Assembly: GCA_946699565.1 (NCBI GenBank)
Contig: CAMPDW010000012.1
Coordinates: 1-64,000 of the forward strand
Direction: 5' to 3'
Source: an uncultured Commensalibacter sp.
Lineage (GTDB): Bacteria; Pseudomonadota; Alphaproteobacteria; Acetobacterales; Acetobacteraceae
Length of the DNA stretch: 64,000 bases
In this document: in pieces, positions 1-64,000 of the stretch
Position numbering within the stretch: the first letter of the stretch is position 1
Layout: every line of letters begins with the position of its first letter
The notes under the pieces: generated by a model
What the model saw: only the letters and a program-made list of their open reading frames with translations
Database searches by the model: none
Told to the model about the DNA's origin: nothing
Translations under genes and position numbers: made by a program

Positions 1-1690
1 ACCTCCAGAAGGATTATGGGAGGAATTTTGTGCTCGTTTTCCTTTTATTGAAACGGATGATCAGGCTCGAGCAGTTTCAGATATTATTCAAGACCTTGCT
101 TCAGGACGTCCAATGGATCGTCTTATTTGTGGAGATGTTGGTTTTGGTAAGACAGAAGTAGCATTACGAGCTGCCTTTATAATGGCGATGAATGGAAGTC
201 AAGTGGCAGTCGTCGTGCCTACAACCTTGCTAGCCCGTCAGCATTATCAGACTTTTATAAAACGATTTGAAGGATTTCCAGTTAAAATTGCACAACTTTC
301 CAGAATGATCACTTCTAGAAATGCTACTCAAGTCAAAAAAGATTTGTCAGATGGAACGGTTAATATTGTGATCGGGACACATGCTTTATTAGCAAAAAAT
401 ATAGAATTTGCAAATTTAGGCATGCTAATCATTGATGAAGAGCAGCATTTTGGGGTTGCACATAAAGAAAAATTAAAAGCATTACGTGAAGATATTCATG
501 TATTAACGTTGTCAGCAACACCTTTGCCAAGAACATTACAATTATCTTTAACAGGAATACGCGATATTAGTTTAATCGCGACACCTCCCATTGATCGATT
601 AGCAGTACGAACTTTTATTATGCCTTTTGACCGCGTAATAATTCGTGAGGCCATTCAAAGAGAACGATTTAGAGGTGGGCAATTATTTTGTGTAGCTCCA
701 CGTGTTCAGGATTTACAAAATTTGCAGGATCAACTTTTAGAAATTGTTCCTGATTTACGTTTGGTCCAGGCGCATGGAAGATTATCACCAACAGAGTTAG
801 AACGTGTTATGACGGAATTTAGTGAAGGTAAATATGATGTATTGCTTTCTACAAATATTGTTGAAAGTGGGTTGGATATGCCCTTTGTAAATACGTTGAT
901 TATTTATAAAGCCGATCATTTTGGATTGGGACAATTATATCAGTTAAGAGGGCGTGTAGGGCGAGGAAAACAACGTGGTTACGCGTATTTAACATGGCCA
1001 CAGCATCATTTTCTTTCTAGAAATTCAGAAAAACGTTTGGAAATTATGCAATCTTTGGATAATTTAGGGGCTGGTTTTACACTTGCATCTCATGATTTGG
1101 ATCTTCGTGGTGCTGGAAATTTACTTGGTGAAGAGCAATCAGGTCATATAAGAGAAGTGGGTGTTGAATTATACCAAAAAATGCTGGAAGAAACAGTTGC
1201 GAGTTTTAGAGCGGAAAAAAATAATAAAATTTCGGATAATCAGGATTGGTCACCTAATATCACTTTAGGTTTACCTGTATTGATTCCAGAAAATTATGTT
1301 ACAGATCTTTCTGTAAGACTAGGATTATATAGACGTATTGGTAATTTAGATAATGATGATATCGAGACAATGAAAGTTGAATTGATTGATCGTTTTGGCC
1401 CTTTACCGAATGAGGTAAACAATTTATTAGAGGTTATGAAGCTAAAAAAATTATGTAAGAAAATTGGAGTTAACCGTATTGAAGTAGGACCAAAAGGAGT
1501 AGTTGTTCAATTTCATAATAATGAATTTAAAAATCTAGCTGGTTTAGTTCAGTGGATTGCAGGTATTAAAGATCAATCTATTAAATTACGTCCTGATGGA
1601 AAATTAATTTATTTACGTGAAACGCCTTTTGTTAAACGTATTCAACGTTGTCAATTTATATTAAATAAATTAAATGATGTTGGTTGCTGA
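1..1690 (+). CDS. mfd: Transcription-repair coupling factor Mfd, C-terminal part (5' end outside window)
   Basis: The reading frame is open from the first bases of the window, so this is the 3' half of a longer gene. About 560 residues are visible; the family usually has about 1150. Mfd is the DNA translocase that removes RNA polymerase stalled at lesions and recruits UvrA. The visible part holds the helicase core: Walker A GDVGFGKTE (bases 131-157), the DEEQ box (434-445), LSATPLPRT, then the GRVGRGKQRG arginine-finger motif VI. The C-terminal TRCF regulatory domain follows. The stop at 1688-1690 is followed by 237 bp without a gene. Identification is firm; only the N-terminal UvrB-like and RNA-polymerase-binding parts are missing because of the window edge. 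Confidence 0.96.
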   Translation, partial: PPEGLWEEFCARFPFIETDDQARAVSDIIQDLASGRPMDRLICGDVGFGKTEVALRAAFIMAMNGSQVAVVVPTTLLARQHYQTFIKRFEGFPVKIAQLSRMITSRNATQVKKDLSDGTVNIVIGTHALLAKNIEFANLGMLIIDEEQHFGVAHKEKLKALREDIHVLTLSATPLPRTLQLSLTGIRDISLIATPPIDRLAVRTFIMPFDRVIIREAIQRERFRGGQLFCVAPRVQDLQNLQDQLLEIVPDLRLVQAHGRLSPTELERVMTEFSEGKYDVLLSTNIVESGLDMPFVNTLIIYKADHFGLGQLYQLRGRVGRGKQRGYAYLTWPQHHFLSRNSEKRLEIMQSLDNLGAGFTLASHDLDLRGAGNLLGEEQSGHIREVGVELYQKMLEETVASFRAEKNNKISDNQDWSPNITLGLPVLIPENYVTDLSVRLGLYRRIGNLDNDDIETMKVELIDRFGPLPNEVNNLLEVMKLKKLCKKIGVNRIEVGPKGVVVQFHNNEFKNLAGLVQWIAGIKDQSIKLRPDGKLIYLRETPFVKRIQRCQFILNKLNDVGC

Positions 1691-1862
1691 ATTAAGAACA
1701 AGGGTGTGTCTATAATTGATGGTTTTCGATCAATATATTAAGAATATTGCGTAAAATAATAGATTATAATTTATTTTAAAAAAATATAATTTATTATTTG
1801 AATAATAATATTACGCTGCTAGGATAAATACGATAAATAATAGTATTATAGGATGAAACAAG

Positions 1863-1920
1863 TTTCTCAAAATAGTTGATAACTTATTTCAAAAAATTAA
1901 AAAAAAATTCAATTGAGAAA
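1863..1920. promoter_or_regulatory. Inverted repeat directly upstream of the LysR gene
   Basis: The 8-mer TTTCTCAA at 1863-1870 is matched by its exact reverse complement at 1913-1920, seven bases before the LysR-family start codon. LysR regulators often bind dyads overlapping their own promoter. In such AT-rich DNA an 8-bp dyad can arise by chance, so this is only a candidate autoregulatory site. Confidence 0.2.
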
Positions 1921-1927
1921 ATAAATT

Positions 1928-2818
1928 ATGTTACAAAAAAATGTTAATGATCTTTTAGTCTTTTTAACAATTGCTAAAGAAAAGAGTTTTACAAAAGCAG
2001 CGTCGAAGTTAGGTGTGTCTCAATCAGCCCTAAGTCATACAATGCGAAATCTTGAGGCAAATCTTAAAGTAAAGTTGTTGTTACGTACCACACGTAGCGT
2101 TAAACCAACAAAATTAGGTGAAATATTACTTAAAAATATTGCGCCTCGTTTAGAAGAAATTGTTGAAGAATTAAATAAAGTTACTGATTTAAAACAAAGA
2201 CCTATGGGGCAAATCAATCTTATAACGGATGAACATGCTGCTAATTTTGTTATTTGGCCTCATATCAGAAAATTTTTAAAATTTTATCCAGATATCAAAT
2301 TTAATGTTGAAGTTTCTTCAGATTTACAAAAAGATATTCGTGGTCATTATGATGCTAAGATCGGTCTTGAAGAAGTTGTTGATAAAGATTATCTTTCCAG
2401 AAGAATAAGCCAACCAATTCAGGTTGCTGTTGTTGCATCACCTTTATATTTGCAAAATATTGAATTACCTAGAAAGCCAAAAGATTTAATACATCATCAA
2501 TCCGTGGGTTGTATGCTTTCATTCATGAAAAATGCATTTGATTGGGAGTTTATTATTAATGAAAAAAAACAGATTATTCGTATGGAAAGTCAATTTACAT
2601 GTAATACATTGACTCAAGCGTTACAGGCAACGTTAGAGGGATTTGGTTTCGCTTATGTACCTATTAAAGAAGTTTGTCACGCTATTCAGCAAAAACATTT
2701 AATTCATATTTTACCTGATTATACTCCTTCTTTTACTGGTTATCATTTACAATATCCTAATCGTCGAAGTTATACACAAGCATTTACATTGTTTCTTAAA
2801 AGTTTTGAAAATTTCTAA
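1928..2818 (+). CDS. LysR-family transcriptional regulator
   Basis: This 296-aa protein has the standard LysR length. A winged helix-turn-helix occupies residues 8-65, with the typical pattern FLTIAKEKSFTKAASKLGVS followed by QSALSHTMRNLE. An effector-binding domain of the periplasmic-binding-protein fold covers roughly residues 90-290. It is a DNA-binding regulator whose co-inducer cannot be read from the sequence. LysR proteins often regulate a divergent neighbour, but here mfd lies upstream on the same strand and the next gene is a membrane protein 130 bp downstream, so the target is unclear. The ATG at 1928 has only a weak purine-rich ribosome site. The C-terminal domain resembles the subgroup with a YHLQYPNRR segment common among regulators of unknown target. 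Confidence 0.9.
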   Translation: MLQKNVNDLLVFLTIAKEKSFTKAASKLGVSQSALSHTMRNLEANLKVKLLLRTTRSVKPTKLGEILLKNIAPRLEEIVEELNKVTDLKQRPMGQINLITDEHAANFVIWPHIRKFLKFYPDIKFNVEVSSDLQKDIRGHYDAKIGLEEVVDKDYLSRRISQPIQVAVVASPLYLQNIELPRKPKDLIHHQSVGCMLSFMKNAFDWEFIINEKKQIIRMESQFTCNTLTQALQATLEGFGFAYVPIKEVCHAIQQKHLIHILPDYTPSFTGYHLQYPNRRSYTQAFTLFLKSFENF

Positions 2819-2947
2819 GAATTAAATATTTATGAATTTAATTTACGACAAAATATAATTAATCGACAGTTTATCTTTTCACATTAATATTATTGTTATT
2901 ATAATTGATGTAAAAATTTTACATATATAAAATACGAGGGTTGTGAA

Positions 2948-3424
2948 ATGTTGGATTTAATTATTATGCGTAGTGTCCATGTATTAGCAATAGTCATATG
3001 GATAGGAGGGGTATGTATGGTAACAACGGTTTTGTTACCTACAGTCCGTCATCATTTTCCAGCTTGTGAACGTGTAAAAATTTTTCATAAAATAGAAAGT
3101 CGTTTTGCTACACAAGCCCGTTTCGTGACTTTATTAGCGGGTATTTCAGGATTTTATATGGTATGGAAAATGGATATTTGGAATCGTTTCCAGCATATAG
3201 AATTTTGGTGGATGCATGCCATGTTTTTTATTTGGCTTGTTTTCACAACGATGTTATTTATTCTTGAGCCTTTTGTTTTGGATAAAAAAATTGAAAATGA
3301 AAGTCAACAAAATCCTGATAAAGTTTATACACGACTTCAATGTTTACATTGGGTTTTACTCGTTATAAGTTTAATTACAATTATAGGTGCAGTAATGGGT
3401 AGTCATGGATATACACTTTTTTAA
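2948..3424 (+). CDS. Small four-helix membrane protein, CopD/HemJ-like
   Basis: This 158-aa integral membrane protein has four predicted helices: about residues 8-30, 55-75, 87-108 and 132-152. The N-terminal stretch RSVHVLAIVIWIGG resembles the first helix of the CopD/HemJ superfamily, where a histidine in helix 1 can bind haem. Further histidines occur in the second half (RFQHIEFWWMHAMF). A good ribosome site (GAGGG, 8 nt before the ATG) supports the start. It is followed 11 bp later by a DUF805 gene and the two probably share a transcript. It might act in copper or haem handling, but HemJ proper is somewhat different around the first helix, so no function is assigned. Confidence 0.7.
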   Translation: MLDLIIMRSVHVLAIVIWIGGVCMVTTVLLPTVRHHFPACERVKIFHKIESRFATQARFVTLLAGISGFYMVWKMDIWNRFQHIEFWWMHAMFFIWLVFTTMLFILEPFVLDKKIENESQQNPDKVYTRLQCLHWVLLVISLITIIGAVMGSHGYTLF

Positions 3425-3435
3425 AAAAGATAAAA

Positions 3436-3894
3436 ATGACAATAATTGAAAAATTCCGATTAAATCAAATTTTTAAAATTTTGTTTTATGGTTGGTGGGA
3501 TGCCTTTAAACATTTTTTTTATTTTAAAGGAAGAACAAATAGAGTTGGGTTCTGGGGTTTCACTTTTTTAAACAGTTTCATTCTGTTTTTTTTATTTTGT
3601 CTGGATGAATATTTCCATCTTATTTATCGTTTTTCAATTGGTTATTATTATTTAGATTTTCGTCTGTTTTTTACGCTCTATTTTTTTTTAACCTTTGCAC
3701 CTGCGTGTTCTGTATCAATTCGTCGCTTACATGCTATTAATTTTTCTGGTTTGTTGGGCTTCCTTATTTTATTTTCATTACCTTTTTGGGGAATTAAATT
3801 TTTGTTTCAACTCTCTTTTTTAATTGTAACGTCCATGCCCAGTGCAGATAAAAATAAATATGGAATAAAACCCACCGATCAAATGACGGTATAA
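3436..3894 (+). CDS. DUF805 family membrane protein
   Basis: This 152-aa membrane protein shows the DUF805 (YhaH/YhaI-type) pattern. It has an amphipathic N-terminus ending in FKGRTNRVGFWGF (about residues 30-44), hydrophobic helices, the RRLHAIN motif after helix 3 (about residues 95-101), and a C-terminal PSADKNKYG segment. The family normally has RRLHD; here the aspartate is replaced by alanine. The function of the family is unknown. It starts 11 bp after the CopD/HemJ-like gene and probably belongs to the same operon. It converges with the next gene, whose stop lies 14 bp away on the other strand. Confidence 0.8.
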   Translation: MTIIEKFRLNQIFKILFYGWWDAFKHFFYFKGRTNRVGFWGFTFLNSFILFFLFCLDEYFHLIYRFSIGYYYLDFRLFFTLYFFLTFAPACSVSIRRLHAINFSGLLGFLILFSLPFWGIKFLFQLSFLIVTSMPSADKNKYGIKPTDQMTV

Positions 3895-3907
3895 TTTTTT
3901 GTTAAGA

Positions 3908-4861
3908 TTACCAAATAGGAATTGGAATATTGTTAACTTTAAAAAGATTTCCTTGCCAGTTAATATCCCATTCCATAGTATTATTTCCAACGGATCTTCC
4001 AGCAAATTTTGCTAAAATCAAAGCTGTTTTTATTTTATTAATATAGGCACTATTACTTTTTGATATAAGTTTTTCCATATTACTGACTGTTACTTTACCT
4101 TTTGCTGCTTTGGGGTTGAGTTTTTTGTCAAGTATAGTGTTACCTGATGCTGTAATATAGGTTAAATTATTATTGATCATTAAATGATTAATGGTTAGGG
4201 GTAATGTTAAATTATAGTAACTATTTTCATTATTCCCACTTGCAGCTGCAAGAATAAAAGGGAAATTTTCTGTGGAAGTTGTAAGGTTTGCATCTCCATT
4301 TTTAGGTAAGAAAATATTATTTTGAGATACATTATATATTTCCGTTAATCCTGAAAAATGCAGCTTAATATTGACGTTATTTGAAATATTCAGAAATTGT
4401 AATTGGAGCTCATCTGCTTTATAGGCTACTTTTGCGTTTTTGAGTGTAATATTTTTCCATATAAAGGTAAGCTGCCCATTTTGGCGAAGTTGTTTCAAAA
4501 TAGGTTTAACAGTATCTACGTAATAACGTTTATTACATTCATTAATTTGATAATTAAGAAAAAGCGTTAAAAGGCTGGTTGAAGTTATATTGGTTATTCT
4601 TTGTAACTGATCTTGTGATAAATTTTTATTGTTTTGGCTTACATGTAATTGTTGACTTTTTAAATATACATTTGGATTACTTGGAATTGTGATGGTGTAA
4701 TTCGTCGCTTGTAATTCCGAAGTATTATGTTCAAAAGAATCTGTGGTAATATTCGAACAAAAGGCGTGCCATGTTACTGAAGCGAATGATGAAGTGATAT
4801 TAATCCAGCAAGAAGCAAAAATTAATAATGTATAAAAAAAAGGTGCAAGATATTTGTTCAT
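3908..4861 (-). CDS. Secreted hypothetical protein, DUF2125-like
   Basis: This 317-aa protein begins with a signal peptide-like segment (hydrophobic residues 8-27, ending near SFAS). The remainder is rich in Asn, Thr and alternating beta-strand patterns, with no membrane segment, so it is probably periplasmic or attached to the outer membrane. The C-terminal pattern, a W-D-I-x-W strand followed by VNNIPIP, resembles the alphaproteobacterial DUF2125 family, which ends in a similar VNG.PLP motif. The repeated strand layout also resembles AsmA-like or lipid-transfer proteins. No function can be assigned. It is transcribed away from the SBF transporter gene. Confidence 0.6.
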   Translation of the reverse strand: MNKYLAPFFYTLLIFASCWINITSSFASVTWHAFCSNITTDSFEHNTSELQATNYTITIPSNPNVYLKSQQLHVSQNNKNLSQDQLQRITNITSTSLLTLFLNYQINECNKRYYVDTVKPILKQLRQNGQLTFIWKNITLKNAKVAYKADELQLQFLNISNNVNIKLHFSGLTEIYNVSQNNIFLPKNGDANLTTSTENFPFILAAASGNNENSYYNLTLPLTINHLMINNNLTYITASGNTILDKKLNPKAAKGKVTVSNMEKLISKSNSAYINKIKTALILAKFAGRSVGNNTMEWDINWQGNLFKVNNIPIPIW

Positions 4862-5000
4862 AGTTTAAATGTAAAAAAGGTTAAAAGATATTTAAACTAT
4901 ATCGATATTATTATAGAGATCAAAGTATTAATTATAAAAGATTTTACATTATAGTATTTTGTGCTGAAATGATTTCTGATTAAACTTGTAGGTTATTACA

Positions 5001-5954
5001 ATGTTGAAATATTTTGATCCTTTTTTAATTTCGTTGTTATTAATTATAACAATAGCAAGTTTTTTTCCGTGTTATGGTTTTGGGGTAATTTTTTTTAATT
5101 ATCTTGCAATTATTGCTATTTCTATTATGTTTTTCTTGCAAGGAGCAAGATTATCACGCCAGGCAATGATAGAAGGATTGTTGCATTGGCGTTTACATTT
5201 ATTAATCTTTACATGTACATTTATAATTTTTCCTTTTCTTGGCTTAGGATTGCATTATTTATTTCCAGCTATGGTTTTACCTGATTTATGGACAGGAATT
5301 ATTTTTCTGTGTTGTTTACCTTCTACGGTTCAATCTTCTATTGCTTTTACTTCCATTGCGAAAGGGAATGTTCCAGCTGCTATTTGTTCAGCAACAGCTT
5401 CAAATATATTAGGAATTTTTATAACTCCTTTTATTGTTGGATTTATTTTTTTTCATTATCATCAATCAACTTTTTCAAAAGGTAATCTAAATATAATCTA
5501 TCAATTGCTTTTTCCATTTATTTTGGGACAATTGTTACAACCATGGTTTAGAGAGTGTGTTTTATGTAATTCACGTTTATTATCTTTTTCTGATCGTGGA
5601 TCTATATTAATCGTTGTATATACTGCTTTTAGTCAAGCGGTAAATATGGGCTTATGGCATCAACTTGATTTTAAACAATTTATTAATTTAATAACCATTG
5701 ATATTGTTTTATTATTTATGATTTTAGTTATTTCTTTTACATTATCAAAGCTGTTTGGATTTTGTTTGGAAGATCGTATTAGCATTATTTTTTGTGGATC
5801 AAAAAAGTCTTTAGCTTCAGGTGTGCCGATTGCAAATGTATTGTTACCTCATTCTATGGTAGGTATGATTATGTTACCTTTAATGATCTTCCACCAAATT
5901 CAGTTATTTGTTATTGCACTTTTAGCTCAATATTTTAATAAAAGAACTAATTAG
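5001..5954 (+). CDS. Bile acid:sodium symporter-like transporter (SBF-like family)
   Basis: This 317-aa protein consists almost entirely of hydrophobic helices (about ten), consistent with the inner membrane. Signature stretches of the SBF-like (bacterial SLC10/P7-type) family are present: FLQGARLS near residue 49, LPSTVQSSIAFTSIAKGN near 106-123 followed by ICSATASNILG, and CGSKKSLASGVPIA near 270. The family contains sodium-coupled organic anion carriers; most bacterial members lack a known substrate. The gene stands alone, divergent from the DUF2125-like gene, and is followed by a 196-bp gap before tRNA-Ser. Confidence 0.85.
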   Translation: MLKYFDPFLISLLLIITIASFFPCYGFGVIFFNYLAIIAISIMFFLQGARLSRQAMIEGLLHWRLHLLIFTCTFIIFPFLGLGLHYLFPAMVLPDLWTGIIFLCCLPSTVQSSIAFTSIAKGNVPAAICSATASNILGIFITPFIVGFIFFHYHQSTFSKGNLNIIYQLLFPFILGQLLQPWFRECVLCNSRLLSFSDRGSILIVVYTAFSQAVNMGLWHQLDFKQFINLITIDIVLLFMILVISFTLSKLFGFCLEDRISIIFCGSKKSLASGVPIANVLLPHSMVGMIMLPLMIFHQIQLFVIALLAQYFNKRTN

Positions 5955-6150
5955 CCTATTAAACCTTAATACTTAGATAAAATGATTTTTTAAATTTTGA
6001 GGTAAATTTTAAAAGTTTATTTAATAATTTCATTTTTAAATAGCAGAAATATGGATAAAAAGTTATAATTTAGTAAATAAATTTTTTTAATTAGTACTAA
6101 AAAACACTTGCCAACACTTAGTTAAATCGTATATGAAGTTTCTATAAGTT

Positions 6151-6241
6151 GGAGAGGTGGCCGAGTGGTTTAAGGCAGCGGTCTTGAAAACCGCCGTGCG
6201 TGAATAGCGTACCGTGGGTTCGAATCCCACCTTCTCCGCCA
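6151..6241 (+). tRNA. tRNA-Ser (anticodon UGA)
   Basis: The sequence folds as a class II tRNA. The acceptor arm is GGAGAGG (6151-6157) paired with CTTCTCC (6231-6237), the discriminator is G and CCA is encoded. The anticodon stem gcggt/accgc encloses loop CTTGAAA, giving anticodon TGA. There is a long variable arm (cgtgcgtgaatagcgtacc), and the T arm contains GGTTCGAATCC. It reads UCA and related Ser codons. The gene lies immediately before the accessory block starting with umuC. Serine tRNA genes are frequent integration targets, but I found no duplicated 3' end elsewhere in the window. Confidence 0.97.
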
Positions 6242-6316
6242 TTGAGTAAATTGTTGTTAAGATAGAATTATAAATTTAATTATTAAGTTTATAATTAATT
6301 TACTTAGTAAAAATAT

Positions 6317-7585
6317 CTAAATTCGTAATTTCAATATTTCCTCCCATCGTGTTGTATAGCGTTGGCTTAACTGTTCCCGTCTAAGGTGCCATTTTGCCTT
6401 TTTTGTTTGTCCACCGATGAAAATAGTATAGGAACCCATTTTTTGATTAATCCTGTCGATTACCTGCATAAGATTATCATTGCGCTTAATTAATTGATTA
6501 TTTTGAGTATAGGTAAAAAAATCAAGCTGCCTTTGATTTTTATGAATGATATCTAAAAGCATTATGCCCGCTTTATGATAATGGTATTCAGCTCTGAAAA
6601 TGTTATGAAGACCTTTTTGAGCCGTCTTTATGATTTCCCGGCTATCATCTGTAGGGTAGGACATGGATATGGCAAGGGAAGGGTTATGCTGTAAGGCTCG
6701 ATCGTGAAAACGATTGGTTCTTAAAAAAACTAGAATAGCATGGGCTATGGATTGCTGTTTTCTTAATTTTTCTGTAGCTCGGAAAGTATGAAAACGAATG
6801 GCTTCCTCTATATTAAACAGGTTATTGGTACTTTGACCAAAGCTGCGAGAAGCGACTATATTTTTCTTGGACGTATAGAAATCTGTTAGCTTAATACAGG
6901 AAATGCCTCTTAATTCCAAAATAGTACGTTCTAAAACAATTGAAAAATGCTGTTCTATAAATTTTGGGTTGCAGTTTTTCAATTGCCAAGCATTTTCAAT
7001 ACCCATTGTGATCAGTTTGGCATTTAAGCGACGACCAATTCCCCATATTTCAGAAATTGGTAAGTTTTCAAGAATATGTTGAAAGTCAGGACCATGAATA
7101 TCTAGGCAAAAAGTATTTTCATGTTTTTTATTTTTTTTAGCGATGTGGTTGGCTATTTTTGCAAGGGTTCTGGTGGATGACAGACCAATGGAAACAGGAA
7201 TTCCAGTGTTTCTCTTAATGATTTTTTGGACATTGCGACAATAGCCAACAGTTTTTTGATCTTCATTCAAATGAATGAATGCTTCATCAATAGAATAGGG
7301 TTCAACATGATGAAAATAATTTTGAATGGTCTTGAAAACACGTTGGCTCATATCACCATAAAGCTCGTAATTGGAACTTAACAGGGTGATTTTCTTTTGT
7401 AAGTCTGGGGAGATTTTAAAGGCTGGCATCCCCATAGGAACGAAGGGTTTAAGTTCGTTGGAACGGGCAATGATACATCCATCATTATTCGAAAGAATGC
7501 CAACGGGACGATTTTCTAATTTTGGATTAAAAACGCGTTCGCAGGAAACGTAAAAATTATTACAGTCAATCAACCCAATCATCAT
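6317..7585 (-). CDS. umuC: Y-family DNA polymerase V catalytic subunit UmuC
   Basis: At 422 aa it has the usual UmuC length. UmuC is the translesion polymerase that works with processed UmuD. The palm motifs are intact: the first metal-binding Asp in GLIDCNNFYVSCERVF (residues 4-19), then SNNDGCIIARSNE, and the catalytic YSIDEAF motif (Asp100, Glu101). The helix-hairpin-helix region (ISEIWGIGRRL), the little finger, and a C-terminal DUF4113-type segment (IFIGGQTKKAKWHLRRE) follow. Two ATGs (7585 and 7582) are possible starts. It lies 26 bp downstream of umuD in the same operon. Base composition is a little less AT-rich than the core genes. Such umuDC pairs are often carried by plasmids and prophages, which fits the neighbouring phage-like genes. 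Confidence 0.95.
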   Translation of the reverse strand: MMIGLIDCNNFYVSCERVFNPKLENRPVGILSNNDGCIIARSNELKPFVPMGMPAFKISPDLQKKITLLSSNYELYGDMSQRVFKTIQNYFHHVEPYSIDEAFIHLNEDQKTVGYCRNVQKIIKRNTGIPVSIGLSSTRTLAKIANHIAKKNKKHENTFCLDIHGPDFQHILENLPISEIWGIGRRLNAKLITMGIENAWQLKNCNPKFIEQHFSIVLERTILELRGISCIKLTDFYTSKKNIVASRSFGQSTNNLFNIEEAIRFHTFRATEKLRKQQSIAHAILVFLRTNRFHDRALQHNPSLAISMSYPTDDSREIIKTAQKGLHNIFRAEYHYHKAGIMLLDIIHKNQRQLDFFTYTQNNQLIKRNDNLMQVIDRINQKMGSYTIFIGGQTKKAKWHLRREQLSQRYTTRWEEILKLRI

Positions 7586-7611
7586 ATTATTTTTTTATGG
7601 TTGGGATTCTT

Positions 7612-8061
7612 TTAGCGATTACGATTTCTAAAGGAATGGATTGCATGAATGACCACCCCCCAGATCATGGTCTCCTTGTTCTTAATTTCTATGGGAGGAT
7701 AACTGGGATTGCCAGATTTCAGATAAGGAACATTATTTTTAATTGCCAAAGCCTTGCAGGTTAATTCCCCGTCAACAGAAGCAATAACGATATCGCCTTG
7801 ACGAGGTTCCAGAGAACGGTCAACGACCAGGAGGTCATGATCGAAAATACCATAATCGATCATGGAATCTCCAGAAACACGTATATAATATGTTGCGGAG
7901 GGATGATCAACCAAATGTTTGGTGAGCTCTAGTTTCCCTTCAAGATAGTCATCAGCGGGAGATGGGAAGCCCGCCTTTACCAGCATTTCAATATGAGGTA
8001 AACAATATCCGTATGTATCAGGATGGACAAGGTGAATGGAAGCTGCTTCCGTTTCAACCAT
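7612..8061 (-). CDS. umuD: SOS mutagenesis protein UmuD (S24 self-cleaving)
   Basis: This 149-aa protein is the polymerase V accessory subunit, which is self-cleaved during the SOS response. The predicted cleavage bond is Ala30-Gly31 in VKAGFPSPADDY. The catalytic dyad is Ser66 in SGDSMID and Lys103 in ELTCKAL, both present, so autocleavage should be functional. The ATG is preceded by GGAGATCAC, a good ribosome site. It is the first gene of umuDC. A 6-bp dyad lies 25 bp upstream (see 8086-8106), where an SOS operator would be expected. The product lacks the N-terminal DNA-binding domain of LexA, which separates it from LexA and phage repressors. Confidence 0.94.
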   Translation of the reverse strand: MVETEAASIHLVHPDTYGYCLPHIEMLVKAGFPSPADDYLEGKLELTKHLVDHPSATYYIRVSGDSMIDYGIFDHDLLVVDRSLEPRQGDIVIASVDGELTCKALAIKNNVPYLKSGNPSYPPIEIKNKETMIWGVVIHAIHSFRNRNR

Positions 8062-8085
8062 GATGTGATCTCCATAAATAATTTT

Positions 8086-8106
8086 TTAACTGATTATAAA
8101 AGTTAA
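8086..8106. promoter_or_regulatory. Dyad in the umuD promoter region, candidate operator
   Basis: TTAACT (8086-8091) and AGTTAA (8101-8106) form a perfect 6-bp inverted repeat with a 9-bp spacer, 25 bp upstream of the umuD start. This is where a LexA-type operator would sit. It matches neither the alphaproteobacterial GTTC-N7-GTTC box nor the enterobacterial CTGT-N8-ACAG box, so the assignment is inference from position and symmetry only. Confidence 0.3.
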
Positions 8107-8180
8107 TTTTTTATTAATCAATTATTAAAATTCAATGTTTATAGAGTCTTATCATCATAGATGAGAAACTTGAATTATTT

Positions 8181-8208
8181 ACCCATTCCTTGCGGTGGGT
8201 TTTTTTTA
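8181..8208 (+). terminator. Rho-independent terminator (plus strand)
   Basis: ACCCA-tt-CC, loop TTGC, GGTGGGT forms a GC-rich stem with a two-base bulge, followed by eight T. It works only for plus-strand transcripts, yet no intact plus-strand gene lies upstream between tRNA-Ser and this site. It therefore looks like the end of a deleted gene, left in front of the truncated ORF at 8245. Confidence 0.75.
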
Positions 8209-8244
8209 TTGTCAGTTTCTCCACATGTAAAAGGAAAAATCAAC

Positions 8245-8346
8245 ATGGCCAAAACGACAGGTGGAATTTATCTTAATCAATTGAAACATGAGGTCATAAC
8301 GCCAGCCCTGAATTATATCAATCTGGTAGGAGTTAAAAACGATTAA
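8245..8346 (+). pseudogene. Truncated phage-type ORF, 33 codons
   Basis: An ATG at 8245 follows an excellent ribosome site (AAGGA, 9 nt upstream) but the frame ends after 33 codons. The segment QLKHEVITPALNYINL resembles, from memory, the N-terminus of a phage structural/lysozyme-like family that starts with LK..VI.PAL..L.LWS; the rest of such a protein is missing. The longer frame from 8161 runs through the terminator and is not likely to be the real start. Base composition is less AT-rich than the DNA that follows. I read it as the 5' remnant of a phage gene cut by deletion or rearrangement. The family assignment is tentative. Confidence 0.4.
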
Positions 8347-8900
8347 CGAAGTCATAGAAATTTTTAAATATGATTAAAATTGATTAATATAAAAATATTT
8401 CTTATGTTAATGGATAAAAAATAAATAAAACGCTTTTTAGTCAAAAGACAATGAATCAACTGAATATTAATATCTATAATTATAGGTCATATTATCCAAA
8501 AATTGTTAGTCGTAAAATTTTAATCATATAAATTTAGATATTAAAATAATATTAATTAATTTTAGTTATAAATACTTTATTGAAATGTAACTTTTAAAAT
8601 TTTACGATTGGTAAACAATTGTAGAATTGTAAGTTCTAGTTATGTTAAATTTAAATATAAAATAAATAATGTTGGAATAAATAGTTTATTATTTGTATTC
8701 ATTAAAAATAAATAACTACCATTGAATTAAGGGTAATGAATTAGGTCTGGAAAACTATTGTACTCTTAAAATTTATTTCATCAATTTCAAAAGATATATC
8801 AAAATTTATAAATAATAGTTATTTAATGGATGGATGTAAATAATAAATTAAGGCGATGATAACTTAATATGTATTTTTAGTAATCAATAAGGATAGAAAA
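8347..8900. other. 554-bp AT-rich non-coding stretch before the fibre module
   Basis: No open frame with a ribosome site is visible on either strand. It contains the long imperfect inverted repeat at 8501-8620 and presumably the promoter of the fibre genes. The fibre gene's own ribosome site (AAGGA, 8 nt before the ATG at 8901) is at the 3' end. I could not identify a confident -35/-10 pair because nearly any hexamer here is A/T-rich. Confidence 0.6.
8501..8620. repeat. Imperfect inverted repeat, arms about 23-27 bp
   Basis: TCGTAAAATTTTAA at 8510-8523 is exactly reverse-complemented at 8594-8607. Symmetry continues outward: AATTGTT at 8501-8507 matches AACAATT at 8614-8620, with a small length difference between. 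The arms enclose about 70 bp. It could be a long hairpin in the fibre-gene leader, paired protein sites, or the ends of a tiny non-autonomous element. Confidence 0.5.
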
Positions 8901-10625
8901 ATGAGCTGTGAACAAGACAGTCAAATTATTATTGTTCCAGGGGGGTGTCTTGGAAATTGCGAGATTGATTTACAATGTAAATCACCATTAGAAAGTGTTT
9001 ATTATCAATTTTCAATGGTTAATCGTCTTTCTCCTTCAGATGCGATTAGCAGTGTAAGCGCACAATCTTCCGATGGGATGGTCAGTATTGATAATATTAC
9101 AATCTCCGGTCAAATTTTTAAGGTAAGAATTAGCGGTGGTATAATGAATACCAAAATTGGCATTCGTTTTTTAGTCACGACGCACGCTAATGAAGAACGT
9201 GAATTTATTGCTACCTTACCAATTATGCCAGGCGGAATTATTGGCAGTGGAGAAGCTGGTCATTATGTTTTGGGAGATACAGGTCCAGAAGGTAAACAAG
9301 GTCGCGCTGCAACAATTACGGTAGGTAAGGTATTACCTACGGAACCTGATGGAGATCCAAAAATTGTTAATTCAGGAACAGAGGTTGATGCGGTACTAGA
9401 TTTTATATTGCCTCGTGGTGCAGTGGGCCCTCAAGGTGAACAGGGGGAGGCCGCAACGGTAAAGGTTGGTAAAGTCTCTACAGGTGTACCAGGAAGTGAA
9501 GCTGTTGTTGAAAATACAGGAGATGAACATCATGTTGTTTTTGATTTTATTCTTCCAGAAGGTAAACAAGGTATCCAAGGTATTCAAGGAAAAGCAGGTA
9601 CACAGATTTTATTATCTAATCGTGATCCTATTGTACGGGATGCAAAGGAAAATATCATTTGGCTTAATGATGTAACTGGAGATTTGTTTGAAACAATTCC
9701 TCAAAGTAATGATCATTATATTTGGCAAAAATCTGGTAATTTAAAAGGTGAAGCTGGAAGTATTATTTATACGGGTACAATTGATCCTGTTTATAGTAAT
9801 GTCTATAAAATGGGTGATCTTTACTTTAATGTCACAACCAGCAATTTATTTTCATTTAATGGCAACCAATGGATTAAACTTGTTAGCTTGAAAGGCGAGC
9901 AAGGGAAACGTGGTTCTTTATGGTTTTTTGCTCAAGAAGACCCAGAACCTTCAACTAATTATAAGGTTGGAGACAGTTTTTTTAATACCGTTTCTGATGA
10001 TTTATTTGTTTTCAATGGTTCAAATTGGCAAAAAACTGGTAACCTTCGGGGTAAAACAGGTCTTCAAGGTGAACAAGGACCAAAAGGTGATGCAGGTAAT
10101 GACGGTAAAAGCGGATTGGATGGAACACGTATTATTACTAGCCAAAAAGACCCAGATAATGGAAGTGCTTCTTTAAATCCGAATGTAATCTGGATCAATA
10201 CAATAAGCTGGGAAGTAAAACGTACCATTTCCCAAGGAGATAACTGGGATTGGATTAGTCTTGGCATCATTAAAGGGGATCGGGGTATACAAGGTTCAAA
10301 GGGTGAACAAGGGAAAGGTATTAAATCTATCGCAGTTAATCCTGATTTAACTTTTTCAATAACAATGGATGATGGTTCTGTTCAGAATATTTTAACAGGT
10401 ATTTATAAGGATGAAAATAATTATCTTATATCTCCAAGAAATTTTTTTGAACTTCCATGTGATTTTTTTGTCAATGGTAATCTTTGTATGGCGTCAGATG
10501 ATTATGTAAATGGTTGTAAACAAATGCCTGATGGTTTGTCTTTAAATGGTAATATCGTTCTTACAGATGGTTCTGTATATTACAAAAACACCATCAATAA
10601 TGGTGGCGTTCTTTGCGTTGTCTGA
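8901..10625 (+). CDS. Collagen-like fibre protein with phage-tail-fibre-like N-terminus
   Basis: This 574-aa protein has no signal peptide. Residues 1-120 form a beta-rich domain (SVSAQSSDG...TISGQIFKVRISGG...) resembling the N-terminal attachment domain of phage tail fibres. Gly-X-Y runs then begin near residue 126 (GDTGPEGKQG, GAVGPQGEQG, GKQGIQGIQGKAG, and later GLQGEQGPKGDAG and GIQGSKGEQGKG near 465). Between them sit two copies of a module with VGKV..., a Gly/Pro loop, then a strand ending in DFILP (about residues 141-172 and 189-220). There are also three copies of a knob module with a G.LY/LF.F motif. Bacterial and phage collagen repeats form trimeric shafts. It is probably a receptor-binding fibre; a cell-surface role is the alternative. 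It is the first gene of the module and has a good AAGGA ribosome site. Confidence 0.8.
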   Translation: MSCEQDSQIIIVPGGCLGNCEIDLQCKSPLESVYYQFSMVNRLSPSDAISSVSAQSSDGMVSIDNITISGQIFKVRISGGIMNTKIGIRFLVTTHANEEREFIATLPIMPGGIIGSGEAGHYVLGDTGPEGKQGRAATITVGKVLPTEPDGDPKIVNSGTEVDAVLDFILPRGAVGPQGEQGEAATVKVGKVSTGVPGSEAVVENTGDEHHVVFDFILPEGKQGIQGIQGKAGTQILLSNRDPIVRDAKENIIWLNDVTGDLFETIPQSNDHYIWQKSGNLKGEAGSIIYTGTIDPVYSNVYKMGDLYFNVTTSNLFSFNGNQWIKLVSLKGEQGKRGSLWFFAQEDPEPSTNYKVGDSFFNTVSDDLFVFNGSNWQKTGNLRGKTGLQGEQGPKGDAGNDGKSGLDGTRIITSQKDPDNGSASLNPNVIWINTISWEVKRTISQGDNWDWISLGIIKGDRGIQGSKGEQGKGIKSIAVNPDLTFSITMDDGSVQNILTGIYKDENNYLISPRNFFELPCDFFVNGNLCMASDDYVNGCKQMPDGLSLNGNIVLTDGSVYYKNTINNGGVLCVV

Positions 10626-10684
10626 TGAATCTTATCTGACAGTTTTTTAAATTCAAAATTTAAACAATTCAATAGGATATTCAA

Positions 10685-11686
10685 ATGATCAATAATTCAC
10701 CAAAAGACTTAGATCTTTCCGCTTGTATAGTTTCTGATGATGGTGGTAATACAGTCCAGACATTATCAGAGATGGTTACGGAAGTAAAAAAGAATACTTC
10801 AGATATTGCAACGGCATCACAGAATGTTACCGCTGCAAAACAGGCAGCAGATAATGTTAATATTCAATTAAACAATGGAATTTATCTTACAAAGGAACTG
10901 TATACGAAGCCTGGTGGGATTATGAGACTTGACGAAAACCGTTCAACCGTTTTTCCCTCCAATGGTAGTGGAGATGTATATGTTAGCGGAGGGCAGAAAT
11001 TAAATGATGATGGATCGCCAGAGATAGACCCAACAATCAACCGTATCATTCATAATGATTATGTGCTTGGGAAAATTATTGTACAAGATATAAGCCTTAG
11101 TTATGATGGCGTGAGTGCCAATAAACAATTTTGGGGGACAACTTATAATCCATCCAATGTAAATTATAGTGATTTGGGAACGTCAAATTTACCATGGAGG
11201 GATTTATTCGTAAGTAATTCCCCTGTTGTCACTTCTGATATTAACAGTAAAACGGTTGTAACTGACAATATTGACAAAGATGAAGAACATTTAAAATTAT
11301 TGAATGTGGTTTATGGTGTTTCAACTAAGCTTTATAAACTTAATACTGTTATCGCGGAAAAAGGTATGGATAAAGCTAGATTGCATTCAGGTTTTATAGC
11401 CCAGGAGTTGCAAAAAGCGTTACAAGATCGTGGTCTCGATCCAAGGAAATATGCATTTTGGATTGAATCTCCTGAATATGACTATAAAGAAGTAGATTCA
11501 GGTCAAAAAGACCCACAAGGTAATCCTATTTTATTTAAAGAATATTTTCTTAAAAAAGATGAAAACGGTAATCAGGTTTATACGCAGTCTTTACGCTATG
11601 AAGAGCTGTTTTCTTTGTTGGCAGAGGCATTTAAACAGAAATTATTACAATTTGAAGAACGACTAACAAAACTTGAAAATAAATAA
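10685..11686 (+). CDS. Tail-fibre/spike protein with S74 intramolecular chaperone domain (first copy)
   Basis: This 333-aa protein has a short N-terminal motif (SPKDLDLSACIVSDDGG) shared with the product of 12110, a coiled-coil-like stretch (residues 26-60), a beta-rich middle, and a C-terminal S74 domain from about residue 165. The domain opens with the hallmark LGTSNLPWRDLFV...TSDINSK. Ser184 and Lys189 have the Ser-x4-Lys spacing of the self-cleavage dyad known in endosialidase-type chaperones, so it may release its C-terminus after trimer folding. It continues with HSGFIAQELQKAL and ends in a LLQFEERLTKLE coiled coil. It starts 59 bp after the collagen-like gene with a GGATATTC ribosome site. 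G+C is low (about 15/60 in the row at 11281), unlike the second copy. Confidence 0.85.
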   Translation: MINNSPKDLDLSACIVSDDGGNTVQTLSEMVTEVKKNTSDIATASQNVTAAKQAADNVNIQLNNGIYLTKELYTKPGGIMRLDENRSTVFPSNGSGDVYVSGGQKLNDDGSPEIDPTINRIIHNDYVLGKIIVQDISLSYDGVSANKQFWGTTYNPSNVNYSDLGTSNLPWRDLFVSNSPVVTSDINSKTVVTDNIDKDEEHLKLLNVVYGVSTKLYKLNTVIAEKGMDKARLHSGFIAQELQKALQDRGLDPRKYAFWIESPEYDYKEVDSGQKDPQGNPILFKEYFLKKDENGNQVYTQSLRYEELFSLLAEAFKQKLLQFEERLTKLENK

Positions 11687-12109
11687 AAGTTTTATTTAAT
11701 GATTAAAAAAAAATTCCCTTAAAAATTTAAATCTTTCAAATTATTTAGTCTTTTTTGATGGTGAAGATAGAATCCTAATTTTATCAGAGCCTATTAACAT
11801 TATAAATTTAAATATATATGATATTAAACCAACTTAAGAAAAATTGATGATAAATATTCATACAATAAAAATCGATATAAATAAATTTAATAAATACTGC
11901 TTTAAGAGCAGTATTTAACTTTAAATGATTATTATAAATATTAGGCAATAATTGGTAATTCAAATTGTTGAAATGGAGTGGCAGATATTATTGTCAGTAG
12001 GTAGAATAAACAATAAACAGATTGATTTTAAATATACAACTATAAAAGAGTTATTTATTCAACTTAATGCAAACATATTATAAAATAATCTTACAAGGAA
12101 TAGATAAAA
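11687..12109. other. 423-bp gap between the two S74 genes
   Basis: No credible gene is visible on either strand. It contains one strong hairpin (11891-11917) and, at its end, an AAGGA ribosome site for the gene at 12110. The rest is very AT-rich. The gap suggests the second S74 gene and the two genes after it are transcribed from their own promoter here. Confidence 0.6.
11891..11917. terminator. Perfect 11-bp hairpin, possible terminator
   Basis: TAAATACTGCT (11891-11901), loop TTAAG, and its exact complement (11907-11917) make a stable stem. It is followed by AACTTTAAAT rather than a clean T-run, though the arm itself ends in ATTTA. It lies about 205 bp after the first S74 gene and could stop its transcript, or act as a symmetrical protein site before the next gene. 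Confidence 0.5.
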
Positions 12110-13129
12110 ATGACTGATACTTCTCCAAACAGTATAGATCTTTCTAATTGTAATGTATCAACAGATGGAGGTAAAACAACTCAAACTTTAGCTGAAATAT
12201 CCAAGTCTATAAATAACGTAAGTATATCAATATCTGATATGTCAAACATAGCAAGTAATTCAAAAAAAGATGTTGAGGATATTAAAGCAGAATTAACAAA
12301 TTTATATGGAAAAAAAGATAACTTTAAACCCAATGGAATATTGCCCCTTGATAACACAGGTCAGTTTATGTTTCAACCTCCAAAAAATGATGGAGTTACA
12401 TGGATTGCAGTAGGATGGAAAAATGATGATATTGAAGCTTCTGCTAATCCTTTATCCAGAGAAATTCATTTGCAATATTCCGTAAATGGAACCCAAACTT
12501 CAGACAATAATAAAAATGGTATCGATACTATTTGGGATGATGGTTCAATTAAACCAAATTATGCATTTGGTGGAATTTCTTTTCATCCACAAAGTGATGG
12601 TGTGGGGAATTTGGGTCGTGATGGCAATTCCTGGAATAATATTTATTCGAAAACTGCCGTTAACGTGACATCAGATAAAAATGTTAAAAAGATTGTTTCT
12701 ACTTTTGATGAGAAGGCTGATGACATTCATATGGCCTTAATGGAATCTTTATATGACGTTAATGTCGTCAGCTATAAATTAAAGGATGCCATACGGGAAA
12801 AGGGTGAAGAGAGGGCCCGTATTCATACTGGTTTTATAGCCCAGGATATTGAGCGGGCCATAAAGGATGCGGGGCTTGATCCATCTGATTATGCCATGTG
12901 GACTCAGGATACGTCATCTGAATTTAAAATGGTTGACACGGGTGAAAAGGATAAAAACGGTAATCCTGTTTTAAAATCCTCATATGAACCACCCAGAGAT
13001 GAAAAGGGTGATTTGATTTACCGTCAAAAATTAAGATACACCGAATTGATTTGCATGCTGCTGGCGGCACATAAACAAAAAATCAATGGTCTTGAGGCAC
13101 GTTTACTGAAACTGGAAGGGAAGAAATAG
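12110..13129 (+). CDS. Tail-fibre/spike protein with S74 intramolecular chaperone domain (second copy)
   Basis: This 339-aa paralogue of the product of 10685 shares the N-terminal pattern SPNSIDLSNCNVSTDGG...TQTLAE, a coiled-coil stretch and a beta-rich middle. Its C-terminal S74 domain runs from about residue 166 (VGNLGRDGNSWNNIYS, then TSDKNVK). The putative self-cleavage dyad is Ser188 and Lys193. HTGFIAQDIERAI and a terminal LEARLLKLE coiled coil complete the domain. G+C changes inside the gene: about 16/60 in the row at 12241 but about 31/60 in the row at 12841, so the AT-rich head seems joined to a chaperone domain of different origin. The stop is 2 bp before the next start, which implies co-transcription with the 135-aa protein and CotH genes. 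Confidence 0.85.
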   Translation: MTDTSPNSIDLSNCNVSTDGGKTTQTLAEISKSINNVSISISDMSNIASNSKKDVEDIKAELTNLYGKKDNFKPNGILPLDNTGQFMFQPPKNDGVTWIAVGWKNDDIEASANPLSREIHLQYSVNGTQTSDNNKNGIDTIWDDGSIKPNYAFGGISFHPQSDGVGNLGRDGNSWNNIYSKTAVNVTSDKNVKKIVSTFDEKADDIHMALMESLYDVNVVSYKLKDAIREKGEERARIHTGFIAQDIERAIKDAGLDPSDYAMWTQDTSSEFKMVDTGEKDKNGNPVLKSSYEPPRDEKGDLIYRQKLRYTELICMLLAAHKQKINGLEARLLKLEGKK

Positions 13130-13131
13130 GG

Positions 13132-13539
13132 ATGACAAGATTTGACATAACACAGGGTCTTGCAACAGGTTCCCTTGGTCAGTCCATGACGGGCAGTCAA
13201 ATGGTTGATCGTCTGTCTTCTGGGGTATCCATGGAAACAAGAATTGTGGATGATGCGTCCATTGAGCTCATGTTTCCAAAAACGGGTGATATCGGTTATC
13301 GCCTTCTGGTGAAGAGGGATTGTGGACTTTCCCTGAAGAAGGGGCGACAGGGACAGCTGCAGCGCATGACCCTTGTCATCCAACAGCCTTATGGCGGTAA
13401 TTGTGAGGTTGAATTTGCAACATCGATCAATTGGCAAGATGGACAACCCTTCATTGATACAAGAATAGGTTCGGTTATAATTGTGGAAATCCTTTTTGAT
13501 GGAATAAACACTTTTTATGGAAGATTGATCTATGGCTGA
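13132..13539 (+). CDS. Phage tail-associated small protein (135 aa)
   Basis: This 135-aa soluble protein has no signal peptide. The C-terminal half has the pattern RMTLVIQQPYGGNCEVEF...SINWQDGQPFID followed by VEILFDGINTFYG. It resembles a beta module common at the ends of phage tail and receptor-binding proteins, usually L.Q..GG..V.W...V.W..G..P.L......D...F..DG..W.G. It starts 2 bp after the second S74 gene and overlaps the CotH gene by 8 bases, which suggests translational coupling. G+C is high for this genome. It may be a tail tip or an accessory subunit for the S74 protein or kinase. The exact function is unknown. Confidence 0.7.
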   Translation: MTRFDITQGLATGSLGQSMTGSQMVDRLSSGVSMETRIVDDASIELMFPKTGDIGYRLLVKRDCGLSLKKGRQGQLQRMTLVIQQPYGGNCEVEFATSINWQDGQPFIDTRIGSVIIVEILFDGINTFYGRLIYG

Positions 13540-14899
13540 TTTACAACAACCAACAACGGGATTTGTCAATAATGGCAGTCTTGTCCAATATGGTGCGGAT
13601 AATGTGGCGGCTCAATGGGATTACATTTCCCTGTCCAAACCTACCAGACCCTGGAGGATTTCCTTAAAGGGGGATCTTCCCACCAGCAAGGATGGGGTGG
13701 ATATGAGCGTATCTTTCTTTGAAGGGACGCTTCCCCTGTTTTCCGCAATGGGAACATGGAACCTGCAGGGTCAGTCCAGTCTTAATTCGCTTAAGAAGAA
13801 TTACAAGATCAAGCTTAAGAACGCGGTGACAGGCAATAAGCTGAAAGTCAGGATTGGTGACTGGTTTCCCCTGTCAGGTCTGGTTCTGAAAGGATATGGA
13901 ACGGACAGGACCCTGCTCAGGGATACGATTACAACCGAAATATGGCGGCATTTTCATCGTGATGAGGCGGGACGGCTGGCACCTGAGGCGATTTATTCCT
14001 ATCAGAATGATCAGGATTTGGGAATGAAGACATCGGCCCTGTTCTCAACAGCGGGTTTCCCCTGTGAGTTGTGGTGTAATGGTGAGTTTCTTGGACTATA
14101 TGTCCTAAGAAGTGATAATGATAATGATCAGTATCTCATCGACTCATCAAATCCGAAACATTTTCTTGCACAGCCTGACCATGCCACAACATTCTGGCAA
14201 ACGGGAAACTACAATTTTTTTGAATGGGAAATATATTCACCTGATCCCGTGTCTGATGACAGCATCAGTTTTCTAAAACGCTTTTTATCCTGGACAAGCG
14301 GGTGCATAAATGGATCCATCAATCCAAGGGATACCTATCGAAGCTACATTGATTTAACCTCATTCATTGATTACATGCTGTTGAATGATGTCGTTGTCTC
14401 ATTTGACAGTATTGTCAATAATTTCATGCTGTGCAGCTGGAATGCAGCCGCGACATCAGGAATAGTGTCAATTTACCCCTATGATGAGGATGAAACATTC
14501 GGGGTCATGGCAGCGCCAACCACTGTGGATCAGGCTGATCCCTATAATGTCGGCTGGGTCATGAAACGGGATAAAAGATATGGTGGACAGGACCCTATAT
14601 TCTTTGATATGCTTCATAAGTATTTCAGACCGGAAATACGGGCAAGATGGCGTCAATTACGTGATAAAAACAGGATTTCAGGCGAAACAATTAACAGGAT
14701 TATCCTAAATCAATCAAACCTGATCGATTCAAAATTGATGAAAAAGGATCTCCAGAACTGGCCCATGAATGGAGAAACAGGCATCGGTAATGCCATCAAC
14801 ATTTCAGACCAGGGTAAAAAATGGTCAGTCAACTATATCATGGATTACGCCAAACGACGCATCCAATGGCTAGACCAGCAGTTCAGGTATTATGGATAA
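13532..14899 (+). CDS. CotH-family kinase-like protein
   Basis: This 455-aa protein without a signal peptide carries the CotH-kinase signature in order: QGQSSLNSLKKNYKIKLK (residues 79-96, nucleotide-contacting lysine region), GTDRTLLRD (123-131), CNGEFLGLYVL (182-192), YIDLTSFIDYMLLN (272-285), FDSIVNN (291-297, candidate catalytic Asp292) and PYDEDETFG (316-324, metal-binding DxD, Asp318/Asp320). CotH proteins are atypical kinases; Bacillus CotH phosphorylates spore coat proteins. All the key acidic residues appear to be kept. Translation is coupled to the upstream 135-aa gene by overlap, and a terminator follows 10 bp after the stop. G+C is about 28/60 in the row at 13741, far above the neighbours, so it is probably imported. 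The likely substrates are the adjacent fibre proteins, but that is inference. The alternative is a structural tail protein that kept the fold. Confidence 0.82.
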   Translation: MADLQQPTTGFVNNGSLVQYGADNVAAQWDYISLSKPTRPWRISLKGDLPTSKDGVDMSVSFFEGTLPLFSAMGTWNLQGQSSLNSLKKNYKIKLKNAVTGNKLKVRIGDWFPLSGLVLKGYGTDRTLLRDTITTEIWRHFHRDEAGRLAPEAIYSYQNDQDLGMKTSALFSTAGFPCELWCNGEFLGLYVLRSDNDNDQYLIDSSNPKHFLAQPDHATTFWQTGNYNFFEWEIYSPDPVSDDSISFLKRFLSWTSGCINGSINPRDTYRSYIDLTSFIDYMLLNDVVVSFDSIVNNFMLCSWNAAATSGIVSIYPYDEDETFGVMAAPTTVDQADPYNVGWVMKRDKRYGGQDPIFFDMLHKYFRPEIRARWRQLRDKNRISGETINRIILNQSNLIDSKLMKKDLQNWPMNGETGIGNAINISDQGKKWSVNYIMDYAKRRIQWLDQQFRYYG

Positions 14900-14908
14900 A
14901 TATTAAAG

Positions 14909-14937
14909 AAAGTTACCATGAACAGGTAGCTTTTTTT
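14909..14937 (+). terminator. Rho-independent terminator after the CotH gene
   Basis: AAAGTTACC (14909-14917), loop ATGAACA, and GGTAGCTTT (14925-14933) form a 9-bp stem with one wobble pair, running into seven T. It begins 10 bp after the CotH stop and closes the fibre module. Confidence 0.85.
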
Positions 14938-15066
14938 AAAACTAATTTAAAAGAAAAAATAATGAAAAATTTAATTTCATTTATTTACTATAAATGTATT
15001 CTAATTGGCATATTATATAAATTGTAATTATTTATATTTAAATATTATTTTAGTTCATATTTTTAT

Positions 15067-15498
15067 TTAGAAATTAAAATTTTTTAAGACAATTTGCATA
15101 GGTATAAAAGAAATATTTTTTTTGATAAATCTTTTGCCTGAAAAATAAAAATTAAATTTTTTGTAGAAATTAATTGCTGTGCTTCTGGCGTTAAGAGTAA
15201 CAGAATGAATATTTTTTTGTTTTAATTCATTGAGGACAGTAATAAAGAGTTTTGTACCAATTCCTTTTCTTTGAAAGGATGGATGTGTTGCAAATTTACG
15301 AATTTGATAATTATCAGGTGTTTTAGGATAAATTGAAAGGCAACTAATAACCTTATTATTGATTAAATATCCTATATGAGTTGAATTCTGGTCTTCAGGG
15401 TCAATACATTCTTTTAAACTAAGAAAAGGCCATAAGACTTGATGTCTAAGAGGAAGACAATCTTTAATTGTAATAGTTTGTATATTTTGAGTTTGCAT
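15067..15498 (-). CDS. GNAT-family N-acetyltransferase
   Basis: This 143-aa protein has the size of a single GNAT domain. The acetyl-CoA pyrophosphate loop is QRKGIGTKL (residues 76-84), preceded by the typical strand IRKFATHPSF. The C-terminal RSTAINFYKKFNF segment matches motif B. The N-terminal LRHQVLWPF stretch is seen in GNATs of unknown substrate. It stands alone on the minus strand between the fibre module and the Sel1 genes, and nothing nearby suggests the substrate. A 239-bp non-coding gap separates its start from the next gene; I see no other element there. Confidence 0.85.
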   Translation of the reverse strand: MQTQNIQTITIKDCLPLRHQVLWPFLSLKECIDPEDQNSTHIGYLINNKVISCLSIYPKTPDNYQIRKFATHPSFQRKGIGTKLFITVLNELKQKNIHSVTLNARSTAINFYKKFNFYFSGKRFIKKNISFIPMQIVLKNFNF

Positions 15499-15737
15499 TA
15501 TAAAATTATAAAAATAAAATCAAGTAGGAGAGAGTAAATATATAGAATTTATAGTTAAAAAGATTCAAGATTAATTTTTTATTATTAACAAAAAAATAAA
15601 ACCACTACAGAAATTATTTCAAATAATTTTGTTTCATTTATTTTTTAATAAATTAAAATTATCTTTTCTATTGCTTATCTTCTTATTCAGAATTAATTTA
15701 GACATAGTCATTCAATCTTTGGATCAATAGGATTTAT

Positions 15738-17069
15738 ATGATTTTTTTTATAATTATCCCTATTATTTTAATTATTGTACTGACTACATTTTATAAAATT
15801 TTTCAAAATTGCCATAAAAAAAATAAACAATCTATAAATTATTCACGTGAATTATCTACAGAAAAAAATAATCCAATAGAATTGGGATTAATGTATTTAA
15901 AAGGGGATGGAGTATCTCAAAATTATCAAAAAGCTTTGGAATATTTCGAAAAAGCTGTCGCTTTGGGTTATGTGCAAGGACTTTTATATAAAGCTATTAT
16001 TTACTATGAGGGGTTGGGGGTAAAATCGGAAATTCAAAAGGCATTATCTTTGTTTGAAGAAGCGGCTAAAAAGGGTAATGCTAAAGCAATGCTTATACTG
16101 GGTAATATTTATAGTGAAGCATATAATATTACACAAGATTATACAAAAGCTCATGAATATTATTTATTTGCCGCACGTCAAGGTGAGGAAGAGGCATTAT
16201 TAAATTTAGGCTTATTTTGTCTTAAAGGAATAGGTGTTTCTCAGGATTATAGCAAAGCGCGTGTTTATTTTGAACAAGCTGCACAAAAAGGGAATATATC
16301 TGCAAAAAAATATTTAGCAATTATTTATTTACATGGATTGGGAATTCCTAAAGATTTAGAAAAAGCAAAAGAATACTACGAATTGGCTGCTAATCAAGGA
16401 GATCGTGAGGCTGAATATAAAGTTGCTTTAATGTATTGGAATGGAGAAGGATGTGAAAAAAATATATTGAAAGCAAAAGGATATTTTGAAAAAGCCGCTT
16501 ATCAAAATGAAGTTAATGCTCAATATTTTATAGCTAATCTTTATAATACAGGTCATTATGTAAAGTTAGATCATGAGAAAGCACTATATTTTTATAAAAA
16601 AGCAGCTAATCAAGGGCATGTTAAAGCACAATATATACTTGGACAAATATATGAAAAAGGTCAAAGTACAGAAATAAATATGAATCAAGCTATCTACTGG
16701 TATAAACAGGCTGCATCCCAGAATGACATGCAAGCTCAATATAATTTGGGTTATTTATATTTAACGGGACAAACTGCTAAGATTAATTTATCTCAAGCTT
16801 ATGAATATTTTAAAAAGGCAGCTGAACAAGGATATGTGTTAGCACAATTCAACCTAGGAATTATGTATTATAAAGGTGATGGTGTAAAACAAGATATGAA
16901 GAAGGCTGCTCAATGGTTTACAAAAGCTGCGGCACAGAATCACCAAAAAGCTCAATTTATTTTGGGACAGATGTATTTAGAAGGTAAAGGTGTTGCTCAT
17001 AATTTGGATAAAGGGATGCATTTAATTAAATTAAGTGAAAAAGTTGATCATGAACTTATTCAGGCTTGA
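15738..17069 (+). CDS. Sel1-repeat protein, about 11 repeats
   Basis: This 443-aa protein has an N-terminal hydrophobic anchor (residues 1-21) followed by about 11 Sel1-like repeats of about 36 residues each (residues about 48-435). They have the pattern A...LG..Y..G.GV..D...A..Y...AA.QG. Sel1 solenoids are protein-interaction scaffolds, in bacteria often periplasmic or secreted and linked to envelope processes or host contact. The anchor suggests it is held at the inner membrane or exported. The ATG has an AGGA ribosome site. It is followed 154 bp later by a larger protein of the same type; the two look like a tandem duplication that has diverged. The partner is unknown. Confidence 0.88.
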   Translation: MIFFIIIPIILIIVLTTFYKIFQNCHKKNKQSINYSRELSTEKNNPIELGLMYLKGDGVSQNYQKALEYFEKAVALGYVQGLLYKAIIYYEGLGVKSEIQKALSLFEEAAKKGNAKAMLILGNIYSEAYNITQDYTKAHEYYLFAARQGEEEALLNLGLFCLKGIGVSQDYSKARVYFEQAAQKGNISAKKYLAIIYLHGLGIPKDLEKAKEYYELAANQGDREAEYKVALMYWNGEGCEKNILKAKGYFEKAAYQNEVNAQYFIANLYNTGHYVKLDHEKALYFYKKAANQGHVKAQYILGQIYEKGQSTEINMNQAIYWYKQAASQNDMQAQYNLGYLYLTGQTAKINLSQAYEYFKKAAEQGYVLAQFNLGIMYYKGDGVKQDMKKAAQWFTKAAAQNHQKAQFILGQMYLEGKGVAHNLDKGMHLIKLSEKVDHELIQA

Positions 17070-17223
17070 TTTGTTGTTATTATCTATTATTTAAGTTTAT
17101 TCCCAAGTATTGAGTTATTAAAAATGTTTTTTTTCATAATTTTTTTAAAAATTTGAAAAGTTTATTTTATTTATTAAATTGTTTATAATTTATTTAATTT
17201 TTTATATTCATTGCGTTGTATTC

Positions 17224-19194
17224 ATGAAACGATCAAAAATTGCTTTTATTGGTAAAAGTGCAGGTGTTATTTGTATAGTTTTTGTTATTTTATGTGCTTG
17301 TTTTTATAAAACTATTCGTCGTGGTTTTATTGAAGCACAATTCAATCGAGCAAACCTTTATATGCAAGGTGAGGGTACTTCGCAGAATTTTAAAAAAGCC
17401 CGTGAATATTTTGAACAGTCTGCAAATGCTGGTAATGTTGAAGCTCAATATATGCTTGGTGTTATGTATGAATATGGTGAAAATACTGAACAGAATTATC
17501 AAAAAGCCATCCAATTATACCGTAAAGCCGCACGCCATGGTTATGTTAAAGCTCAATATGTTTTGGGAAATCTGTATAAAAATGGTAAGGGTGTTAAAAA
17601 AGATTTAAATCGAGCAATACAATGGTATCAAATTGCTGCGGACAAGGGTGAAATAAACGCACAATATCAATTAGGTTCAATATATATTGACAAATATGAA
17701 AATTCAGCATTGGTTTATAAAGGTATTAATTACATAAAAACATCTGCTGATAATGGAAATATTGACGCACTTTATTATTTAGGAAACCTTTATCTTACAG
17801 GTAATCATCTTTCAAAAGATGCGAAACAGGCTTTGCATTGTTTTGAACAGGCTGCTTATAAAGGTTTTTCCAAGGCTCAATTCAAACTTGCCAATATGTA
17901 TGAAAATGGCGATGGTATTACAAAAGATTATTCGAAGGCACTTTATTGGTATGATAAAGCTTCCAAAAAAGATCCAAAAGCACTTTATAATTTAGCTATG
18001 ATGTATTTGCAAGGAAAAGGATCTAACCCTAATTCTCAATTAGCTATATCTTTGTTGCAACAAGCGTCTGAAAAAGGAAATTCTGATGCTCAATATAAAT
18101 TGGCAACATTGTATGAAGAAGGAAAAATTGTTTCTCAAGATCATTCCAAAGCTTTAAATTTATATAATAGTGCAGCTAATTTAGGGAATAAAGAAGCAAT
18201 CTATGTTTTGGGTGAATTTTATTTTGAAGGTAAAAACGTCCAGAAGGATTTAAAAAAAGCTTATAGTTTATTTAAGAAATTAGCAGATGAAGGAGATGGA
18301 AAATCCCAGTATCAACTTGCTAGGATGTATATAACAGGAAACGGGGTTCCAAAAAATATTGCTATATCAGTTGATTGGTATAAAAAATCAGCCAAACAGG
18401 GATATGCTGAAGCACAATATGATCTTGGTAAATTATATGAAGAGGGATTATATGTTAATAAAGATTATGGGCAGGCTAAATTTTGGTTTGAAAAAGCTGT
18501 AGTAAAAAATAATTTACCCTCAATGTATATGCTTGGACTTATGTATGAAACGGGTCAGGGTGTTAAACAGGATTTGAATAAAGCAATAGAATATTATCAA
18601 AATGCAGCAAAACAAGGCGATATTCATGCACAATTTAACTTGGCTGAATTATATAAAAATAATGATCAATTAGATCAACATTATTCAAAAGCTATTTATT
18701 GGTTTAAGGAAGCAGCAGAACAAGGAAATGTCAGGGCTTATTATAATTTAGGGCAATTATATGAAAATGGATTGGGTGTAAAAAAAGACGTAAATCAGGC
18801 TTTTCAATATTATACGCAAGGTATGATAGCAGGAGATGTAGACTCACAATTTATTTTGGCAAAAATGTATTTTAAAGGTATTGGAACTCAAAAGGATATA
18901 ACCCAAGCAATAAAACTTTTAACTATTTTGGCTAACAATGAAAATGCCGATGCGTCTGAATTTTTAGGATTGATTTATTTAAATGGGCAAGGCGTAAAAA
19001 AAGATAATGTTCAAGCCGAATATTATTTAAAAAATGCTATAAAAGAAGATAATCCCCAAGCGATGTATGATTTAGCAATGTTTTATTTATCTTCAAAGGA
19101 TTCATTAAAAAAAACAAGAGCAAAAAAATTATTAAATGATAGTTGTAACAAAGGTTATTCAAATGCTTGCCTAGCTTTTAAAAGCATGAAATAA
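17224..19194 (+). CDS. Sel1-repeat protein, about 17 repeats
   Basis: I chose the ATG at 17224 (MKRSKIAFIGKSAG) over the upstream TTG at 17179 because it gives a normal positively charged N-terminus followed by a hydrophobic segment (residues 10-26). The 656-aa product has about 17 Sel1-like repeats through to the C-terminus (for example AQYMLGVMYEYG, AQYDLGKLYEEG, AQFILAKMYFKG) and ends in a half repeat with two cysteines (SCNKGYSNACLAF). It is probably an envelope-located scaffold. It shares its layout with the gene upstream but has six more repeats. Only 34 bp separate it from xylulokinase, which nevertheless has its own strong ribosome site. No ribosome site is obvious at its own start. 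Confidence 0.85.
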   Translation: MKRSKIAFIGKSAGVICIVFVILCACFYKTIRRGFIEAQFNRANLYMQGEGTSQNFKKAREYFEQSANAGNVEAQYMLGVMYEYGENTEQNYQKAIQLYRKAARHGYVKAQYVLGNLYKNGKGVKKDLNRAIQWYQIAADKGEINAQYQLGSIYIDKYENSALVYKGINYIKTSADNGNIDALYYLGNLYLTGNHLSKDAKQALHCFEQAAYKGFSKAQFKLANMYENGDGITKDYSKALYWYDKASKKDPKALYNLAMMYLQGKGSNPNSQLAISLLQQASEKGNSDAQYKLATLYEEGKIVSQDHSKALNLYNSAANLGNKEAIYVLGEFYFEGKNVQKDLKKAYSLFKKLADEGDGKSQYQLARMYITGNGVPKNIAISVDWYKKSAKQGYAEAQYDLGKLYEEGLYVNKDYGQAKFWFEKAVVKNNLPSMYMLGLMYETGQGVKQDLNKAIEYYQNAAKQGDIHAQFNLAELYKNNDQLDQHYSKAIYWFKEAAEQGNVRAYYNLGQLYENGLGVKKDVNQAFQYYTQGMIAGDVDSQFILAKMYFKGIGTQKDITQAIKLLTILANNENADASEFLGLIYLNGQGVKKDNVQAEYYLKNAIKEDNPQAMYDLAMFYLSSKDSLKKTRAKKLLNDSCNKGYSNACLAFKSMK

Positions 19195-19228
19195 CTACTT
19201 CTTCTAATATAGATGTGAGGAGTAATTT

Positions 19229-20683
19229 ATGTATATCGGTATTGATATAGGTACGTCAGGTATTAAAGCTATTATATTAAATGATAATCATCAAGTTATT
19301 GCTTCTCATACAGAAAAATTGATTGTTTCTCGACCTTATGCTTTATGGTCAGAACAAAATCCTATAGACTGGTGGGAGGCTGTTGATAAGGTGTTTTTAT
19401 CATTGGCTCAGCAACATTCTTTAAAAAATATAAAAGCAATTGGTTTGACAGGACAAATGCATGGTGCTGTTTTACTCGATAAAACAGGAAAAGTATTACG
19501 GCCAGCTATTTTATGGAATGATGGACGAAGCTATTTAGAATGTTCAGAGCTGGAAAAACAAGTTTCGAATTCTAGATCTATAACGGGTAATATTATGATG
19601 CCTGGATTTACAGCACCCAAAATAATTTGGATGCGTAAGCATGAGCCTGAACTTTATCAACAAATTGACAAAGTTTTATTACCCAAGGATTATTTACGTT
19701 GGTTGTTAACGGATATTTTTGCATCTGATATGTCTGATGCTTCTGGAACGATGTGGCTTGATGTTAAAAATCGCCAATGGAGTGGTGATTTGTTAAGCGC
19801 ATGTGGTTTAACTGAAAAAAATATGCCGCAATTATTCGAGGGTAATCAAGTTACAGGAACTCTTAAATCAGAATTGGCTAAACGATGGGGAATGAACAGT
19901 AATGTTACCATAGTTGCAGGTGGTGGAGATAATGCGGCAGGTGCAATAGGCGTTGGAATTTGGCGTAAAGGTCAAGCCATGTTATCCTTAGGAACTTCTG
20001 GAGTTTATTTCGTTGCAAGTGATGGATTTTTAAGTAATTGTGAAAAAGCAGTTCATAGCTTTTGCCATGCACTACCGAATACTTGGCATTTAATGTCTGT
20101 AATGTTAAGTGCTGCATCTTGTCTCGATTGGACTGCAAAAATGATAGGAATTAAAACGGCTTCAGAATTATTGACTTTAGCTGAGACTGCACCAAAAGAA
20201 CCTTCGTCAATTGTTTTTTTACCCTATCTTTCAGGAGAAAGAACACCGCATAATAATCCTAAAGCGACAGGGGCCTTGTTTGGATTGACCCATCAAGATG
20301 GACAAAATGAAATAGCCAAGGCAGTAGTAGAAGGAATCAGCTTTGGATTGGCAGAAGGGATGGAAGTGTTGCATGCCACTGGATTGCGTCCTGATTATAT
20401 AAATTTAATTGGCGGAGGTGCAAGAAGTGTTTTTTGGCGACAATTATTGGCAGATATTACATGTCAGACATTGCATTACCGTCAGGGTGGGGATATTGGT
20501 CCGGCCCTAGGAGCAGCAAGATTGGCAATGATGAGCTGTCATCCACATGTTGTATTTAATGAGTTGTTACCTGAACCTCCAATAGAAGCAGTATATATTC
20601 CTAATCCAGATGTTAGAGTCCAATATCAAGAAAAATATCAGAAGTTTAAAGATTTATATCAATCTTTAAAAACAATAAATTAA
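19229..20683 (+). CDS. xylB: Xylulokinase
   Basis: At 484 aa this FGGY-family sugar kinase has the xylulokinase length. It phosphorylates D-xylulose to xylulose 5-phosphate, which feeds the pentose phosphate pathway, a central route in acetic acid bacteria. The N-terminal phosphate-binding loop is GIDIGTSGIKA (4-14). The substrate motif GQMHGA (75-80) is diagnostic for XylB, and the catalytic Asp is Asp234 in GGGDNAAGA. The C-terminal nucleotide-binding GGGARS motif is near 394. AGGAG lies 9 nt before the ATG. No xylose isomerase or transporter is adjacent, so the xylulose may come from xylitol or arabitol oxidation (inference). Confidence 0.94.
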   Translation: MYIGIDIGTSGIKAIILNDNHQVIASHTEKLIVSRPYALWSEQNPIDWWEAVDKVFLSLAQQHSLKNIKAIGLTGQMHGAVLLDKTGKVLRPAILWNDGRSYLECSELEKQVSNSRSITGNIMMPGFTAPKIIWMRKHEPELYQQIDKVLLPKDYLRWLLTDIFASDMSDASGTMWLDVKNRQWSGDLLSACGLTEKNMPQLFEGNQVTGTLKSELAKRWGMNSNVTIVAGGGDNAAGAIGVGIWRKGQAMLSLGTSGVYFVASDGFLSNCEKAVHSFCHALPNTWHLMSVMLSAASCLDWTAKMIGIKTASELLTLAETAPKEPSSIVFLPYLSGERTPHNNPKATGALFGLTHQDGQNEIAKAVVEGISFGLAEGMEVLHATGLRPDYINLIGGGARSVFWRQLLADITCQTLHYRQGGDIGPALGAARLAMMSCHPHVVFNELLPEPPIEAVYIPNPDVRVQYQEKYQKFKDLYQSLKTIN

Positions 20684-20713
20684 AAAAACTGGATATATAT
20701 TTAAGATAAAAAT

Positions 20714-22594
20714 TTATTGATGTTTTTTTTCCATTTCTATAGCCATGATTTTTTGCCATATAAATGGACCAACATAATTAGCGCCAAAGTAAGATAGATG
20801 ATTATCGTCTGAAAAAATTGGTTGATGTGATGGATTTATTATTTTACAAATTTGTTTATTACAAAGAAAATTATTAGGATCGATAAAATGAGTATTTTGA
20901 TTATTATGAGCAATTTTGGATAAGACTGTATTAATTTTAATCTTTTCTCTAGGGATGGTATTTACGCATTGTAATGGATATATATATGTAAAAAAAGGCA
21001 ATAAACGCCGTGCTTCACATTTACGAATATTATAGTTAATTTTAAAAGTTTCGCCAATTAAGTAATAATTTCTTATTTTTCCATTTTCATTGATAAATTC
21101 TGAAAAACTTTTAATAAATTGATTGTTAAATTTAATTGTGGTATAAAAATTTTGTTCATAATAATTTTGGTAAATATCCCAACGATGAATAATGATGACT
21201 TTTGTTTTTGGATTTTCTTTTAAAATTTTTAATACATTACGATAGTACTGATGACAGGTTTTTAAATTTTGACTGTCTCCAAATATATTAATTGTCAGAT
21301 TTGATAATTCCATACATCCATCCTTTAAAATCGTGATGAAATTATAATGGGCATTTCGCAAATAATTGGCATATTGTCGTGCATGACTATCACCAATTAA
21401 AATAAAAGATAATTTACCAGCGTCATTTTTTTCATTGAAATGGGTAATAGTTGCTTGCTCTGGAATATTATTTCCTGCAAAATATTGCATATGAAAATTG
21501 ATTTTATTTAGACCTGCAATTTGATCAATTCTTTTTATTATCCCATCAAGAGACACGTAATAGCTTGCTCCCAGAATTAAACAAAAAATAAGAAGGAAAA
21601 TTTTATTAAAATTTCTTTTTTTCTCTATAGATTGATGGAGGATAAAAGCAGCAATAATCGTTAAAAAACAATAGATATAAAAATGTTGTGGAATGTCTAA
21701 AACATTGAAATAAACAAAAATTGGCCAATGTGTAAGATAAATTGAATAAGAATAATTACCTAACTTTTGAATAATTGGAGTGTTTAAATACGTTTTCGGG
21801 TTATTACATAAAATACAAATATAACCTCCAAAAACGGGAAGAAAATTGAAATAACTTTTCCATAACTGAGGTGGTGGTATCAAAATGAAAGATAAAATAA
21901 TGATAGTTAAACCAGTAATTTCTCCTATTTTTTTTTGATTTAATGATAAATTTATAGGGTAAAGAAAAGCAAGACTTCCGGCAAATAATTCCCATATACG
22001 TGTAGGAAGCAAAAAAAAGGCCGTCATCGGTGAGATGGAAAGAATATAAAAATTAGCAATAAAGCTCGCTATAAAACCAAAAATAATAATGAATCGTAAT
22101 GAATTAAATCTTAAGGTCTGGTATAAAAGATAAATAAAAATTGGGTAAAAAATATAGAATTGCCATTCTACTGATAAAGACCAACTATGTAAAAAAAAAT
22201 TATAATGGGATTCAAGAGTAAAATATCCCGTTTCATTCCAAAAAATAATATTAGAAACAAAAGCAAGACTTGATAAACAGTATTTTCCAATTAGCTGGTA
22301 TGTATCTGGTTCAAATAAAAAGAATCCCAAAATGATTAAAGTAATGCAAACTGTTAATAATGCAGGGACAATTCTTTCAACACGTGCTTTATAGAATTCG
22401 TATAATGAAAATTGAGAGCGGTTTAATCTTTTTAAAATAATAGCAGTCATTAAATATCCGGAAATGACGAAAAAAACATCTACCCCAGTAAATCCACCAG
22501 GAAGAAAAGAATTTTTATAATGGAAAAGAACGACTGCTAGAACTGCAATACCACGTAAACCATTAATATCATATCTAAATGAAAATGATTCCAT
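20714..22594 (-). CDS. Acyltransferase-3 / SGNH O-acyltransferase (OafA-like), downstream copy
   Basis: This 626-aa inner-membrane protein has an N-terminal acyltransferase-3 domain of about ten helices (residues 5-345), with the signature DINGLRGIAVLAVVLFH, where the catalytic His is the last residue, and GGFTGVDVFFVISGYLM. A C-terminal periplasmic SGNH domain follows, with GDSHARQ near residue 400 and the closing DDNHLS (596-601) that carries the catalytic Asp-x-x-His. Such two-domain proteins transfer acetyl groups to O-antigen, capsule or peptidoglycan. It is a close paralogue of the next gene upstream (22737-24626), and the shared motifs run through both domains. The gene converges on xylB. 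Confidence 0.92.
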   Translation of the reverse strand: MESFSFRYDINGLRGIAVLAVVLFHYKNSFLPGGFTGVDVFFVISGYLMTAIILKRLNRSQFSLYEFYKARVERIVPALLTVCITLIILGFFLFEPDTYQLIGKYCLSSLAFVSNIIFWNETGYFTLESHYNFFLHSWSLSVEWQFYIFYPIFIYLLYQTLRFNSLRFIIIFGFIASFIANFYILSISPMTAFFLLPTRIWELFAGSLAFLYPINLSLNQKKIGEITGLTIIILSFILIPPPQLWKSYFNFLPVFGGYICILCNNPKTYLNTPIIQKLGNYSYSIYLTHWPIFVYFNVLDIPQHFYIYCFLTIIAAFILHQSIEKKRNFNKIFLLIFCLILGASYYVSLDGIIKRIDQIAGLNKINFHMQYFAGNNIPEQATITHFNEKNDAGKLSFILIGDSHARQYANYLRNAHYNFITILKDGCMELSNLTINIFGDSQNLKTCHQYYRNVLKILKENPKTKVIIIHRWDIYQNYYEQNFYTTIKFNNQFIKSFSEFINENGKIRNYYLIGETFKINYNIRKCEARRLLPFFTYIYPLQCVNTIPREKIKINTVLSKIAHNNQNTHFIDPNNFLCNKQICKIINPSHQPIFSDDNHLSYFGANYVGPFIWQKIMAIEMEKKHQ

Positions 22595-22736
22595 AAAATA
22601 AAAAGATCAAAAATTTAGGTTAGAAATGAAATAAACAAATTTTTTAGATTAAGTTAATCTTAAAAATGTAAAATTGTAAGTAGTTTATAATAAAATTGAA
22701 AGAAAGTAATTCTTTAGCGAACAATTCAAGCGTAAA

Positions 22737-24626
22737 TTATTTGAGTTTATCCATATTAATATTTTTCCAAAGAAATGGACCTACAAAATCAGCCCCTGAA
22801 AAAGATAAATGGTTATCATCTGAAAAAATAGGTTTATGATTATTATCCGTTAATCGGCAATCTTTTTCATTACATAAAGCTTTATTTGGATCGATAAAAT
22901 AAAGGTTTGGAATATTTTTTGCCATTTGTTCTAATGTTCTATTTAAAGCTATTTGATGATAGGGAATGGTTTCATAACAATGTATTGGATAAATAAAGTG
23001 ATAGAAAGGAAGTTGGTTTCTTATTTTACATTTAGGAATATTATTATTGATAGTGAACATATCACCAATAAGAAAATAATTCCTTTGTTTTCCATTTTTA
23101 TTTATTAATTCTTCTATTTCGTTCTTTAATCGAGAAATGAATTTTTCCTGAGTATGAGTAAATAATAATTTGTTGTGAATAAATTCATTGTAATAATCAC
23201 GATACAAATCCCAACGTTGTATAATAATAAGATCTATAGTTTGATTTTCATTTAATGTTTTTTGAAGGTTTTTATAAAAAAGTTTACACTGTTGTGTATC
23301 TTGTTTTTTTTGAAAAATATCCAATTGAATAGTGGGAAGCGATAAACAGCCATCTTTTAAAATTGTAATAAAATTATAATGGGCATTGCGCAAATAATTC
23401 CCAAATTGCCGTGCATGGCTATCTCCTATCAAAATAAAGGAAGGTTTGCCATGATTATTTTGTGGGTTGAAATGAGTTATAATAGAATTTTGTGGAATAT
23501 AAAGACCACCGTAATTATGTAAATGATAATTTTTTTGATCAGATTGATTGGAAAGATCAACACGTTGTTGAATACCATTCATGGATACGTAATAACTTAA
23601 TCCTACGACAATACTGTATAAAAGTAGGAAAACTAAACCATGATTTCGTTTTTTTTCAATAAATTGATGAAGAATATAAGAAGATATTAAGGTAAATAAA
23701 ATATAAATTAAAAATGGGAGCTTATGGTTTATATTTTTAAAAAAAACAAAAATTGGCCAATGTGTAAGATAAATTGAATAAGAATATGTACCTATTAATT
23801 GTATAATTTTATTTTTTAAAAAAGTTTGCGGATTATTACTTAAAATACAAAGGTATGCCCCTAAAATTGATATGAAAACTAGATAACTTCGCCAAGGTTG
23901 TAATTTGGGTATATATAAAAATGCAAAAAGGATAAGACCCAATCCAAGAATTTCACCTGTTTTTTTTTGGTTTTTGGTAAAGGAAAATGGATATAGAAAA
24001 GCAAGGCTACCCGCTAATAATTCCCACATACGTGTAGGGAGAAGAAAAAAAGAAAATGTTGGTTCGCGTGGTATAAGAAAAATATTGCTTAAGAAACTAA
24101 TAATAAATCCAATAAAAATAGTATATTTTATTCCTTTGATTTTAAAAAAACGGTTTAAACTTATAATGAATAGAGGATAAAAAAAGTAAAATTGCCATTC
24201 AATTGATAAAGACCAGCTATGAAGCAGAAATTTATATTGTGAGCTTATGTCGAAATAATTTGAATCCTTCCAATATGAAATATTTGAAAAAAAGGTAAGG
24301 GCTGAAAAACTGTGCTGCCCAATAAATTGGTAGGTTTCTGGCTCAAAAAATATAAATCCTATACAAAGCAAACTGGCACAGACAGCTAATAAGGCTGGAA
24401 TAATTCTTTCAACTCTGGCTTTATAAAATTGAAATAGGGAAAAATTTCCAGCATTAAGTTTGTCGAGAATAATGGCAGTCATTAAAAATCCAGAAATGAC
24501 AAAAAAAACGTCCACGCCTGTAAATCCACCTGTCAGGACATTATTATTGAAATGAAAAATAATAACTGCCAATACAGCAATACCGCGTAAGCCATTTATA
24601 TCATATCTGAATGAAAATGATTTCAT
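22737..24626 (-). CDS. Acyltransferase-3 / SGNH O-acyltransferase (OafA-like), upstream copy
   Basis: Tandem paralogue with the same two-domain plan: RYDINGLRGIAVLAVIIFH at the N-terminus, about ten helices, and a C-terminal SGNH domain (GDSHARQFGNYLRN; DDNHLSFSGADF). I start it at the ATG at 24626 because the product then aligns with the other copy from its first residue (MKSFSF against MESFSF). The longer frame begins with TTG. That gives 629 aa. It lies 34 bp after the ABC1-kinase gene, whose 3' end contains a run of nine G/C base pairs. Two copies may modify different positions or sugars of the surface polysaccharide (inference). Confidence 0.92.
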   Translation of the reverse strand: MKSFSFRYDINGLRGIAVLAVIIFHFNNNVLTGGFTGVDVFFVISGFLMTAIILDKLNAGNFSLFQFYKARVERIIPALLAVCASLLCIGFIFFEPETYQFIGQHSFSALTFFSNISYWKDSNYFDISSQYKFLLHSWSLSIEWQFYFFYPLFIISLNRFFKIKGIKYTIFIGFIISFLSNIFLIPREPTFSFFLLPTRMWELLAGSLAFLYPFSFTKNQKKTGEILGLGLILFAFLYIPKLQPWRSYLVFISILGAYLCILSNNPQTFLKNKIIQLIGTYSYSIYLTHWPIFVFFKNINHKLPFLIYILFTLISSYILHQFIEKKRNHGLVFLLLYSIVVGLSYYVSMNGIQQRVDLSNQSDQKNYHLHNYGGLYIPQNSIITHFNPQNNHGKPSFILIGDSHARQFGNYLRNAHYNFITILKDGCLSLPTIQLDIFQKKQDTQQCKLFYKNLQKTLNENQTIDLIIIQRWDLYRDYYNEFIHNKLLFTHTQEKFISRLKNEIEELINKNGKQRNYFLIGDMFTINNNIPKCKIRNQLPFYHFIYPIHCYETIPYHQIALNRTLEQMAKNIPNLYFIDPNKALCNEKDCRLTDNNHKPIFSDDNHLSFSGADFVGPFLWKNINMDKLK

Positions 24627-24660
24627 AAAATAATCAATCAATGAAGCTAGGATAAAAAGG

Positions 24661-26025
24661 TTATTCTAGAGGGGGGGGGACATGTGCTATTTCGATAGCT
24701 TTGGCTTGTTTTTGATTGAGTTTATCAACATCAAAATCGGTAATAATTTCTTGAAAAAGACGGTGCCAATTTATTTTTGCATTTAAACGCGTAAATAAAC
24801 TGCCCAATCCAATAGCCGAACGATCAACAAGAACAAATTCTCTCGGAGGCATGACTCCCCCCGCTTTTTGAAGACCTTTGTGAACTTTATTGGCTAATTT
24901 ACGACCTAAATCAGGATCGGATTCATCTTGAATGGTGCGTACTTTATCCTGAGTAAGAGGAGCATAAAGAAAACTTGCCCATTCATTTAATATTTTCATT
25001 GTTTCTTTAGTAATATTTTTGAAACCCCATGTCGTATAAGCCTGATAAGCTAAATCATCATTTTTTGTTTCAATGGCTCGGCATAAGTCAATGACACCTT
25101 TAATAAATTTTCCTTGAAAAATCCGAATAGAACCGAAATCAAGTAAGCATAATTGATTATTATTATTAATTAAGAAATTGCCCATATGTGGATCGCCGTG
25201 AATGACACCAAAACTATAAAAGGGAATATACCAGGCCATAAACAAGGCACGTGCAATATCGTTTCGACGATCTTGATTCAATTCAGGAGTAATTAAATTC
25301 CTTAAACTAATACCATCAACCCAATCCATTGTTAAAAGACGATCAGTAGTAAGATTTTCGATAACATTTGGAACTATCGTTGATGGATCCTCTTTTAGCA
25401 TATAAGAAAATAGTCGTATGTTTGCGGCTTCTCTTTTATAATCGAGTTCTTCTTGCAAACGTGTTACTAATTCCTTATATACTTCATCCTGTTTGATTGC
25501 ATTATCTATGCGATGATATAAAGAAACAAGCAACCGTAATTGTTTCAAGTCTGATTCAACAGTACTTTGCATATCCGGATACTGTAATTTACACGCTACA
25601 ATTCTGCCGTTATGTAATTTTGCTTTATGAACTTGTCCTAGACTTGCTGCTGCAATCGCTTCATGGGAAAACTCAGCAAAAGAACATTCCCAGTTACTGC
25701 CCAATTCACTTTTCATACGACGGCGAACAAATGACCATCCCATTGGTGGAGCATTGGATTGAAGTTGGGCGAGCTCATCTGAATATTCATCAGGTAGAAT
25801 ATTAGGGATTGTACTGATTAATTGCGCAATTTTCATCATAGGACCTTTAAGATCCCCGAGAATATTTTTTAATTCCTCAGCATGAGCGGTTTTATTAATA
25901 GGTATCCCTATTTTTTCACCAGCCAGTCGGGCTGCAATTCCCCCTACAGCTCGAGTAGAATTCATCACTCGTTTCATTCCATCGAATAAACTGGTTTTAT
26001 CAATATTATCGTTATTTTGTGCCAT
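24661..26025 (-). CDS. ABC1/ADCK (UbiB-like) atypical kinase
   Basis: This 454-aa protein of the AarF/ABC1/UbiB superfamily is linked to ubiquinone and lipid metabolism. Family motifs: the KxGQ region here reads KIAQ (residues 65-68), the alanine-rich loop is AAASLGQ (125-131), the candidate ATP lysine is Lys146, the catalytic loop is GDPHMGN (277-283) and the metal-binding DFG is at 296-298. It lacks the C-terminal membrane helices of classic UbiB and resembles the shorter cytosolic ABC1 group. Gly of KxGQ is replaced by Ala, a change reported to affect nucleotide preference in this family. It is only 2 bp from pepF, so they form an operon. The C-terminal codons contain a C9 homopolymer (see repeat at 24671). 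Confidence 0.88.
   Translation of the reverse strand: MAQNNDNIDKTSLFDGMKRVMNSTRAVGGIAARLAGEKIGIPINKTAHAEELKNILGDLKGPMMKIAQLISTIPNILPDEYSDELAQLQSNAPPMGWSFVRRRMKSELGSNWECSFAEFSHEAIAAASLGQVHKAKLHNGRIVACKLQYPDMQSTVESDLKQLRLLVSLYHRIDNAIKQDEVYKELVTRLQEELDYKREAANIRLFSYMLKEDPSTIVPNVIENLTTDRLLTMDWVDGISLRNLITPELNQDRRNDIARALFMAWYIPFYSFGVIHGDPHMGNFLINNNNQLCLLDFGSIRIFQGKFIKGVIDLCRAIETKNDDLAYQAYTTWGFKNITKETMKILNEWASFLYAPLTQDKVRTIQDESDPDLGRKLANKVHKGLQKAGGVMPPREFVLVDRSAIGLGSLFTRLNAKINWHRLFQEIITDFDVDKLNQKQAKAIEIAHVPPPLE
24671..24679. repeat. G9 homopolymer in an AT-rich genome (C9 on the coding strand of the ABC1 gene)
   Basis: Nine consecutive G lie ten bases before the ABC1-kinase stop, encoding prolines. 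Such runs are rare in DNA this AT-rich and are classic slippage sites. Gain or loss of one base changes only the last few residues of the kinase, but the run also lies about 45 bp upstream of the acyltransferase start. Confidence 0.85.
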
Positions 26026-26027
26026 AA

Positions 26028-27851
26028 TTATATTTTTTCCAGCTCATTTATAAAATGATTAATAACATTCAGTCCTTTTTGCCAGAAAGAAGCATCAGAA
26101 GCATCTAGCCCAAAAGGTGTTAATAATTCTTTATGGTTTTTAGTCCCACCTGCTTGAAGCATTTGGATATAGTTATCTTGAAAGTTCTTATATCCCTCTT
26201 GATAGATACTATAAAGTGCATTGACAAGGCAATCGCCAAAAGCATAGGCATAAACATAAAAAGGAGCATGAATAAAATGAGGAATATATGTCCAATAGGT
26301 GTTGTAATCCAGAGTAAATTCGAAAGCTGGCCCTAGACTTTCTTTTTGTGTATCAAGCCAGAATTGACCAATTTGTTCAGGAAGAAGTTCATTTTCTTTG
26401 CGTGCTTCATGAACCTTTCGTTCAAATTGATAAAATGCAATCTGTCTTACAACGGTATTTAACATATCTTCTACCTTATGGCTTAGAAGAATGCGACGTT
26501 TTTTAAGGTCTATTTGTTTTTTTAAAAGACTTTGAAAAGTTAACATTTCTCCGAAAACACTGGCAGTTTCTGCTAAAGTTAAAGGTGTATCGGATAAAAG
26601 GTAACCCTGTTTTGCGGCAAGCATTTGGTGAATTCCATGACCTAATTCATGAGCAAGAGTCATTACATCTCGACTACGTCCATAATAATTCAGAAGGATA
26701 TAGGGATGCACCGAGGGTACAGTTGGATGAGCAAAAGCTCCAGAGGCTTTCCCAGGTCGTAATGTTGCATCAATCCATTCGTGATTAAGGAATTCTTGAA
26801 TGATTTTTCCTAGACGTGGATCAAATTCATTATAAGCATCAAAAACAATTTTTTTCGCTTCCTCCCATGATATTTCTAGATCTTGATCATCAGGTAAAGG
26901 TGCGTTACGATCCCAATGATTTAATTTATCCACACCAAGCCATTTTGCTTTAAGTTGATAATAACGATGAGACAGGTTTTTGTAATTATGCGTGACAGAT
27001 TGCACAAGTGCATCAACAACTTCATCTTCAATTTGATTATTACAATTACGTTGTGAATCTGGCCGGAGGAATCCATGCCATTGGTCGGAAATCTGTTTGT
27101 CTTTGGCGAGAGTGTTTGTAATCAGTGAGAAAAGTTTCAAATTGTTGTTAAAAACTTCCCCTAAACCTTTGGCAACCTGTTTTCTTTCTTCAGAATTTGA
27201 AGATGATAATTTGTTTAAAGCTTTTCCAAGGGAAATATGTTGATCTTGAAAAGGGATTTGCAATGCGGCTAGAGTTTCGTCATACAATCTAGACCACGCA
27301 GATGATCCAGTTACAGATTTTTCATGAAATAATTTTTCAATTTCATTGCTTAATTGATAAGGGCGTAAAATACGAATTCGATCAAGAAATGGTTTCCAAG
27401 GATATAAATCTTGAGTTTTCAATTTCTCTCGTAAATTTTTTTCATCAAGTTGATTTAATTCCAGCGTAAAAAAAAGAAATGAGGTGCTGAGATCCGTAAT
27501 CTTCTCTTGAATATCTTGATAAAATTGCGTATTTTTAGGTTGGGTGGAATCAGTTGCAAAAATAAGTTGAGCATAAGAACTAATTTTTCCTAAGATTTCA
27601 TTGATTTGTTCATAGGCTTGAATTGTACAAGCCAATTCTTTACCTGAAAGATTGTTTAATTTTCCTTGCCATTGTTGAGAAAATGTATTGATGAGCTCTT
27701 TAGCATTTTGGAGATCATTTTTTAATTTTGGACATTCAGGTGAGGAATACAGATCCGACAAATCCCATGTGGGAAGAGGATTAGATTGCCTTTTTTCATG
27801 GATTTGCATATTAGGGTTATTTTGAGGTTGATGTGAAGATATTATAGCCAT
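26028..27851 (-). CDS. pepF: Oligoendopeptidase F (M3 family metallopeptidase)
   Basis: This 607-aa protein is close to the PepF size and acts in the cytosol on oligopeptides. The zinc site is HELGH (His401, Glu402, His405) within LAHELGHGIHQML, followed by the third-ligand region SVFGEMLTF. The N-terminal region (residues 25-150) matches the PepF_N helical domain. A C-terminal YAYAFGDCLVNALY motif is also typical. It is the first gene of a two-gene operon with the ABC1 kinase (2-bp gap) and is divergent from uvrB with 195 bp between. Confidence 0.94.
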   Translation of the reverse strand: MAIISSHQPQNNPNMQIHEKRQSNPLPTWDLSDLYSSPECPKLKNDLQNAKELINTFSQQWQGKLNNLSGKELACTIQAYEQINEILGKISSYAQLIFATDSTQPKNTQFYQDIQEKITDLSTSFLFFTLELNQLDEKNLREKLKTQDLYPWKPFLDRIRILRPYQLSNEIEKLFHEKSVTGSSAWSRLYDETLAALQIPFQDQHISLGKALNKLSSSNSEERKQVAKGLGEVFNNNLKLFSLITNTLAKDKQISDQWHGFLRPDSQRNCNNQIEDEVVDALVQSVTHNYKNLSHRYYQLKAKWLGVDKLNHWDRNAPLPDDQDLEISWEEAKKIVFDAYNEFDPRLGKIIQEFLNHEWIDATLRPGKASGAFAHPTVPSVHPYILLNYYGRSRDVMTLAHELGHGIHQMLAAKQGYLLSDTPLTLAETASVFGEMLTFQSLLKKQIDLKKRRILLSHKVEDMLNTVVRQIAFYQFERKVHEARKENELLPEQIGQFWLDTQKESLGPAFEFTLDYNTYWTYIPHFIHAPFYVYAYAFGDCLVNALYSIYQEGYKNFQDNYIQMLQAGGTKNHKELLTPFGLDASDASFWQKGLNVINHFINELEKI

Positions 27852-28046
27852 AGTATTCCTGTTTTGATTTTTAAATGATTTTATCGAATATTATTTATAA
27901 TGGACACTTGGATTTATCCATTTAAAGTTAATCTTTGAAATATTAATATTAGTCATGAAATTATTATGCTATATAATATAGCAATTACAAGGTTTTATTC
28001 TTAAATATAGAATAAACGCAATTGGAACAAATTTAGACATAATTTT

Positions 28047-30236
28047 ATGAAAAAAATAAAAAGAAGTGGCACGGTTGTTTTTCATCCAAAAAAAATTCCA
28101 GCCAAATTAAAATTAAATTATTTCAAAGTTGTATCTCAATTTGAACCAGCAGGGGATCAACCTTATGCGATCAATCAGCTTGTAGAAGGAATTGAATCAG
28201 GTGAGCGGGATCAGGTTTTATTAGGCGTAACGGGATCTGGTAAAACATTTACTATGGCAAAAATTATTGAAAAGGTTCAGAAACCAACCTTGATTTTGGC
28301 ACCAAATAAAACATTGGCAGCACAACTTTATGGAGAAATGAAGGAATTTTTCCCCAATAATGCAGTTGAATATTTTGTTAGTTATTATGATTATTATCAG
28401 CCTGAAGCTTATGTCCCTCGTTCAGATACTTATATTGAAAAAGATAGTCAAATAAATGAACAGATTGATCGGATGCGTCATGCCGCAACTCAGGCTTTGT
28501 TTGAACGCAATGATGTAATTATCGTCGGATCTGTTTCTTGTATCTACGGTATTGGTTCACCTGAAACTTATTCGCATATGGTGGTGAGGATTGAAGAAGG
28601 TGGGACGATAAGCCGTGAAGATTTACTTAAGGCTTTGGTTGAACAACAATATCGACGAAATGATACTGCTTTTCAGCGAGGGTCTTTTCGAGTAAGAGGT
28701 GAAACCATTGATATTTTTCCTGTGCAGAATGCAGATCGAGCTTGGCGTATTCAACTTTTTGGAGATGAAGTAGAATCGATTGATGAATTTGATCCATTAA
28801 CAGGGGTGAAGACTACAAATTTAAAATCAGTTACGATTTATGCAAATAGTCATTTTGTAACACCAAGACCAACGTTAAATCAGGCGATTAAAAATATCAA
28901 ATTGGAACTTAAGCAAAGGATCAATCAATTTATTTTGGAAGGAAAATTATTAGAGGCTGAACGTATTCAACAACGTACCACTTTTGATATGGAAATGATT
29001 GAAACAACAGGTCTTTGCAAAGGGATTGAAAATTATTCTCGATATTTATCCGGTCGTAATCCTGGAGAGCCTCCACCAACGTTATTTGAATATTTACCTG
29101 AAGATGCTTTGCTAATTGTTGATGAAAGTCATGTAAGTGTCCCACAAATTGGTGGGATGGAGAGAGGGGATTATGCACGTAAAAAAACTTTATCTGATTT
29201 TGGATTCCGTCTACCTTCTTGTTTGGATAACAGACCTTTAAATTTTGCTGAATGGGATTCCTATAGACCTCAAAGTATTTTTGTCAGTGCAACCCCAGGT
29301 CCATGGGAATTGGAAAGAACAGGAGGTGTATTCATTGAACAAGTTATACGTCCAACAGGTTTAACTGACCCGATTATAGATGTTCGTCCTATTGAATTAC
29401 AAGTTGATGATCTTTTATTTGAAGTGAATAAGGTGATTAAATTTGGAGGGCGTATTCTTGTTACGACTTTAACGAAAAAATGGGCGGAAAAATTAACCGA
29501 TTATATGACAGAGGCGGGTATTAAAGTTCGGTATTTGCATTCCGATATTGATACATTGGAACGTATTGAGATTATTCGGGATTTACGGCTAGGTGTTATT
29601 GATGTTTTGGTTGGAATTAATTTGTTGCGGGAAGGTCTTGATATTCCAGAATGTCAGTTAGTAGCCATCTTAGATGCAGATAAGGAGGGTTTTTTGCGAT
29701 CTCGGACATCGTTAATCCAAACGATTGGACGCGCGGCAAGAAATATTAATGGACGTGTTTTATTTTATGCTGATAAAATGACGGAAAGTTTGAAATATGC
29801 AATTGAGGAAACAGCAAGGCGCCGAAAAAAACAGACCTTATGGAATAAGGAACACAATATAACCCCTACAACGGTTAAAAAGAAGATTAGTGAAATTACT
29901 GCTTCAGTTTATGAACAGGATTATGTAACTGTATCACCTTTGGAATATACGAATATTGATTTGTTTGTTGGTAAAAATCTTAAAGATTCGATTGCTGATC
30001 TTAGAAAAGAAATGAGAGTAGCCGCTGCAAATTTAGAATTTGAAGAAGCTGCACGTTTACGAGATGAAATAAAAAGATTAGAAGATTTGGATATGGGTTT
30101 GATATCTGATATTAAACCGTTAATCAATTCTTTAAAGGAAAAGAAAAAAGTAAATAAAGATTTTATATCCAAACCTCTTGGTCTAGGAGGTGGTGGATAT
30201 AGCCGATTAAAACGAAAAAAATCCAAGATACATTAA
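28047..30236 (+). CDS. uvrB: Excinuclease ABC subunit UvrB
   Basis: This 729-aa nucleotide excision repair helicase-like subunit verifies damage after loading by UvrA. Walker A is GVTGSGKT (60-67), the DNA-pinching beta-hairpin is [12 protein letters not shown] (113-124), Walker B is DESH (359-362), helicase motifs V and VI are [12 protein letters not shown] and TIGRAARN, and the C-terminal UVR coiled coil is near residues 650-690 ([14 protein letters not shown]). The product has a basic N-terminal extension of about 25 residues before the usual start. The last 40 residues are basic and glycine-rich. The upstream region holds no clear alphaproteobacterial LexA box. Confidence 0.97.
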
Positions 30237-30251
30237 AAATAAGGACCAAGA

Positions 30252-31139
30252 ATGCTTGAAATCAAGGTTGGTGATAATCGAGTTGGAATATATACTTCTT
30301 TAGGCGGGGCTATTGCATATTGGTTACGGAGGGAAATGCTGATTTTTTATCCAGTCAATGATTCACCTTTGATTAAAAATTCCAATCAGATCATTGCTGC
30401 CTACCCAATGTTGCCTTATTCAAATCGTATTGCAGAAGGTAAATTTTCTTTTAATAATAGCAATTATCAATTAATTCCAAATGCGGGTAATGGAAAAGAT
30501 GCTATCCATGGAAATGCGTGGCAAAGAGCTTGGAATTTGGAATCCTTTACGGAAAATAGCGTTCTTTTAACTTTAAATTATAGTCCAGAAAAAAATTCAG
30601 AAAAAGAATGGCCTTATGCGTATTTTGCAACTTTAAGATACTGTATTTATGAAACTGGATTATTTATTCAAATGTCTTGCAAAAATACAGATATTTGTAA
30701 ACAACCTGTAGGAATGGGTTTTCATCCTTATCTGCCAAGAAGAAATTTAGTTGAAATTGGTTTTTCTGCTCCTTCAGTTTGGAATAATGGTCCTGATGGA
30801 TTACCTGAGGGACGAATGTTGAATGAAGATCAATGGAATTTTGATCAAATGCGTAAATTGACACATAATGATTTCTTGGATAATTGTTATGTGCATTGGG
30901 ATCGAAGAGCGTTTATCCGATGGAAATATCAAAATTGTTTTTTAACTGTTTCCGCCAGTCCAATTTTTCAGCATCTTGTTGTTTATACGCCAAAAGATAG
31001 ATCTTATTTTACGATGGAACCAGCTACAAATATGAATAATGCTATTAATATGCCAGAAATATCGGATCGGGGATTGGCAATTTTAAAACCTGGTCAGACC
31101 ATAAAGGGAAGGATATTTTACTCATTTATTGGAATATAA
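30252..31139 (+). CDS. Aldose 1-epimerase family protein
   Basis: This 295-aa protein has the galactose mutarotase fold. Family motifs are LPYSNRIAEGKF (where the conserved Arg binds the sugar), IHGNAWQRAW (the first active-site His) and GMGFHPYLPR (the second His), with the acidic residue in the C-terminal MEPATNMNNA segment. It probably interconverts alpha and beta anomers of a hexose or acts on a hexose phosphate. It follows uvrB by 15 bp with an AAGGA ribosome site and precedes greB by 27 bp, so it may be co-transcribed with both. Substrate is not deducible. Confidence 0.9.
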   Translation: MLEIKVGDNRVGIYTSLGGAIAYWLRREMLIFYPVNDSPLIKNSNQIIAAYPMLPYSNRIAEGKFSFNNSNYQLIPNAGNGKDAIHGNAWQRAWNLESFTENSVLLTLNYSPEKNSEKEWPYAYFATLRYCIYETGLFIQMSCKNTDICKQPVGMGFHPYLPRRNLVEIGFSAPSVWNNGPDGLPEGRMLNEDQWNFDQMRKLTHNDFLDNCYVHWDRRAFIRWKYQNCFLTVSASPIFQHLVVYTPKDRSYFTMEPATNMNNAINMPEISDRGLAILKPGQTIKGRIFYSFIGI

Positions 31140-31166
31140 ATTTGGTTTTTATTTTAGGTTAAATTG

Positions 31167-31652
31167 ATGTCTTTACCTTATATTACACCTTGGGGTTATG
31201 AACGTTTAAAACAAGAATTATTAACGCTTTTACATAAAGAACGCCCTAAGATCGTAGAAATTGTTTCATGGGCAGCGGAAAATGGAGATCGTTCGGAAAA
31301 TGGGGATTATCTTTATGGTAAAAAAAGATTGCGTGAAATTGACCGCAGAGTTCGTTTTCTGTCCAAGAGACTCGAAAATGCACAAATTATAAATCCCATT
31401 GATCAACAAAACAGGGAACAAGTTTTTTTTGGTGCAACGGTACGTTATGTGACGGAAGACGATATTGAACGTATCGTAATGATTGTTGGGCAGGATGAAG
31501 CTATTACTGAACAAGGGCAAATTAGCCTTGTTTCCCCAATTGCAAAAGCATTGATGCGTGCTAGAATTGGCGATGAAGTTAAAATTCAGACACCTATTGG
31601 TGAAAAATATATTGAAATTTTAGAAATAACATATGATGCGATTTTAGAATGA
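31167..31652 (+). CDS. greB: Transcription elongation factor GreB
   Basis: The ATG at 31167 is preferred over the TTG one codon earlier, giving 161 aa. Gre factors rescue backtracked RNA polymerase by stimulating transcript cleavage. The N-terminal coiled coil (residues 1-75) has the acidic tip ENGDRSENGDY (Asp41, Glu44). KKRLREIDRRVRFLSKRLE is typical of GreB rather than GreA. The FKBP-like C-terminal domain spans about residues 80-160 (GATVRYVTEDD, SPIAKALMRARIGDEV). Gene gshB follows 14 bp after its stop. Confidence 0.92.
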   Translation: MSLPYITPWGYERLKQELLTLLHKERPKIVEIVSWAAENGDRSENGDYLYGKKRLREIDRRVRFLSKRLENAQIINPIDQQNREQVFFGATVRYVTEDDIERIVMIVGQDEAITEQGQISLVSPIAKALMRARIGDEVKIQTPIGEKYIEILEITYDAILE

Positions 31653-31666
31653 ATGGATATTGAAGT

Positions 31667-32626
31667 ATGTTAAAAATTGCCGTTCAGATGGATCCGTTGG
31701 AATCAATCAACATTTATAGTGATTCTACATTTGCTTTAATGTTAGAAGCTCAGATACGTGGATATTCCTTATTTGTATATTCTGTTCAAAGTCTAAGTTT
31801 ATTTGAAAATGAAACAAGTAAATACGTAACCGCACGTGGTAATGAAGTTAAAGTACAAAAGATTGTTGGTAATCACGTACAATATGGACAGGAAAAAACG
31901 GTTAATTTAGTTGATTTTGATGTTCTCTTAATGCGTCAGGATCCACCTTTTGATATGGGTTATATTACAGCAACTCATATTTTAGAACAAATACACGGTA
32001 TAGGTAAGGATAAAGTTTTTGTCGTTAATAATCCAAGTTCGGTGCGGAATTCTCCAGAAAAAATAATGGTTACTTTATGGCCTGATATAATGCCTCCAAC
32101 GCTTATTTCTCGCGATTTTGAAACGATTAGATTATTTCGTCAAGAATACAAAGATATTATCATTAAGCCTTTATTTGGTAATGGGGGAATAGGTGTTTTT
32201 CGTCTTCAGGAAGATGATGAGAATTTTAATGCCTTATTAGAAATGCAATTTTCTAAAGATAATTCTCCTTTGATGATTCAACGTTATGAACCGGCGGTTA
32301 AAAAAGGAGATAAGAGAATTATTCTAGTGGATGGCAAAGCTATAGGTGCTATTAATCGCGTTCCACAAAAAGGAGACTTACGCTCTAATATGCATGTTGG
32401 TGGTGTTGCGGAAAAGATCGAATTAACAGAGCGTGATCAATATATTTGCTCTAAAATTGGTCAAACGCTTAAAGATCAAGGTTTAATTTTTGTCGGTATT
32501 GATGTACTGGGAAATTACTTAACAGAAATTAACGTGACGTCACCTACTGGTTTACAAGAACTTGATCGTTTTAACCGTATTAATTCGGCTGCTTATATAT
32601 GGAATGCAATTGAAGCTTATTTTTAA
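31667..32626 (+). CDS. gshB: Glutathione synthetase
   Basis: This 319-aa ATP-grasp enzyme joins gamma-glutamylcysteine and glycine, the final step of glutathione synthesis. Conserved features are LLMRQDPPFDMGYITATHIL (residues about 88-107), VNNPSSVRNSPEK, the ATP-binding IIKPLFGNGGIGVFRL, and the C-terminal FVGIDVLGNYLTEINVTSPTG with its metal-binding residues. The N-terminal QMDPLESINIYSDSTF is a family signature. It is co-directional with greB. The stop overlaps by 4 bases the 3' end of a small gene on the other strand. Confidence 0.95.
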   Translation: MLKIAVQMDPLESINIYSDSTFALMLEAQIRGYSLFVYSVQSLSLFENETSKYVTARGNEVKVQKIVGNHVQYGQEKTVNLVDFDVLLMRQDPPFDMGYITATHILEQIHGIGKDKVFVVNNPSSVRNSPEKIMVTLWPDIMPPTLISRDFETIRLFRQEYKDIIIKPLFGNGGIGVFRLQEDDENFNALLEMQFSKDNSPLMIQRYEPAVKKGDKRIILVDGKAIGAINRVPQKGDLRSNMHVGGVAEKIELTERDQYICSKIGQTLKDQGLIFVGIDVLGNYLTEINVTSPTGLQELDRFNRINSAAYIWNAIEAYF

Positions 32627-32832
32627 TCTTTTTTAGTATTGGATATATCTAACTTGTTTTGCATAGGAGGCATTGGGTCATCCTTGCCAAATTTATTATC
32701 AAACCATTCATAAATTTGACGGTGGAATAAAAATGAAAAATTGAATCCCCATAAAAAAATGGATATGATTGCCATTAGCCATATTAAAATTGTCATTAAC
32801 ATTTTAAGTTTTAAAGCCTTTAAATATCTCAT
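32623..32832 (-). CDS. Small single-helix membrane protein (69 aa)
   Basis: This short frame encodes a basic N-terminus, one long hydrophobic helix (residues 11-36, WLMAIISIFLWGFNF) and a charged tail with PMPPM. The pattern looks like a genuine inner-membrane protein, and its 3' end overlaps gshB by only 4 bases, typical of convergent genes. The ribosome site is poor and I do not recognise a family, so it could be spurious. Confidence 0.5.
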   Translation of the reverse strand: MRYLKALKLKMLMTILIWLMAIISIFLWGFNFSFLFHRQIYEWFDNKFGKDDPMPPMQNKLDISNTKKD

Positions 32833-33034
32833 TTAAAATTTTGATTACATTTAAAAGTTTATATCTATAAAGGCAATTAATAAAGGTTAAAAAATCTTAG
32901 ATCTGCGATTTAAAATCGTTATAAAATATGAAATGATTAAAAAATTAATAAAATAATTTTTTTTTTAGTAAAACTATATTATATAGTGTTGTTTTTATAT
33001 TATTTTGTTATTTTATCAACTTTGGAGCAATAGC

Positions 33035-33679
33035 GTGTCTCCTTTACCTCATACTGCTTTAAATGCAGATGCAGTAAAATTAGCCTATCGTCGCTGGGCT
33101 AAGGTTTATGATACAGTTTTCGGAACAGTTTCGTCTTTTGGGCGCCGTTGTGCCGTTGAAAAAGTTAACACCTTACCAGGAACAAAAATATTAGAGGTGG
33201 GGGTTGGAACTGGTCTGGCTTTACCTGCTTATAATAAAGAAAAAAAAATCACTGGAATTGATCTTTCAACAGATATGCTTGAAAAGGCAAGACAACGTGT
33301 AAGAAATGAAAATCTTAAAAATGTTGAAGCTTTAATTGAAATGGATGCAGAATCAACGAATTTTGAAACTGAATCTTTTGATATTGCTGTTGGAATGTTT
33401 GTTGCATCTGTTGTTCCGCATCCAGATAAATTATTTCAAGAATTGCAGCGTGTCGTTAAACCAGGTGGTTATATACTTTTTGTTAACCATTTTATTGCTG
33501 AAAAAGGGGTGAGATATTATATTGAACGGATTATGGCACCTGCTTCTCGGGCACTTGGGTGGCATCCAGATTTTGCAATTCAATCCTTATTGCCGTCAGA
33601 TATTTTAAGAAGAGCAGATATCATTTCAGTTCCACCTTTAGGATTATTTACTTTAGTTAGTTTTAAAAGATGGTTATAA
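33035..33679 (+). CDS. pmtA: Phosphatidylethanolamine N-methyltransferase, PmtA-type (probable)
   Basis: The GTG at 33035 is chosen because GGAG lies 8 nt upstream; the longer frame starts with TTG inside unrelated sequence. The 214-aa class I SAM methyltransferase has motif I LEVGVGTG (53-60). The AYRRWAKVYDTVFG opening (17-30), the FGRR motif and the later FVNHF match Rhodobacter-type PmtA, which converts phosphatidylethanolamine to phosphatidylcholine. Acetic acid bacteria are known to make phosphatidylcholine by this route. Other small methyltransferases such as UbiE share motif I but not the N-terminal pattern. It precedes the oxidase-like gene by 35 bp. Confidence 0.75.
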   Translation: MSPLPHTALNADAVKLAYRRWAKVYDTVFGTVSSFGRRCAVEKVNTLPGTKILEVGVGTGLALPAYNKEKKITGIDLSTDMLEKARQRVRNENLKNVEALIEMDAESTNFETESFDIAVGMFVASVVPHPDKLFQELQRVVKPGGYILFVNHFIAEKGVRYYIERIMAPASRALGWHPDFAIQSLLPSDILRRADIISVPPLGLFTLVSFKRWL

Positions 33680-33714
33680 TTTAAATCTTAATATAATTTT
33701 ACGGAAAGAAATTG

Positions 33715-35022
33715 ATGACAATTAATTATAAAGTAGGTATGTGGGCTTTAATTCTTGCAGTTTTAGCAGGATTAAGCGGTGGATTAGCTGCTTTATTTTA
33801 TCAAGTAAATCAGTTTTTACCTGTCTTTTTTCATTTGCATGATTTTAATACAGCTCAGATTATTCAAACTCATGCCATTATGATGGTTTTTTATGTTTTA
33901 CAACCAGTTTTAATGGTTAGTTTTAATGTATGGTTTTTGCCTGTATTGATGGGTTCTAAAAAATTTGCTTTCCCTTCCATCAATATTTTTTCTGTTTTTC
34001 TTTTATGGGTAGGATTTTTATTTAATTTTAGTTCATTTTTTTATGTTGAAAATGCGTTGTTGAATATATTGAGTCTCGTTTTTTGGTCTTTAGCTTCATT
34101 GTTATTTTCAATTAATGTGATGGTTACTTTTATTAATCATCGTAATGCAGAGTTAAAATACTCGTCTGTTCCCTTATTTGCTTGGATACAATTTATTAGT
34201 TCGGGTTTTTTATTGTGTGTTTCTTCTGCATTTCTTGCCGTTTTGACAGGAGATTTTTGGAATTATAATATTCGATTGGATTGGGTAATTTCACAAACTA
34301 TACAAAATTTTTCCTTACCTATTATGACGGTTTTAATATTGCCAGCTTTTGGTCTTATTATTCATATTATTCAGACGGTTTCGGAAGCTTTATCACATTT
34401 TAATAAAGTTTTACTTGGATTTGTTGCATTATATTCCTTGGTGCTTTTTGTATCTTGGAATAAATTCGTAATAAATGGTTTTTTATGGCAGGTTAATTTT
34501 TCTTCAACGATCGAAAAAACTTTAATAATATCTTTATACATATTAGTAGTTGTTTTGAGTATATTTGCTTTACGTTTTTTTAAAGCAGGTAATAAAAAGA
34601 TACCAACACCTGTATTATGGTCATTTGGATTTATAATTTTATTGTTTTTTGCTTGGCCTTATACGGGTTTGATAAACGGAGTTAATCAAATCCACTCCCC
34701 TATTATTTATGCTATTTTGATGGCTGTATTTGCTGGTTTTTATTTTTGGATGGGTAAGATATTCGGCAAACTTTATAGTGAAATTCTGGGTAAATTACAT
34801 TTTTATGTTACCATGATTGGTGTTCTTTTAACCTTGGATATTATTCCTTTGGGTAAAAGTACGTTGTATATAGGTGATTTATTTTTGGGACTTTCTATAT
34901 TTATTTTTGAAGCAGTTCTTATCAGTGCCTATTACAATGCAAATAAACCTATAGCGAATTATTGGGGAAAAAAGGCTTTAACAAATGAATGGAAATTACC
35001 TTCCCCAATGTTTTTCCGTTAA
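33715..35022 (+). CDS. Degenerate cytochrome c oxidase subunit I-like membrane protein
   Basis: The ATG at 33715 (GGAAAG upstream) gives 435 aa with about twelve helices. It is clearly related to haem-copper oxidase subunit I: THAIMMVFYVLQP (52-64), AFPSINIFS (85-93), LILPAFGLIIHII (207-219), and FAGFYFWMGKIFGKLYSE followed by LGKLHFYVTMIGVLLT (about 339-373). The helix-2 haem His survives (His53). The CuB and haem a3 ligands do not: the HPEVY motif has become FSLPI (199-203), the HH pair region reads SWNKF (247-251), and the HDTY..AHFH segment is reduced to NQIHSPIIYAIL (324-335). It therefore cannot form the normal active site. It precedes ctaB by 13 bp. It may be a relic or a repurposed helper for haem O synthase or oxidase assembly (inference). 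Confidence 0.8.
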   Translation: MTINYKVGMWALILAVLAGLSGGLAALFYQVNQFLPVFFHLHDFNTAQIIQTHAIMMVFYVLQPVLMVSFNVWFLPVLMGSKKFAFPSINIFSVFLLWVGFLFNFSSFFYVENALLNILSLVFWSLASLLFSINVMVTFINHRNAELKYSSVPLFAWIQFISSGFLLCVSSAFLAVLTGDFWNYNIRLDWVISQTIQNFSLPIMTVLILPAFGLIIHIIQTVSEALSHFNKVLLGFVALYSLVLFVSWNKFVINGFLWQVNFSSTIEKTLIISLYILVVVLSIFALRFFKAGNKKIPTPVLWSFGFIILLFFAWPYTGLINGVNQIHSPIIYAILMAVFAGFYFWMGKIFGKLYSEILGKLHFYVTMIGVLLTLDIIPLGKSTLYIGDLFLGLSIFIFEAVLISAYYNANKPIANYWGKKALTNEWKLPSPMFFR

Positions 35023-35035
35023 ATAAGGAAAATAA

Positions 35036-36001
35036 ATGAGTAAAATGCAAATTCAAAATACTGATATTCCTTCACGGATAAGATTCAATTCTTTAATTGT
35101 GGGAAGTAATGTAAAAGATTGGTTCATTTTACTCAAACCAAGGGTTATTTCATTAGTTGTTTTTACAGGTGTTGTAGGTATAATTTTAGCACCTGGGGAA
35201 ATGAATCCTATTCTGGCATTTATTAGTATTCTTTGTATTTGTTTGGCATCAGGTGGGGCTGGTGCCATCAATATGTGGTATGATCAGGATATTGATCGCA
35301 TTATGAATAGAACTATAACTCGACCATTACCATCGGGAAGGATTCAATCATCTGATGCCTTGATTTATGGTATTATCATATCGGTTGTTTCCGTTATTTT
35401 AATGTTTTTAGCCACAAATTTTTTAGCAAGTTTTATTTTGGCTTTTTCTATCTTTTTTTATAGCGTTATTTATACGATTTGGCTAAAACGCTCTACGCCA
35501 CAAAATATTGTCATTGGTGGTGCAGCGGGTGCTTTTCCTCCTTTGATTGGATGGATTAGTGTTACAGGTCAGCTTCATTTATTACCTATTATTTTGTTTT
35601 TAATCATCTTGTTCTGGACACCACCTCATTTTTGGTCGCTAGCCTTATATGCTTGTAAAGATTATGGTCGGGCCGGTATTCCCATGCTTCCGGTTGTTAA
35701 AGGGGCAAGACATACGCGTTGGCAGATATTTATTTATACGATTTTATTGGCTATCATAACCTTACTACCCGTTTCTTATCATTATACCCATAATATTTAT
35801 GCTGTAATGTCTATTATTTTGAATTTTGGTTTTATAACTATGGCTATACGGGTATTACTAGAAAAGCAAACATTTGATGGTGTAAGCCTTAATGGGGATA
35901 AGGCAGCAAGATGGTCTTTTCGTTTTTCCTTGCTCTATTTATTTTTTTTATTTCTGGCTTTAATTGTTGATCATTACAGTTATAGTTTTTGGAGGGTTTA
36001 A
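35036..36001 (+). CDS. ctaB: Protoheme IX farnesyltransferase (haem O synthase)
   Basis: This 321-aa inner-membrane UbiA-family prenyltransferase adds a farnesyl group to haem B to give haem O for the terminal oxidase. Nine helices are predicted. The prenyl-diphosphate-binding motif is NMWYDQDIDRIMNRT (79-93) followed by RPLPSG; the second is YACKDYGRAGIPMLPVVKG near residue 203. In acetic acid bacteria haem O supplies the bo3 quinol oxidase. It is flanked by the oxidase-I-like gene (13-bp gap) and a 47-aa gene that starts right after its stop, so the three probably form one operon. Confidence 0.95.
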   Translation: MSKMQIQNTDIPSRIRFNSLIVGSNVKDWFILLKPRVISLVVFTGVVGIILAPGEMNPILAFISILCICLASGGAGAINMWYDQDIDRIMNRTITRPLPSGRIQSSDALIYGIIISVVSVILMFLATNFLASFILAFSIFFYSVIYTIWLKRSTPQNIVIGGAAGAFPPLIGWISVTGQLHLLPIILFLIILFWTPPHFWSLALYACKDYGRAGIPMLPVVKGARHTRWQIFIYTILLAIITLLPVSYHYTHNIYAVMSIILNFGFITMAIRVLLEKQTFDGVSLNGDKAARWSFRFSLLYLFFLFLALIVDHYSYSFWRV

Positions 36002-36145
36002 ATGAGTGAACTCAATCATAAAGAACTATCCTTTGAAGAGTGTCAGGAACAAAGTCGGCGACGTCATCAAAGGAATCAATTTCTTTTTTATGCTTTTTTA
36101 GGTTTAAGTGGGATTTTATATCTTCTCACTTTAATACATCTATAA
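36002..36145 (+). CDS. Tiny CoxF-like membrane protein (47 aa)
   Basis: The ATG directly follows the ctaB stop codon, with GGAGG in the ctaB 3' end as ribosome site, a strong sign of a translated gene. The product has a charged N-terminus rich in Arg, Gln and Glu (EECQEQSRRRHQRN) and one C-terminal helix (FLFYAFLGLSGILYLLTL). Alphaproteobacteria often carry such a small protein, called CoxF, between ctaB and ctaG in oxidase operons. The family link rests on position and layout. It converges with the Tim44-domain gene, whose stop lies one base away. Confidence 0.75.
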   Translation: MSELNHKELSFEECQEQSRRRHQRNQFLFYAFLGLSGILYLLTLIHL

Positions 36146-36146
36146 T

Positions 36147-37259
36147 TTATTTTTGTTGTTGAATGGCTGATAATAACCACCAATTATGATCAATAGACCT
36201 TACAAAAGTCCATAGTTCTGTTATCGTTGTGGGTTGATTTGGATTACCTTCAACCACGTTGCCATTACTATCTGTCGTGATATCAATCAAAGAATATCGC
36301 ATGGCAACTGTTGCATATTCTCTTGTGCCTTCTGTCCAGACTTCTGATAAATCGCCCTGTTCAAATTGAACATTTGAAGTTGTATTATGCAAACCTTTAC
36401 TGGCTAGATCTGTAAGTTGTTCATTAAAATAGGATACCATTTCTGGCGTTGCAATTTTTTGTAAGGCTCCTAAATCTTGATGATTCCAAGCTTCTTGAAT
36501 TTCAATAAGACGCTGTTGGAAAGCGGTATAATCATTTTGTGTAAGTTGAATATTGGATTCTTTAATATATTCTTTTAGGGGGTTCATAGAGTGGTTGTTA
36601 TTTTTATCATTATTCATAGAGTTTTTACGGAAATAACGGATTCCGAACCAGACTAGTAAAGCAAGAATAATAATCCAAACCCATGTTCCTGAGGAATTTG
36701 ATTTTTTATTTGCCTGTTGCTGATAAGAATTTTGATTTGGTGTAGGTGTTGATTGCATTGAATTTTGCCCTGCTTGCTCCATGCGTTGATCAACAGGAGG
36801 AGTAGGCGTATTACCTGTAGGGGTTTGTGCATTGGATTGATGATGTCCCATCAACATATCATAAGCAGCAGCACCAGCCACACCACCAACTACTCCCTTA
36901 AGAAAATTACCTCTTTGTGGAGAAGCAGAATTAGTAGGATTTATTCTTTGACTTGATGGTGGTACAGCTGTGGATCCCTGATTTGGTGGACTATTATAAC
37001 CACGAGGTGGTGATGAAGGTGGTCTAGACATAGTACGTTGAAAGGGTTGTCCTCCATTAGGTGTAATTCTTGTATAAGAAGGTGCGTTAAAGGTTCTACT
37101 TCCTCGGCTACCTATTGAAAAACCTCTACCAGCTCTTGCTTCCGATCGATGAGAAGAAGAAATAAGGAGCGGTGGGCTAATTAGGGCAGCACTAAGTAAA
37201 AAAAGTAGAGTACGGCTATATAAGGTCGTACGTTTCATTTTATTAATCCATCTCTTCAT
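36147..37259 (-). CDS. Tim44-domain secreted or membrane protein
   Basis: This 370-aa protein has an N-terminal signal or anchor segment (residues about 14-38, ending SEARA), a long low-complexity region rich in Gly, Ser, Pro and Asn (40-180), one transmembrane helix (TWVWIIILALLVWFGIRYF, about 192-210) and a C-terminal Tim44-like domain (about 225-368) ending LWTFVRSIDHNWWLLSAIQ. In mitochondria Tim44 binds the import channel; bacterial proteins with this domain are envelope proteins of unclear role. A second start at 37238 (MKRTTLYSRTL), with a better ribosome site, is possible. It lies 9 bp after pmbA and probably belongs to the thrC-M16-pmbA operon. Confidence 0.85.
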   Translation of the reverse strand: MKRWINKMKRTTLYSRTLLFLLSAALISPPLLISSSHRSEARAGRGFSIGSRGSRTFNAPSYTRITPNGGQPFQRTMSRPPSSPPRGYNSPPNQGSTAVPPSSQRINPTNSASPQRGNFLKGVVGGVAGAAAYDMLMGHHQSNAQTPTGNTPTPPVDQRMEQAGQNSMQSTPTPNQNSYQQQANKKSNSSGTWVWIIILALLVWFGIRYFRKNSMNNDKNNNHSMNPLKEYIKESNIQLTQNDYTAFQQRLIEIQEAWNHQDLGALQKIATPEMVSYFNEQLTDLASKGLHNTTSNVQFEQGDLSEVWTEGTREYATVAMRYSLIDITTDSNGNVVEGNPNQPTTITELWTFVRSIDHNWWLLSAIQQQK

Positions 37260-37268
37260 GTTTTAATT

Positions 37269-38606
37269 TTACTGTCCTGCAATACTTATTTCATCAATAC
37301 GTAAAGTTGGACTGTTTACAGTATACCTGAATTCAAGATCATTTGCGACTCGAACTTTTGCAAACATATCTTTTAAATTGGAAGCCAAAGTAAATTCCAT
37401 AATGGGTTCGGCAATTTGACCATTTCGAATCATAAATCCACTTGCACCACGGCTATAATCACCCGTTACCATATTAACGGACGAGCCAATTAATTCTGTG
37501 ATATATATTCCCTCAGAAATATCTTGCATCAATTCCTGAGGTGTTTCTTGACCTGGCAGGGCATAAAGATTGGTTGGTGTTGGTGTTGGGGGTGATGAAG
37601 GTCCACGCGTTGCATGACCATTACTTTGTAAATTGAGTTGTCTTGCCGTGTGGCTGTCTAATAACCAGTTTGCTATCTTTCCAGATTCAACCAGTTTTAA
37701 TTCCTCAGGGTATAAACCTTCAGCATCAAAGGGGCGCGATGCAAATCCTTTAATTTTATATGGATTATCAATGATTGTAATCTCTTTTGGGAAAATAAAT
37801 TCGCCCATTTTATCTTTTAAAAAAGAGCTGCCCTTAGCAATGGCATGGCCATTTACTGCATCGGCCAAATGAGAGAGAATACTATTGGCAACTCGAGGGT
37901 GAAAGATAACTGGAAATATACCTGTTTTTGGTTTGATAGGGTTTAATTTAGCTAATGTTTTTTGGGCTGCTCTTTTACCTATCAGATCAGGAGATTCTAA
38001 ATCTTTAAGATGCACAGTTGAGTGGTAATCATAATCGCGTTGCATGTCCGTTCCAGATCCTGCAAGAACGCATACGCTCAACGCATAAGAAGTACGTTGA
38101 TAAGTCCCAAAGAAATTTTTGCTATTGGCAAGTATCATTGCAGTTTTTTCGTAATTATATCTTCCACCCATACTATTTGTAATACCTTTAATATTAAGTG
38201 CAGCAGCTTCAGTTTCTTTGGCTTGTTCAAGCATTTCCTTGGTAGATTGCTCGGAAACATCATATAGATCTAGGTCTTTTGGATTGATATATGTTTTTTT
38301 TGAGGGTGTGGGAAGTTCCGCATAAGGATCTTCTGGAAGAATTTTAGCCATTGCGATTGCTTGTTCAACTAGTTTTTCGATATTCTGACTTTGCAAATCT
38401 GTCGTAGAAACGGTTGAAACTTTTTTATGAATAAATACACGTAAACCAACGGTTTTAACTTCTGATCGTTCCAACTCTTCAACTTGACCATTACGTACTT
38501 GAACACCTACGGATGTAGAATCTAAAAAAATAGCATCTGCATCTGTAGCACCGGCTTTTTTTGCTTGAGTAATAAGATTTCTGATAAATTCCTGCTGTTG
38601 GGTCAT
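37269..38606 (-). CDS. pmbA: Metalloprotease PmbA/TldE
   Basis: At 445 aa this is the usual size of the TldD/PmbA family, cytosolic proteins that form a TldD-TldE protease which processes peptides such as microcins and antitoxins. PmbA (TldE) itself lacks the HExxxH metal site of TldD, and none is seen here. Typical features are QVRNGQVEELERSEVKTVGLRVF (N-terminus, shortened here), DLYDVSEQ, GGRYNYEKT and the C-terminal GDYSRGASGFMIRNGQI. Its start overlaps the stop of the M16 peptidase gene by 4 bases, which indicates translational coupling. No tldD is in this window. Confidence 0.92.
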   Translation of the reverse strand: MTQQQEFIRNLITQAKKAGATDADAIFLDSTSVGVQVRNGQVEELERSEVKTVGLRVFIHKKVSTVSTTDLQSQNIEKLVEQAIAMAKILPEDPYAELPTPSKKTYINPKDLDLYDVSEQSTKEMLEQAKETEAAALNIKGITNSMGGRYNYEKTAMILANSKNFFGTYQRTSYALSVCVLAGSGTDMQRDYDYHSTVHLKDLESPDLIGKRAAQKTLAKLNPIKPKTGIFPVIFHPRVANSILSHLADAVNGHAIAKGSSFLKDKMGEFIFPKEITIIDNPYKIKGFASRPFDAEGLYPEELKLVESGKIANWLLDSHTARQLNLQSNGHATRGPSSPPTPTPTNLYALPGQETPQELMQDISEGIYITELIGSSVNMVTGDYSRGASGFMIRNGQIAEPIMEFTLASNLKDMFAKVRVANDLEFRYTVNSPTLRIDEISIAGQ

Positions 38607-39868
38607 GAGGATAAACTTTCAATGATACTTGATAGAGATGGTACGTTTTTAATGGGACCAAGGGCTGTAAGCGTAGGTTTACCATGAAAAATATGTCGAG
38701 CAGCTTGAATAACATCATCAAGCGTTACAGCATCAATTTTCGCTGTAATTTCTTGAGAAGATAAAATGCGTTCATAAATTTGTATATGGCGTGCGATTTG
38801 TTCGCATCGACTGTTTGTACTTTCCATTGACATTAAAAGAGAAGATTTTAATTGAGCTTTTGTCCGTTGCAATTCCTCAGGCTTAATGGACTTTTGAATA
38901 TTTTTCAGTTCCTGAATAAGTAAAGGCATGATTTCTATCATATGTTCTTTGCCAGTGCCTGTATAAATACTCAATAATCCATCATCTTGATGTGTTATGT
39001 TATAAGCATAAATTGTATAAACAAGGCCTCTTTTTTCTCTTATTTCTTGAAAAAGACGTGAGGACATTCCCCCACCAAGAATAATTGATAAAAGCACAGA
39101 AGCGTAATACAAAGGGTTTTTAAATGTAAAAGAAGGAAATCCTAAAATAATGTGGGCTTGATCAAGTTCTTTTACCTTTCGGAATTCGCCGCCATAATAT
39201 AATGCTTTCGAAGGAGTGATGGGATTATTGTGAGGCAAATCTTTGAAAGCATCCTGTACAAATGAAACAATTTTGTTGTGTTCTAGATTACCTGCTGCCG
39301 CAAAAATGATATTTTTTGCATTATAATGCGTTTTCATATAATGTTGTAAATCTTCTTTTTGCAAATTTTTTATAATTTCAATCGTGCCAAGGGTTGGACG
39401 ACCCATAGGTTGGTTGGGATAAGCAGTTTCTTGAAAATAGTCGAAAATGATTTCATCAGGCGTATCATTTGCTTGACCAATTTCTTGAAGAATTACATTT
39501 CTTTCTTTTTCAAACTCATTGGCATCAAAAATACTGTGAGTTAAAATATCTCCTAAGATATCAACACCCAGTTTTGCATCCTCTTTTAATAGCTTTAGAT
39601 AATAAGCAGTGATTTCTCGTGCGGTAAAAGCGTTAATATGACCACCAACATTTTCAACTGCTTCGGCAATATCTGCTGTAGTACGCGTTGCCGTTCCTTT
39701 AAAAGCCATATGTTCAAGGAAATGGGAAATACCATTTTCATTGGCGTTTTCATGTCTTGTTCCTACAGCAACATAAGCACCTAATGAAATGGTTTCTACA
39801 TGTTTCATTTGTTCGGTGGCAATTAACATTCCTGATGGAAGACGTGTGACATTGATGGTTTTATTCAT
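38603..39868 (-). CDS. M16 family zinc peptidase (mitochondrial processing peptidase-like)
   Basis: This 421-aa protein contains the inverted zinc motif HFLEH (His49, Glu52, His53) with the downstream Glu in the EAVENVGGHINAFTARE segment. That layout is typical of the active subunit, like mitochondrial beta-MPP and its alphaproteobacterial relatives. The GGGMSSRLFQEIREKRGLVY motif near residue 260-280 is the M16 C-terminal signature. It follows thrC by 15 bp and overlaps pmbA by 4. The thrC-M16 order is common in alphaproteobacteria. The bacterial substrate is unknown; the enzyme is probably cytosolic, as no signal peptide is seen. Confidence 0.93.
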   Translation of the reverse strand: MNKTINVTRLPSGMLIATEQMKHVETISLGAYVAVGTRHENANENGISHFLEHMAFKGTATRTTADIAEAVENVGGHINAFTAREITAYYLKLLKEDAKLGVDILGDILTHSIFDANEFEKERNVILQEIGQANDTPDEIIFDYFQETAYPNQPMGRPTLGTIEIIKNLQKEDLQHYMKTHYNAKNIIFAAAGNLEHNKIVSFVQDAFKDLPHNNPITPSKALYYGGEFRKVKELDQAHIILGFPSFTFKNPLYYASVLLSIILGGGMSSRLFQEIREKRGLVYTIYAYNITHQDDGLLSIYTGTGKEHMIEIMPLLIQELKNIQKSIKPEELQRTKAQLKSSLLMSMESTNSRCEQIARHIQIYERILSSQEITAKIDAVTLDDVIQAARHIFHGKPTLTALGPIKNVPSLSSIIESLSS

Positions 39869-39883
39869 AAATACCCTAGCATA

Positions 39884-41284
39884 TTAAAAGTTATTTTGAC
39901 GAGTAATTGCGCGAACAGACTCTTCTATTATTTTTAGGTCAGCAGGAAGAATTTGATAATATTCTTTCCTTTCGTATAAATCTGCCATTGTCAGGGGTAA
40001 AGGTGGAAGAATCCCTGTTGCTTGTTTAATAGCATCTGGAAATTTAGCAGGATGTGCAGTTGCTACTGTGACCATAGGTGTATCTTTATCTTTATATTTT
40101 TGGGCAGTTGTTATACCGATGGCTGTATGTGGGTCGGCAAGATAAAGAGAATTCTTGAAGATTTTAGTAATTGCTTCTTTGGTTTCTTCATTATTGAGGG
40201 ACATGCCATTGAAATTTTGAGTGGCTTTGTTCCAAATTTTTTCTGGTATTGCCATTTTATTGTTTTTACGAAAATCTTGCATAATTTGATTACATTGAAC
40301 AGCATCTCGATCCAATAATTCAAAAAGGAGACGTTCAAAATTGGAAGATATTTGAATATCCATAGAAGGAGATAAGCTTGGCTTAACTTCTTGTATACTC
40401 ATATCGTTACTTAGCAAGAAGCGTGTTAAAATATCATTATGATTCGATGCAACTCCGAGAAACCGGATGGGTAAACCCATTTTTTTGGCTGACCATGCTG
40501 CTAAGATATTGCCAAAATTACCAGTAGGAACTGTAAAAGAAATTTCTCGATCAGGGGCGCCAAGACATAGAGCAGCATAAATATAATAGGGAATTTGTGC
40601 TGCAATTCTACCCCAATTAATGGAATTAATGGCGGATAAATGCATTTCCTTACGAAAAGAAAAATCTGCGAACATAGTTTTAACCAAATCCTGACAATCG
40701 TCAAAAGATCCTTTAACTGCAATATTGTTAATATTAGGCGAAAGGACAGTTGTCATTTGACGACGTTGAACTTCGGAAGTTCGCCCATAAGGATGTAAGA
40801 TAGTAACGGTTAGATACCGACTATTTTTAAACGCTTCAATAGCAGCGGAGCCTGTATCTCCTGAAGTTGCGCCAATGATTGTAATATGTTCTTCGCGTTG
40901 ACTTAAAATATAATCAAACAAACGACCTAGCAATTGCATAGCCATATCTTTAAAGGCCAAGGTGGGACCATGAAAAAGTTCTTGGACAAAAAGATTATGT
41001 TCAAGCTGAATCAATGGCACGATAGCTTTATGATTAAAATGGTCATAAGATTGTTTACATAAATCCAAAAGGATAGGAGCAGGGACATCATCGCTTGTAA
41101 ATAATCCAATAATTTTGGCCGCAAGTTCAGGATAACTTAAATTACGTAATGAACGTAATTCTTTATGGGATAGCTGAGGCCAGATTTCAGGAACATATAA
41201 TCCTCCATCAATAGCCAGACCTGTAAGAAGGGTATGAGAAAAATTTAAAACGGGGGCTTTCCCTCGAGTAGAAATATAACGCAT
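39884..41284 (-). CDS. thrC: Threonine synthase
   Basis: This 466-aa PLP enzyme converts O-phosphohomoserine to threonine. The PLP lysine is Lys112 in TLAFKDMAMQ, and the phosphate-binding region is GATSGDTGSAAIEAF (about 152-166). The TVPTGNFGNILAAW motif (about 254-267) supports the long-form enzyme of Proteobacteria. MRYISTRGKAPVLNFS at the start is also characteristic. It heads a likely operon thrC-M16 peptidase-pmbA-Tim44 protein on the minus strand. The MRJP-like gene lies 29 bp upstream on the same strand. Confidence 0.95.
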   Translation of the reverse strand: MRYISTRGKAPVLNFSHTLLTGLAIDGGLYVPEIWPQLSHKELRSLRNLSYPELAAKIIGLFTSDDVPAPILLDLCKQSYDHFNHKAIVPLIQLEHNLFVQELFHGPTLAFKDMAMQLLGRLFDYILSQREEHITIIGATSGDTGSAAIEAFKNSRYLTVTILHPYGRTSEVQRRQMTTVLSPNINNIAVKGSFDDCQDLVKTMFADFSFRKEMHLSAINSINWGRIAAQIPYYIYAALCLGAPDREISFTVPTGNFGNILAAWSAKKMGLPIRFLGVASNHNDILTRFLLSNDMSIQEVKPSLSPSMDIQISSNFERLLFELLDRDAVQCNQIMQDFRKNNKMAIPEKIWNKATQNFNGMSLNNEETKEAITKIFKNSLYLADPHTAIGITTAQKYKDKDTPMVTVATAHPAKFPDAIKQATGILPPLPLTMADLYERKEYYQILPADLKIIEESVRAITRQNNF

Positions 41285-41313
41285 GATAACCTATTTTATT
41301 AAACGAGAAATAA

Positions 41314-42453
41314 CTATTTTATTGATGGAAGTTTAATTTTATAAATAGCCAAAGGCCATTTAATTGTAGATTGATTTTGTTGGTTCATGATTGAATGATG
41401 AAAGAATTGATTTACGGGGATATATAGCGTTTTATTTTGTACTACAAATGGATGTGCAGGCCATTGTAAACGTGGATCAGTGATAAGTTTTTTTAATATG
41501 CGTTCTGATGAAAAGCGATAAACACTATTTGTTGCAATGTCTGTAAAATAAAGATTCCCGTTATTATCGCAAGTGATGCCACCAGATGATGGGGTTTCGA
41601 ACCATAATATCATTGCTTCATTTAATTCCGATTCAGAATAGGTCTGATCATTTAGATACATCGTATCGATGCGATATAATGGGCCGCTAATTGCTTGATA
41701 ATAAACTCTTTTACCATCGGGTGTAATTGCAATTTGATTGACATTAAAAAAAGAATTTTGATCGCTTCTTGGTCGAATAACTTGATGATCAACAATAATA
41801 GATTGTCTAGAGTAAAGACTGGATGAGTTATTTAAAACACGTCGTGCTTGTTGCGTATCGAGATCCATGACGATAAGAGAAGGTTCTCCTTTATCGGCAA
41901 AATAAGCGTGATGATCATGGATAGCCAAAGCATTAAAAATAGATTTAGGTAAAATTACAGATTGGGGAATAGGATATATTTTTACAATATGATTTGTTTT
42001 TGTATCTATTTTAATAATTTTAAGTGCTTTTTTATTAGGGGCAACACCAGCTTTGTCAACCCCATTATCGATGATCCATAAATAACCATCAGATGTTAGG
42101 GTCATACCTGTTAAACCAACAAAGGCGTGTTCAGGGTCTGAATGAGAAGAATTATTCCAAGAATTCCACTTTCCACCTGGATAAGGTGTAATAGAATGAT
42201 TTTCATTGATGATTGCCAAGGATGGACCTGAATCATGATTATAATTTAAAAATTGAACAAAAATTCTTCCCGTTTTATCAATGGCGACATAATTCGGAAT
42301 ATAATGATTAATAGGTGCAACAAGCTGTAATGCATCAGAAGATAATAAAGCTGGTTGGTTTAATTTTTGTTTTGCCATTATTGAATGAAAAGGCGTAATC
42401 ATAACCGCTAAGGTTAAAGAAAGTATTAAAAAAATAGATTTTGACAAGGTCAT
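41314..42453 (-). CDS. Secreted major royal jelly protein/Yellow-family beta-propeller
   Basis: I start at the ATG at 42453 rather than the TTG two codons before it. The 379-aa product begins with a signal peptide (residues about 5-25). The rest fits the MRJP/Yellow family (SMP-30-like beta-propeller): GLTGMTLTSDGYLWIIDNG, ALKIIKIDTKT.H, YYQAISGPLYRIDT, SGGITCDNNGNLYFTDIATN and WPAHPFVVQNKTLYIPVNQ. Insect Yellow and royal jelly proteins share this pattern, and bacterial members exist whose ligand or enzyme activity is mostly unknown. It is probably periplasmic. A related reading is a gluconolactonase-like lactonase. It lies 29 bp upstream of thrC but is functionally unrelated, as far as can be seen. 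Confidence 0.82.
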   Translation of the reverse strand: MTLSKSIFLILSLTLAVMITPFHSIMAKQKLNQPALLSSDALQLVAPINHYIPNYVAIDKTGRIFVQFLNYNHDSGPSLAIINENHSITPYPGGKWNSWNNSSHSDPEHAFVGLTGMTLTSDGYLWIIDNGVDKAGVAPNKKALKIIKIDTKTNHIVKIYPIPQSVILPKSIFNALAIHDHHAYFADKGEPSLIVMDLDTQQARRVLNNSSSLYSRQSIIVDHQVIRPRSDQNSFFNVNQIAITPDGKRVYYQAISGPLYRIDTMYLNDQTYSESELNEAMILWFETPSSGGITCDNNGNLYFTDIATNSVYRFSSERILKKLITDPRLQWPAHPFVVQNKTLYIPVNQFFHHSIMNQQNQSTIKWPLAIYKIKLPSIK

Positions 42454-42652
42454 GATCAATTTACAATTACCAGTTAATTTTTGTTCATTTATAAGTTAAA
42501 ATTAGGAAATAAGATAGAGATTAACTTTATTAAACCTCGTTATCTTGTGTATAAGATAGAATAGTTTTTGAAAATATAAAAATTAATAAATAAATTATTA
42601 GACTTAATTATTGTATAATTCTTCTTTTTTTGTAAAGCGACAATAGGTTGTA

Positions 42653-44521
42653 ATGAACAGTGATCAATCAATAAAATGTGCAATGGAGTTTATTTTCAAT
42701 GGTCAATTTAAAGAAGCAGACTCAATTTTAACAAATATCTTGGCTCGGTTTCCTGATCATTCAGATGCTTTATATGGACGAGCCTATATCTTTTTTCTAG
42801 CACAAAGATTTGATCTTGCTATTGGATTTGCTGGTAAAGCAATTAAATTACGTGCTAAATCAGAATATTATACGATTTTAGGTAAGGCTTTGTATTGTCA
42901 GGGTCATTGGGTGGAAGCTTGTTCTGTTTTCAAAAGTGCGATAACGCTTAATCCATCCAATGATCAGGCATTCAATGCCATAGCTAAAGTTTTAGTGGAT
43001 TTGAAAGAATATGATCAAGCTGAATTTAATTTTAAAAAAGCTGTAGAATTACAAAAAAATGAATTTGAGTATTGGAATGATTTAATTGATTTTTATTGGG
43101 ACCAACATCTATATGAGCTCGCTTTAACAATCGCTCAAAAATCGGTTCAGGCTAATCCTGGAGAGAAAGTTTATCTTTTTAAATTAGCGCTTGTCTTACA
43201 AACGTTAAATTTATTAGAAGAGGCGATTTTAATTTATAAAAAAATAATTCATATTTTTCCGCAAGAATATGGAATTTTTGCGAATATAGGTGCTATTTTA
43301 TTTCAGTTAAATCATCTAGATGAAGCTAAAAAATATCTTGAAAAAGCTTTATATTATCAAAAAGACAAGGTTGAAACATGCGTAAATCTTGCTTTGGTTT
43401 ATATGGCCACAGGTTCTTTATTAAAAGCAAAAGTGATATTACAGGAAAATTATAATAAATTTCCATTAGATTTTCGTATTGGTTTGAATTTGGGAACGGT
43501 TTTATTTGAATTAAGAGAACTTGATGAGGCTGAAAATCTATATAATACGCTTATAGAAGATGAAAATTTTATAAATTTATCAGAGGTGGAACAATGCAAA
43601 TTTTATTATAATTTATCATCAGTTTTATTGGCGAAAGGTGAATTAAAAGCTGGTTGGAAATTTATGGAGGCTCGGCACGTTCTTTTAACTGAATATGTTG
43701 ATTTTAAAGAAATTCCATTGTGGGATGGAAAAGTCTTTCATGGAAATCTATTGTTGCGTTCTGAACAAGGGTTAGGAGATATTATCCAGTTTATTCGGTA
43801 TATCCCTTATATAGATGAAAGATTATTTATTTTTTTTGAGGTTCCTAAAGCTATTTATCGATTGATCATTTTGATTATTGAACAAATGGAGCTTGGAAAA
43901 CGATGCAAAATATTTTGTTTAGGAAACAAAGTTCAAGAATTTGTTCAATTTCAAACTAAACTCATGAGTCTTCCTTATTTATTGAAAATCAATAATATTC
44001 CATTGATTCAGCCTATCTTGATTGAAAACGAGAATGATATTCAAGTTTCAAATGATAAGCTTAACGTTGGCATATGTTGGTCTGGAAATTCAAATTATCG
44101 TTTTGATCGAATTAGATCTATCCCATATGATTTTTTTTCAGATTTATTAAATATTGAAAAAGTAAAATTTTATTCCTTACAACCTGATTATCCTGAAGGT
44201 GTGTTTCTTCGAAAAAATATAATTCCTTTACCCCAAGGAGATTTGTTAGATACAGCATATCTAATACAAAAATTGGATTTAGTTATTACCGTTGATACAG
44301 TTATCGCTCATTTGGCAGGAATATTGGGCAAAAAAGTATGGCTTTTAAATCGTTATGGAGGGGATTGGCGTTGGTATGAGGGAAGTAACGATAGACAAGG
44401 AAATAATTTATGGTATCCAACAATAACTTTTTTCCAGCAAGAAAAAATTATTGAAAATGAAGCAACTTGGAAACCAGTGATAAATAAAGTCCAAAAAGCT
44501 TTGAAAAACTATTATTTTTAA
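42653..44521 (+). CDS. TPR protein with C-terminal glycosyltransferase-9-like domain
   Basis: This 622-aa cytosolic protein has about eight to ten tetratricopeptide repeats (residues about 5-330, for example DALYGRAYIFFLAQRFDLAI, AKSEYYTILGKALYCQGH). A C-terminal Rossmann-like domain resembles heptosyltransferase/GT9 folds (about 345-610): GNLLLRSEQGLGDIIQFIRY, NVGICWSGNSNYRFDRIRS and DLVITVDTVIAHLAGILGKKVW. Such TPR-GT hybrids are frequent in Proteobacteria and may glycosylate proteins or surface structures, though many are untested. The gene is monocistronic and converges on glnD with a 5-bp gap. Confidence 0.82.
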   Translation: MNSDQSIKCAMEFIFNGQFKEADSILTNILARFPDHSDALYGRAYIFFLAQRFDLAIGFAGKAIKLRAKSEYYTILGKALYCQGHWVEACSVFKSAITLNPSNDQAFNAIAKVLVDLKEYDQAEFNFKKAVELQKNEFEYWNDLIDFYWDQHLYELALTIAQKSVQANPGEKVYLFKLALVLQTLNLLEEAILIYKKIIHIFPQEYGIFANIGAILFQLNHLDEAKKYLEKALYYQKDKVETCVNLALVYMATGSLLKAKVILQENYNKFPLDFRIGLNLGTVLFELRELDEAENLYNTLIEDENFINLSEVEQCKFYYNLSSVLLAKGELKAGWKFMEARHVLLTEYVDFKEIPLWDGKVFHGNLLLRSEQGLGDIIQFIRYIPYIDERLFIFFEVPKAIYRLIILIIEQMELGKRCKIFCLGNKVQEFVQFQTKLMSLPYLLKINNIPLIQPILIENENDIQVSNDKLNVGICWSGNSNYRFDRIRSIPYDFFSDLLNIEKVKFYSLQPDYPEGVFLRKNIIPLPQGDLLDTAYLIQKLDLVITVDTVIAHLAGILGKKVWLLNRYGGDWRWYEGSNDRQGNNLWYPTITFFQQEKIIENEATWKPVINKVQKALKNYYF

Positions 44522-44526
44522 AATTT

Positions 44527-47500
44527 TTATGATGTCGGAGGTTGATCAATAATGGGTTGGACATAAGCCGTATTATGAATTTCAGGTTGTCTTCCTGTAA
44601 AATTTTCTTCAGCTTGATTAAGTTTGACAAGAATTCCATCTCTTATTTTAGATAATCTTGATTTATCTAATATTTTTAAACCAAAAGCATCTTTGACATA
44701 AAACACGTCAACCGCTCTTATACCATAAGTTGTAATATGTGCGGAATTAATTTGTAAATTTTGCTCTTTAATTGTTTTTGTCACATCATATAATAACCCA
44801 ATTCGATCCCGCCCATTAATTTCTATGACGGTAAAACTGTTAGATGCCTGATTATCAATAACAACTCTTGGAGGAACATGAATAGCCCGCATTCTTCTTC
44901 CATAAAGGATATGGTGAGTATAATTGAAAATACTTTGTTCGATATCTATTTTACCCTCAAGTGTAGAATGAATTAAATCTGTTATTCTTTTCAAACGATG
45001 CGGTTCATCAAAAACATCTTTAGAGGCATTTTGAATCCAGAATGTGTCCAATATCATTCCGTTAGTAAGCGTATGAATACGAGCATCTACAATAGATGCA
45101 CCAGCAATGGATAGCGCTCCAGCAATTTTTGAGAAAAGACCAGAATGATCTTGCGTATAAATTGTCACTTCTGTTACACCACGATCATGAAGTGGATGGG
45201 TATGGACAGTTAGGGAAGATTTATTTTGTATTGCATCAGTTATGAGTTTTGCATGGCGAAGATATGTATCCTGATTGAAAGAAAGCCAATAACTTGCGTA
45301 ACCAAGCTTAATGAAAAAATCAATGTCTGTCGATTTGAAATGGTTGGTTTGTAACAAATTAATTATTTTAGTCTTGCTGTGATGCACTCGGCTGTCCTGT
45401 TCAGCTGTTGCCAAACTTCCCTCCAAAACTTCAGAAATACGGCTATAAAGTTCAATTAAAAGTGTGGCTTTCCACGCGTTCCATACTTTATCATTAACTG
45501 CGCGGATATCAGAAACGGTTAATAAAAATAAAAGACGTAAACGTTCGGGGGATTGAATAGTATCTACTAAATCCAAAATTGTTTTTGGGTCATCTATATC
45601 ACGTTGAAAAGCCGTACTGCTCAATAAAAGATGATGAAGGATCAGCCAAGAAACAGTATCAGATTCATCAGCGGTCATATGTAATCTTGCACAAATATCA
45701 ACTGCCATTTGTGAGCCAAGATCAGAGTGATCTGAACCTCTTCCTTTACCTGAATCATGGAGTAATGTTGCTAGATACAATGCTCTGCGTGATTGAACTC
45801 CCTGGATTAATTTATAAGCGAAATGTAAATCTTCAGAATAATAACCAGCCTCAAGTAAAGCCAATAATTTTACGGCTTCAATACTATGTTGATCCACAGT
45901 AAAGACATGATAAGTATCAAATTGCATTTGTCCAACCATGTGCCGCCATTCTGGAATAAATTGTCCCAAGACACCCGTAGTATTTAAAATTTGTAACCAA
46001 TGAAAATTATATCGCTCATCGGTCAATGATTCAGTGGAGATTGAATTCTCTCGCTCATTTTTATTATGATTTAAAAGTTTATACCTTGCCTTCGAAGAAA
46101 GAATTTTAGGTGTATCACATAAAAGGTTTAGAAATATGTGGGAAGCTTCTCTATTTCCACGAAGTAACATGGCATTACGTTCTGCCCGTATCATTTGATG
46201 AATTGCCAAAGGATGAATAGAATATTTCTGAGTTTGCGCGATTTTTAGCAAGCGCATCATATAAATAGGGTCAGTTACGAAAGAAGTTTTTAGCGTGGGG
46301 TAAAGTTGATTTTCTAATAGGGAAAAACCAGTATGTTCAATAAATTTATTGGTCTGGTAATCTGTTACTTTTAGATGTTTAGCATGCAAATACAAGGCAG
46401 CTTCGATCACGAAGGTTAATCGTGTTATTTCTCTGGCTGTTAGAAAATAATGGCGCATAAAGCGTTCAACACCACCTTGTTGTCCATGTCGTGTATAACC
46501 CATTCTGCCACCGATAACAGGTTGCATATCAAATGTTAGACGGTCTTCAGCACGTCCTGCAATATAATGAAGTTGAAAACGAACGGTCCATAGAAAATTA
46601 TGGGCTCTTTTAAGACGTCTTACTTCCTGTTCATTTAAAAGATTTAACGAACCAATATTAGCATTGATAAATATATTATTTGTTTCATTTAATCCAAGTG
46701 TAAAACGACATTCCCAATGAATTGTTTGTAAATCTCTTAATCCTCCTAAACCTTCTTTTATATTGGGTTCAACTAAATAAGGTGTTTCTCCAAATTTTTT
46801 ATAACGATTTTTTTTCTCTTTACGTTTTTCTTTAATAAATTTTATATCATCAACATAAGCATGGTTTTTTTTGAATTGAAAATTGAATTCTTCAAAAAGT
46901 TTTTTATCCCCACTGACAAATCGTGCATCAAGTAAAGTTGTAAGAATAGTTATATCTTCATGAGCCGTTGACAGGCATTCGGAAATTGAACGGGTTGCAT
47001 GGCCTATTTTTAACCCAAGATCCCATAAAAAATATAAAAATTGTTCAATTGTGCTTAATAATTTATTTGAAGGCCGTTCAGATGTAAGGAAAAGCAAATC
47101 AATGTCACTGAAAGGCGCCAAAGCTTTACGACCGTAACCCCCTGTGGCAATCAAGGCTATGGAATGACTGGCTATATCGGAAATTGGTAATGTTTTGTAT
47201 ATAAAATCAAATATGACACTGATCAAGCCGTCAATATAGGTTGCGAGTAATGTAGCAGCTTGCAATCCAGGAATTTTCGTAATTTCAAACTCAGTTTGGA
47301 CTTGTGTTTGAATTCGTCCCAAATGCCTTCTAAAAATTTGAAGTAATTCTTCTCTTGATAAATTATGATTATTATTAATGATTTTTTGAACATAATTACG
47401 AAGTAATTCTGTTGCTTTTTCTGGATTTGAAGAGAAATTTAATAAAGATTGCTTCAATTTTGTAACCGGTTTCAAAAAATTTAAGGACAGGTATAAAGTA

Positions 47501-47529
47501 ATAATTAAAAAAAAATTAATATCTATCAA
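44527..47529 (-). CDS. glnD: Bifunctional PII uridylyltransferase/uridylyl-removing enzyme GlnD
   Basis: This roughly 1000-aa nitrogen sensor uridylylates PII when glutamine is low and deuridylylates it when glutamine is high. The nucleotidyltransferase motif is GGYGRKALAPFSDIDLLF (130-147), the HD hydrolase site is LHDSGKGRGSDHS (His591, Asp592), and two C-terminal ACT domains (about 760-840 and 895-975) bind glutamine. The start is uncertain: the longest frame begins with TTG inside the mutS 3' end (14-base overlap) and no ATG precedes the conserved part, so a TTG start is likely. It is co-directional with mutS. Confidence 0.95.
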   Translation of the reverse strand: MIDINFFLIITLYLSLNFLKPVTKLKQSLLNFSSNPEKATELLRNYVQKIINNNHNLSREELLQIFRRHLGRIQTQVQTEFEITKIPGLQAATLLATYIDGLISVIFDFIYKTLPISDIASHSIALIATGGYGRKALAPFSDIDLLFLTSERPSNKLLSTIEQFLYFLWDLGLKIGHATRSISECLSTAHEDITILTTLLDARFVSGDKKLFEEFNFQFKKNHAYVDDIKFIKEKRKEKKNRYKKFGETPYLVEPNIKEGLGGLRDLQTIHWECRFTLGLNETNNIFINANIGSLNLLNEQEVRRLKRAHNFLWTVRFQLHYIAGRAEDRLTFDMQPVIGGRMGYTRHGQQGGVERFMRHYFLTAREITRLTFVIEAALYLHAKHLKVTDYQTNKFIEHTGFSLLENQLYPTLKTSFVTDPIYMMRLLKIAQTQKYSIHPLAIHQMIRAERNAMLLRGNREASHIFLNLLCDTPKILSSKARYKLLNHNKNERENSISTESLTDERYNFHWLQILNTTGVLGQFIPEWRHMVGQMQFDTYHVFTVDQHSIEAVKLLALLEAGYYSEDLHFAYKLIQGVQSRRALYLATLLHDSGKGRGSDHSDLGSQMAVDICARLHMTADESDTVSWLILHHLLLSSTAFQRDIDDPKTILDLVDTIQSPERLRLLFLLTVSDIRAVNDKVWNAWKATLLIELYSRISEVLEGSLATAEQDSRVHHSKTKIINLLQTNHFKSTDIDFFIKLGYASYWLSFNQDTYLRHAKLITDAIQNKSSLTVHTHPLHDRGVTEVTIYTQDHSGLFSKIAGALSIAGASIVDARIHTLTNGMILDTFWIQNASKDVFDEPHRLKRITDLIHSTLEGKIDIEQSIFNYTHHILYGRRMRAIHVPPRVVIDNQASNSFTVIEINGRDRIGLLYDVTKTIKEQNLQINSAHITTYGIRAVDVFYVKDAFGLKILDKSRLSKIRDGILVKLNQAEENFTGRQPEIHNTAYVQPIIDQPPTS

Positions 47530-50155
47530 TAATTTTTTTCAATTTATATACAATATTTAGTGCATTAATGGGCGTTATTAAATCAGGATTTATTTCTTTA
47601 AGAATTGTTTCGATTTCATGAACATGTACATTACCTTGAACTAGATTATCATTTTTGTCTGGTAATGGATGATCATTTTCAATGAGGGATAGGGGTAAAT
47701 TTATTTGGGATCCATATTTTTGGTTTTCAAGTATATTCAAAATAGATTTTGCCCTTTTTATTGTTGAATGAGGAACTCCAGCCAATTGTGCTACATGGAT
47801 GCCCCAGCTTTGTTCAGCTGTGCCTGGGACAACTTCATATTGGAAGATAATAGATCCTTTCCATTCTTTAATTTTCATCGTAAAATTTTTGATAAAAGAT
47901 AAATGCTGAGTTAGTTCTGCTAACTCATGATAATGTGTTGCAAAGATTGTACGACATTGAATAGTATTATGCAATGTTTCTAAAATTGCCCATGCAATGG
48001 CCAGACCATCGAGGGTGGAAGTTCCTCGACCAATTTCATCAATTACGACCAATGAACGGGGGCCTGCTTGATTTAAAATAGCTGCTGCTTCCGTCATTTC
48101 TACCATAAATGTAGATTTTCCGTGTGCCAGATCATCAGAGGCACCAACACGAGAGAATAATTGATCAACAATACCAATTTCAGCACTTGTCGCTGGAATA
48201 GGCAACCCACTTTGTGCCAGAATAACGTTTAACGCAACCTGCCTTAAATAGGTTGATTTACCAGCCATATTGGGGCCAGTTAACAACATTATTCTATTGT
48301 TGTTCGTGAGGTTGCTTGAATTGGGTATGAATTTTTTAGTTGGATTCAACGCTGCTTCAACAACTGGATGTCGAGCATTTTTAAGTTTGAATGTAGTATC
48401 ATCAGTTAAAACAGGGATACACCAATTTTGCGATGAATAAAGCGTTGCACAAGCCTGTAATACATCGATGACAGCAAGAGCATTGGCAAGAATAGGTAAA
48501 TCTCTATCATCAAGAGTTTTTTGAATAAGCTGATCAAATAGTTTTTTTTCATATTCCTCGGCAATAGAGGAAACTTCAAGAATTTTTTCGTTTAATTCAG
48601 TCAACTCATTGGTTGTAAAACGTGCAAGATTGGCAGTTCCCTGACGTAAAATAAGTTCAGGGTGATCTTTCAATTTAGCAGAAGCAGTTCTGCTTAATTC
48701 GATAATATAACCCAATTGATTATTATATCGGATTTTAAGGGAATTCATGTTATATTTTTGAATATATTTTTGCTGTAATTTGATAATAATTTGTCTGTTT
48801 TGATGGTGAAGTTTACGATAAGAATCAAGTTTTTCATCAAACCCATCTTGAATAATAGATCCTTCATCTAATTTAAGAGGAGGGGTTTCAACTAGTGCTG
48901 TGATTAAATGATTTAAAAGATTTTCACAAGCAAGAAGACAAGTTTTTATCTTTTGTATAAATGATGGAATATTAGATATTTTGCTTTCATAATTGGTCAA
49001 AATTTGTGCAATTTTTTTTGCAGTTTTTAAACCATCCCGTATTGAACCTAAATCCTTCGGTTGACCTCTCCCAACAGAAATTCGTCCTAAGGCTCTTGCA
49101 ATATCAGGTGTGTCTTTAAGCGTTTGTCGGATATTTTCCAAATATTGAGTGTTTTTATAAAGATAAATCCAACCTTTCTGTCGAGACTCTATTTTGTCAA
49201 TTTGCGTTAAGGGTGAGGAAATCCAGTTTGCTAACATCCTTGATCCAGAAGCGATAATCGTACGGTTTACGCTGGAAAAAAGTGTAAACTGATTTTTCCC
49301 TGTATTATTTTCTAAAATTTCTAGACTAGTTCTTGTTGCAGGATCTATTGCTAAAATCGTTTCATATTGTTGAGACTGAGGTCGCGATAAATGCGGTATT
49401 TTACCATTTTGTGTTTGTTTAATATATTCAATAAGTTCATATCCAGCTAGGATTTCTTCAGGTTTAAAATTACTAAGTGCTGTCAATGAATTGATATTGA
49501 ATAATTGGGTTAATTTTTTTTCTGCTTTTTTAAAACTGGATATATTTTTTAATGTCGTTTGGCGATCTTCATGAGGGTGAAGGTAAAATTGTTCAGGAAC
49601 CAGAATTTCAGATGGATTTATGCGTGCTAGAAAATCGTTAAGCTGGGTTGATTTTAAATAACTTGTTTCAAAAATTCCTGTTGAAATATCAATCCATGCA
49701 ACACCTAATCCAGAAGTTTTTTGTGTAATTTCTGGTATAATACAAAGAATGTAATTTGATTCTGAAGCATTTAATAATTCATCTTCTGTTAACGTTCCTG
49801 GTGTTATCAGACGAATAATTGCACGTGAAAGAGGGCCTTTTTGATTTTTTGCCCTTGTTTTTGGGTTTTCGATTTGTTCAGCAATTGCAACTTTAAATCC
49901 TTTTTTAATTAATCGTGACAAATAAGTTGCTGCAGTATTAACAGGTACGCCGCACATTGGTATGGGTTTACCATTATGTGTACCCCGAGAGGTGAGGGAA
50001 ATATCAAGTGCATTTGCAGCAGCCTCGGCATCATTAAAAAATAATTCGAAAAAATCACCCATTCTAAAAAATAGAAGAGCTTCGGGTTGTTCTTTTTTTA
50101 GGGTAAACCATTGTGCCATTACTGGCGTAGCACCTTTAGCAGAAGGTAAAGTCAT
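47516..50155 (-). CDS. mutS: DNA mismatch repair protein MutS
   Basis: At 879 aa this matches MutS1. It recognises base mismatches and small loops. The N-terminal mismatch-binding motif FFRMGDFFELFF is present (residues about 25-36; the Phe-x-Glu wedge is FEL). The clamp and lever domains follow, then Walker A TGPNMAGKST (near 625), the signature DELGRGTS-like EIGRGTSTLDGLAIAW, and the ATHYHELAEL motif. A good start lies 9 residues into the conserved MAQW segment. It is followed by glnD (overlapping frames) and preceded by murJ at a 29-bp gap, all on the minus strand. Confidence 0.97.
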   Translation of the reverse strand: MTLPSAKGATPVMAQWFTLKKEQPEALLFFRMGDFFELFFNDAEAAANALDISLTSRGTHNGKPIPMCGVPVNTAATYLSRLIKKGFKVAIAEQIENPKTRAKNQKGPLSRAIIRLITPGTLTEDELLNASESNYILCIIPEITQKTSGLGVAWIDISTGIFETSYLKSTQLNDFLARINPSEILVPEQFYLHPHEDRQTTLKNISSFKKAEKKLTQLFNINSLTALSNFKPEEILAGYELIEYIKQTQNGKIPHLSRPQSQQYETILAIDPATRTSLEILENNTGKNQFTLFSSVNRTIIASGSRMLANWISSPLTQIDKIESRQKGWIYLYKNTQYLENIRQTLKDTPDIARALGRISVGRGQPKDLGSIRDGLKTAKKIAQILTNYESKISNIPSFIQKIKTCLLACENLLNHLITALVETPPLKLDEGSIIQDGFDEKLDSYRKLHHQNRQIIIKLQQKYIQKYNMNSLKIRYNNQLGYIIELSRTASAKLKDHPELILRQGTANLARFTTNELTELNEKILEVSSIAEEYEKKLFDQLIQKTLDDRDLPILANALAVIDVLQACATLYSSQNWCIPVLTDDTTFKLKNARHPVVEAALNPTKKFIPNSSNLTNNNRIMLLTGPNMAGKSTYLRQVALNVILAQSGLPIPATSAEIGIVDQLFSRVGASDDLAHGKSTFMVEMTEAAAILNQAGPRSLVVIDEIGRGTSTLDGLAIAWAILETLHNTIQCRTIFATHYHELAELTQHLSFIKNFTMKIKEWKGSIIFQYEVVPGTAEQSWGIHVAQLAGVPHSTIKRAKSILNILENQKYGSQINLPLSLIENDHPLPDKNDNLVQGNVHVHEIETILKEINPDLITPINALNIVYKLKKIIDRY

Positions 50156-50184
50156 AAAAGCCTATTGATTAAAGTGTTTGTTGT

Positions 50185-51738
50185 TTATTGCTTTAAAAAT
50201 TTTTGTTTAATTTGAATGAAAAATTTATAAATATTAATAATGTTTAACAAATGTAAGATACCTCCATAAATTATTCCACCGAAACAGACAAGAATAGATA
50301 AATCTATTATACGTTTTAAAATAGAATAATAAACGGCATTTTGAAAAAACATCCATTGTAAGATAATGATACCTAAGCTCATAATTAAAGAGGCTAAAAT
50401 AACAAGCATAATTCGTTTAATGAAAGAGAAAGGTAGATAAAAGGATTTTTTTCTCCATAGTATTAGTGCAAGAAATCCTACATTAACAATTGCGGCAAGA
50501 CTACTTGCCAAAGGTGGTCCCATGTGTGCTAAAGGATACATAAATAAAAGATTTAAAATAAAATTAAGTAAAAGAGTAAATAAACCAATTTTTACAGGTG
50601 TAGATGTGTCACCACGAGCAAAAAAAGCAGGAGATAAAACCTTAATTAAAATAAAAGCAGGAAGTCCAATGGCATAGGTTCTTAAAGATTGGGCTGATTT
50701 ATAAACAGCCTCCAAATTAAACGCTCCATGTCCAAATAATGTTGAAATGATTAAGGGTGCTAAAGTAAATAAACAAAAAGTGGCTGGAATAGTTAAGGCC
50801 AAACAAAAATCAAGAGTTTGGTTTTGAATGGCTATAACAGATTTTTTATTTCCTGCACTTATTTCTTTTGTTAATAAAGGTAATAATGTCGTTCCTGCTG
50901 CAGCTCCTAATACACCTAATGGAAATTGATTTACGCGGTCAGCAAAATACATAACCGAGACACTTCCTGTTGGAAGTAAAGTTGCGATGATTGTATCAAC
51001 GGTAAGATTGATTTGCGTAATACCGCTTCCAATAATACCTGGTGCTATTTTTTTAAAAAGTTCACGAATATTTTCGCTTAAACGAGGTTGATGAAATGTT
51101 ATACAAACACCAGTTTTTTTGGCGGCATACCATAAAATTCCAAATTGGAATATACCTGAAATGGTGACACCCCATGCAGCAGCCCATGCAGCATTAGGCA
51201 TAAAAGGTGTTAAAAAAAGCAATGCACAGATACCTATTATATTAAAACTGACATATGCCGCCGCCGCAATATTAAAATGATGTAAGCTGTTTAAAACACC
51301 AGAAAGTAAAGCTGCACCACAAATTAAAATCATGTAAGGAAAGGTAATGCGGCTAAGAATAATTGCTTCGTAATAACGAGTTTTATCACTTGTAAAACCA
51401 GGTGCTATGATGTGAAGCAGTTGGGGCATAAAAATTTCACCTAAAATCGTGAGAACAAATAAAATTACAATTAAAATACTAAAGGATTCGTTTGCGAACT
51501 TTTTGGCTTCGTTAATATTTTTCTGGTTAAGAGTTAGAGTAAATAAAGGTACAAATGCTGCATTAAAAGCACCTTCTCCAAACAAACGGCGAAACATATT
51601 GGGTAGTCTAAAAGCAACTTGATAAGCGTCTTGTAAAGATCCTGCACCTAGATACGCTGCTAATAATTGATCTCGAACTAACCCTAATAAACGGCTTAAC
51701 ATGGTCCAACAGCCAACCGTTAAAATATTTCTAAACAT
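50185..51738 (-). CDS. murJ: Lipid II flippase MurJ
   Basis: This 517-aa inner-membrane protein of the MOP superfamily has about fourteen helices and flips lipid II for peptidoglycan synthesis. Family features are the N-terminal LLGLVRDQLLAAYLGAGSLQDAYQVAFRLPN (shown shortened here as RDQLLAAYLGAG), RRLFGEGAFNAAFVPLF, and FFARGDTSTPVKIG in the C-terminal half. The arginine in the RDQ region and the ones near FRLPN are in the expected central-cavity positions. It lies between mutS and the glutathione peroxidase gene, on the same strand. Confidence 0.95.
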   Translation of the reverse strand: MFRNILTVGCWTMLSRLLGLVRDQLLAAYLGAGSLQDAYQVAFRLPNMFRRLFGEGAFNAAFVPLFTLTLNQKNINEAKKFANESFSILIVILFVLTILGEIFMPQLLHIIAPGFTSDKTRYYEAIILSRITFPYMILICGAALLSGVLNSLHHFNIAAAAYVSFNIIGICALLFLTPFMPNAAWAAAWGVTISGIFQFGILWYAAKKTGVCITFHQPRLSENIRELFKKIAPGIIGSGITQINLTVDTIIATLLPTGSVSVMYFADRVNQFPLGVLGAAAGTTLLPLLTKEISAGNKKSVIAIQNQTLDFCLALTIPATFCLFTLAPLIISTLFGHGAFNLEAVYKSAQSLRTYAIGLPAFILIKVLSPAFFARGDTSTPVKIGLFTLLLNFILNLLFMYPLAHMGPPLASSLAAIVNVGFLALILWRKKSFYLPFSFIKRIMLVILASLIMSLGIIILQWMFFQNAVYYSILKRIIDLSILVCFGGIIYGGILHLLNIINIYKFFIQIKQKFLKQ

Positions 51739-51815
51739 TTGTACCTTTTCAGGAATATTTAAATTAAATAAATGTCATTATTTGATAACCGATTTAATAA
51801 TAAATTTAAATTCAA

Positions 51816-52304
51816 TTACATATCATAAGCGACACGTTCTATAGCATTAACAAAACGCTTTGAAGATGGTCGTGTTAAACAAGAATACCATGAAGATAAT
51901 TGTCCATGACGGCTAATAATATATTTATAAAAATTCCATTTTGGTTTAGCCATTATTCCGCCAGCTTTCCCAAGCCATTGAAAAAGGGGGATGGCTTTTT
52001 TCCCTTTTACATGGCTTTTTCGGGCCAAAAAAAAGTTAATATGATAATGCTTAAGACAAAAATTTTTGATTTCTTCATTTTCATTAAATTCTTGATTACC
52101 AAAATCACCAGAGGGAACAGCGATAATATTAAGATTCCAACTTCGAAAATATAGCCATAAATCTTGTAAATCCTCATATTGAGGTGTAAATTTACATTTT
52201 GATGCAGTATTAACAATTAATAAAGGTTTACCTTGAAAATCGCGAAGATTGATTGTTTCGCCTTTAATAGAAGGTAAGGATAAATCGTAAATAGATGAAG
52301 TCAT
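51816..52304 (-). CDS. Glutathione peroxidase-family thiol peroxidase
   Basis: This 162-aa protein follows the bacterial GPx layout. The peroxidatic cysteine is Cys37 in NTASKCKFTPQYEDL, the conserved Gln is Gln71 in PSGDFGNQEF, and the Trp-Asn pair is in KPKWNFYKY (about 125-133). The usual resolving cysteine of NQFG in FPCNQF is replaced (PSGDFG), a variant seen in alphaproteobacteria; Cys83 in NFCLKHY could play the resolving role. It probably reduces hydroperoxides using thioredoxin or glutathione. It lies between gpsA and murJ on the minus strand with modest gaps. Confidence 0.9.
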   Translation of the reverse strand: MTSSIYDLSLPSIKGETINLRDFQGKPLLIVNTASKCKFTPQYEDLQDLWLYFRSWNLNIIAVPSGDFGNQEFNENEEIKNFCLKHYHINFFLARKSHVKGKKAIPLFQWLGKAGGIMAKPKWNFYKYIISRHGQLSSWYSCLTRPSSKRFVNAIERVAYDM

Positions 52305-52388
52305 TATATATATTTTAAATTTAATTTGTTAGTAAAATTTTAATTTCGATTCATTATATAAAAAATTATAAAAAATATAAATCTTTAT

Positions 52389-53348
52389 TTATTCAATAGG
52401 AATAGGACGGGACATTAATTGTTCTTTTGCTTGTTGTATACTAATATGATGCGACAATAAATTTGCAACTATTTTAATAATTGGCGTATCGATTTCATGC
52501 TGTTTCGCTCTTTCTAGAAGGGCAGGAGTGGTCGTTACACCTTCTATAACAGTAGTTTTTTCTTTAAGAATATCGTCTAGCTTTCTTCCTTTCCCAAGCT
52601 CTAGACCCAAAGAATAATTTCTGGATTCTTGTCCTGTGCAAGTTAAGATCATATCTCCCAATCCTGCCAATCCTGATAAGGTTTTAGAAGACCCGCCCAA
52701 TCCATTGCTTAATCGTGAAAGTTCGGTTATTCCTCTTGTAATTAACGATGCACGCGCATTTTCACCTAGTCCAGCCCCGATTGTAGCACCTGCTGCAATA
52801 GCAAATATATTTTTAGCAGCTCCACCAATTTGAACACCAATAGGATCTTCATTGATATAAAAACGAAAGTTTGATGTTGAAATTTGATTAGAGATATTTT
52901 GTGCTAATTCAACTTTATTAGAGGCGATAACACTTGCTGTTGGTAAGTTTGCAGCAACTTCAGAAGCAAAATTTGGACCTGATAAAATTGCTAAAGGGTG
53001 TTTTGGATAGAACTCTTGAATAATCTCTAAAGGAAATTTCAGAGTTTTCTGTTCAACTCCTTTGCAACATGCAATAATTGGACAATTGATTGAAAGGTTG
53101 GGTAAAATTGAACGAATATATTGCAGAGGGACAGCGAGGAAAAGTAAATCGGCATTTTGGGGAAATTGATTACTAACAAATACGTTTTTGGGCAAGGAAA
53201 AATTTTGTAATCGCGGCAAAGTATTTGTAATATGATTAGGAAGATCTTTTCTACTCCATAAATAGACATTTGCGTGGGTACGGGCAAAATGAATCGCCAG
53301 GGCAATTCCCCATGCTCCAGCACCTATAACGGCAATAGTTTTTTTCAT
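52389..53348 (-). CDS. gpsA: Glycerol-3-phosphate dehydrogenase (NAD(P)+)
   Basis: This 319-aa enzyme reduces dihydroxyacetone phosphate to sn-glycerol 3-phosphate for phospholipid synthesis. The Rossmann motif is GAGAWGIALAIHFA (residues 8-21). The LSGPNFASEVA motif (about 125-135) and GAAKNIFAIAAGA (with catalytic Lys) are conserved. A GLGDMILTC segment follows in the C-terminal helical domain. It sits between tsaD and the glutathione peroxidase gene. The tsaD-gpsA pairing is typical of alphaproteobacteria. Confidence 0.95.
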   Translation of the reverse strand: MKKTIAVIGAGAWGIALAIHFARTHANVYLWSRKDLPNHITNTLPRLQNFSLPKNVFVSNQFPQNADLLFLAVPLQYIRSILPNLSINCPIIACCKGVEQKTLKFPLEIIQEFYPKHPLAILSGPNFASEVAANLPTASVIASNKVELAQNISNQISTSNFRFYINEDPIGVQIGGAAKNIFAIAAGATIGAGLGENARASLITRGITELSRLSNGLGGSSKTLSGLAGLGDMILTCTGQESRNYSLGLELGKGRKLDDILKEKTTVIEGVTTTPALLERAKQHEIDTPIIKIVANLLSHHISIQQAKEQLMSRPIPIE

Positions 53349-53375
53349 ATTTTAAAATCCAGAATTTATAATAAA

Positions 53376-54476
53376 TTAATTTTTTAAACGATCATACATG
53401 TCAGATAATGGCCAACGAGGGCGTGGCATTAAATGAATATCATCTGGTATGAAATCATTTTGAAGGGTTTTTTGTAAAATTTCGATAGCAGCCCATCCAA
53501 TCATAACTGCGTTATCTGTACAATATTGAATTGGGGGTGAAATAAAATTCATATTATATTGATTGGCTAATTTGTTTAAATGATTTTTCAAATATTGGTT
53601 GGCGGCAACGCCACCAGCAGCAGCGAGATATTTTGTATCAGGAACCATTTGAATGGCATTTTCCAATCGATTGGTAATAGTATCAGTAATAGCTTTTTGA
53701 AAGCTTGCTGCAATATCAGCGGCAAAAGAATGTGGTAAACTTGATAAATGTTGATACGGTCCGAGCAAATTAGCTACTGCTGTTTTAAGTCCAGAAAAAG
53801 AAAAATCACAACCATTTCGGCCATAAAGTGGATGAGGTAATTGAAAGGCATTTTCATTTCCTTCTTTGGCAAGTTTTTCAAGCGCTGGTCCACCAGGCCA
53901 AGGAAGTCCAAGCATTTTTGCTACTTTATCAAAGGCTTCTCCTGCGGCATCATCAATAGTACCACCCAATTTTTTATAGAATCCAATGTTTTTAACATGA
54001 ATACACTGGCAATGACCGCCAGATGTCAATAAAAGTAAATAAGGAAAAGGGATAATCTTATTGGTAATATGGGGTAAACGAACCGTTAAGGCATGAGCTT
54101 CTATATGATTAATACCAATAAAGGGTTTGTTTTTTGCAAGGGCCAAACCTTTGGCGAAGCTACTTCCTACAATGATGCCACCAATGAGGCCTGGTCCACA
54201 TGTAGCTGCAATAGCATCAATTTGATTCCAAGAAATTTTTGACTTTTCAAATAAATTATTAATTAAGGGGGGAAGATGAGCCATATGTGCTCTAGCTGCA
54301 ATTTCAGGAACGACACCACCAAAGCGTATATGTTCTTTTTGAGAATAAATTTCTTCTCCAAGAATTTTTCCATCTGATTGAATGATTGTACAGGCAGTAT
54401 CATCACAAGAAGATTCTATTGCAAGTATTGTAAAGCAATTATTTGTTTTTATACGCGTTTGGTGTAAGGATATCAT
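53376..54476 (-). CDS. tsaD: tRNA N6-threonylcarbamoyladenosine transferase TsaD
   Basis: I use the ATG at 54476 rather than the TTG two codons before it (366 aa). TsaD transfers the threonylcarbamoyl group to A37 of ANN-reading tRNAs. The ASKHA fold start is ILAIESSCDDTA (17-28). The metal site is His124 and His128 in NHIEAH. DDAAGEAFDKVAK and AAAGGVAANQYLK are further family motifs. It is divergent from hemC with a 77-bp intergenic region that contains the ATATAG hexamer tract. gpsA follows 27 bp after the stop. Confidence 0.96.
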   Translation of the reverse strand: MISLHQTRIKTNNCFTILAIESSCDDTACTIIQSDGKILGEEIYSQKEHIRFGGVVPEIAARAHMAHLPPLINNLFEKSKISWNQIDAIAATCGPGLIGGIIVGSSFAKGLALAKNKPFIGINHIEAHALTVRLPHITNKIIPFPYLLLLTSGGHCQCIHVKNIGFYKKLGGTIDDAAGEAFDKVAKMLGLPWPGGPALEKLAKEGNENAFQLPHPLYGRNGCDFSFSGLKTAVANLLGPYQHLSSLPHSFAADIAASFQKAITDTITNRLENAIQMVPDTKYLAAAGGVAANQYLKNHLNKLANQYNMNFISPPIQYCTDNAVMIGWAAIEILQKTLQNDFIPDDIHLMPRPRWPLSDMYDRLKN

Positions 54477-54520
54477 AATCAATATTTTTTTAGAGAGAAT
54501 AAGAGAATATATAAGTATAA

Positions 54521-54541
54521 ATATAGATATAGATATAGATA
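54521..54541. repeat. Short hexamer repeat (ATATAG, 3.5 copies) upstream of hemC
   Basis: Bases 54521-54541 contain three full ATATAG units plus a partial one, between the divergent tsaD and hemC starts, 12 bp before the hemC ATG. The region also carries the promoters of both genes. Repeats of this kind can vary in length and change promoter spacing, but three and a half copies is short. Confidence 0.7.
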
Positions 54542-54553
54542 AAGTATATTTTT

Positions 54554-55624
54554 ATGGATATCAAAAAAATAATGCATATAGCTTCCAATCCTCATTTACA
54601 AGAAGTTGCTGCCAAAGCAGCGGCATTACAACAGGTTAATTATATGAAATCATATGGTAAAAGGGGATTGCCATTACGGGTTGGGACAAGAGGATCTCCT
54701 TTAGCATTGGTTCAGACTCGGAATTTTCTTACTATATTGACTCAATTTTGTCCTTTATTACGACAGATCGGGGCTTTTCAAGAATTTCAAATTCATACAT
54801 CCGGGGATTGTATTCAAGATCGTCGTTTGGCTGAAATTGGTGGCAAAGGTTTGTTTGCTAAGGAAATTCATGAACAATTATTAGAGGGTAACATTGATTT
54901 TGCGGTACATAGTCTTAAGGATTTGGAGACAGATCTTCCTAAAGGACTAGTTTTGGCATGTACGTTAAAACGTCAAGATGCCCGTGATGCGTTAATTGTC
55001 AGATATGGAGAACAAAATATTGATCCAAAACATCCATATGATGTTATACCTAAAGGTGCTTTGATCGGTTCGTCTTCAGTTCGTCGTCAGGCTCAACTTT
55101 TACACTATAGACCGGATCTAAAATTTGGTTTATTAAGGGGAAATATACAAACGCGTCTTGATAAAATTACAGCAAAACAATTTGATGCTACATTTTTAGC
55201 GGCAGCTGGGTTACAGCGTCTTGGAATGGAAAATCGTATTAGTGTTTTAATTGATCCATCTATTATGGTTCCTGCTGCGGGACAGGGGATAGTTGGAATT
55301 ACCGTTCGTGAAAAAGATACAGAATTATTGGAAATGCTTTCTGCAATCGAAAACAAGGAAGCAAAAGCTGTTTCAATGGCAGAACGTGCATTACTTGCAG
55401 AATTAGATGGGTCTTGTCGTACTCCAATTGGCGGTTTCGCAAGAATTGTATCTTTTCCGAGACAAGATGATCGTTTACATCTAACAGGATTGGTTGCAAG
55501 GGAGGATGGTTCTTATTTGATTAAAAAAGATATTATCGGATCTTTGGAGGAAGCTGAATTAATTGGTCATGAATTAGGAAAAGAATTACGCAAGGAAAGT
55601 CCAAATGATATATTTGAGTCATAA
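54554..55624 (+). CDS. hemC: Hydroxymethylbilane synthase (porphobilinogen deaminase)
   Basis: This 356-aa enzyme polymerises four porphobilinogen molecules into hydroxymethylbilane. The conserved core begins at about residue 40 (LPLRVGTRGSPLALVQT). The dipyrromethane cofactor attaches to Cys288 in DGSCRTPIGG. The VHSLKDLETDLP and SSVRRQAQL motifs are present. A 39-residue extension precedes the usual start; a second ATG at residue 31 would remove most of it. It is followed directly by hemD. Haem supply matters here for cytochromes and the peroxidase nearby. Confidence 0.96.
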   Translation: MDIKKIMHIASNPHLQEVAAKAAALQQVNYMKSYGKRGLPLRVGTRGSPLALVQTRNFLTILTQFCPLLRQIGAFQEFQIHTSGDCIQDRRLAEIGGKGLFAKEIHEQLLEGNIDFAVHSLKDLETDLPKGLVLACTLKRQDARDALIVRYGEQNIDPKHPYDVIPKGALIGSSSVRRQAQLLHYRPDLKFGLLRGNIQTRLDKITAKQFDATFLAAAGLQRLGMENRISVLIDPSIMVPAAGQGIVGITVREKDTELLEMLSAIENKEAKAVSMAERALLAELDGSCRTPIGGFARIVSFPRQDDRLHLTGLVAREDGSYLIKKDIIGSLEEAELIGHELGKELRKESPNDIFES

Positions 55625-55626
55625 GA

Positions 55627-56364
55627 TTGGTTAATCAAAATTATATTGTGGTAACTCGTCCTGAACCTGGTTTAAGCGAGACCGTTAAAAAGATTCAAGA
55701 TCTGGGATGGAATGTTTTTCCGCTTCCATTAATGAATATACGTTGCTTAAATTTCGAACTAAATTTTATAGAATCAATTCAGGCTATTATTTTTACAAGT
55801 CGACAAGCTGTAAATTACACGTATTCTTTATTTGCAAAGCAAAATGTTCATTATGAATTAATCCCAGTATTTACAGTTGGTGATAGTACTGCAAGAGATG
55901 CTTTGTCCCTAGGATTTAAAATTGTTGAAAGCGCGCATAAGAATGCGGATGCTTTAAATTATTTAATACGAAAAAAACTAACAATATCGAAAGGTTCACT
56001 TTTTTTCCCAGTTGGAAAAAGACAAGGATGTCAATTGACAAATTCTTTAGAAAAGGTAGGTTTTCATGTTTTACGGAAAGAAGTTTATGAAGTAAATTCT
56101 ATAGATTGTCTTTCTTCCCAATTTAAAAAAGAATTAAAAAGGAAACAGATTCATACAATTTTGTTTTTTTCTTCTGAAACGGGTCGATTTTTTATTAATC
56201 TTATGCCAAAATCTCTTGGAGATTTATTAAAAAATGTTCATGCTATTGGGATAAGCGCAAAAGTTAAGAGTATATTAGAATACTATCAATGGAAATCTAT
56301 TGAAATTGCGGATATCCCTTGTATGGAAGCCATGCTCTCTCTTTTAAAGAAAGAGCAGCTTTAG
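55627..56364 (+). CDS. hemD: Uroporphyrinogen-III synthase
   Basis: This 245-aa protein cyclises hydroxymethylbilane with inversion of ring D. HemD sequences are poorly conserved, but the N-terminal VTRPEPGLSETV, IIFTSRQAV (about residues 56-64), FTVGDSTA and the C-terminal FFSSETGRFF with HAIGISAKV fit the two-lobed fold, and the position right after hemC is decisive. The first codon appears to be TTG (2 bp after the hemC stop); a GTG at 55648 is the alternative. It converges with secB, and a hairpin overlaps its 3' end. Confidence 0.9.
   Translation: MVNQNYIVVTRPEPGLSETVKKIQDLGWNVFPLPLMNIRCLNFELNFIESIQAIIFTSRQAVNYTYSLFAKQNVHYELIPVFTVGDSTARDALSLGFKIVESAHKNADALNYLIRKKLTISKGSLFFPVGKRQGCQLTNSLEKVGFHVLRKEVYEVNSIDCLSSQFKKELKRKQIHTILFFSSETGRFFINLMPKSLGDLLKNVHAIGISAKVKSILEYYQWKSIEIADIPCMEAMLSLLKKEQL
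56334..56356. terminator. Hairpin between convergent hemD and secB
   Basis: GCTCTCTCTT and AAGAAAGAGC flank a three-base loop, with one mismatch. It lies inside the last codons of hemD, just before the hemD stop and 14 bp from the secB stop. T-rich or A-rich runs on both sides could let it act in both directions. This is suggestive rather than clear. Confidence 0.4.
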
Positions 56365-56369
56365 ATAAA

Positions 56370-56900
56370 TTAGGCGTGACCTACTTCGTTATTTGTAGGT
56401 GCATTTTGCTGTTGTTTACTTTGCCATAAGGACACAAAATCAATGGGTTGTAAAACAACAGGAGGGAACCCGCCATCTCGTGTGACGTCACAAATTATAT
56501 TACGTGCATATGGGAAAATCAAACGTGGAACCTCAACAAGTAAAATAGGTTCAATTAATTCTTCTGGAGGATTTTGGAGAGTAACAACTGCACAATAGAT
56601 CAATTCGGTAATAAAGACTGTCCGGTTTGATTTTTCTTCTTGATTTTTTTGTAGAGGTTCCACTGCATCAACTTTAATTTTAAGGCTTACTTCATAAGCA
56701 CCCTCATCATTTAATCGATTTGCATTGGTATCTATGGCTACAGATATTTGAGGTGGTTCTTGCAAGGTGGCAAAAATAGAGGCACCATGAGGAACTTCAA
56801 ATGATAAATCTTTTGTAAATTGTATATTTAAAGTCAGTGGTAAAGAGGGCGGAACATCATAATGACGGTCATTAGAAGGTGTTTTTGTGGATTCAGTCAT
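56370..56900 (-). CDS. secB: Protein-export chaperone SecB
   Basis: The ATG at 56900 is used (GAGAAA ribosome site upstream); the longer frame begins with TTG. The 176-aa protein is a tetrameric cytosolic chaperone that keeps preproteins unfolded for SecA. Core features are FTKDLSFEVPHGASIF (about residues 28-43), YEVSLKIKVDA, YCAVVTLQN and VEVPRLIFPYARNIICDVTRDGGFPP (shortened: RLIFPYARNII), with the terminal LQPIDFVSLW. It is convergent with hemD. Its divergent neighbour is the TimA-like gene. Confidence 0.95.
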   Translation of the reverse strand: MTESTKTPSNDRHYDVPPSLPLTLNIQFTKDLSFEVPHGASIFATLQEPPQISVAIDTNANRLNDEGAYEVSLKIKVDAVEPLQKNQEEKSNRTVFITELIYCAVVTLQNPPEELIEPILLVEVPRLIFPYARNIICDVTRDGGFPPVVLQPIDFVSLWQSKQQQNAPTNNEVGHA

Positions 56901-57113
56901 CTTTTTCTCAATATTAGTAAAATGATTTTCTTTTAACAAAATTAATTTTTTATAACATAAATTTTATCTTTAAATAAAATGAATTATACTTAATAAATTT
57001 CTTCATTTCAAAACAAGACATGATTTGCAAAATAAGAATAAACTGTGGAATAAATAGTTTTCAGTGGTTTAAATAAAAGAAAAAGATTATATTTATTAAA
57101 TTAAAAAAGGTTA

Positions 57114-57839
57114 ATGAGTAGGAAAATGAATTTTTCTGTAGGGGATATTCCCGTAGATATTATTATATATGCTTTAGTTGCTGTATTTTTGATTTTACGT
57201 TTACGTAGCGTATTAGGAAAAAAAACCGGTTTTGAAAAAAATGGGACCATACCATTGCCTGTTAAAGCGTCAAATTTTTTAGTAAATAATAAAAATAACA
57301 AAAATAAACCACAGCAACCCGTTGTATCACCGGCTCAAAAAGTTAGTGTGAATATACCAGCTCCTAATACTGAGCTGGGTCAAAAATTACAGGAAATTTG
57401 TGTCATTGATTCCACTTTTGTTCCACAAAAATTTATTGTTGGAACGGAAATTGTTTTTCGTAAGGTTTTAACCGCTTTTGTTAATGCAGATTTTATTGAC
57501 TTGCAGAAAATGCTGATTCCAGAGGTTTATGCGTCTTTTGAAAAAGCGATTAAATCACGTCAAAATCAACATGAAACGCAAAAAATTGACATTAAAACCA
57601 TTCATTCAATCTCAATCAATGATGTTCAATTGATATCTGATATGGGGATTCAAAAAGCGCAAATTGAGGTTAAAATTATATCGGATCAAATAAATTGTCT
57701 TTTTGATAAAAATAATGAACCTGTTGTTGGTACTGAATCTATAACGGAATTTATTGATTTTTGGTTGTTTGAACGTATACTAGGCGTAACAAGTCAGAAT
57801 ATTTCTTGGCGTCTTAAAGCTGTTCGTTCAGGAAATTGA
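57114..57839 (+). CDS. Tim44/TimA domain protein
   Basis: This 241-aa protein starts with a single N-terminal helix (DIIIYALVAVFLILRLRSV, residues 14-32), then a linker, then a Tim44-like domain (about 90-238) with FIVGTEIVFRKVLTAFVNAD, RVSITEFIDFW and the ending ISWRLKAVRSG. It follows the common alphaproteobacterial order secB-Tim44-mltA and is thought to be an envelope protein. An AAGG ribosome site precedes the ATG. The paralogue at 36147 shares only the C-terminal domain. Its function in bacteria is unknown. Confidence 0.88.
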   Translation: MSRKMNFSVGDIPVDIIIYALVAVFLILRLRSVLGKKTGFEKNGTIPLPVKASNFLVNNKNNKNKPQQPVVSPAQKVSVNIPAPNTELGQKLQEICVIDSTFVPQKFIVGTEIVFRKVLTAFVNADFIDLQKMLIPEVYASFEKAIKSRQNQHETQKIDIKTIHSISINDVQLISDMGIQKAQIEVKIISDQINCLFDKNNEPVVGTESITEFIDFWLFERILGVTSQNISWRLKAVRSGN

Positions 57840-57856
57840 AGTCTTGCAGGATCTTT

Positions 57857-59059
57857 ATGAAACGAATTGTTTTTTCTCTATTTATTTTTTTTAGTGTTTG
57901 TTTAATAGGATGTGTGCGGGAAACTCAAGAAAACTTACCTGAATTTTATCCTGTTTCTTATCAATCCTTGCAAGGTTGGAATCAGGAGAATTATGCACAA
58001 CTTTTAACCCTTTTTCGTCAAAATTGTCAGCAATTTAATCAATTGCCAGCAACAACATATCTCGGTGGTCAAAAAGGATTATATGGTAGCTATATCAGGG
58101 ATTGGATTCAAATTTGTAATGCAGCAGCTGGTGTTGATATTCATCAATCTTTATATATTAAAAATTTTTTTGAACAATGGTTACAACCTTATCAATATAG
58201 CTATCATGTTGAAACAGATAAAATCACAGGATATTATGAACCTGAAATAGAAGGATCTAGGAATAAATCACCTTTATATCAGGTTCCTGTTTATGCACGT
58301 CCCCATGATTTGGAAGTTCGTAAAGCGATAAATGGTCAAATTGTATATGGAAGAACAGCTAACAACCAATTTCTACCTTATTATACACGTGCTGAAATTG
58401 ATCGTGGTGCTTTAAATAACAAGAATCTTGAAATTGTTTGGTTGAAAAATCCTGCTGATTTATTTTTTATGCAAATTCAAGGTTCTGCTCGTATTATACT
58501 TCCAGATAATACAATCATGCGCTTAGCTTATGCGGGTAAAAATGGACAACCTTATAAAGCTCTTGGAAAAATCTTGATAGAAAAAGGATTAATGGATCCG
58601 CATGATATCAATATTTATTCATTAAGAACATGGCTTTTCAACCATCCTGATCAAGCTTTATCTTTGATGGAAGAAAATGCTAACTATGTATTTTTTAAAC
58701 CTTTAAATGATCAAGTTCTTGATGAAGGACCTAAAGGAGCTTTTGGTACATCCTTGAATGCAGGTCGTTCCGTTGCCGTAGATAGAAACTGGATACCTTT
58801 AGGTAGCCCTTTATGGTTAGAAACAACAATGCCTGTTCCTAATAGTCAAGTGCAAAAACCATGGCAACATATGGTTTTTGCACAAGATATTGGGGGTGAT
58901 ATCCATGGAATGAACCGGTTGGATTTATTTACTGGTTGGGGAAAAATTGCTGAGTGGTATGCTGGTTTAATGAATGAGAAAGGACGTGTTTATTTATTAT
59001 TACCCCGTCAATCCATTCAACCTCAACATTTGCCGGTGACATTGCCTATACATCAATAA
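57857..59059 (+). CDS. mltA: Membrane-bound lytic murein transglycosylase A
   Basis: I use the ATG at 57857 (AGGA ribosome site 7 nt upstream) instead of the TTG at 57836. The 400-aa product is a lipoprotein: MKRIVFSLFIFFSV is followed by lipobox LIGC with the acylated Cys19. MltA cleaves glycan strands with 1,6-anhydro product formation. Family motifs are TGYYEPEIEGS (about 107-117), FMQIQGSARI, AFGTSLNAGRSVAVD, and the catalytic Asp region AQDIGGDIHGMNRLDLFTGWG (shortened as AQDIGGDIHG). It follows the Tim44 gene with a short gap. Confidence 0.94.
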   Translation: MKRIVFSLFIFFSVCLIGCVRETQENLPEFYPVSYQSLQGWNQENYAQLLTLFRQNCQQFNQLPATTYLGGQKGLYGSYIRDWIQICNAAAGVDIHQSLYIKNFFEQWLQPYQYSYHVETDKITGYYEPEIEGSRNKSPLYQVPVYARPHDLEVRKAINGQIVYGRTANNQFLPYYTRAEIDRGALNNKNLEIVWLKNPADLFFMQIQGSARIILPDNTIMRLAYAGKNGQPYKALGKILIEKGLMDPHDINIYSLRTWLFNHPDQALSLMEENANYVFFKPLNDQVLDEGPKGAFGTSLNAGRSVAVDRNWIPLGSPLWLETTMPVPNSQVQKPWQHMVFAQDIGGDIHGMNRLDLFTGWGKIAEWYAGLMNEKGRVYLLLPRQSIQPQHLPVTLPIHQ

Positions 59060-59075
59060 GTTAAGAGAGCTGTCG

Positions 59076-59936
59076 GTGTCATTGCGTAAAAAAATACATA
59101 AAGCAGATTATTTTGGAGATTTACAAAAATCTAGTTTGCGGTCTTATAGTACTAAATTAGGACATCATATAATTATTAGGGGCGATTGTCTATCGATTTT
59201 ACAAAAAATGAATGATAAATCCGTTGATGTTTTTATCACGTCACCTCCATATAATTTAGGGATTGTTTATAGTTCGTATAAAGATAAAAAAAGTGAAAAT
59301 GAATATCTGGATTGGTTGGAGGCCATATGTATTGAGATAAAAAGGGTTATGAAAGATGATGCATCTTTTTTTCTTAATATTGCAGGATCATCTTCAAATC
59401 CTTGGTTGCCTTTCGAGTTGATCGTACGGTTGAGAAAAAAATTTATACTTCAAAACCATATTGAATGGATAAAATCTATTTCTATTGGAAATGACAGTTA
59501 TGGACATTTTAAACCTATAGTTAGTCAAAGGTTTTTACACCGAAATCATGAGTATATATTTCATTTGACAAAAACTGGAAATGTGCTCTTAAATCGCTTG
59601 AATATTGGTGTTCCTTATAAGGACAAATCAAATATAACAAGAAGGTCTCATCAGGATGATCTTCGATGTCGGGGTGATGTATGGTTTATTCCTTATGATA
59701 CGGTTAGAAAAAAATCAGAAAAATTTAATCACCCAGGAACTTTTCCATTAGCTCTTCCAGTAATGTGTTTGAAATTACATGGTAAGTCAAAACCTGTAGT
59801 AGTTGACCCTTTTATGGGGACTGGTACAACATTATTGGCCACGCATTATGAAAATGGAAAAGGGATAGGTATAGATATAGATAAAAATTATGTTAAGATT
59901 GCTAAGGATAGATTAAAAAAAGCAGTATTGACGTAA
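59076..59936 (+). CDS. Orphan DNA methyltransferase, beta class, probably N4-cytosine
   Basis: This 286-aa protein begins with GTG. The catalytic motif IV is TSPPY (residues 55-59) and the SAM motif I is DPFMGTGTT (244-252), so the order is motif IV before motif I, as in the beta class. An SPPY motif usually marks N4-cytosine enzymes, while D/NPPY marks N6-adenine enzymes. A target-recognition region lies between. It is shorter than the GANTC enzyme CcrM and lacks CcrM's C-terminal domain. No restriction endonuclease is adjacent, so it is an orphan in this window, perhaps an epigenetic regulator or remnant of an R-M system. It lies between mltA and the tri-haem peroxidase gene, away from the usual mltA-smr order. 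Confidence 0.85.
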   Translation: MSLRKKIHKADYFGDLQKSSLRSYSTKLGHHIIIRGDCLSILQKMNDKSVDVFITSPPYNLGIVYSSYKDKKSENEYLDWLEAICIEIKRVMKDDASFFLNIAGSSSNPWLPFELIVRLRKKFILQNHIEWIKSISIGNDSYGHFKPIVSQRFLHRNHEYIFHLTKTGNVLLNRLNIGVPYKDKSNITRRSHQDDLRCRGDVWFIPYDTVRKKSEKFNHPGTFPLALPVMCLKLHGKSKPVVVDPFMGTGTTLLATHYENGKGIGIDIDKNYVKIAKDRLKKAVLT

Positions 59937-60039
59937 TTAAAAAAGGAATTTGTTACTTAGTCAAACCTTAATAATTACATTATTAAGCAATGAATGAGAT
60001 TTGCAATTATTTAATCATTATTATTATGGAAATTAGCTT

Positions 60040-61458
60040 ATGAAAAAACTAATTTTGACTTTCTTTGTTATTGCAATTGTTGTCTATGGCGGGGTTATTG
60101 CTTATTTAACTCGTTATGATCATGTTACGGCACCTGTGTTGGCGGAAAGTTCACCTTTACAGCATGATATTGTGGCAATGGACGCTTTTAATGTCTTAAG
60201 AGAAGCACGTTGTGATTATTGTCATGTTCAAAAAATAGAACTTCCTTTTTACTTTAAACTTCCGATTGCAAATCAATTGATGCAAGATGATCGTGTTAAA
60301 GGGTTACAGAATTTTCGTATGGAACCCGTCTTAAATGCGATGAATAAAGGAGAGGCCGTTGATAACGTTTCATTATCGCGTATTGAATTTGTAATGCAAC
60401 GTAATCTGATGCCGCCTAGTTTATATTTAATAATGCATTGGCATGCACGCCTTTCAGCTGATCAACGGGATAAAGTTATTAAGTGGATTAAACAAGAACG
60501 TCGTCATTATTATGCTTCAGCTGGTGTTGCTGATCAATTTGCAGATGAGCCTATTCAACCAGTGCCAGAAACATTAACTATAGAACCAAAAAAGGTGGAA
60601 TTAGGTGAAAAATTATTTTTTGAAAAACGTTTATCGGGTGATAATAGTTTAACTTGTGCGTCATGTCATGACCTTAAAAAAGGCGGTGTCGATAATTTAG
60701 TTACAGCTACAGGAATTAAAGGTCAAAAAGGACCGATTAATGTTCCCACTGTGTATAACTCTATATTTAATCATACGCAATTTTGGGATGGTCGTGCAAA
60801 TGACCTTATGGCGCAAGCGGCGGGTCCCGTTATGAATCCGCTTGAAATGGGGTCAAAAAATTGGGAAGAAGTGGCTGCCAAATTACGACAAAATCCTTCG
60901 TATGAAAAAGATTTTGAAAATGTTTATAATAGTTCGGATATAAATCAAAGAACGATTACAGAAGCGATTGCTGAATATGAAAAAACATTAATTACACCTG
61001 ACAGTCCTTTTGATATGTATTTAAAGGGAATTAACAGTGCTATAAGTTCACAAGCCAAACATGGATATGAAATTTTTAAAAATATCGGATGTGCAAGTTG
61101 TCATAATGGTGTAGGAGTTGGTGGAATCTCTTTTGCAAAAATGGGGTTACAAAGAAATTTCTTTGAAGACCGATTGGATAAGGCTTTGACGAATGCTGAT
61201 TTTGGACGCTTTAACTTTACACATAACCAAAATGATCGTTTCTTTTTTAAAATTCCTTTATTAAGAAACATAGCTTTAACAGGTCCTTATTTCCATGACG
61301 GAAGTGCTAAGACCTTAAAGGAAGCTGTTATTGAAATGGTTAAATATCAAACACCAGATCATAAGATACCTGATCAAGATGTTGATGATATTCTTGCATT
61401 TTTAAATAGTTTAACGGGTAAATATCAAGGTCAATCGCTTGATAAAATGAATCATTAA
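60040..61458 (+). CDS. Tri-haem cytochrome c peroxidase (YhjA/Ccp-like quinol peroxidase)
   Basis: This 472-aa protein has an N-terminal membrane anchor (residues 2-22) and three CXXCH haem motifs: CDYCH (58-62), CASCH (206-210) and CASCH (351-355). The first lies in a haem-binding domain (FYFKLPIANQLMQDD, VMQRNLMPPSLYLIMHWH) that matches the extra N-terminal domain of E. coli YhjA. The other two belong to the classical di-haem CcpA domain (MNPLEMGS; GPYFHDGSAKTLKEAV). Such proteins reduce H2O2 in the periplasm using electrons from quinol or cytochrome c. A strong terminator follows 26 bp after the stop. Maturation requires the c-type cytochrome system. Confidence 0.93.
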   Translation: MKKLILTFFVIAIVVYGGVIAYLTRYDHVTAPVLAESSPLQHDIVAMDAFNVLREARCDYCHVQKIELPFYFKLPIANQLMQDDRVKGLQNFRMEPVLNAMNKGEAVDNVSLSRIEFVMQRNLMPPSLYLIMHWHARLSADQRDKVIKWIKQERRHYYASAGVADQFADEPIQPVPETLTIEPKKVELGEKLFFEKRLSGDNSLTCASCHDLKKGGVDNLVTATGIKGQKGPINVPTVYNSIFNHTQFWDGRANDLMAQAAGPVMNPLEMGSKNWEEVAAKLRQNPSYEKDFENVYNSSDINQRTITEAIAEYEKTLITPDSPFDMYLKGINSAISSQAKHGYEIFKNIGCASCHNGVGVGGISFAKMGLQRNFFEDRLDKALTNADFGRFNFTHNQNDRFFFKIPLLRNIALTGPYFHDGSAKTLKEAVIEMVKYQTPDHKIPDQDVDDILAFLNSLTGKYQGQSLDKMNH

Positions 61459-61483
61459 TCTATTTATTTAGTGGTTTTTTGAA

Positions 61484-61517
61484 CCTTTCACTTGTAAAAT
61501 CAAGTGAAAGGTTTTTT
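61484..61517 (+). terminator. Rho-independent terminator after the peroxidase gene
   Basis: CCTTTCACTTG (61484-61494), loop TAAAAT, and its perfect 11-bp complement (61501-61511) are followed by six T. It ends the peroxidase transcript 26 bp after the stop and separates it from the smr gene. Confidence 0.92.
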
Positions 61518-61554
61518 ATTAATTTTAATAATTATTTGATGAAAGTTAGTCAAA

Positions 61555-62172
61555 TTGACAAAAAAACGACAATTAAGTAAGGAAGATAAAGTAATATGGA
61601 ATAATTTTACGACTTCTATCCATCATCTTGCCTATAAAAATAAATATTGTCGAGAACAGTCATATATATCTAGTTCTGTTGTTTATGATGAAGCTCAAGG
61701 AAAAAAGTTTCAGATCTTAAAAACTAAAATTTCAAATAAATTTAGTTGTAATAAACACTCTTTTTTTATTCAGCATTACAAACTGTTTAAAATGCAGAAG
61801 GATATAAATTCCACTAAAAATGATCCATTTTATTTGATTGGTAAAAAAAAAGCTGGATTAGATAAGAATACTTGGAAAAAATTACAAAAGGGCGAGTTAA
61901 AAACACAAAAGAGACTAGATTTACATGGTTTTACAGCTCATCATGCTTTTTTGGCTTTGGAAAATTTTTTATTAAATGCCTATCATCAGCAAATAAGATG
62001 TATCGAAGTCATTACAGGTGTTGGCAATTTGGCTCAAGGAGAAGGAATTTTAAAAAAAGAGTTACCTCATTGGCTCAACCGACCTTATATAAAATCAATG
62101 ATTCTTGGAACATCTTATGTATCAGCTACTAATAATGGTGCAGTTAGAATTTTGCTTAAAAGAAAAAGATAG
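61555..62172 (+). CDS. Smr-domain protein (DNA-nicking-type domain)
   Basis: This 205-aa protein appears to start with TTG (61555), since the only nearby ATG is in another frame. Its basic, low-complexity N-terminal half (residues 1-115) leads to a C-terminal Smr domain: LDLHGFTAHHAFLALENFL (121-139), ITGVGNLAQGEGILKKELP (about 153-171) and a final NNGAVRILLKRKR. Smr domains bind nucleic acids, and some nick DNA or act in ribosome rescue. In alphaproteobacteria the gene commonly follows mltA, and here two other genes lie between. It converges on the Bug-type protein gene. Confidence 0.87.
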   Translation: MTKKRQLSKEDKVIWNNFTTSIHHLAYKNKYCREQSYISSSVVYDEAQGKKFQILKTKISNKFSCNKHSFFIQHYKLFKMQKDINSTKNDPFYLIGKKKAGLDKNTWKKLQKGELKTQKRLDLHGFTAHHAFLALENFLLNAYHQQIRCIEVITGVGNLAQGEGILKKELPHWLNRPYIKSMILGTSYVSATNNGAVRILLKRKR

Positions 62173-62179
62173 GATATCA

Positions 62180-63247
62180 TTAGTTTTCCCATTGTGGTAT
62201 TTTTAAAGATAACCATCGTCTTAAAGCCAATGTGGCCGTAATAGATGGTGTTAATTGTGAAAAAATTTTAATACTATTTATATTATTTTGGAAACTCATA
62301 TTATTTTCTTGCATTATAATATTAAAGTTTGGGACTGTAGCTAGCTTTTCAGTATTTAAACGCCATTTAGTTACTAAAGCAGATGGGGTTAACATAGGTA
62401 AGACAAACGCAAAATTCATTCTTGCAGCTAATGCGAGTGTTTGCCATATTTCAAAAAGCGTATTACTCATTCTATAATGAGGTAATTGTGTATAAAGCAT
62501 GGAGAATACAGGATTATATACAGAATTATCATTCGAAAATGAAAAAAAGACATGAAATTCATCTTTAAGTAATTTGGGAAGTTCTGCTAATCCTTCTGGT
62601 GAATCTATTTGTAATAAATCAATAGTTCTGTTTCTTAATGCTTCAATGCCAGTTTTAAAAGTTGTAATACCAATTACTGGTTTTGTTCTAATTTGTAATA
62701 GTTCAGTTCCTAATAAGGTCGGAAGTTCTTTTCCTATAAGGGTTGAAACACCGACTTTCATAGATCTATTTTTTAACAGGTCTGGAATGGAATTATGAAA
62801 TGGTTGGCGTGCAATGACAATAATTGGAGTTAACGTACAAAAAACAGGGATCCATCGTTGGTAATCAAAATGAACGCGGGAATCAGCAGATAAAGCTGCT
62901 ATAATTGCCGAACCTGATGTGATGAGTGCAAGTCCTCCATCTTGTGTTAATCGTGTATCAAATAAATTAGAAGCTGTTACGCTATCGAAACCTGTTGTAA
63001 AATGTAAAAGAAGTGAGCTGTTTTGAATATTTTGTTTATAAATTTCTGCTAAATTAGTTGCAAGTTTACCGAGTCTACTTTCTTTTGTCCCCCCAACAAT
63101 GAAGGAATAATTATCTTGATTATCTTTTGTTGGATCCATCGTGGATAAAACTTCGTTTCCCTTTACACCTATGGAATAGAGTGTGGTACTAAATCCTGCA
63201 ATAGATAAAAACTGAAGTATACGACGACGTGGAATCAATAAAGACAT
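62180..63247 (-). CDS. Bug/TctC-like or TAXI-like solute-binding protein
   Basis: This 355-aa protein has an exported N-terminus with paired arginines and a hydrophobic stretch (PRRRILQFLSIAGFSTTLYSIG), which resembles a twin-arginine signal but lacks the full consensus. The rest has the periplasmic binding protein layout seen in Bug/TctC and TAXI proteins: GGTKESRLGKLATNLAEIYKQ, ITSGSAIIAALSADS and MKVGVSTLIGKELPTLLG. No transporter membrane subunits lie nearby, so the partner is unknown. The ligand cannot be predicted. It is divergent from petB with a 173-bp intergenic region. Confidence 0.7.
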   Translation of the reverse strand: MSLLIPRRRILQFLSIAGFSTTLYSIGVKGNEVLSTMDPTKDNQDNYSFIVGGTKESRLGKLATNLAEIYKQNIQNSSLLLHFTTGFDSVTASNLFDTRLTQDGGLALITSGSAIIAALSADSRVHFDYQRWIPVFCTLTPIIVIARQPFHNSIPDLLKNRSMKVGVSTLIGKELPTLLGTELLQIRTKPVIGITTFKTGIEALRNRTIDLLQIDSPEGLAELPKLLKDEFHVFFSFSNDNSVYNPVFSMLYTQLPHYRMSNTLFEIWQTLALAARMNFAFVLPMLTPSALVTKWRLNTEKLATVPNFNIIMQENNMSFQNNINSIKIFSQLTPSITATLALRRWLSLKIPQWEN

Positions 63248-63420
63248 AAATTTTTGGTAGCTTTAATAAATAAGTATTCTATATTGGGGAAAGTATTAAT
63301 AAGTTGTATTTATTTATGATATATATTTTACATAAAATTGTAGCAATATAAAGGCAAAAATAATATTAAAATTAAATAATTTTAGAAATATGTGAGAATT
63401 TTTATCGATAAGTAAATGAC

Positions 63421-64000
63421 ATGGATCAAAAAAATATACTCCATAATAAACCAATAAATACAGTGCCTTCAAAAGAAAATTTCTTAATAAAATGGATTGA
63501 AAAACGATTACCATTTTTTTCTGTTATTCAGAAAGAATATATTAATTTTCCAATGCCTAGAAATTTAAATATATGGTGGACCTTTGGGGCAGTTTTATTT
63601 GTTCTCTTTTTACTATTAATTTTATCTGGGATATTTTTAACTCTATATTATACTGCTTCTCCGCAACATGCTTTTCTATCCATTGAAATGATAGAAAGAA
63701 GAGTTCCAAGTGGTTGGTTAATTCGTTCATTACATATGGCGGGGGCCAATCTATTTTTGGTTTTTTTATATCTCCATCTATTTAGAGGGTTATATTATGG
63801 GTCCTATCAATCACCAAGGGAATTAGTTTGGTGTTCAGGAATGTTTTTAATGATGATGGTTATGATAACAGCTTTTGCAGGATATATATTACCTTGGGGA
63901 CAAATGTCTTATTGGGCTGCAAATGTCGTCATACAGGCATTATCTTCCATACCTATTATTGGTAGTAGTTTATCAACATGGTTAATGGGTGGTACCAGCC
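63421..64000 (+). CDS. petB: Cytochrome b (bc1 complex), N-terminal part (3' end outside window)
   Basis: The frame is open from the ATG at 63421 to the window end (193 codons), so the gene is truncated by the window. After a 50-residue N-terminal extension come the first helices of cytochrome b. The haem-ligand histidines are His105 and His119 (LHMAGANLFLVFLYLHLFRG, spacing of 14). GYILPWGQMSYW (154-165) is a signature of the Qo-site region. This subunit transfers electrons from quinol to cytochrome c1. petA (Rieske protein) normally precedes it but is absent: the gene just upstream is a binding protein on the other strand. petC would be expected downstream, outside the window. Confidence 0.92.
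   Translation, partial: MDQKNILHNKPINTVPSKENFLIKWIEKRLPFFSVIQKEYINFPMPRNLNIWWTFGAVLFVLFLLLILSGIFLTLYYTASPQHAFLSIEMIERRVPSGWLIRSLHMAGANLFLVFLYLHLFRGLYYGSYQSPRELVWCSGMFLMMMVMITAFAGYILPWGQMSYWAANVVIQALSSIPIIGSSLSTWLMGGTS

What the first reader, a model, noticed from the sequence alone, without database searches (positions are those of the whole stretch)
8901..14899. Fibre-plus-kinase cassette: collagen-like fibre, two S74 proteins, tail-like 135-aa protein and a CotH-fold kinase
Seen: five co-directional genes; the last three are tightly packed (2-bp gap, then 8-base overlap) and closed by a terminator 10 bp after the CotH stop. CotH proteins in Bacillus phosphorylate coat proteins, and collagen-like fibres decorate exosporia and phage tails. 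Pairing a CotH kinase with phage-style fibres in an alphaproteobacterium suggests a fibre that is phosphorylated after or during assembly, or a phage-derived host-contact device. No capsid, portal or integrase gene is visible, so it may be a domesticated tail module. The function is inference.
Basis: partly seen in the sequence, partly recalled or inferred. Interest (0 to 1): 0.78.

Follow-up and report, generated by a model that had tools for sequence, protein, structure and literature searches.

The report
Stranded phage tail-fibre cassette with kinase
In a bacterium of the insect-gut genus Commensalibacter, the far end of a virus's tail-fibre gene set has been left behind next to a tRNA gene, and its last gene encodes an intact-looking kinase of the CotH family that keeps company with such fibre genes in related genomes, hinting that some phages may chemically modify their own tail fibres.

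Summary
The five genes are real and correctly placed. They lie in an 8.8-kb island (about 6253-15032) inserted just after tRNA-Ser(TGA); two Commensalibacter melissae genomes have the same flanks without it. The island also holds umuDC and a 31-residue phage-gene remnant, but no integrase, head or baseplate gene: a prophage remnant.

The cassette is the 3' end of a myophage tail-fibre operon. Relatives keep the order adaptor fibre, S74 fibre, D, CotH, some beside baseplate genes. S74 lies upstream of CotH in 13 of 13 close loci, with D (three copies incomplete) between in 12. CotH occurs in 8 of 397 family genomes searched. The predicted fold matches Bacillus CotH kinase; three active-site Asp are kept in 27 of 27 rows. 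In two distant phage contigs CotH is fused to BppU_N, a virion baseplate domain.

Best reading: CotH is a catalytically competent member of an exchangeable distal fibre module, probably acting on the fibre during assembly. Phosphorylation is untested.

Side finding: in sister genomes an orphan fibre cassette and the resident phage's fibre operon are kept near-identical, apparently by gene conversion.

The parts
6151..6241 (+). tRNA-Ser(TGA), left border of the island
   Evidence: ARAGORN; the same tRNA is at the empty site in G008 and G005
6253..15032 (.). Island (prophage remnant) absent from two C. melissae genomes
   Evidence: Homology with L130 and L131 stops at 6252 and resumes at 15033
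6317..7585 (-). umuC-like DNA polymerase gene, cargo of the island
   Evidence: PF00817, PF11799 and others
7612..8061 (-). umuD-like (Peptidase_S24) gene, cargo of the island
   Evidence: PF00717
8245..8337 (+). Fragment (31 residues, 55% identity) of a 172-aa phage protein of unknown function
   Evidence: tblastn; the full protein matches phrog_3108
8901..10625 (+). A: fibre with Gp77-like tail-adaptor N-terminus (residues 27-102), weakly collagen-like middle and a C-terminal domain (residues 462-573) that goes with S74 partners
   Evidence: Pfam; own profiles
10685..11686 (+). B: S74 fibre protein, conserved about 30-residue N-terminus
   Evidence: PF13884 4.6e-8; phrog_7121 tail fiber
12110..13129 (+). 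C: S74 fibre protein; G+C rises from about 33% to 46% near 12790
   Evidence: PF13884 5.8e-9
13132..13539 (+). D: small beta-rich protein, faintly like phage tailspike and baseplate proteins
   Evidence: Model pLDDT 80; best Foldseek E 0.013
13532..14899 (+). E: CotH-fold protein; D292, N297, D318 and D320 are the putative catalytic and metal-binding residues
   Evidence: PF08757 3.4e-24; model and Foldseek; conservation
14903..14939 (+). Hairpin followed by T run, terminator-like
   Evidence: RNA fold z -5.9; not listed by the simple scan

Best explanation
The cassette is the distal (3') end of a myophage tail-fibre operon, stranded in an otherwise decayed prophage beside tRNA-Ser(TGA). A would dock on the tail through its Gp77-like N-terminus and ends in a domain that goes together with S74 fibre proteins; B and C are S74 fibres; D is a small beta-rich accessory; E is a CotH-fold enzyme. 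Shown by computation: island limits, operon order in relatives, CotH fold (predicted), kept active-site residues, and the S74/D/CotH linkage. Inferred: the A C-terminal domain, S74, D and CotH form one exchangeable distal fibre unit; CotH is made with the fibre, joins it or works on it, and would use ATP inside the producing cell to phosphorylate fibre partners. In this genome the rest of the phage is gone, so the cassette is most likely a leftover and not part of a working particle.
For: Empty site. Module beside baseplate genes in C. papalotli and, upstream of a contig-cut CotH, in IMG/VR contigs L028 and L030; in a Mu gp48-type tail operon in L115. S74 upstream of CotH in 13 of 13 close loci and D in 12 of 13. 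A C-terminal domain in 12 loci, each followed by S74; 15 loci whose A-type gene lacks that domain have no S74. Model of E: top two solved structures are the B. cereus CotH entries 5jda and 5jd9, E 4.5e-11 and 7.6e-11. D292, D318 and D320 in 27 of 27 rows, N297 in 25 of 27. BppU_N-CotH fusions in 2 of 7 CotH proteins scanned. CotH among tail genes in two annotated phages.
Against: No biochemical test. D is only a 71-aa remnant in L018 and L019 although CotH is intact there, D is missing in L117, and CotH is decayed in L022 and L023 although S74 and D are intact, so the partners can be lost separately. No Ser-rich CotB/CotG-like substrate was looked for. The mean pLDDT of the CotH model is only 76. 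The loci are not independent (sister strains, two copies in one genome).
Confidence: 0.72

Rival explanations
1. CotH is a virion-borne structural or receptor-binding domain in these phages and its kinase chemistry plays no part; the conserved residues only hold a metal or nucleotide for stability.
For: In 11 of 13 distant IMG/VR loci the CotH ORF is long (619-1238 aa), and in 10 of 13 it follows a tape-measure-sized gene and a few more genes, the usual place of receptor-binding proteins (judged by eye). BppU_N fusions. A published note of CotH fused to hypervariable lectin domains in phages (PMC8008677, one passage).
Against: K88, D292, D318 and D320 are kept almost without exception while overall identity falls to about 20%, which suits an enzyme better than a scaffold.
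Confidence: 0.35
2. The cassette is a domesticated host-contact device or a retained donor of fibre ends, kept by selection in the bacterium.
For: All five ORFs are open. In sister genomes orphan fibre cassettes are kept identical over 2.7-4.9 kb with the resident phage's fibre operon. The orphan CotH of two C. melissae-type genomes differs by 27 synonymous and 8 nonsynonymous changes, dN/dS 0.07 (binomial p 2e-12).
Against: The window genome has no matching partner copy and its copy of the resident element is broken. The low-dN/dS CotH tract is more diverged than its flanks, so it may have been imported from a phage. No secretion, sheath or tube gene lies in the island.
Confidence: 0.15
3. 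CotH is an accessory (moron-like) gene at the end of the operon with a role in the lysogen, unrelated to the fibre.
For: It is a separate ORF at the operon end. G+C at third positions is 41-47% in D-E against 20-26% in A-C. In L018 and L019 CotH is intact where D is not.
Against: It overlaps D by 8 bp, was not seen without S74 upstream in the 13 close loci, and is fused to a baseplate domain in other phages. The G+C shift begins inside gene C, so the end of C, D and E look like one block.
Confidence: 0.12

Closest known systems
Bacillus CotH spore-coat kinase (PF08757; PDB 5jd9, 5jda)
   Same: Predicted fold (Foldseek E 4.5e-11) and the Asp pair that matches D228 and D251 by spacing
   Different: About 10% identity; lies in a phage fibre operon; no CotB or CotG substrate was looked for
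Phage CotH proteins, e.g. Klebsiella phage ST437-OXA245phi4.1 gp13, Acinetobacter phage MD-2021a CotH, BppU_N-CotH proteins, CotH-lectin fusions
   Same: CotH domain in the tail or fibre part of the genome (PMC8008677 passage)
   Different: There CotH is mostly the C-terminal part of a longer protein; here it is a free 455-aa protein after S74 and D
S74 (endosialidase-chaperone) tail fibres and spikes
   Same: PF13884 over cut-off in B and C
   Different: Short proteins with a shared about 30-residue N-terminus that accompany the A C-terminal domain
Pam3/E217-type myophage tails
   Same: In C. papalotli the module lies beside Pam3 gp18-like and E217 gp41-like genes
   Different: The window keeps only the fibre end; I did not test whether Pam3 or E217 carry CotH

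Membership tests
CotH kinase family (PF08757) | Whole-domain profile match over the curated cut-off | tested here: met
   86.4 bits against 23.8, profile positions 4-322 of 322
CotH kinase family (PF08757) | CotH-kinase fold | tested here: met
   Predicted model; 5jda and 5jd9 are the top solved structures
CotH kinase family (PF08757) | Catalytic and metal-binding Asp residues (B. subtilis D228, D251) | tested here: met
   D292 and D318 align by profile and spacing; kept in 27 of 27 rows
CotH kinase family (PF08757) | Protein kinase activity | not testable with these tools
   Needs biochemistry
Phage tail-fibre operon | Tail-adaptor and S74 fibre domains | tested here: met
   PF23148 in A, PF13884 in B and C
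Phage tail-fibre operon | Linkage to baseplate genes in relatives | tested here: met
   L020/L025, L028 and L030, L115
Complete prophage | Integrase, terminase, portal, capsid and tail genes in the element | tested here: not met
   None among the scanned proteins of the island; so a remnant
Tailocin | Sheath, tube and baseplate genes without head genes | tested here: not met
   None of these among the scanned proteins of the island
Diversity-generating retroelement target | Reverse transcriptase with template and variable repeats | not tested
   No reverse transcriptase among the scanned proteins of the island; repeats were not searched

The most novel reading that the evidence does not exclude
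Some tailed phages encode an active CotH kinase as the last gene of an exchangeable distal fibre module (A C-terminal domain, S74, D, CotH). It phosphorylates the fibre during assembly and so changes its stability or receptor binding: phosphorylated tail fibres as a new layer of phage host recognition.
Probability: 0.33. Interest if true: 0.78.

Novelty: new variant of a known kind. Interest (0 to 1): 0.55.

Why it matters
A protein kinase tied genetically to phage fibre proteins, with its active site kept from Acetobacteraceae prophages to distant phage contigs, makes a simple question testable: are phage tail fibres phosphorylated? A 2021 paper calls phage CotH proteins 'currently unstudied' (PMC8008677, passage seen). 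The module defined here gives a small set of proteins to test. The near-identity of orphan and resident fibre operons in sister genomes would, if it serves exchange of fibre ends, be a further route of fibre variation.

Tried and rejected
Single-sequence search of solved structures found nothing at E up to 1; the profile search found only 5jd9/5jda. Single-sequence scans of genome and viral contigs found no relative; the alignment query found 16 viral and 5 genome loci. DNA search of known phages with the whole cassette and protein search with D found nothing. Exact repeats of 15 bp or more between 6151-6400 and the rest of the window: none, so no att repeat was found. dN/dS of the window CotH against relatives failed because synonymous sites are saturated. 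A motif search meant for the S74 cleavage site took the first match in each protein, which lies outside the S74 domain, so I draw nothing from it. The Fisher test printed used 16 negative loci, one of which (L094) ends at a contig edge; I report 12 of 12 against 0 of 15 and no p-value, as loci are not independent. 'Domesticated device' was demoted after the empty-site comparison.

Rows set aside. One search examined 36 sources. A C-terminal domain: 12 sources have it; 15 have an A-type gene without it (one of them, L024, still has a 23-residue CotH end); L094, L096 and L099 are cut by a contig end; L095 had no A match; L018, L019, L021, L116 and L118 have no A match. The CotH count of 13 leaves out the short CotH scraps in L023 and L024. 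In the 27 rows, L020 and L046 are the same gene and L118 is one open piece of a split gene.
Full report
Observation. Pfam finds a Gp77 fibre-tail adaptor domain in A, S74 domains in B and C, and a CotH domain in E, all over cut-off; Collagen in A is under its cut-off; D is unassigned. PHROGs places B and C with tail fibre and tail spike families, A with an unnamed family first (phrog_31364, 4.3e-55) and then tail fibre families, and E with three phage families of unknown function, best E 2.1e-60.

Host. The window lies in a 1.92-Mb genome in 29 contigs. Two 'same genus' genomes have contigs of the same length as named records: Commensalibacter melissae AMU001 (G005) and C. papalotli MX01 (G007). 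The genus is therefore Commensalibacter by inference; the species of the window is not known.

Where it sits. A tRNA-Ser(TGA) gene lies at 6151-6241. In G005 and G008 the transporter gene, the same tRNA, the GNAT gene and the two long repeat genes follow each other without the cassette; homology with the window stops at 6252 and resumes at 15033. The 8.8-kb island so defined holds umuC, umuD, a fragment of a 172-aa phage protein and A-E. One search scanned 13 sister loci for tRNA genes and found one or more in 11; leftovers of fibre operons lie close to tRNA-Ser(GCT) in L018, L019 and L087, tRNA-Ser(GGA) in L024 and L098, tRNA-Arg in L022 and tRNA-Phe in L078, while L020 and L080 showed none. 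An integrase remnant (Arm-DNA-bind_3, E 2.5e-20) remains in L087. This is the pattern of prophage remnants that keep the fibre end. No att repeat was found in the window.

What it came from. In C. papalotli the order coll-S74-D-CotH lies directly downstream of baseplate genes: wedge proteins (phrog_6, phrog_120), a Pam3 gp18-like plug and an E217 gp41-like hub. That element has itself lost its middle: one ORF carries an integrase match and a tail-lysozyme domain. Two IMG/VR contigs, L028 and L030, end inside a CotH gene 71% and 79% identical to the window's, and carry BpJ-like, A, S74 and D genes upstream. A different tail type, with a Mu gp48-like gene, carries the same distal unit in L115, and an unrelated-looking 40-kb viral contig, L029, does too. 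The unit thus occurs behind several tail types.

The distal unit. With profiles built here (the seeds include the window's own proteins), 13 loci have a full, contig-cut or split CotH; S74 lies upstream in 13 of 13, and D in 12 of 13, of which L018 and L019 keep a 71-aa remnant and L118 an incomplete copy; L117 has none. A survey of 397 Acetobacteraceae genomes found CotH in 8 genomes at 9 places; all 9 are among the 13. The C-terminal domain of A was found in 12 loci, each followed by S74 (in L089 and L090 only its start is visible before the contig end); 15 loci with an A-type gene lacking this domain have no S74. Against a tight D-CotH partnership: CotH is intact beside a broken D in L018 and L019, and broken beside intact S74 and D in L022 and L023. 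G+C at third positions is 20-26% in A-C and 41-47% in D-E, and G+C rises within C near 12790, so the end of C, D and E look like one block of other origin; umuC and umuD are also high (42% and 55%).

CotH itself. A model from an 18-sequence alignment (mean pLDDT 76, pTM 0.80) has B. cereus CotH 5jda and 5jd9 as its top two solved structures, E 4.5e-11 and 7.6e-11; the next hits are PI3-kinases at E 1e-3 and weaker. By profile alignment with 5jd9 (E 0.003), D292 and D318 of the window take the places of B. subtilis D228 and D251, whose exchange inactivates that enzyme (PMC7821199 passages; the mapping rests on the 23-residue spacing). D292, D318 and D320 are present in 27 of 27 rows, N297 in 25 (Ser in two), K88 in 25 (one row lacks that part, one has another residue). 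Among viral predicted structures 12 match at E 0.001 or better. In 13 distant IMG/VR loci the CotH ORF is 416-1238 aa long, in 11 of 13 at least 619 aa; in 10 of 13 it follows a tape-measure-sized gene and a few further genes, judged by eye. Of 7 CotH proteins scanned, 2 carry an N-terminal BppU_N domain. In Klebsiella phage ST437-OXA245phi4.1 CotH is annotated between a tail protein and fibre genes, and in Acinetobacter phage MD-2021a upstream of an NlpC/P60 and a host-specificity gene.

D. The model (pLDDT 80, six sequences) is all beta; best Foldseek matches are a phage baseplate protein and tailspike TSP4, E 0.013 and weaker. This is a hint, not an assignment.

Mechanism. Shown: predicted fold, active-site residues, genetic linkage. 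Inferred: CotH is made with the distal fibre; ATP is scarce outside cells (general knowledge), so if it is a kinase it most likely acts while the fibre assembles, with A, S74 proteins or D as likely targets. The fusions argue that CotH can be a virion part. Which role dominates is open.

Gene conversion in sister genomes. G005 and G008 have a phage element whose terminase, portal, protease and major head genes were identified in G008, near riboflavin genes, and an orphan fibre cassette about 340 kb away in G008. In G008 the two share 3462 bp without a difference, and in G005 4919 bp at 99.98%. Over the 3462-bp stretch the genomes differ at 44-45 sites; of 45 variable sites 44 group the copies by genome, one is private to one copy, none groups by locus. 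Both loci are flanked by matching DNA in both genomes. This is the signature of concerted evolution, most simply gene conversion. Beyond a sharp junction the copies carry unrelated fibre ends. G006 has a like pair, 2742 bp at 99.78% and 606 bp at 100%. Not every orphan shows it: L018 and L080 share no such stretch with the resident element of their genome. The window genome has no partner copy; an element of the resident kind on G000:C7 is broken, and that it is the same site rests on its neighbours by eye. Assembly polishing could add to the identity. A function as a donor library is possible but unproven.

Literature. PMC8008677 (one passage of the Discussion) says that CotH-family kinase domains are occasionally seen in phages fused to a hypervariable lectin and are unstudied. 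PMC4159848 (one table passage) lists 6 CotH proteins among variable proteins. PMC10149009 (passages) reports several prophages per Commensalibacter genome and has no occurrence of CotH. PMC11677781 and PMC10818511 (passages) mention CotH outside phage tails; PMC7216180 and PMC4237756 hit only an author's name. Searches listed no paper on a CotH gene in a fibre cassette of this kind; searches were read as listings apart from the papers named. Subscription journals are mostly not held.

Verdict. Real, phage-derived, probably a relic in this genome; the kinase-fibre link is strong and little studied, its chemistry untested.

Noticed in passing
L022 2477-5938 with L076 11066-14527 (G008); L023 1583-6501 with L077 9353-14271 (G005); L078 with L079 (G006): Orphan fibre cassettes are 99.8-100% identical over 2.7-4.9 kb to the resident phage's fibre operon in the same genome, with different fibre ends beyond a sharp junction; 44 of 45 variable sites group by genome and none by locus. 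Looks like ongoing gene conversion of tail-fibre genes.
   Followed up: partly
L084, L076, L083 (G008); L077 (G005); L079 (G006); L095 (G003); L081 (G000:C7): A myophage element near riboflavin genes in several Commensalibacter genomes, broken on G000:C7; perhaps an old, vertically inherited phage element. No integrase was looked for systematically.
   Followed up: partly
L025 2911-4674 (C. papalotli): One ORF with a phage integrase match (residues 40-101) and a tail-lysozyme domain (396-504): a deletion junction that removed the middle of a prophage.
   Followed up: no
G000:C15:4319-4885 and G000:C29:889-1407: Full-length relatives of the 172-aa phage protein (phrog_3108 family) whose fragment lies at window 8245-8337; near tRNA-Leu on C15. 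It follows fibre genes in many sister loci.
   Followed up: partly
L018 9737-11107 and L019 9715-11085: Orphan CotH beside a broken D gene; the two genomes differ by 27 synonymous and 8 nonsynonymous changes (dN/dS 0.07), but the tract is more diverged than its flanks, so it may have been imported.
   Followed up: partly
L035 7328-11044 and L036 7433-11023 (IMG/VR): BppU_N-CotH fusion proteins: a virion upper-baseplate domain joined to a CotH domain.
   Followed up: partly
6317-8061: umuC and umuD genes inside the island, divergent from the fibre cassette; a umuC/umuD pair also lies beside a fibre remnant at another tRNA-Ser in L098, so umuDC may be phage cargo.
   Followed up: partly
15738-17069 and 17179-19194: Two neighbouring long genes that look by eye like SEL1-type repeat proteins, present at the same place in G005 and G008.
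   Followed up: no
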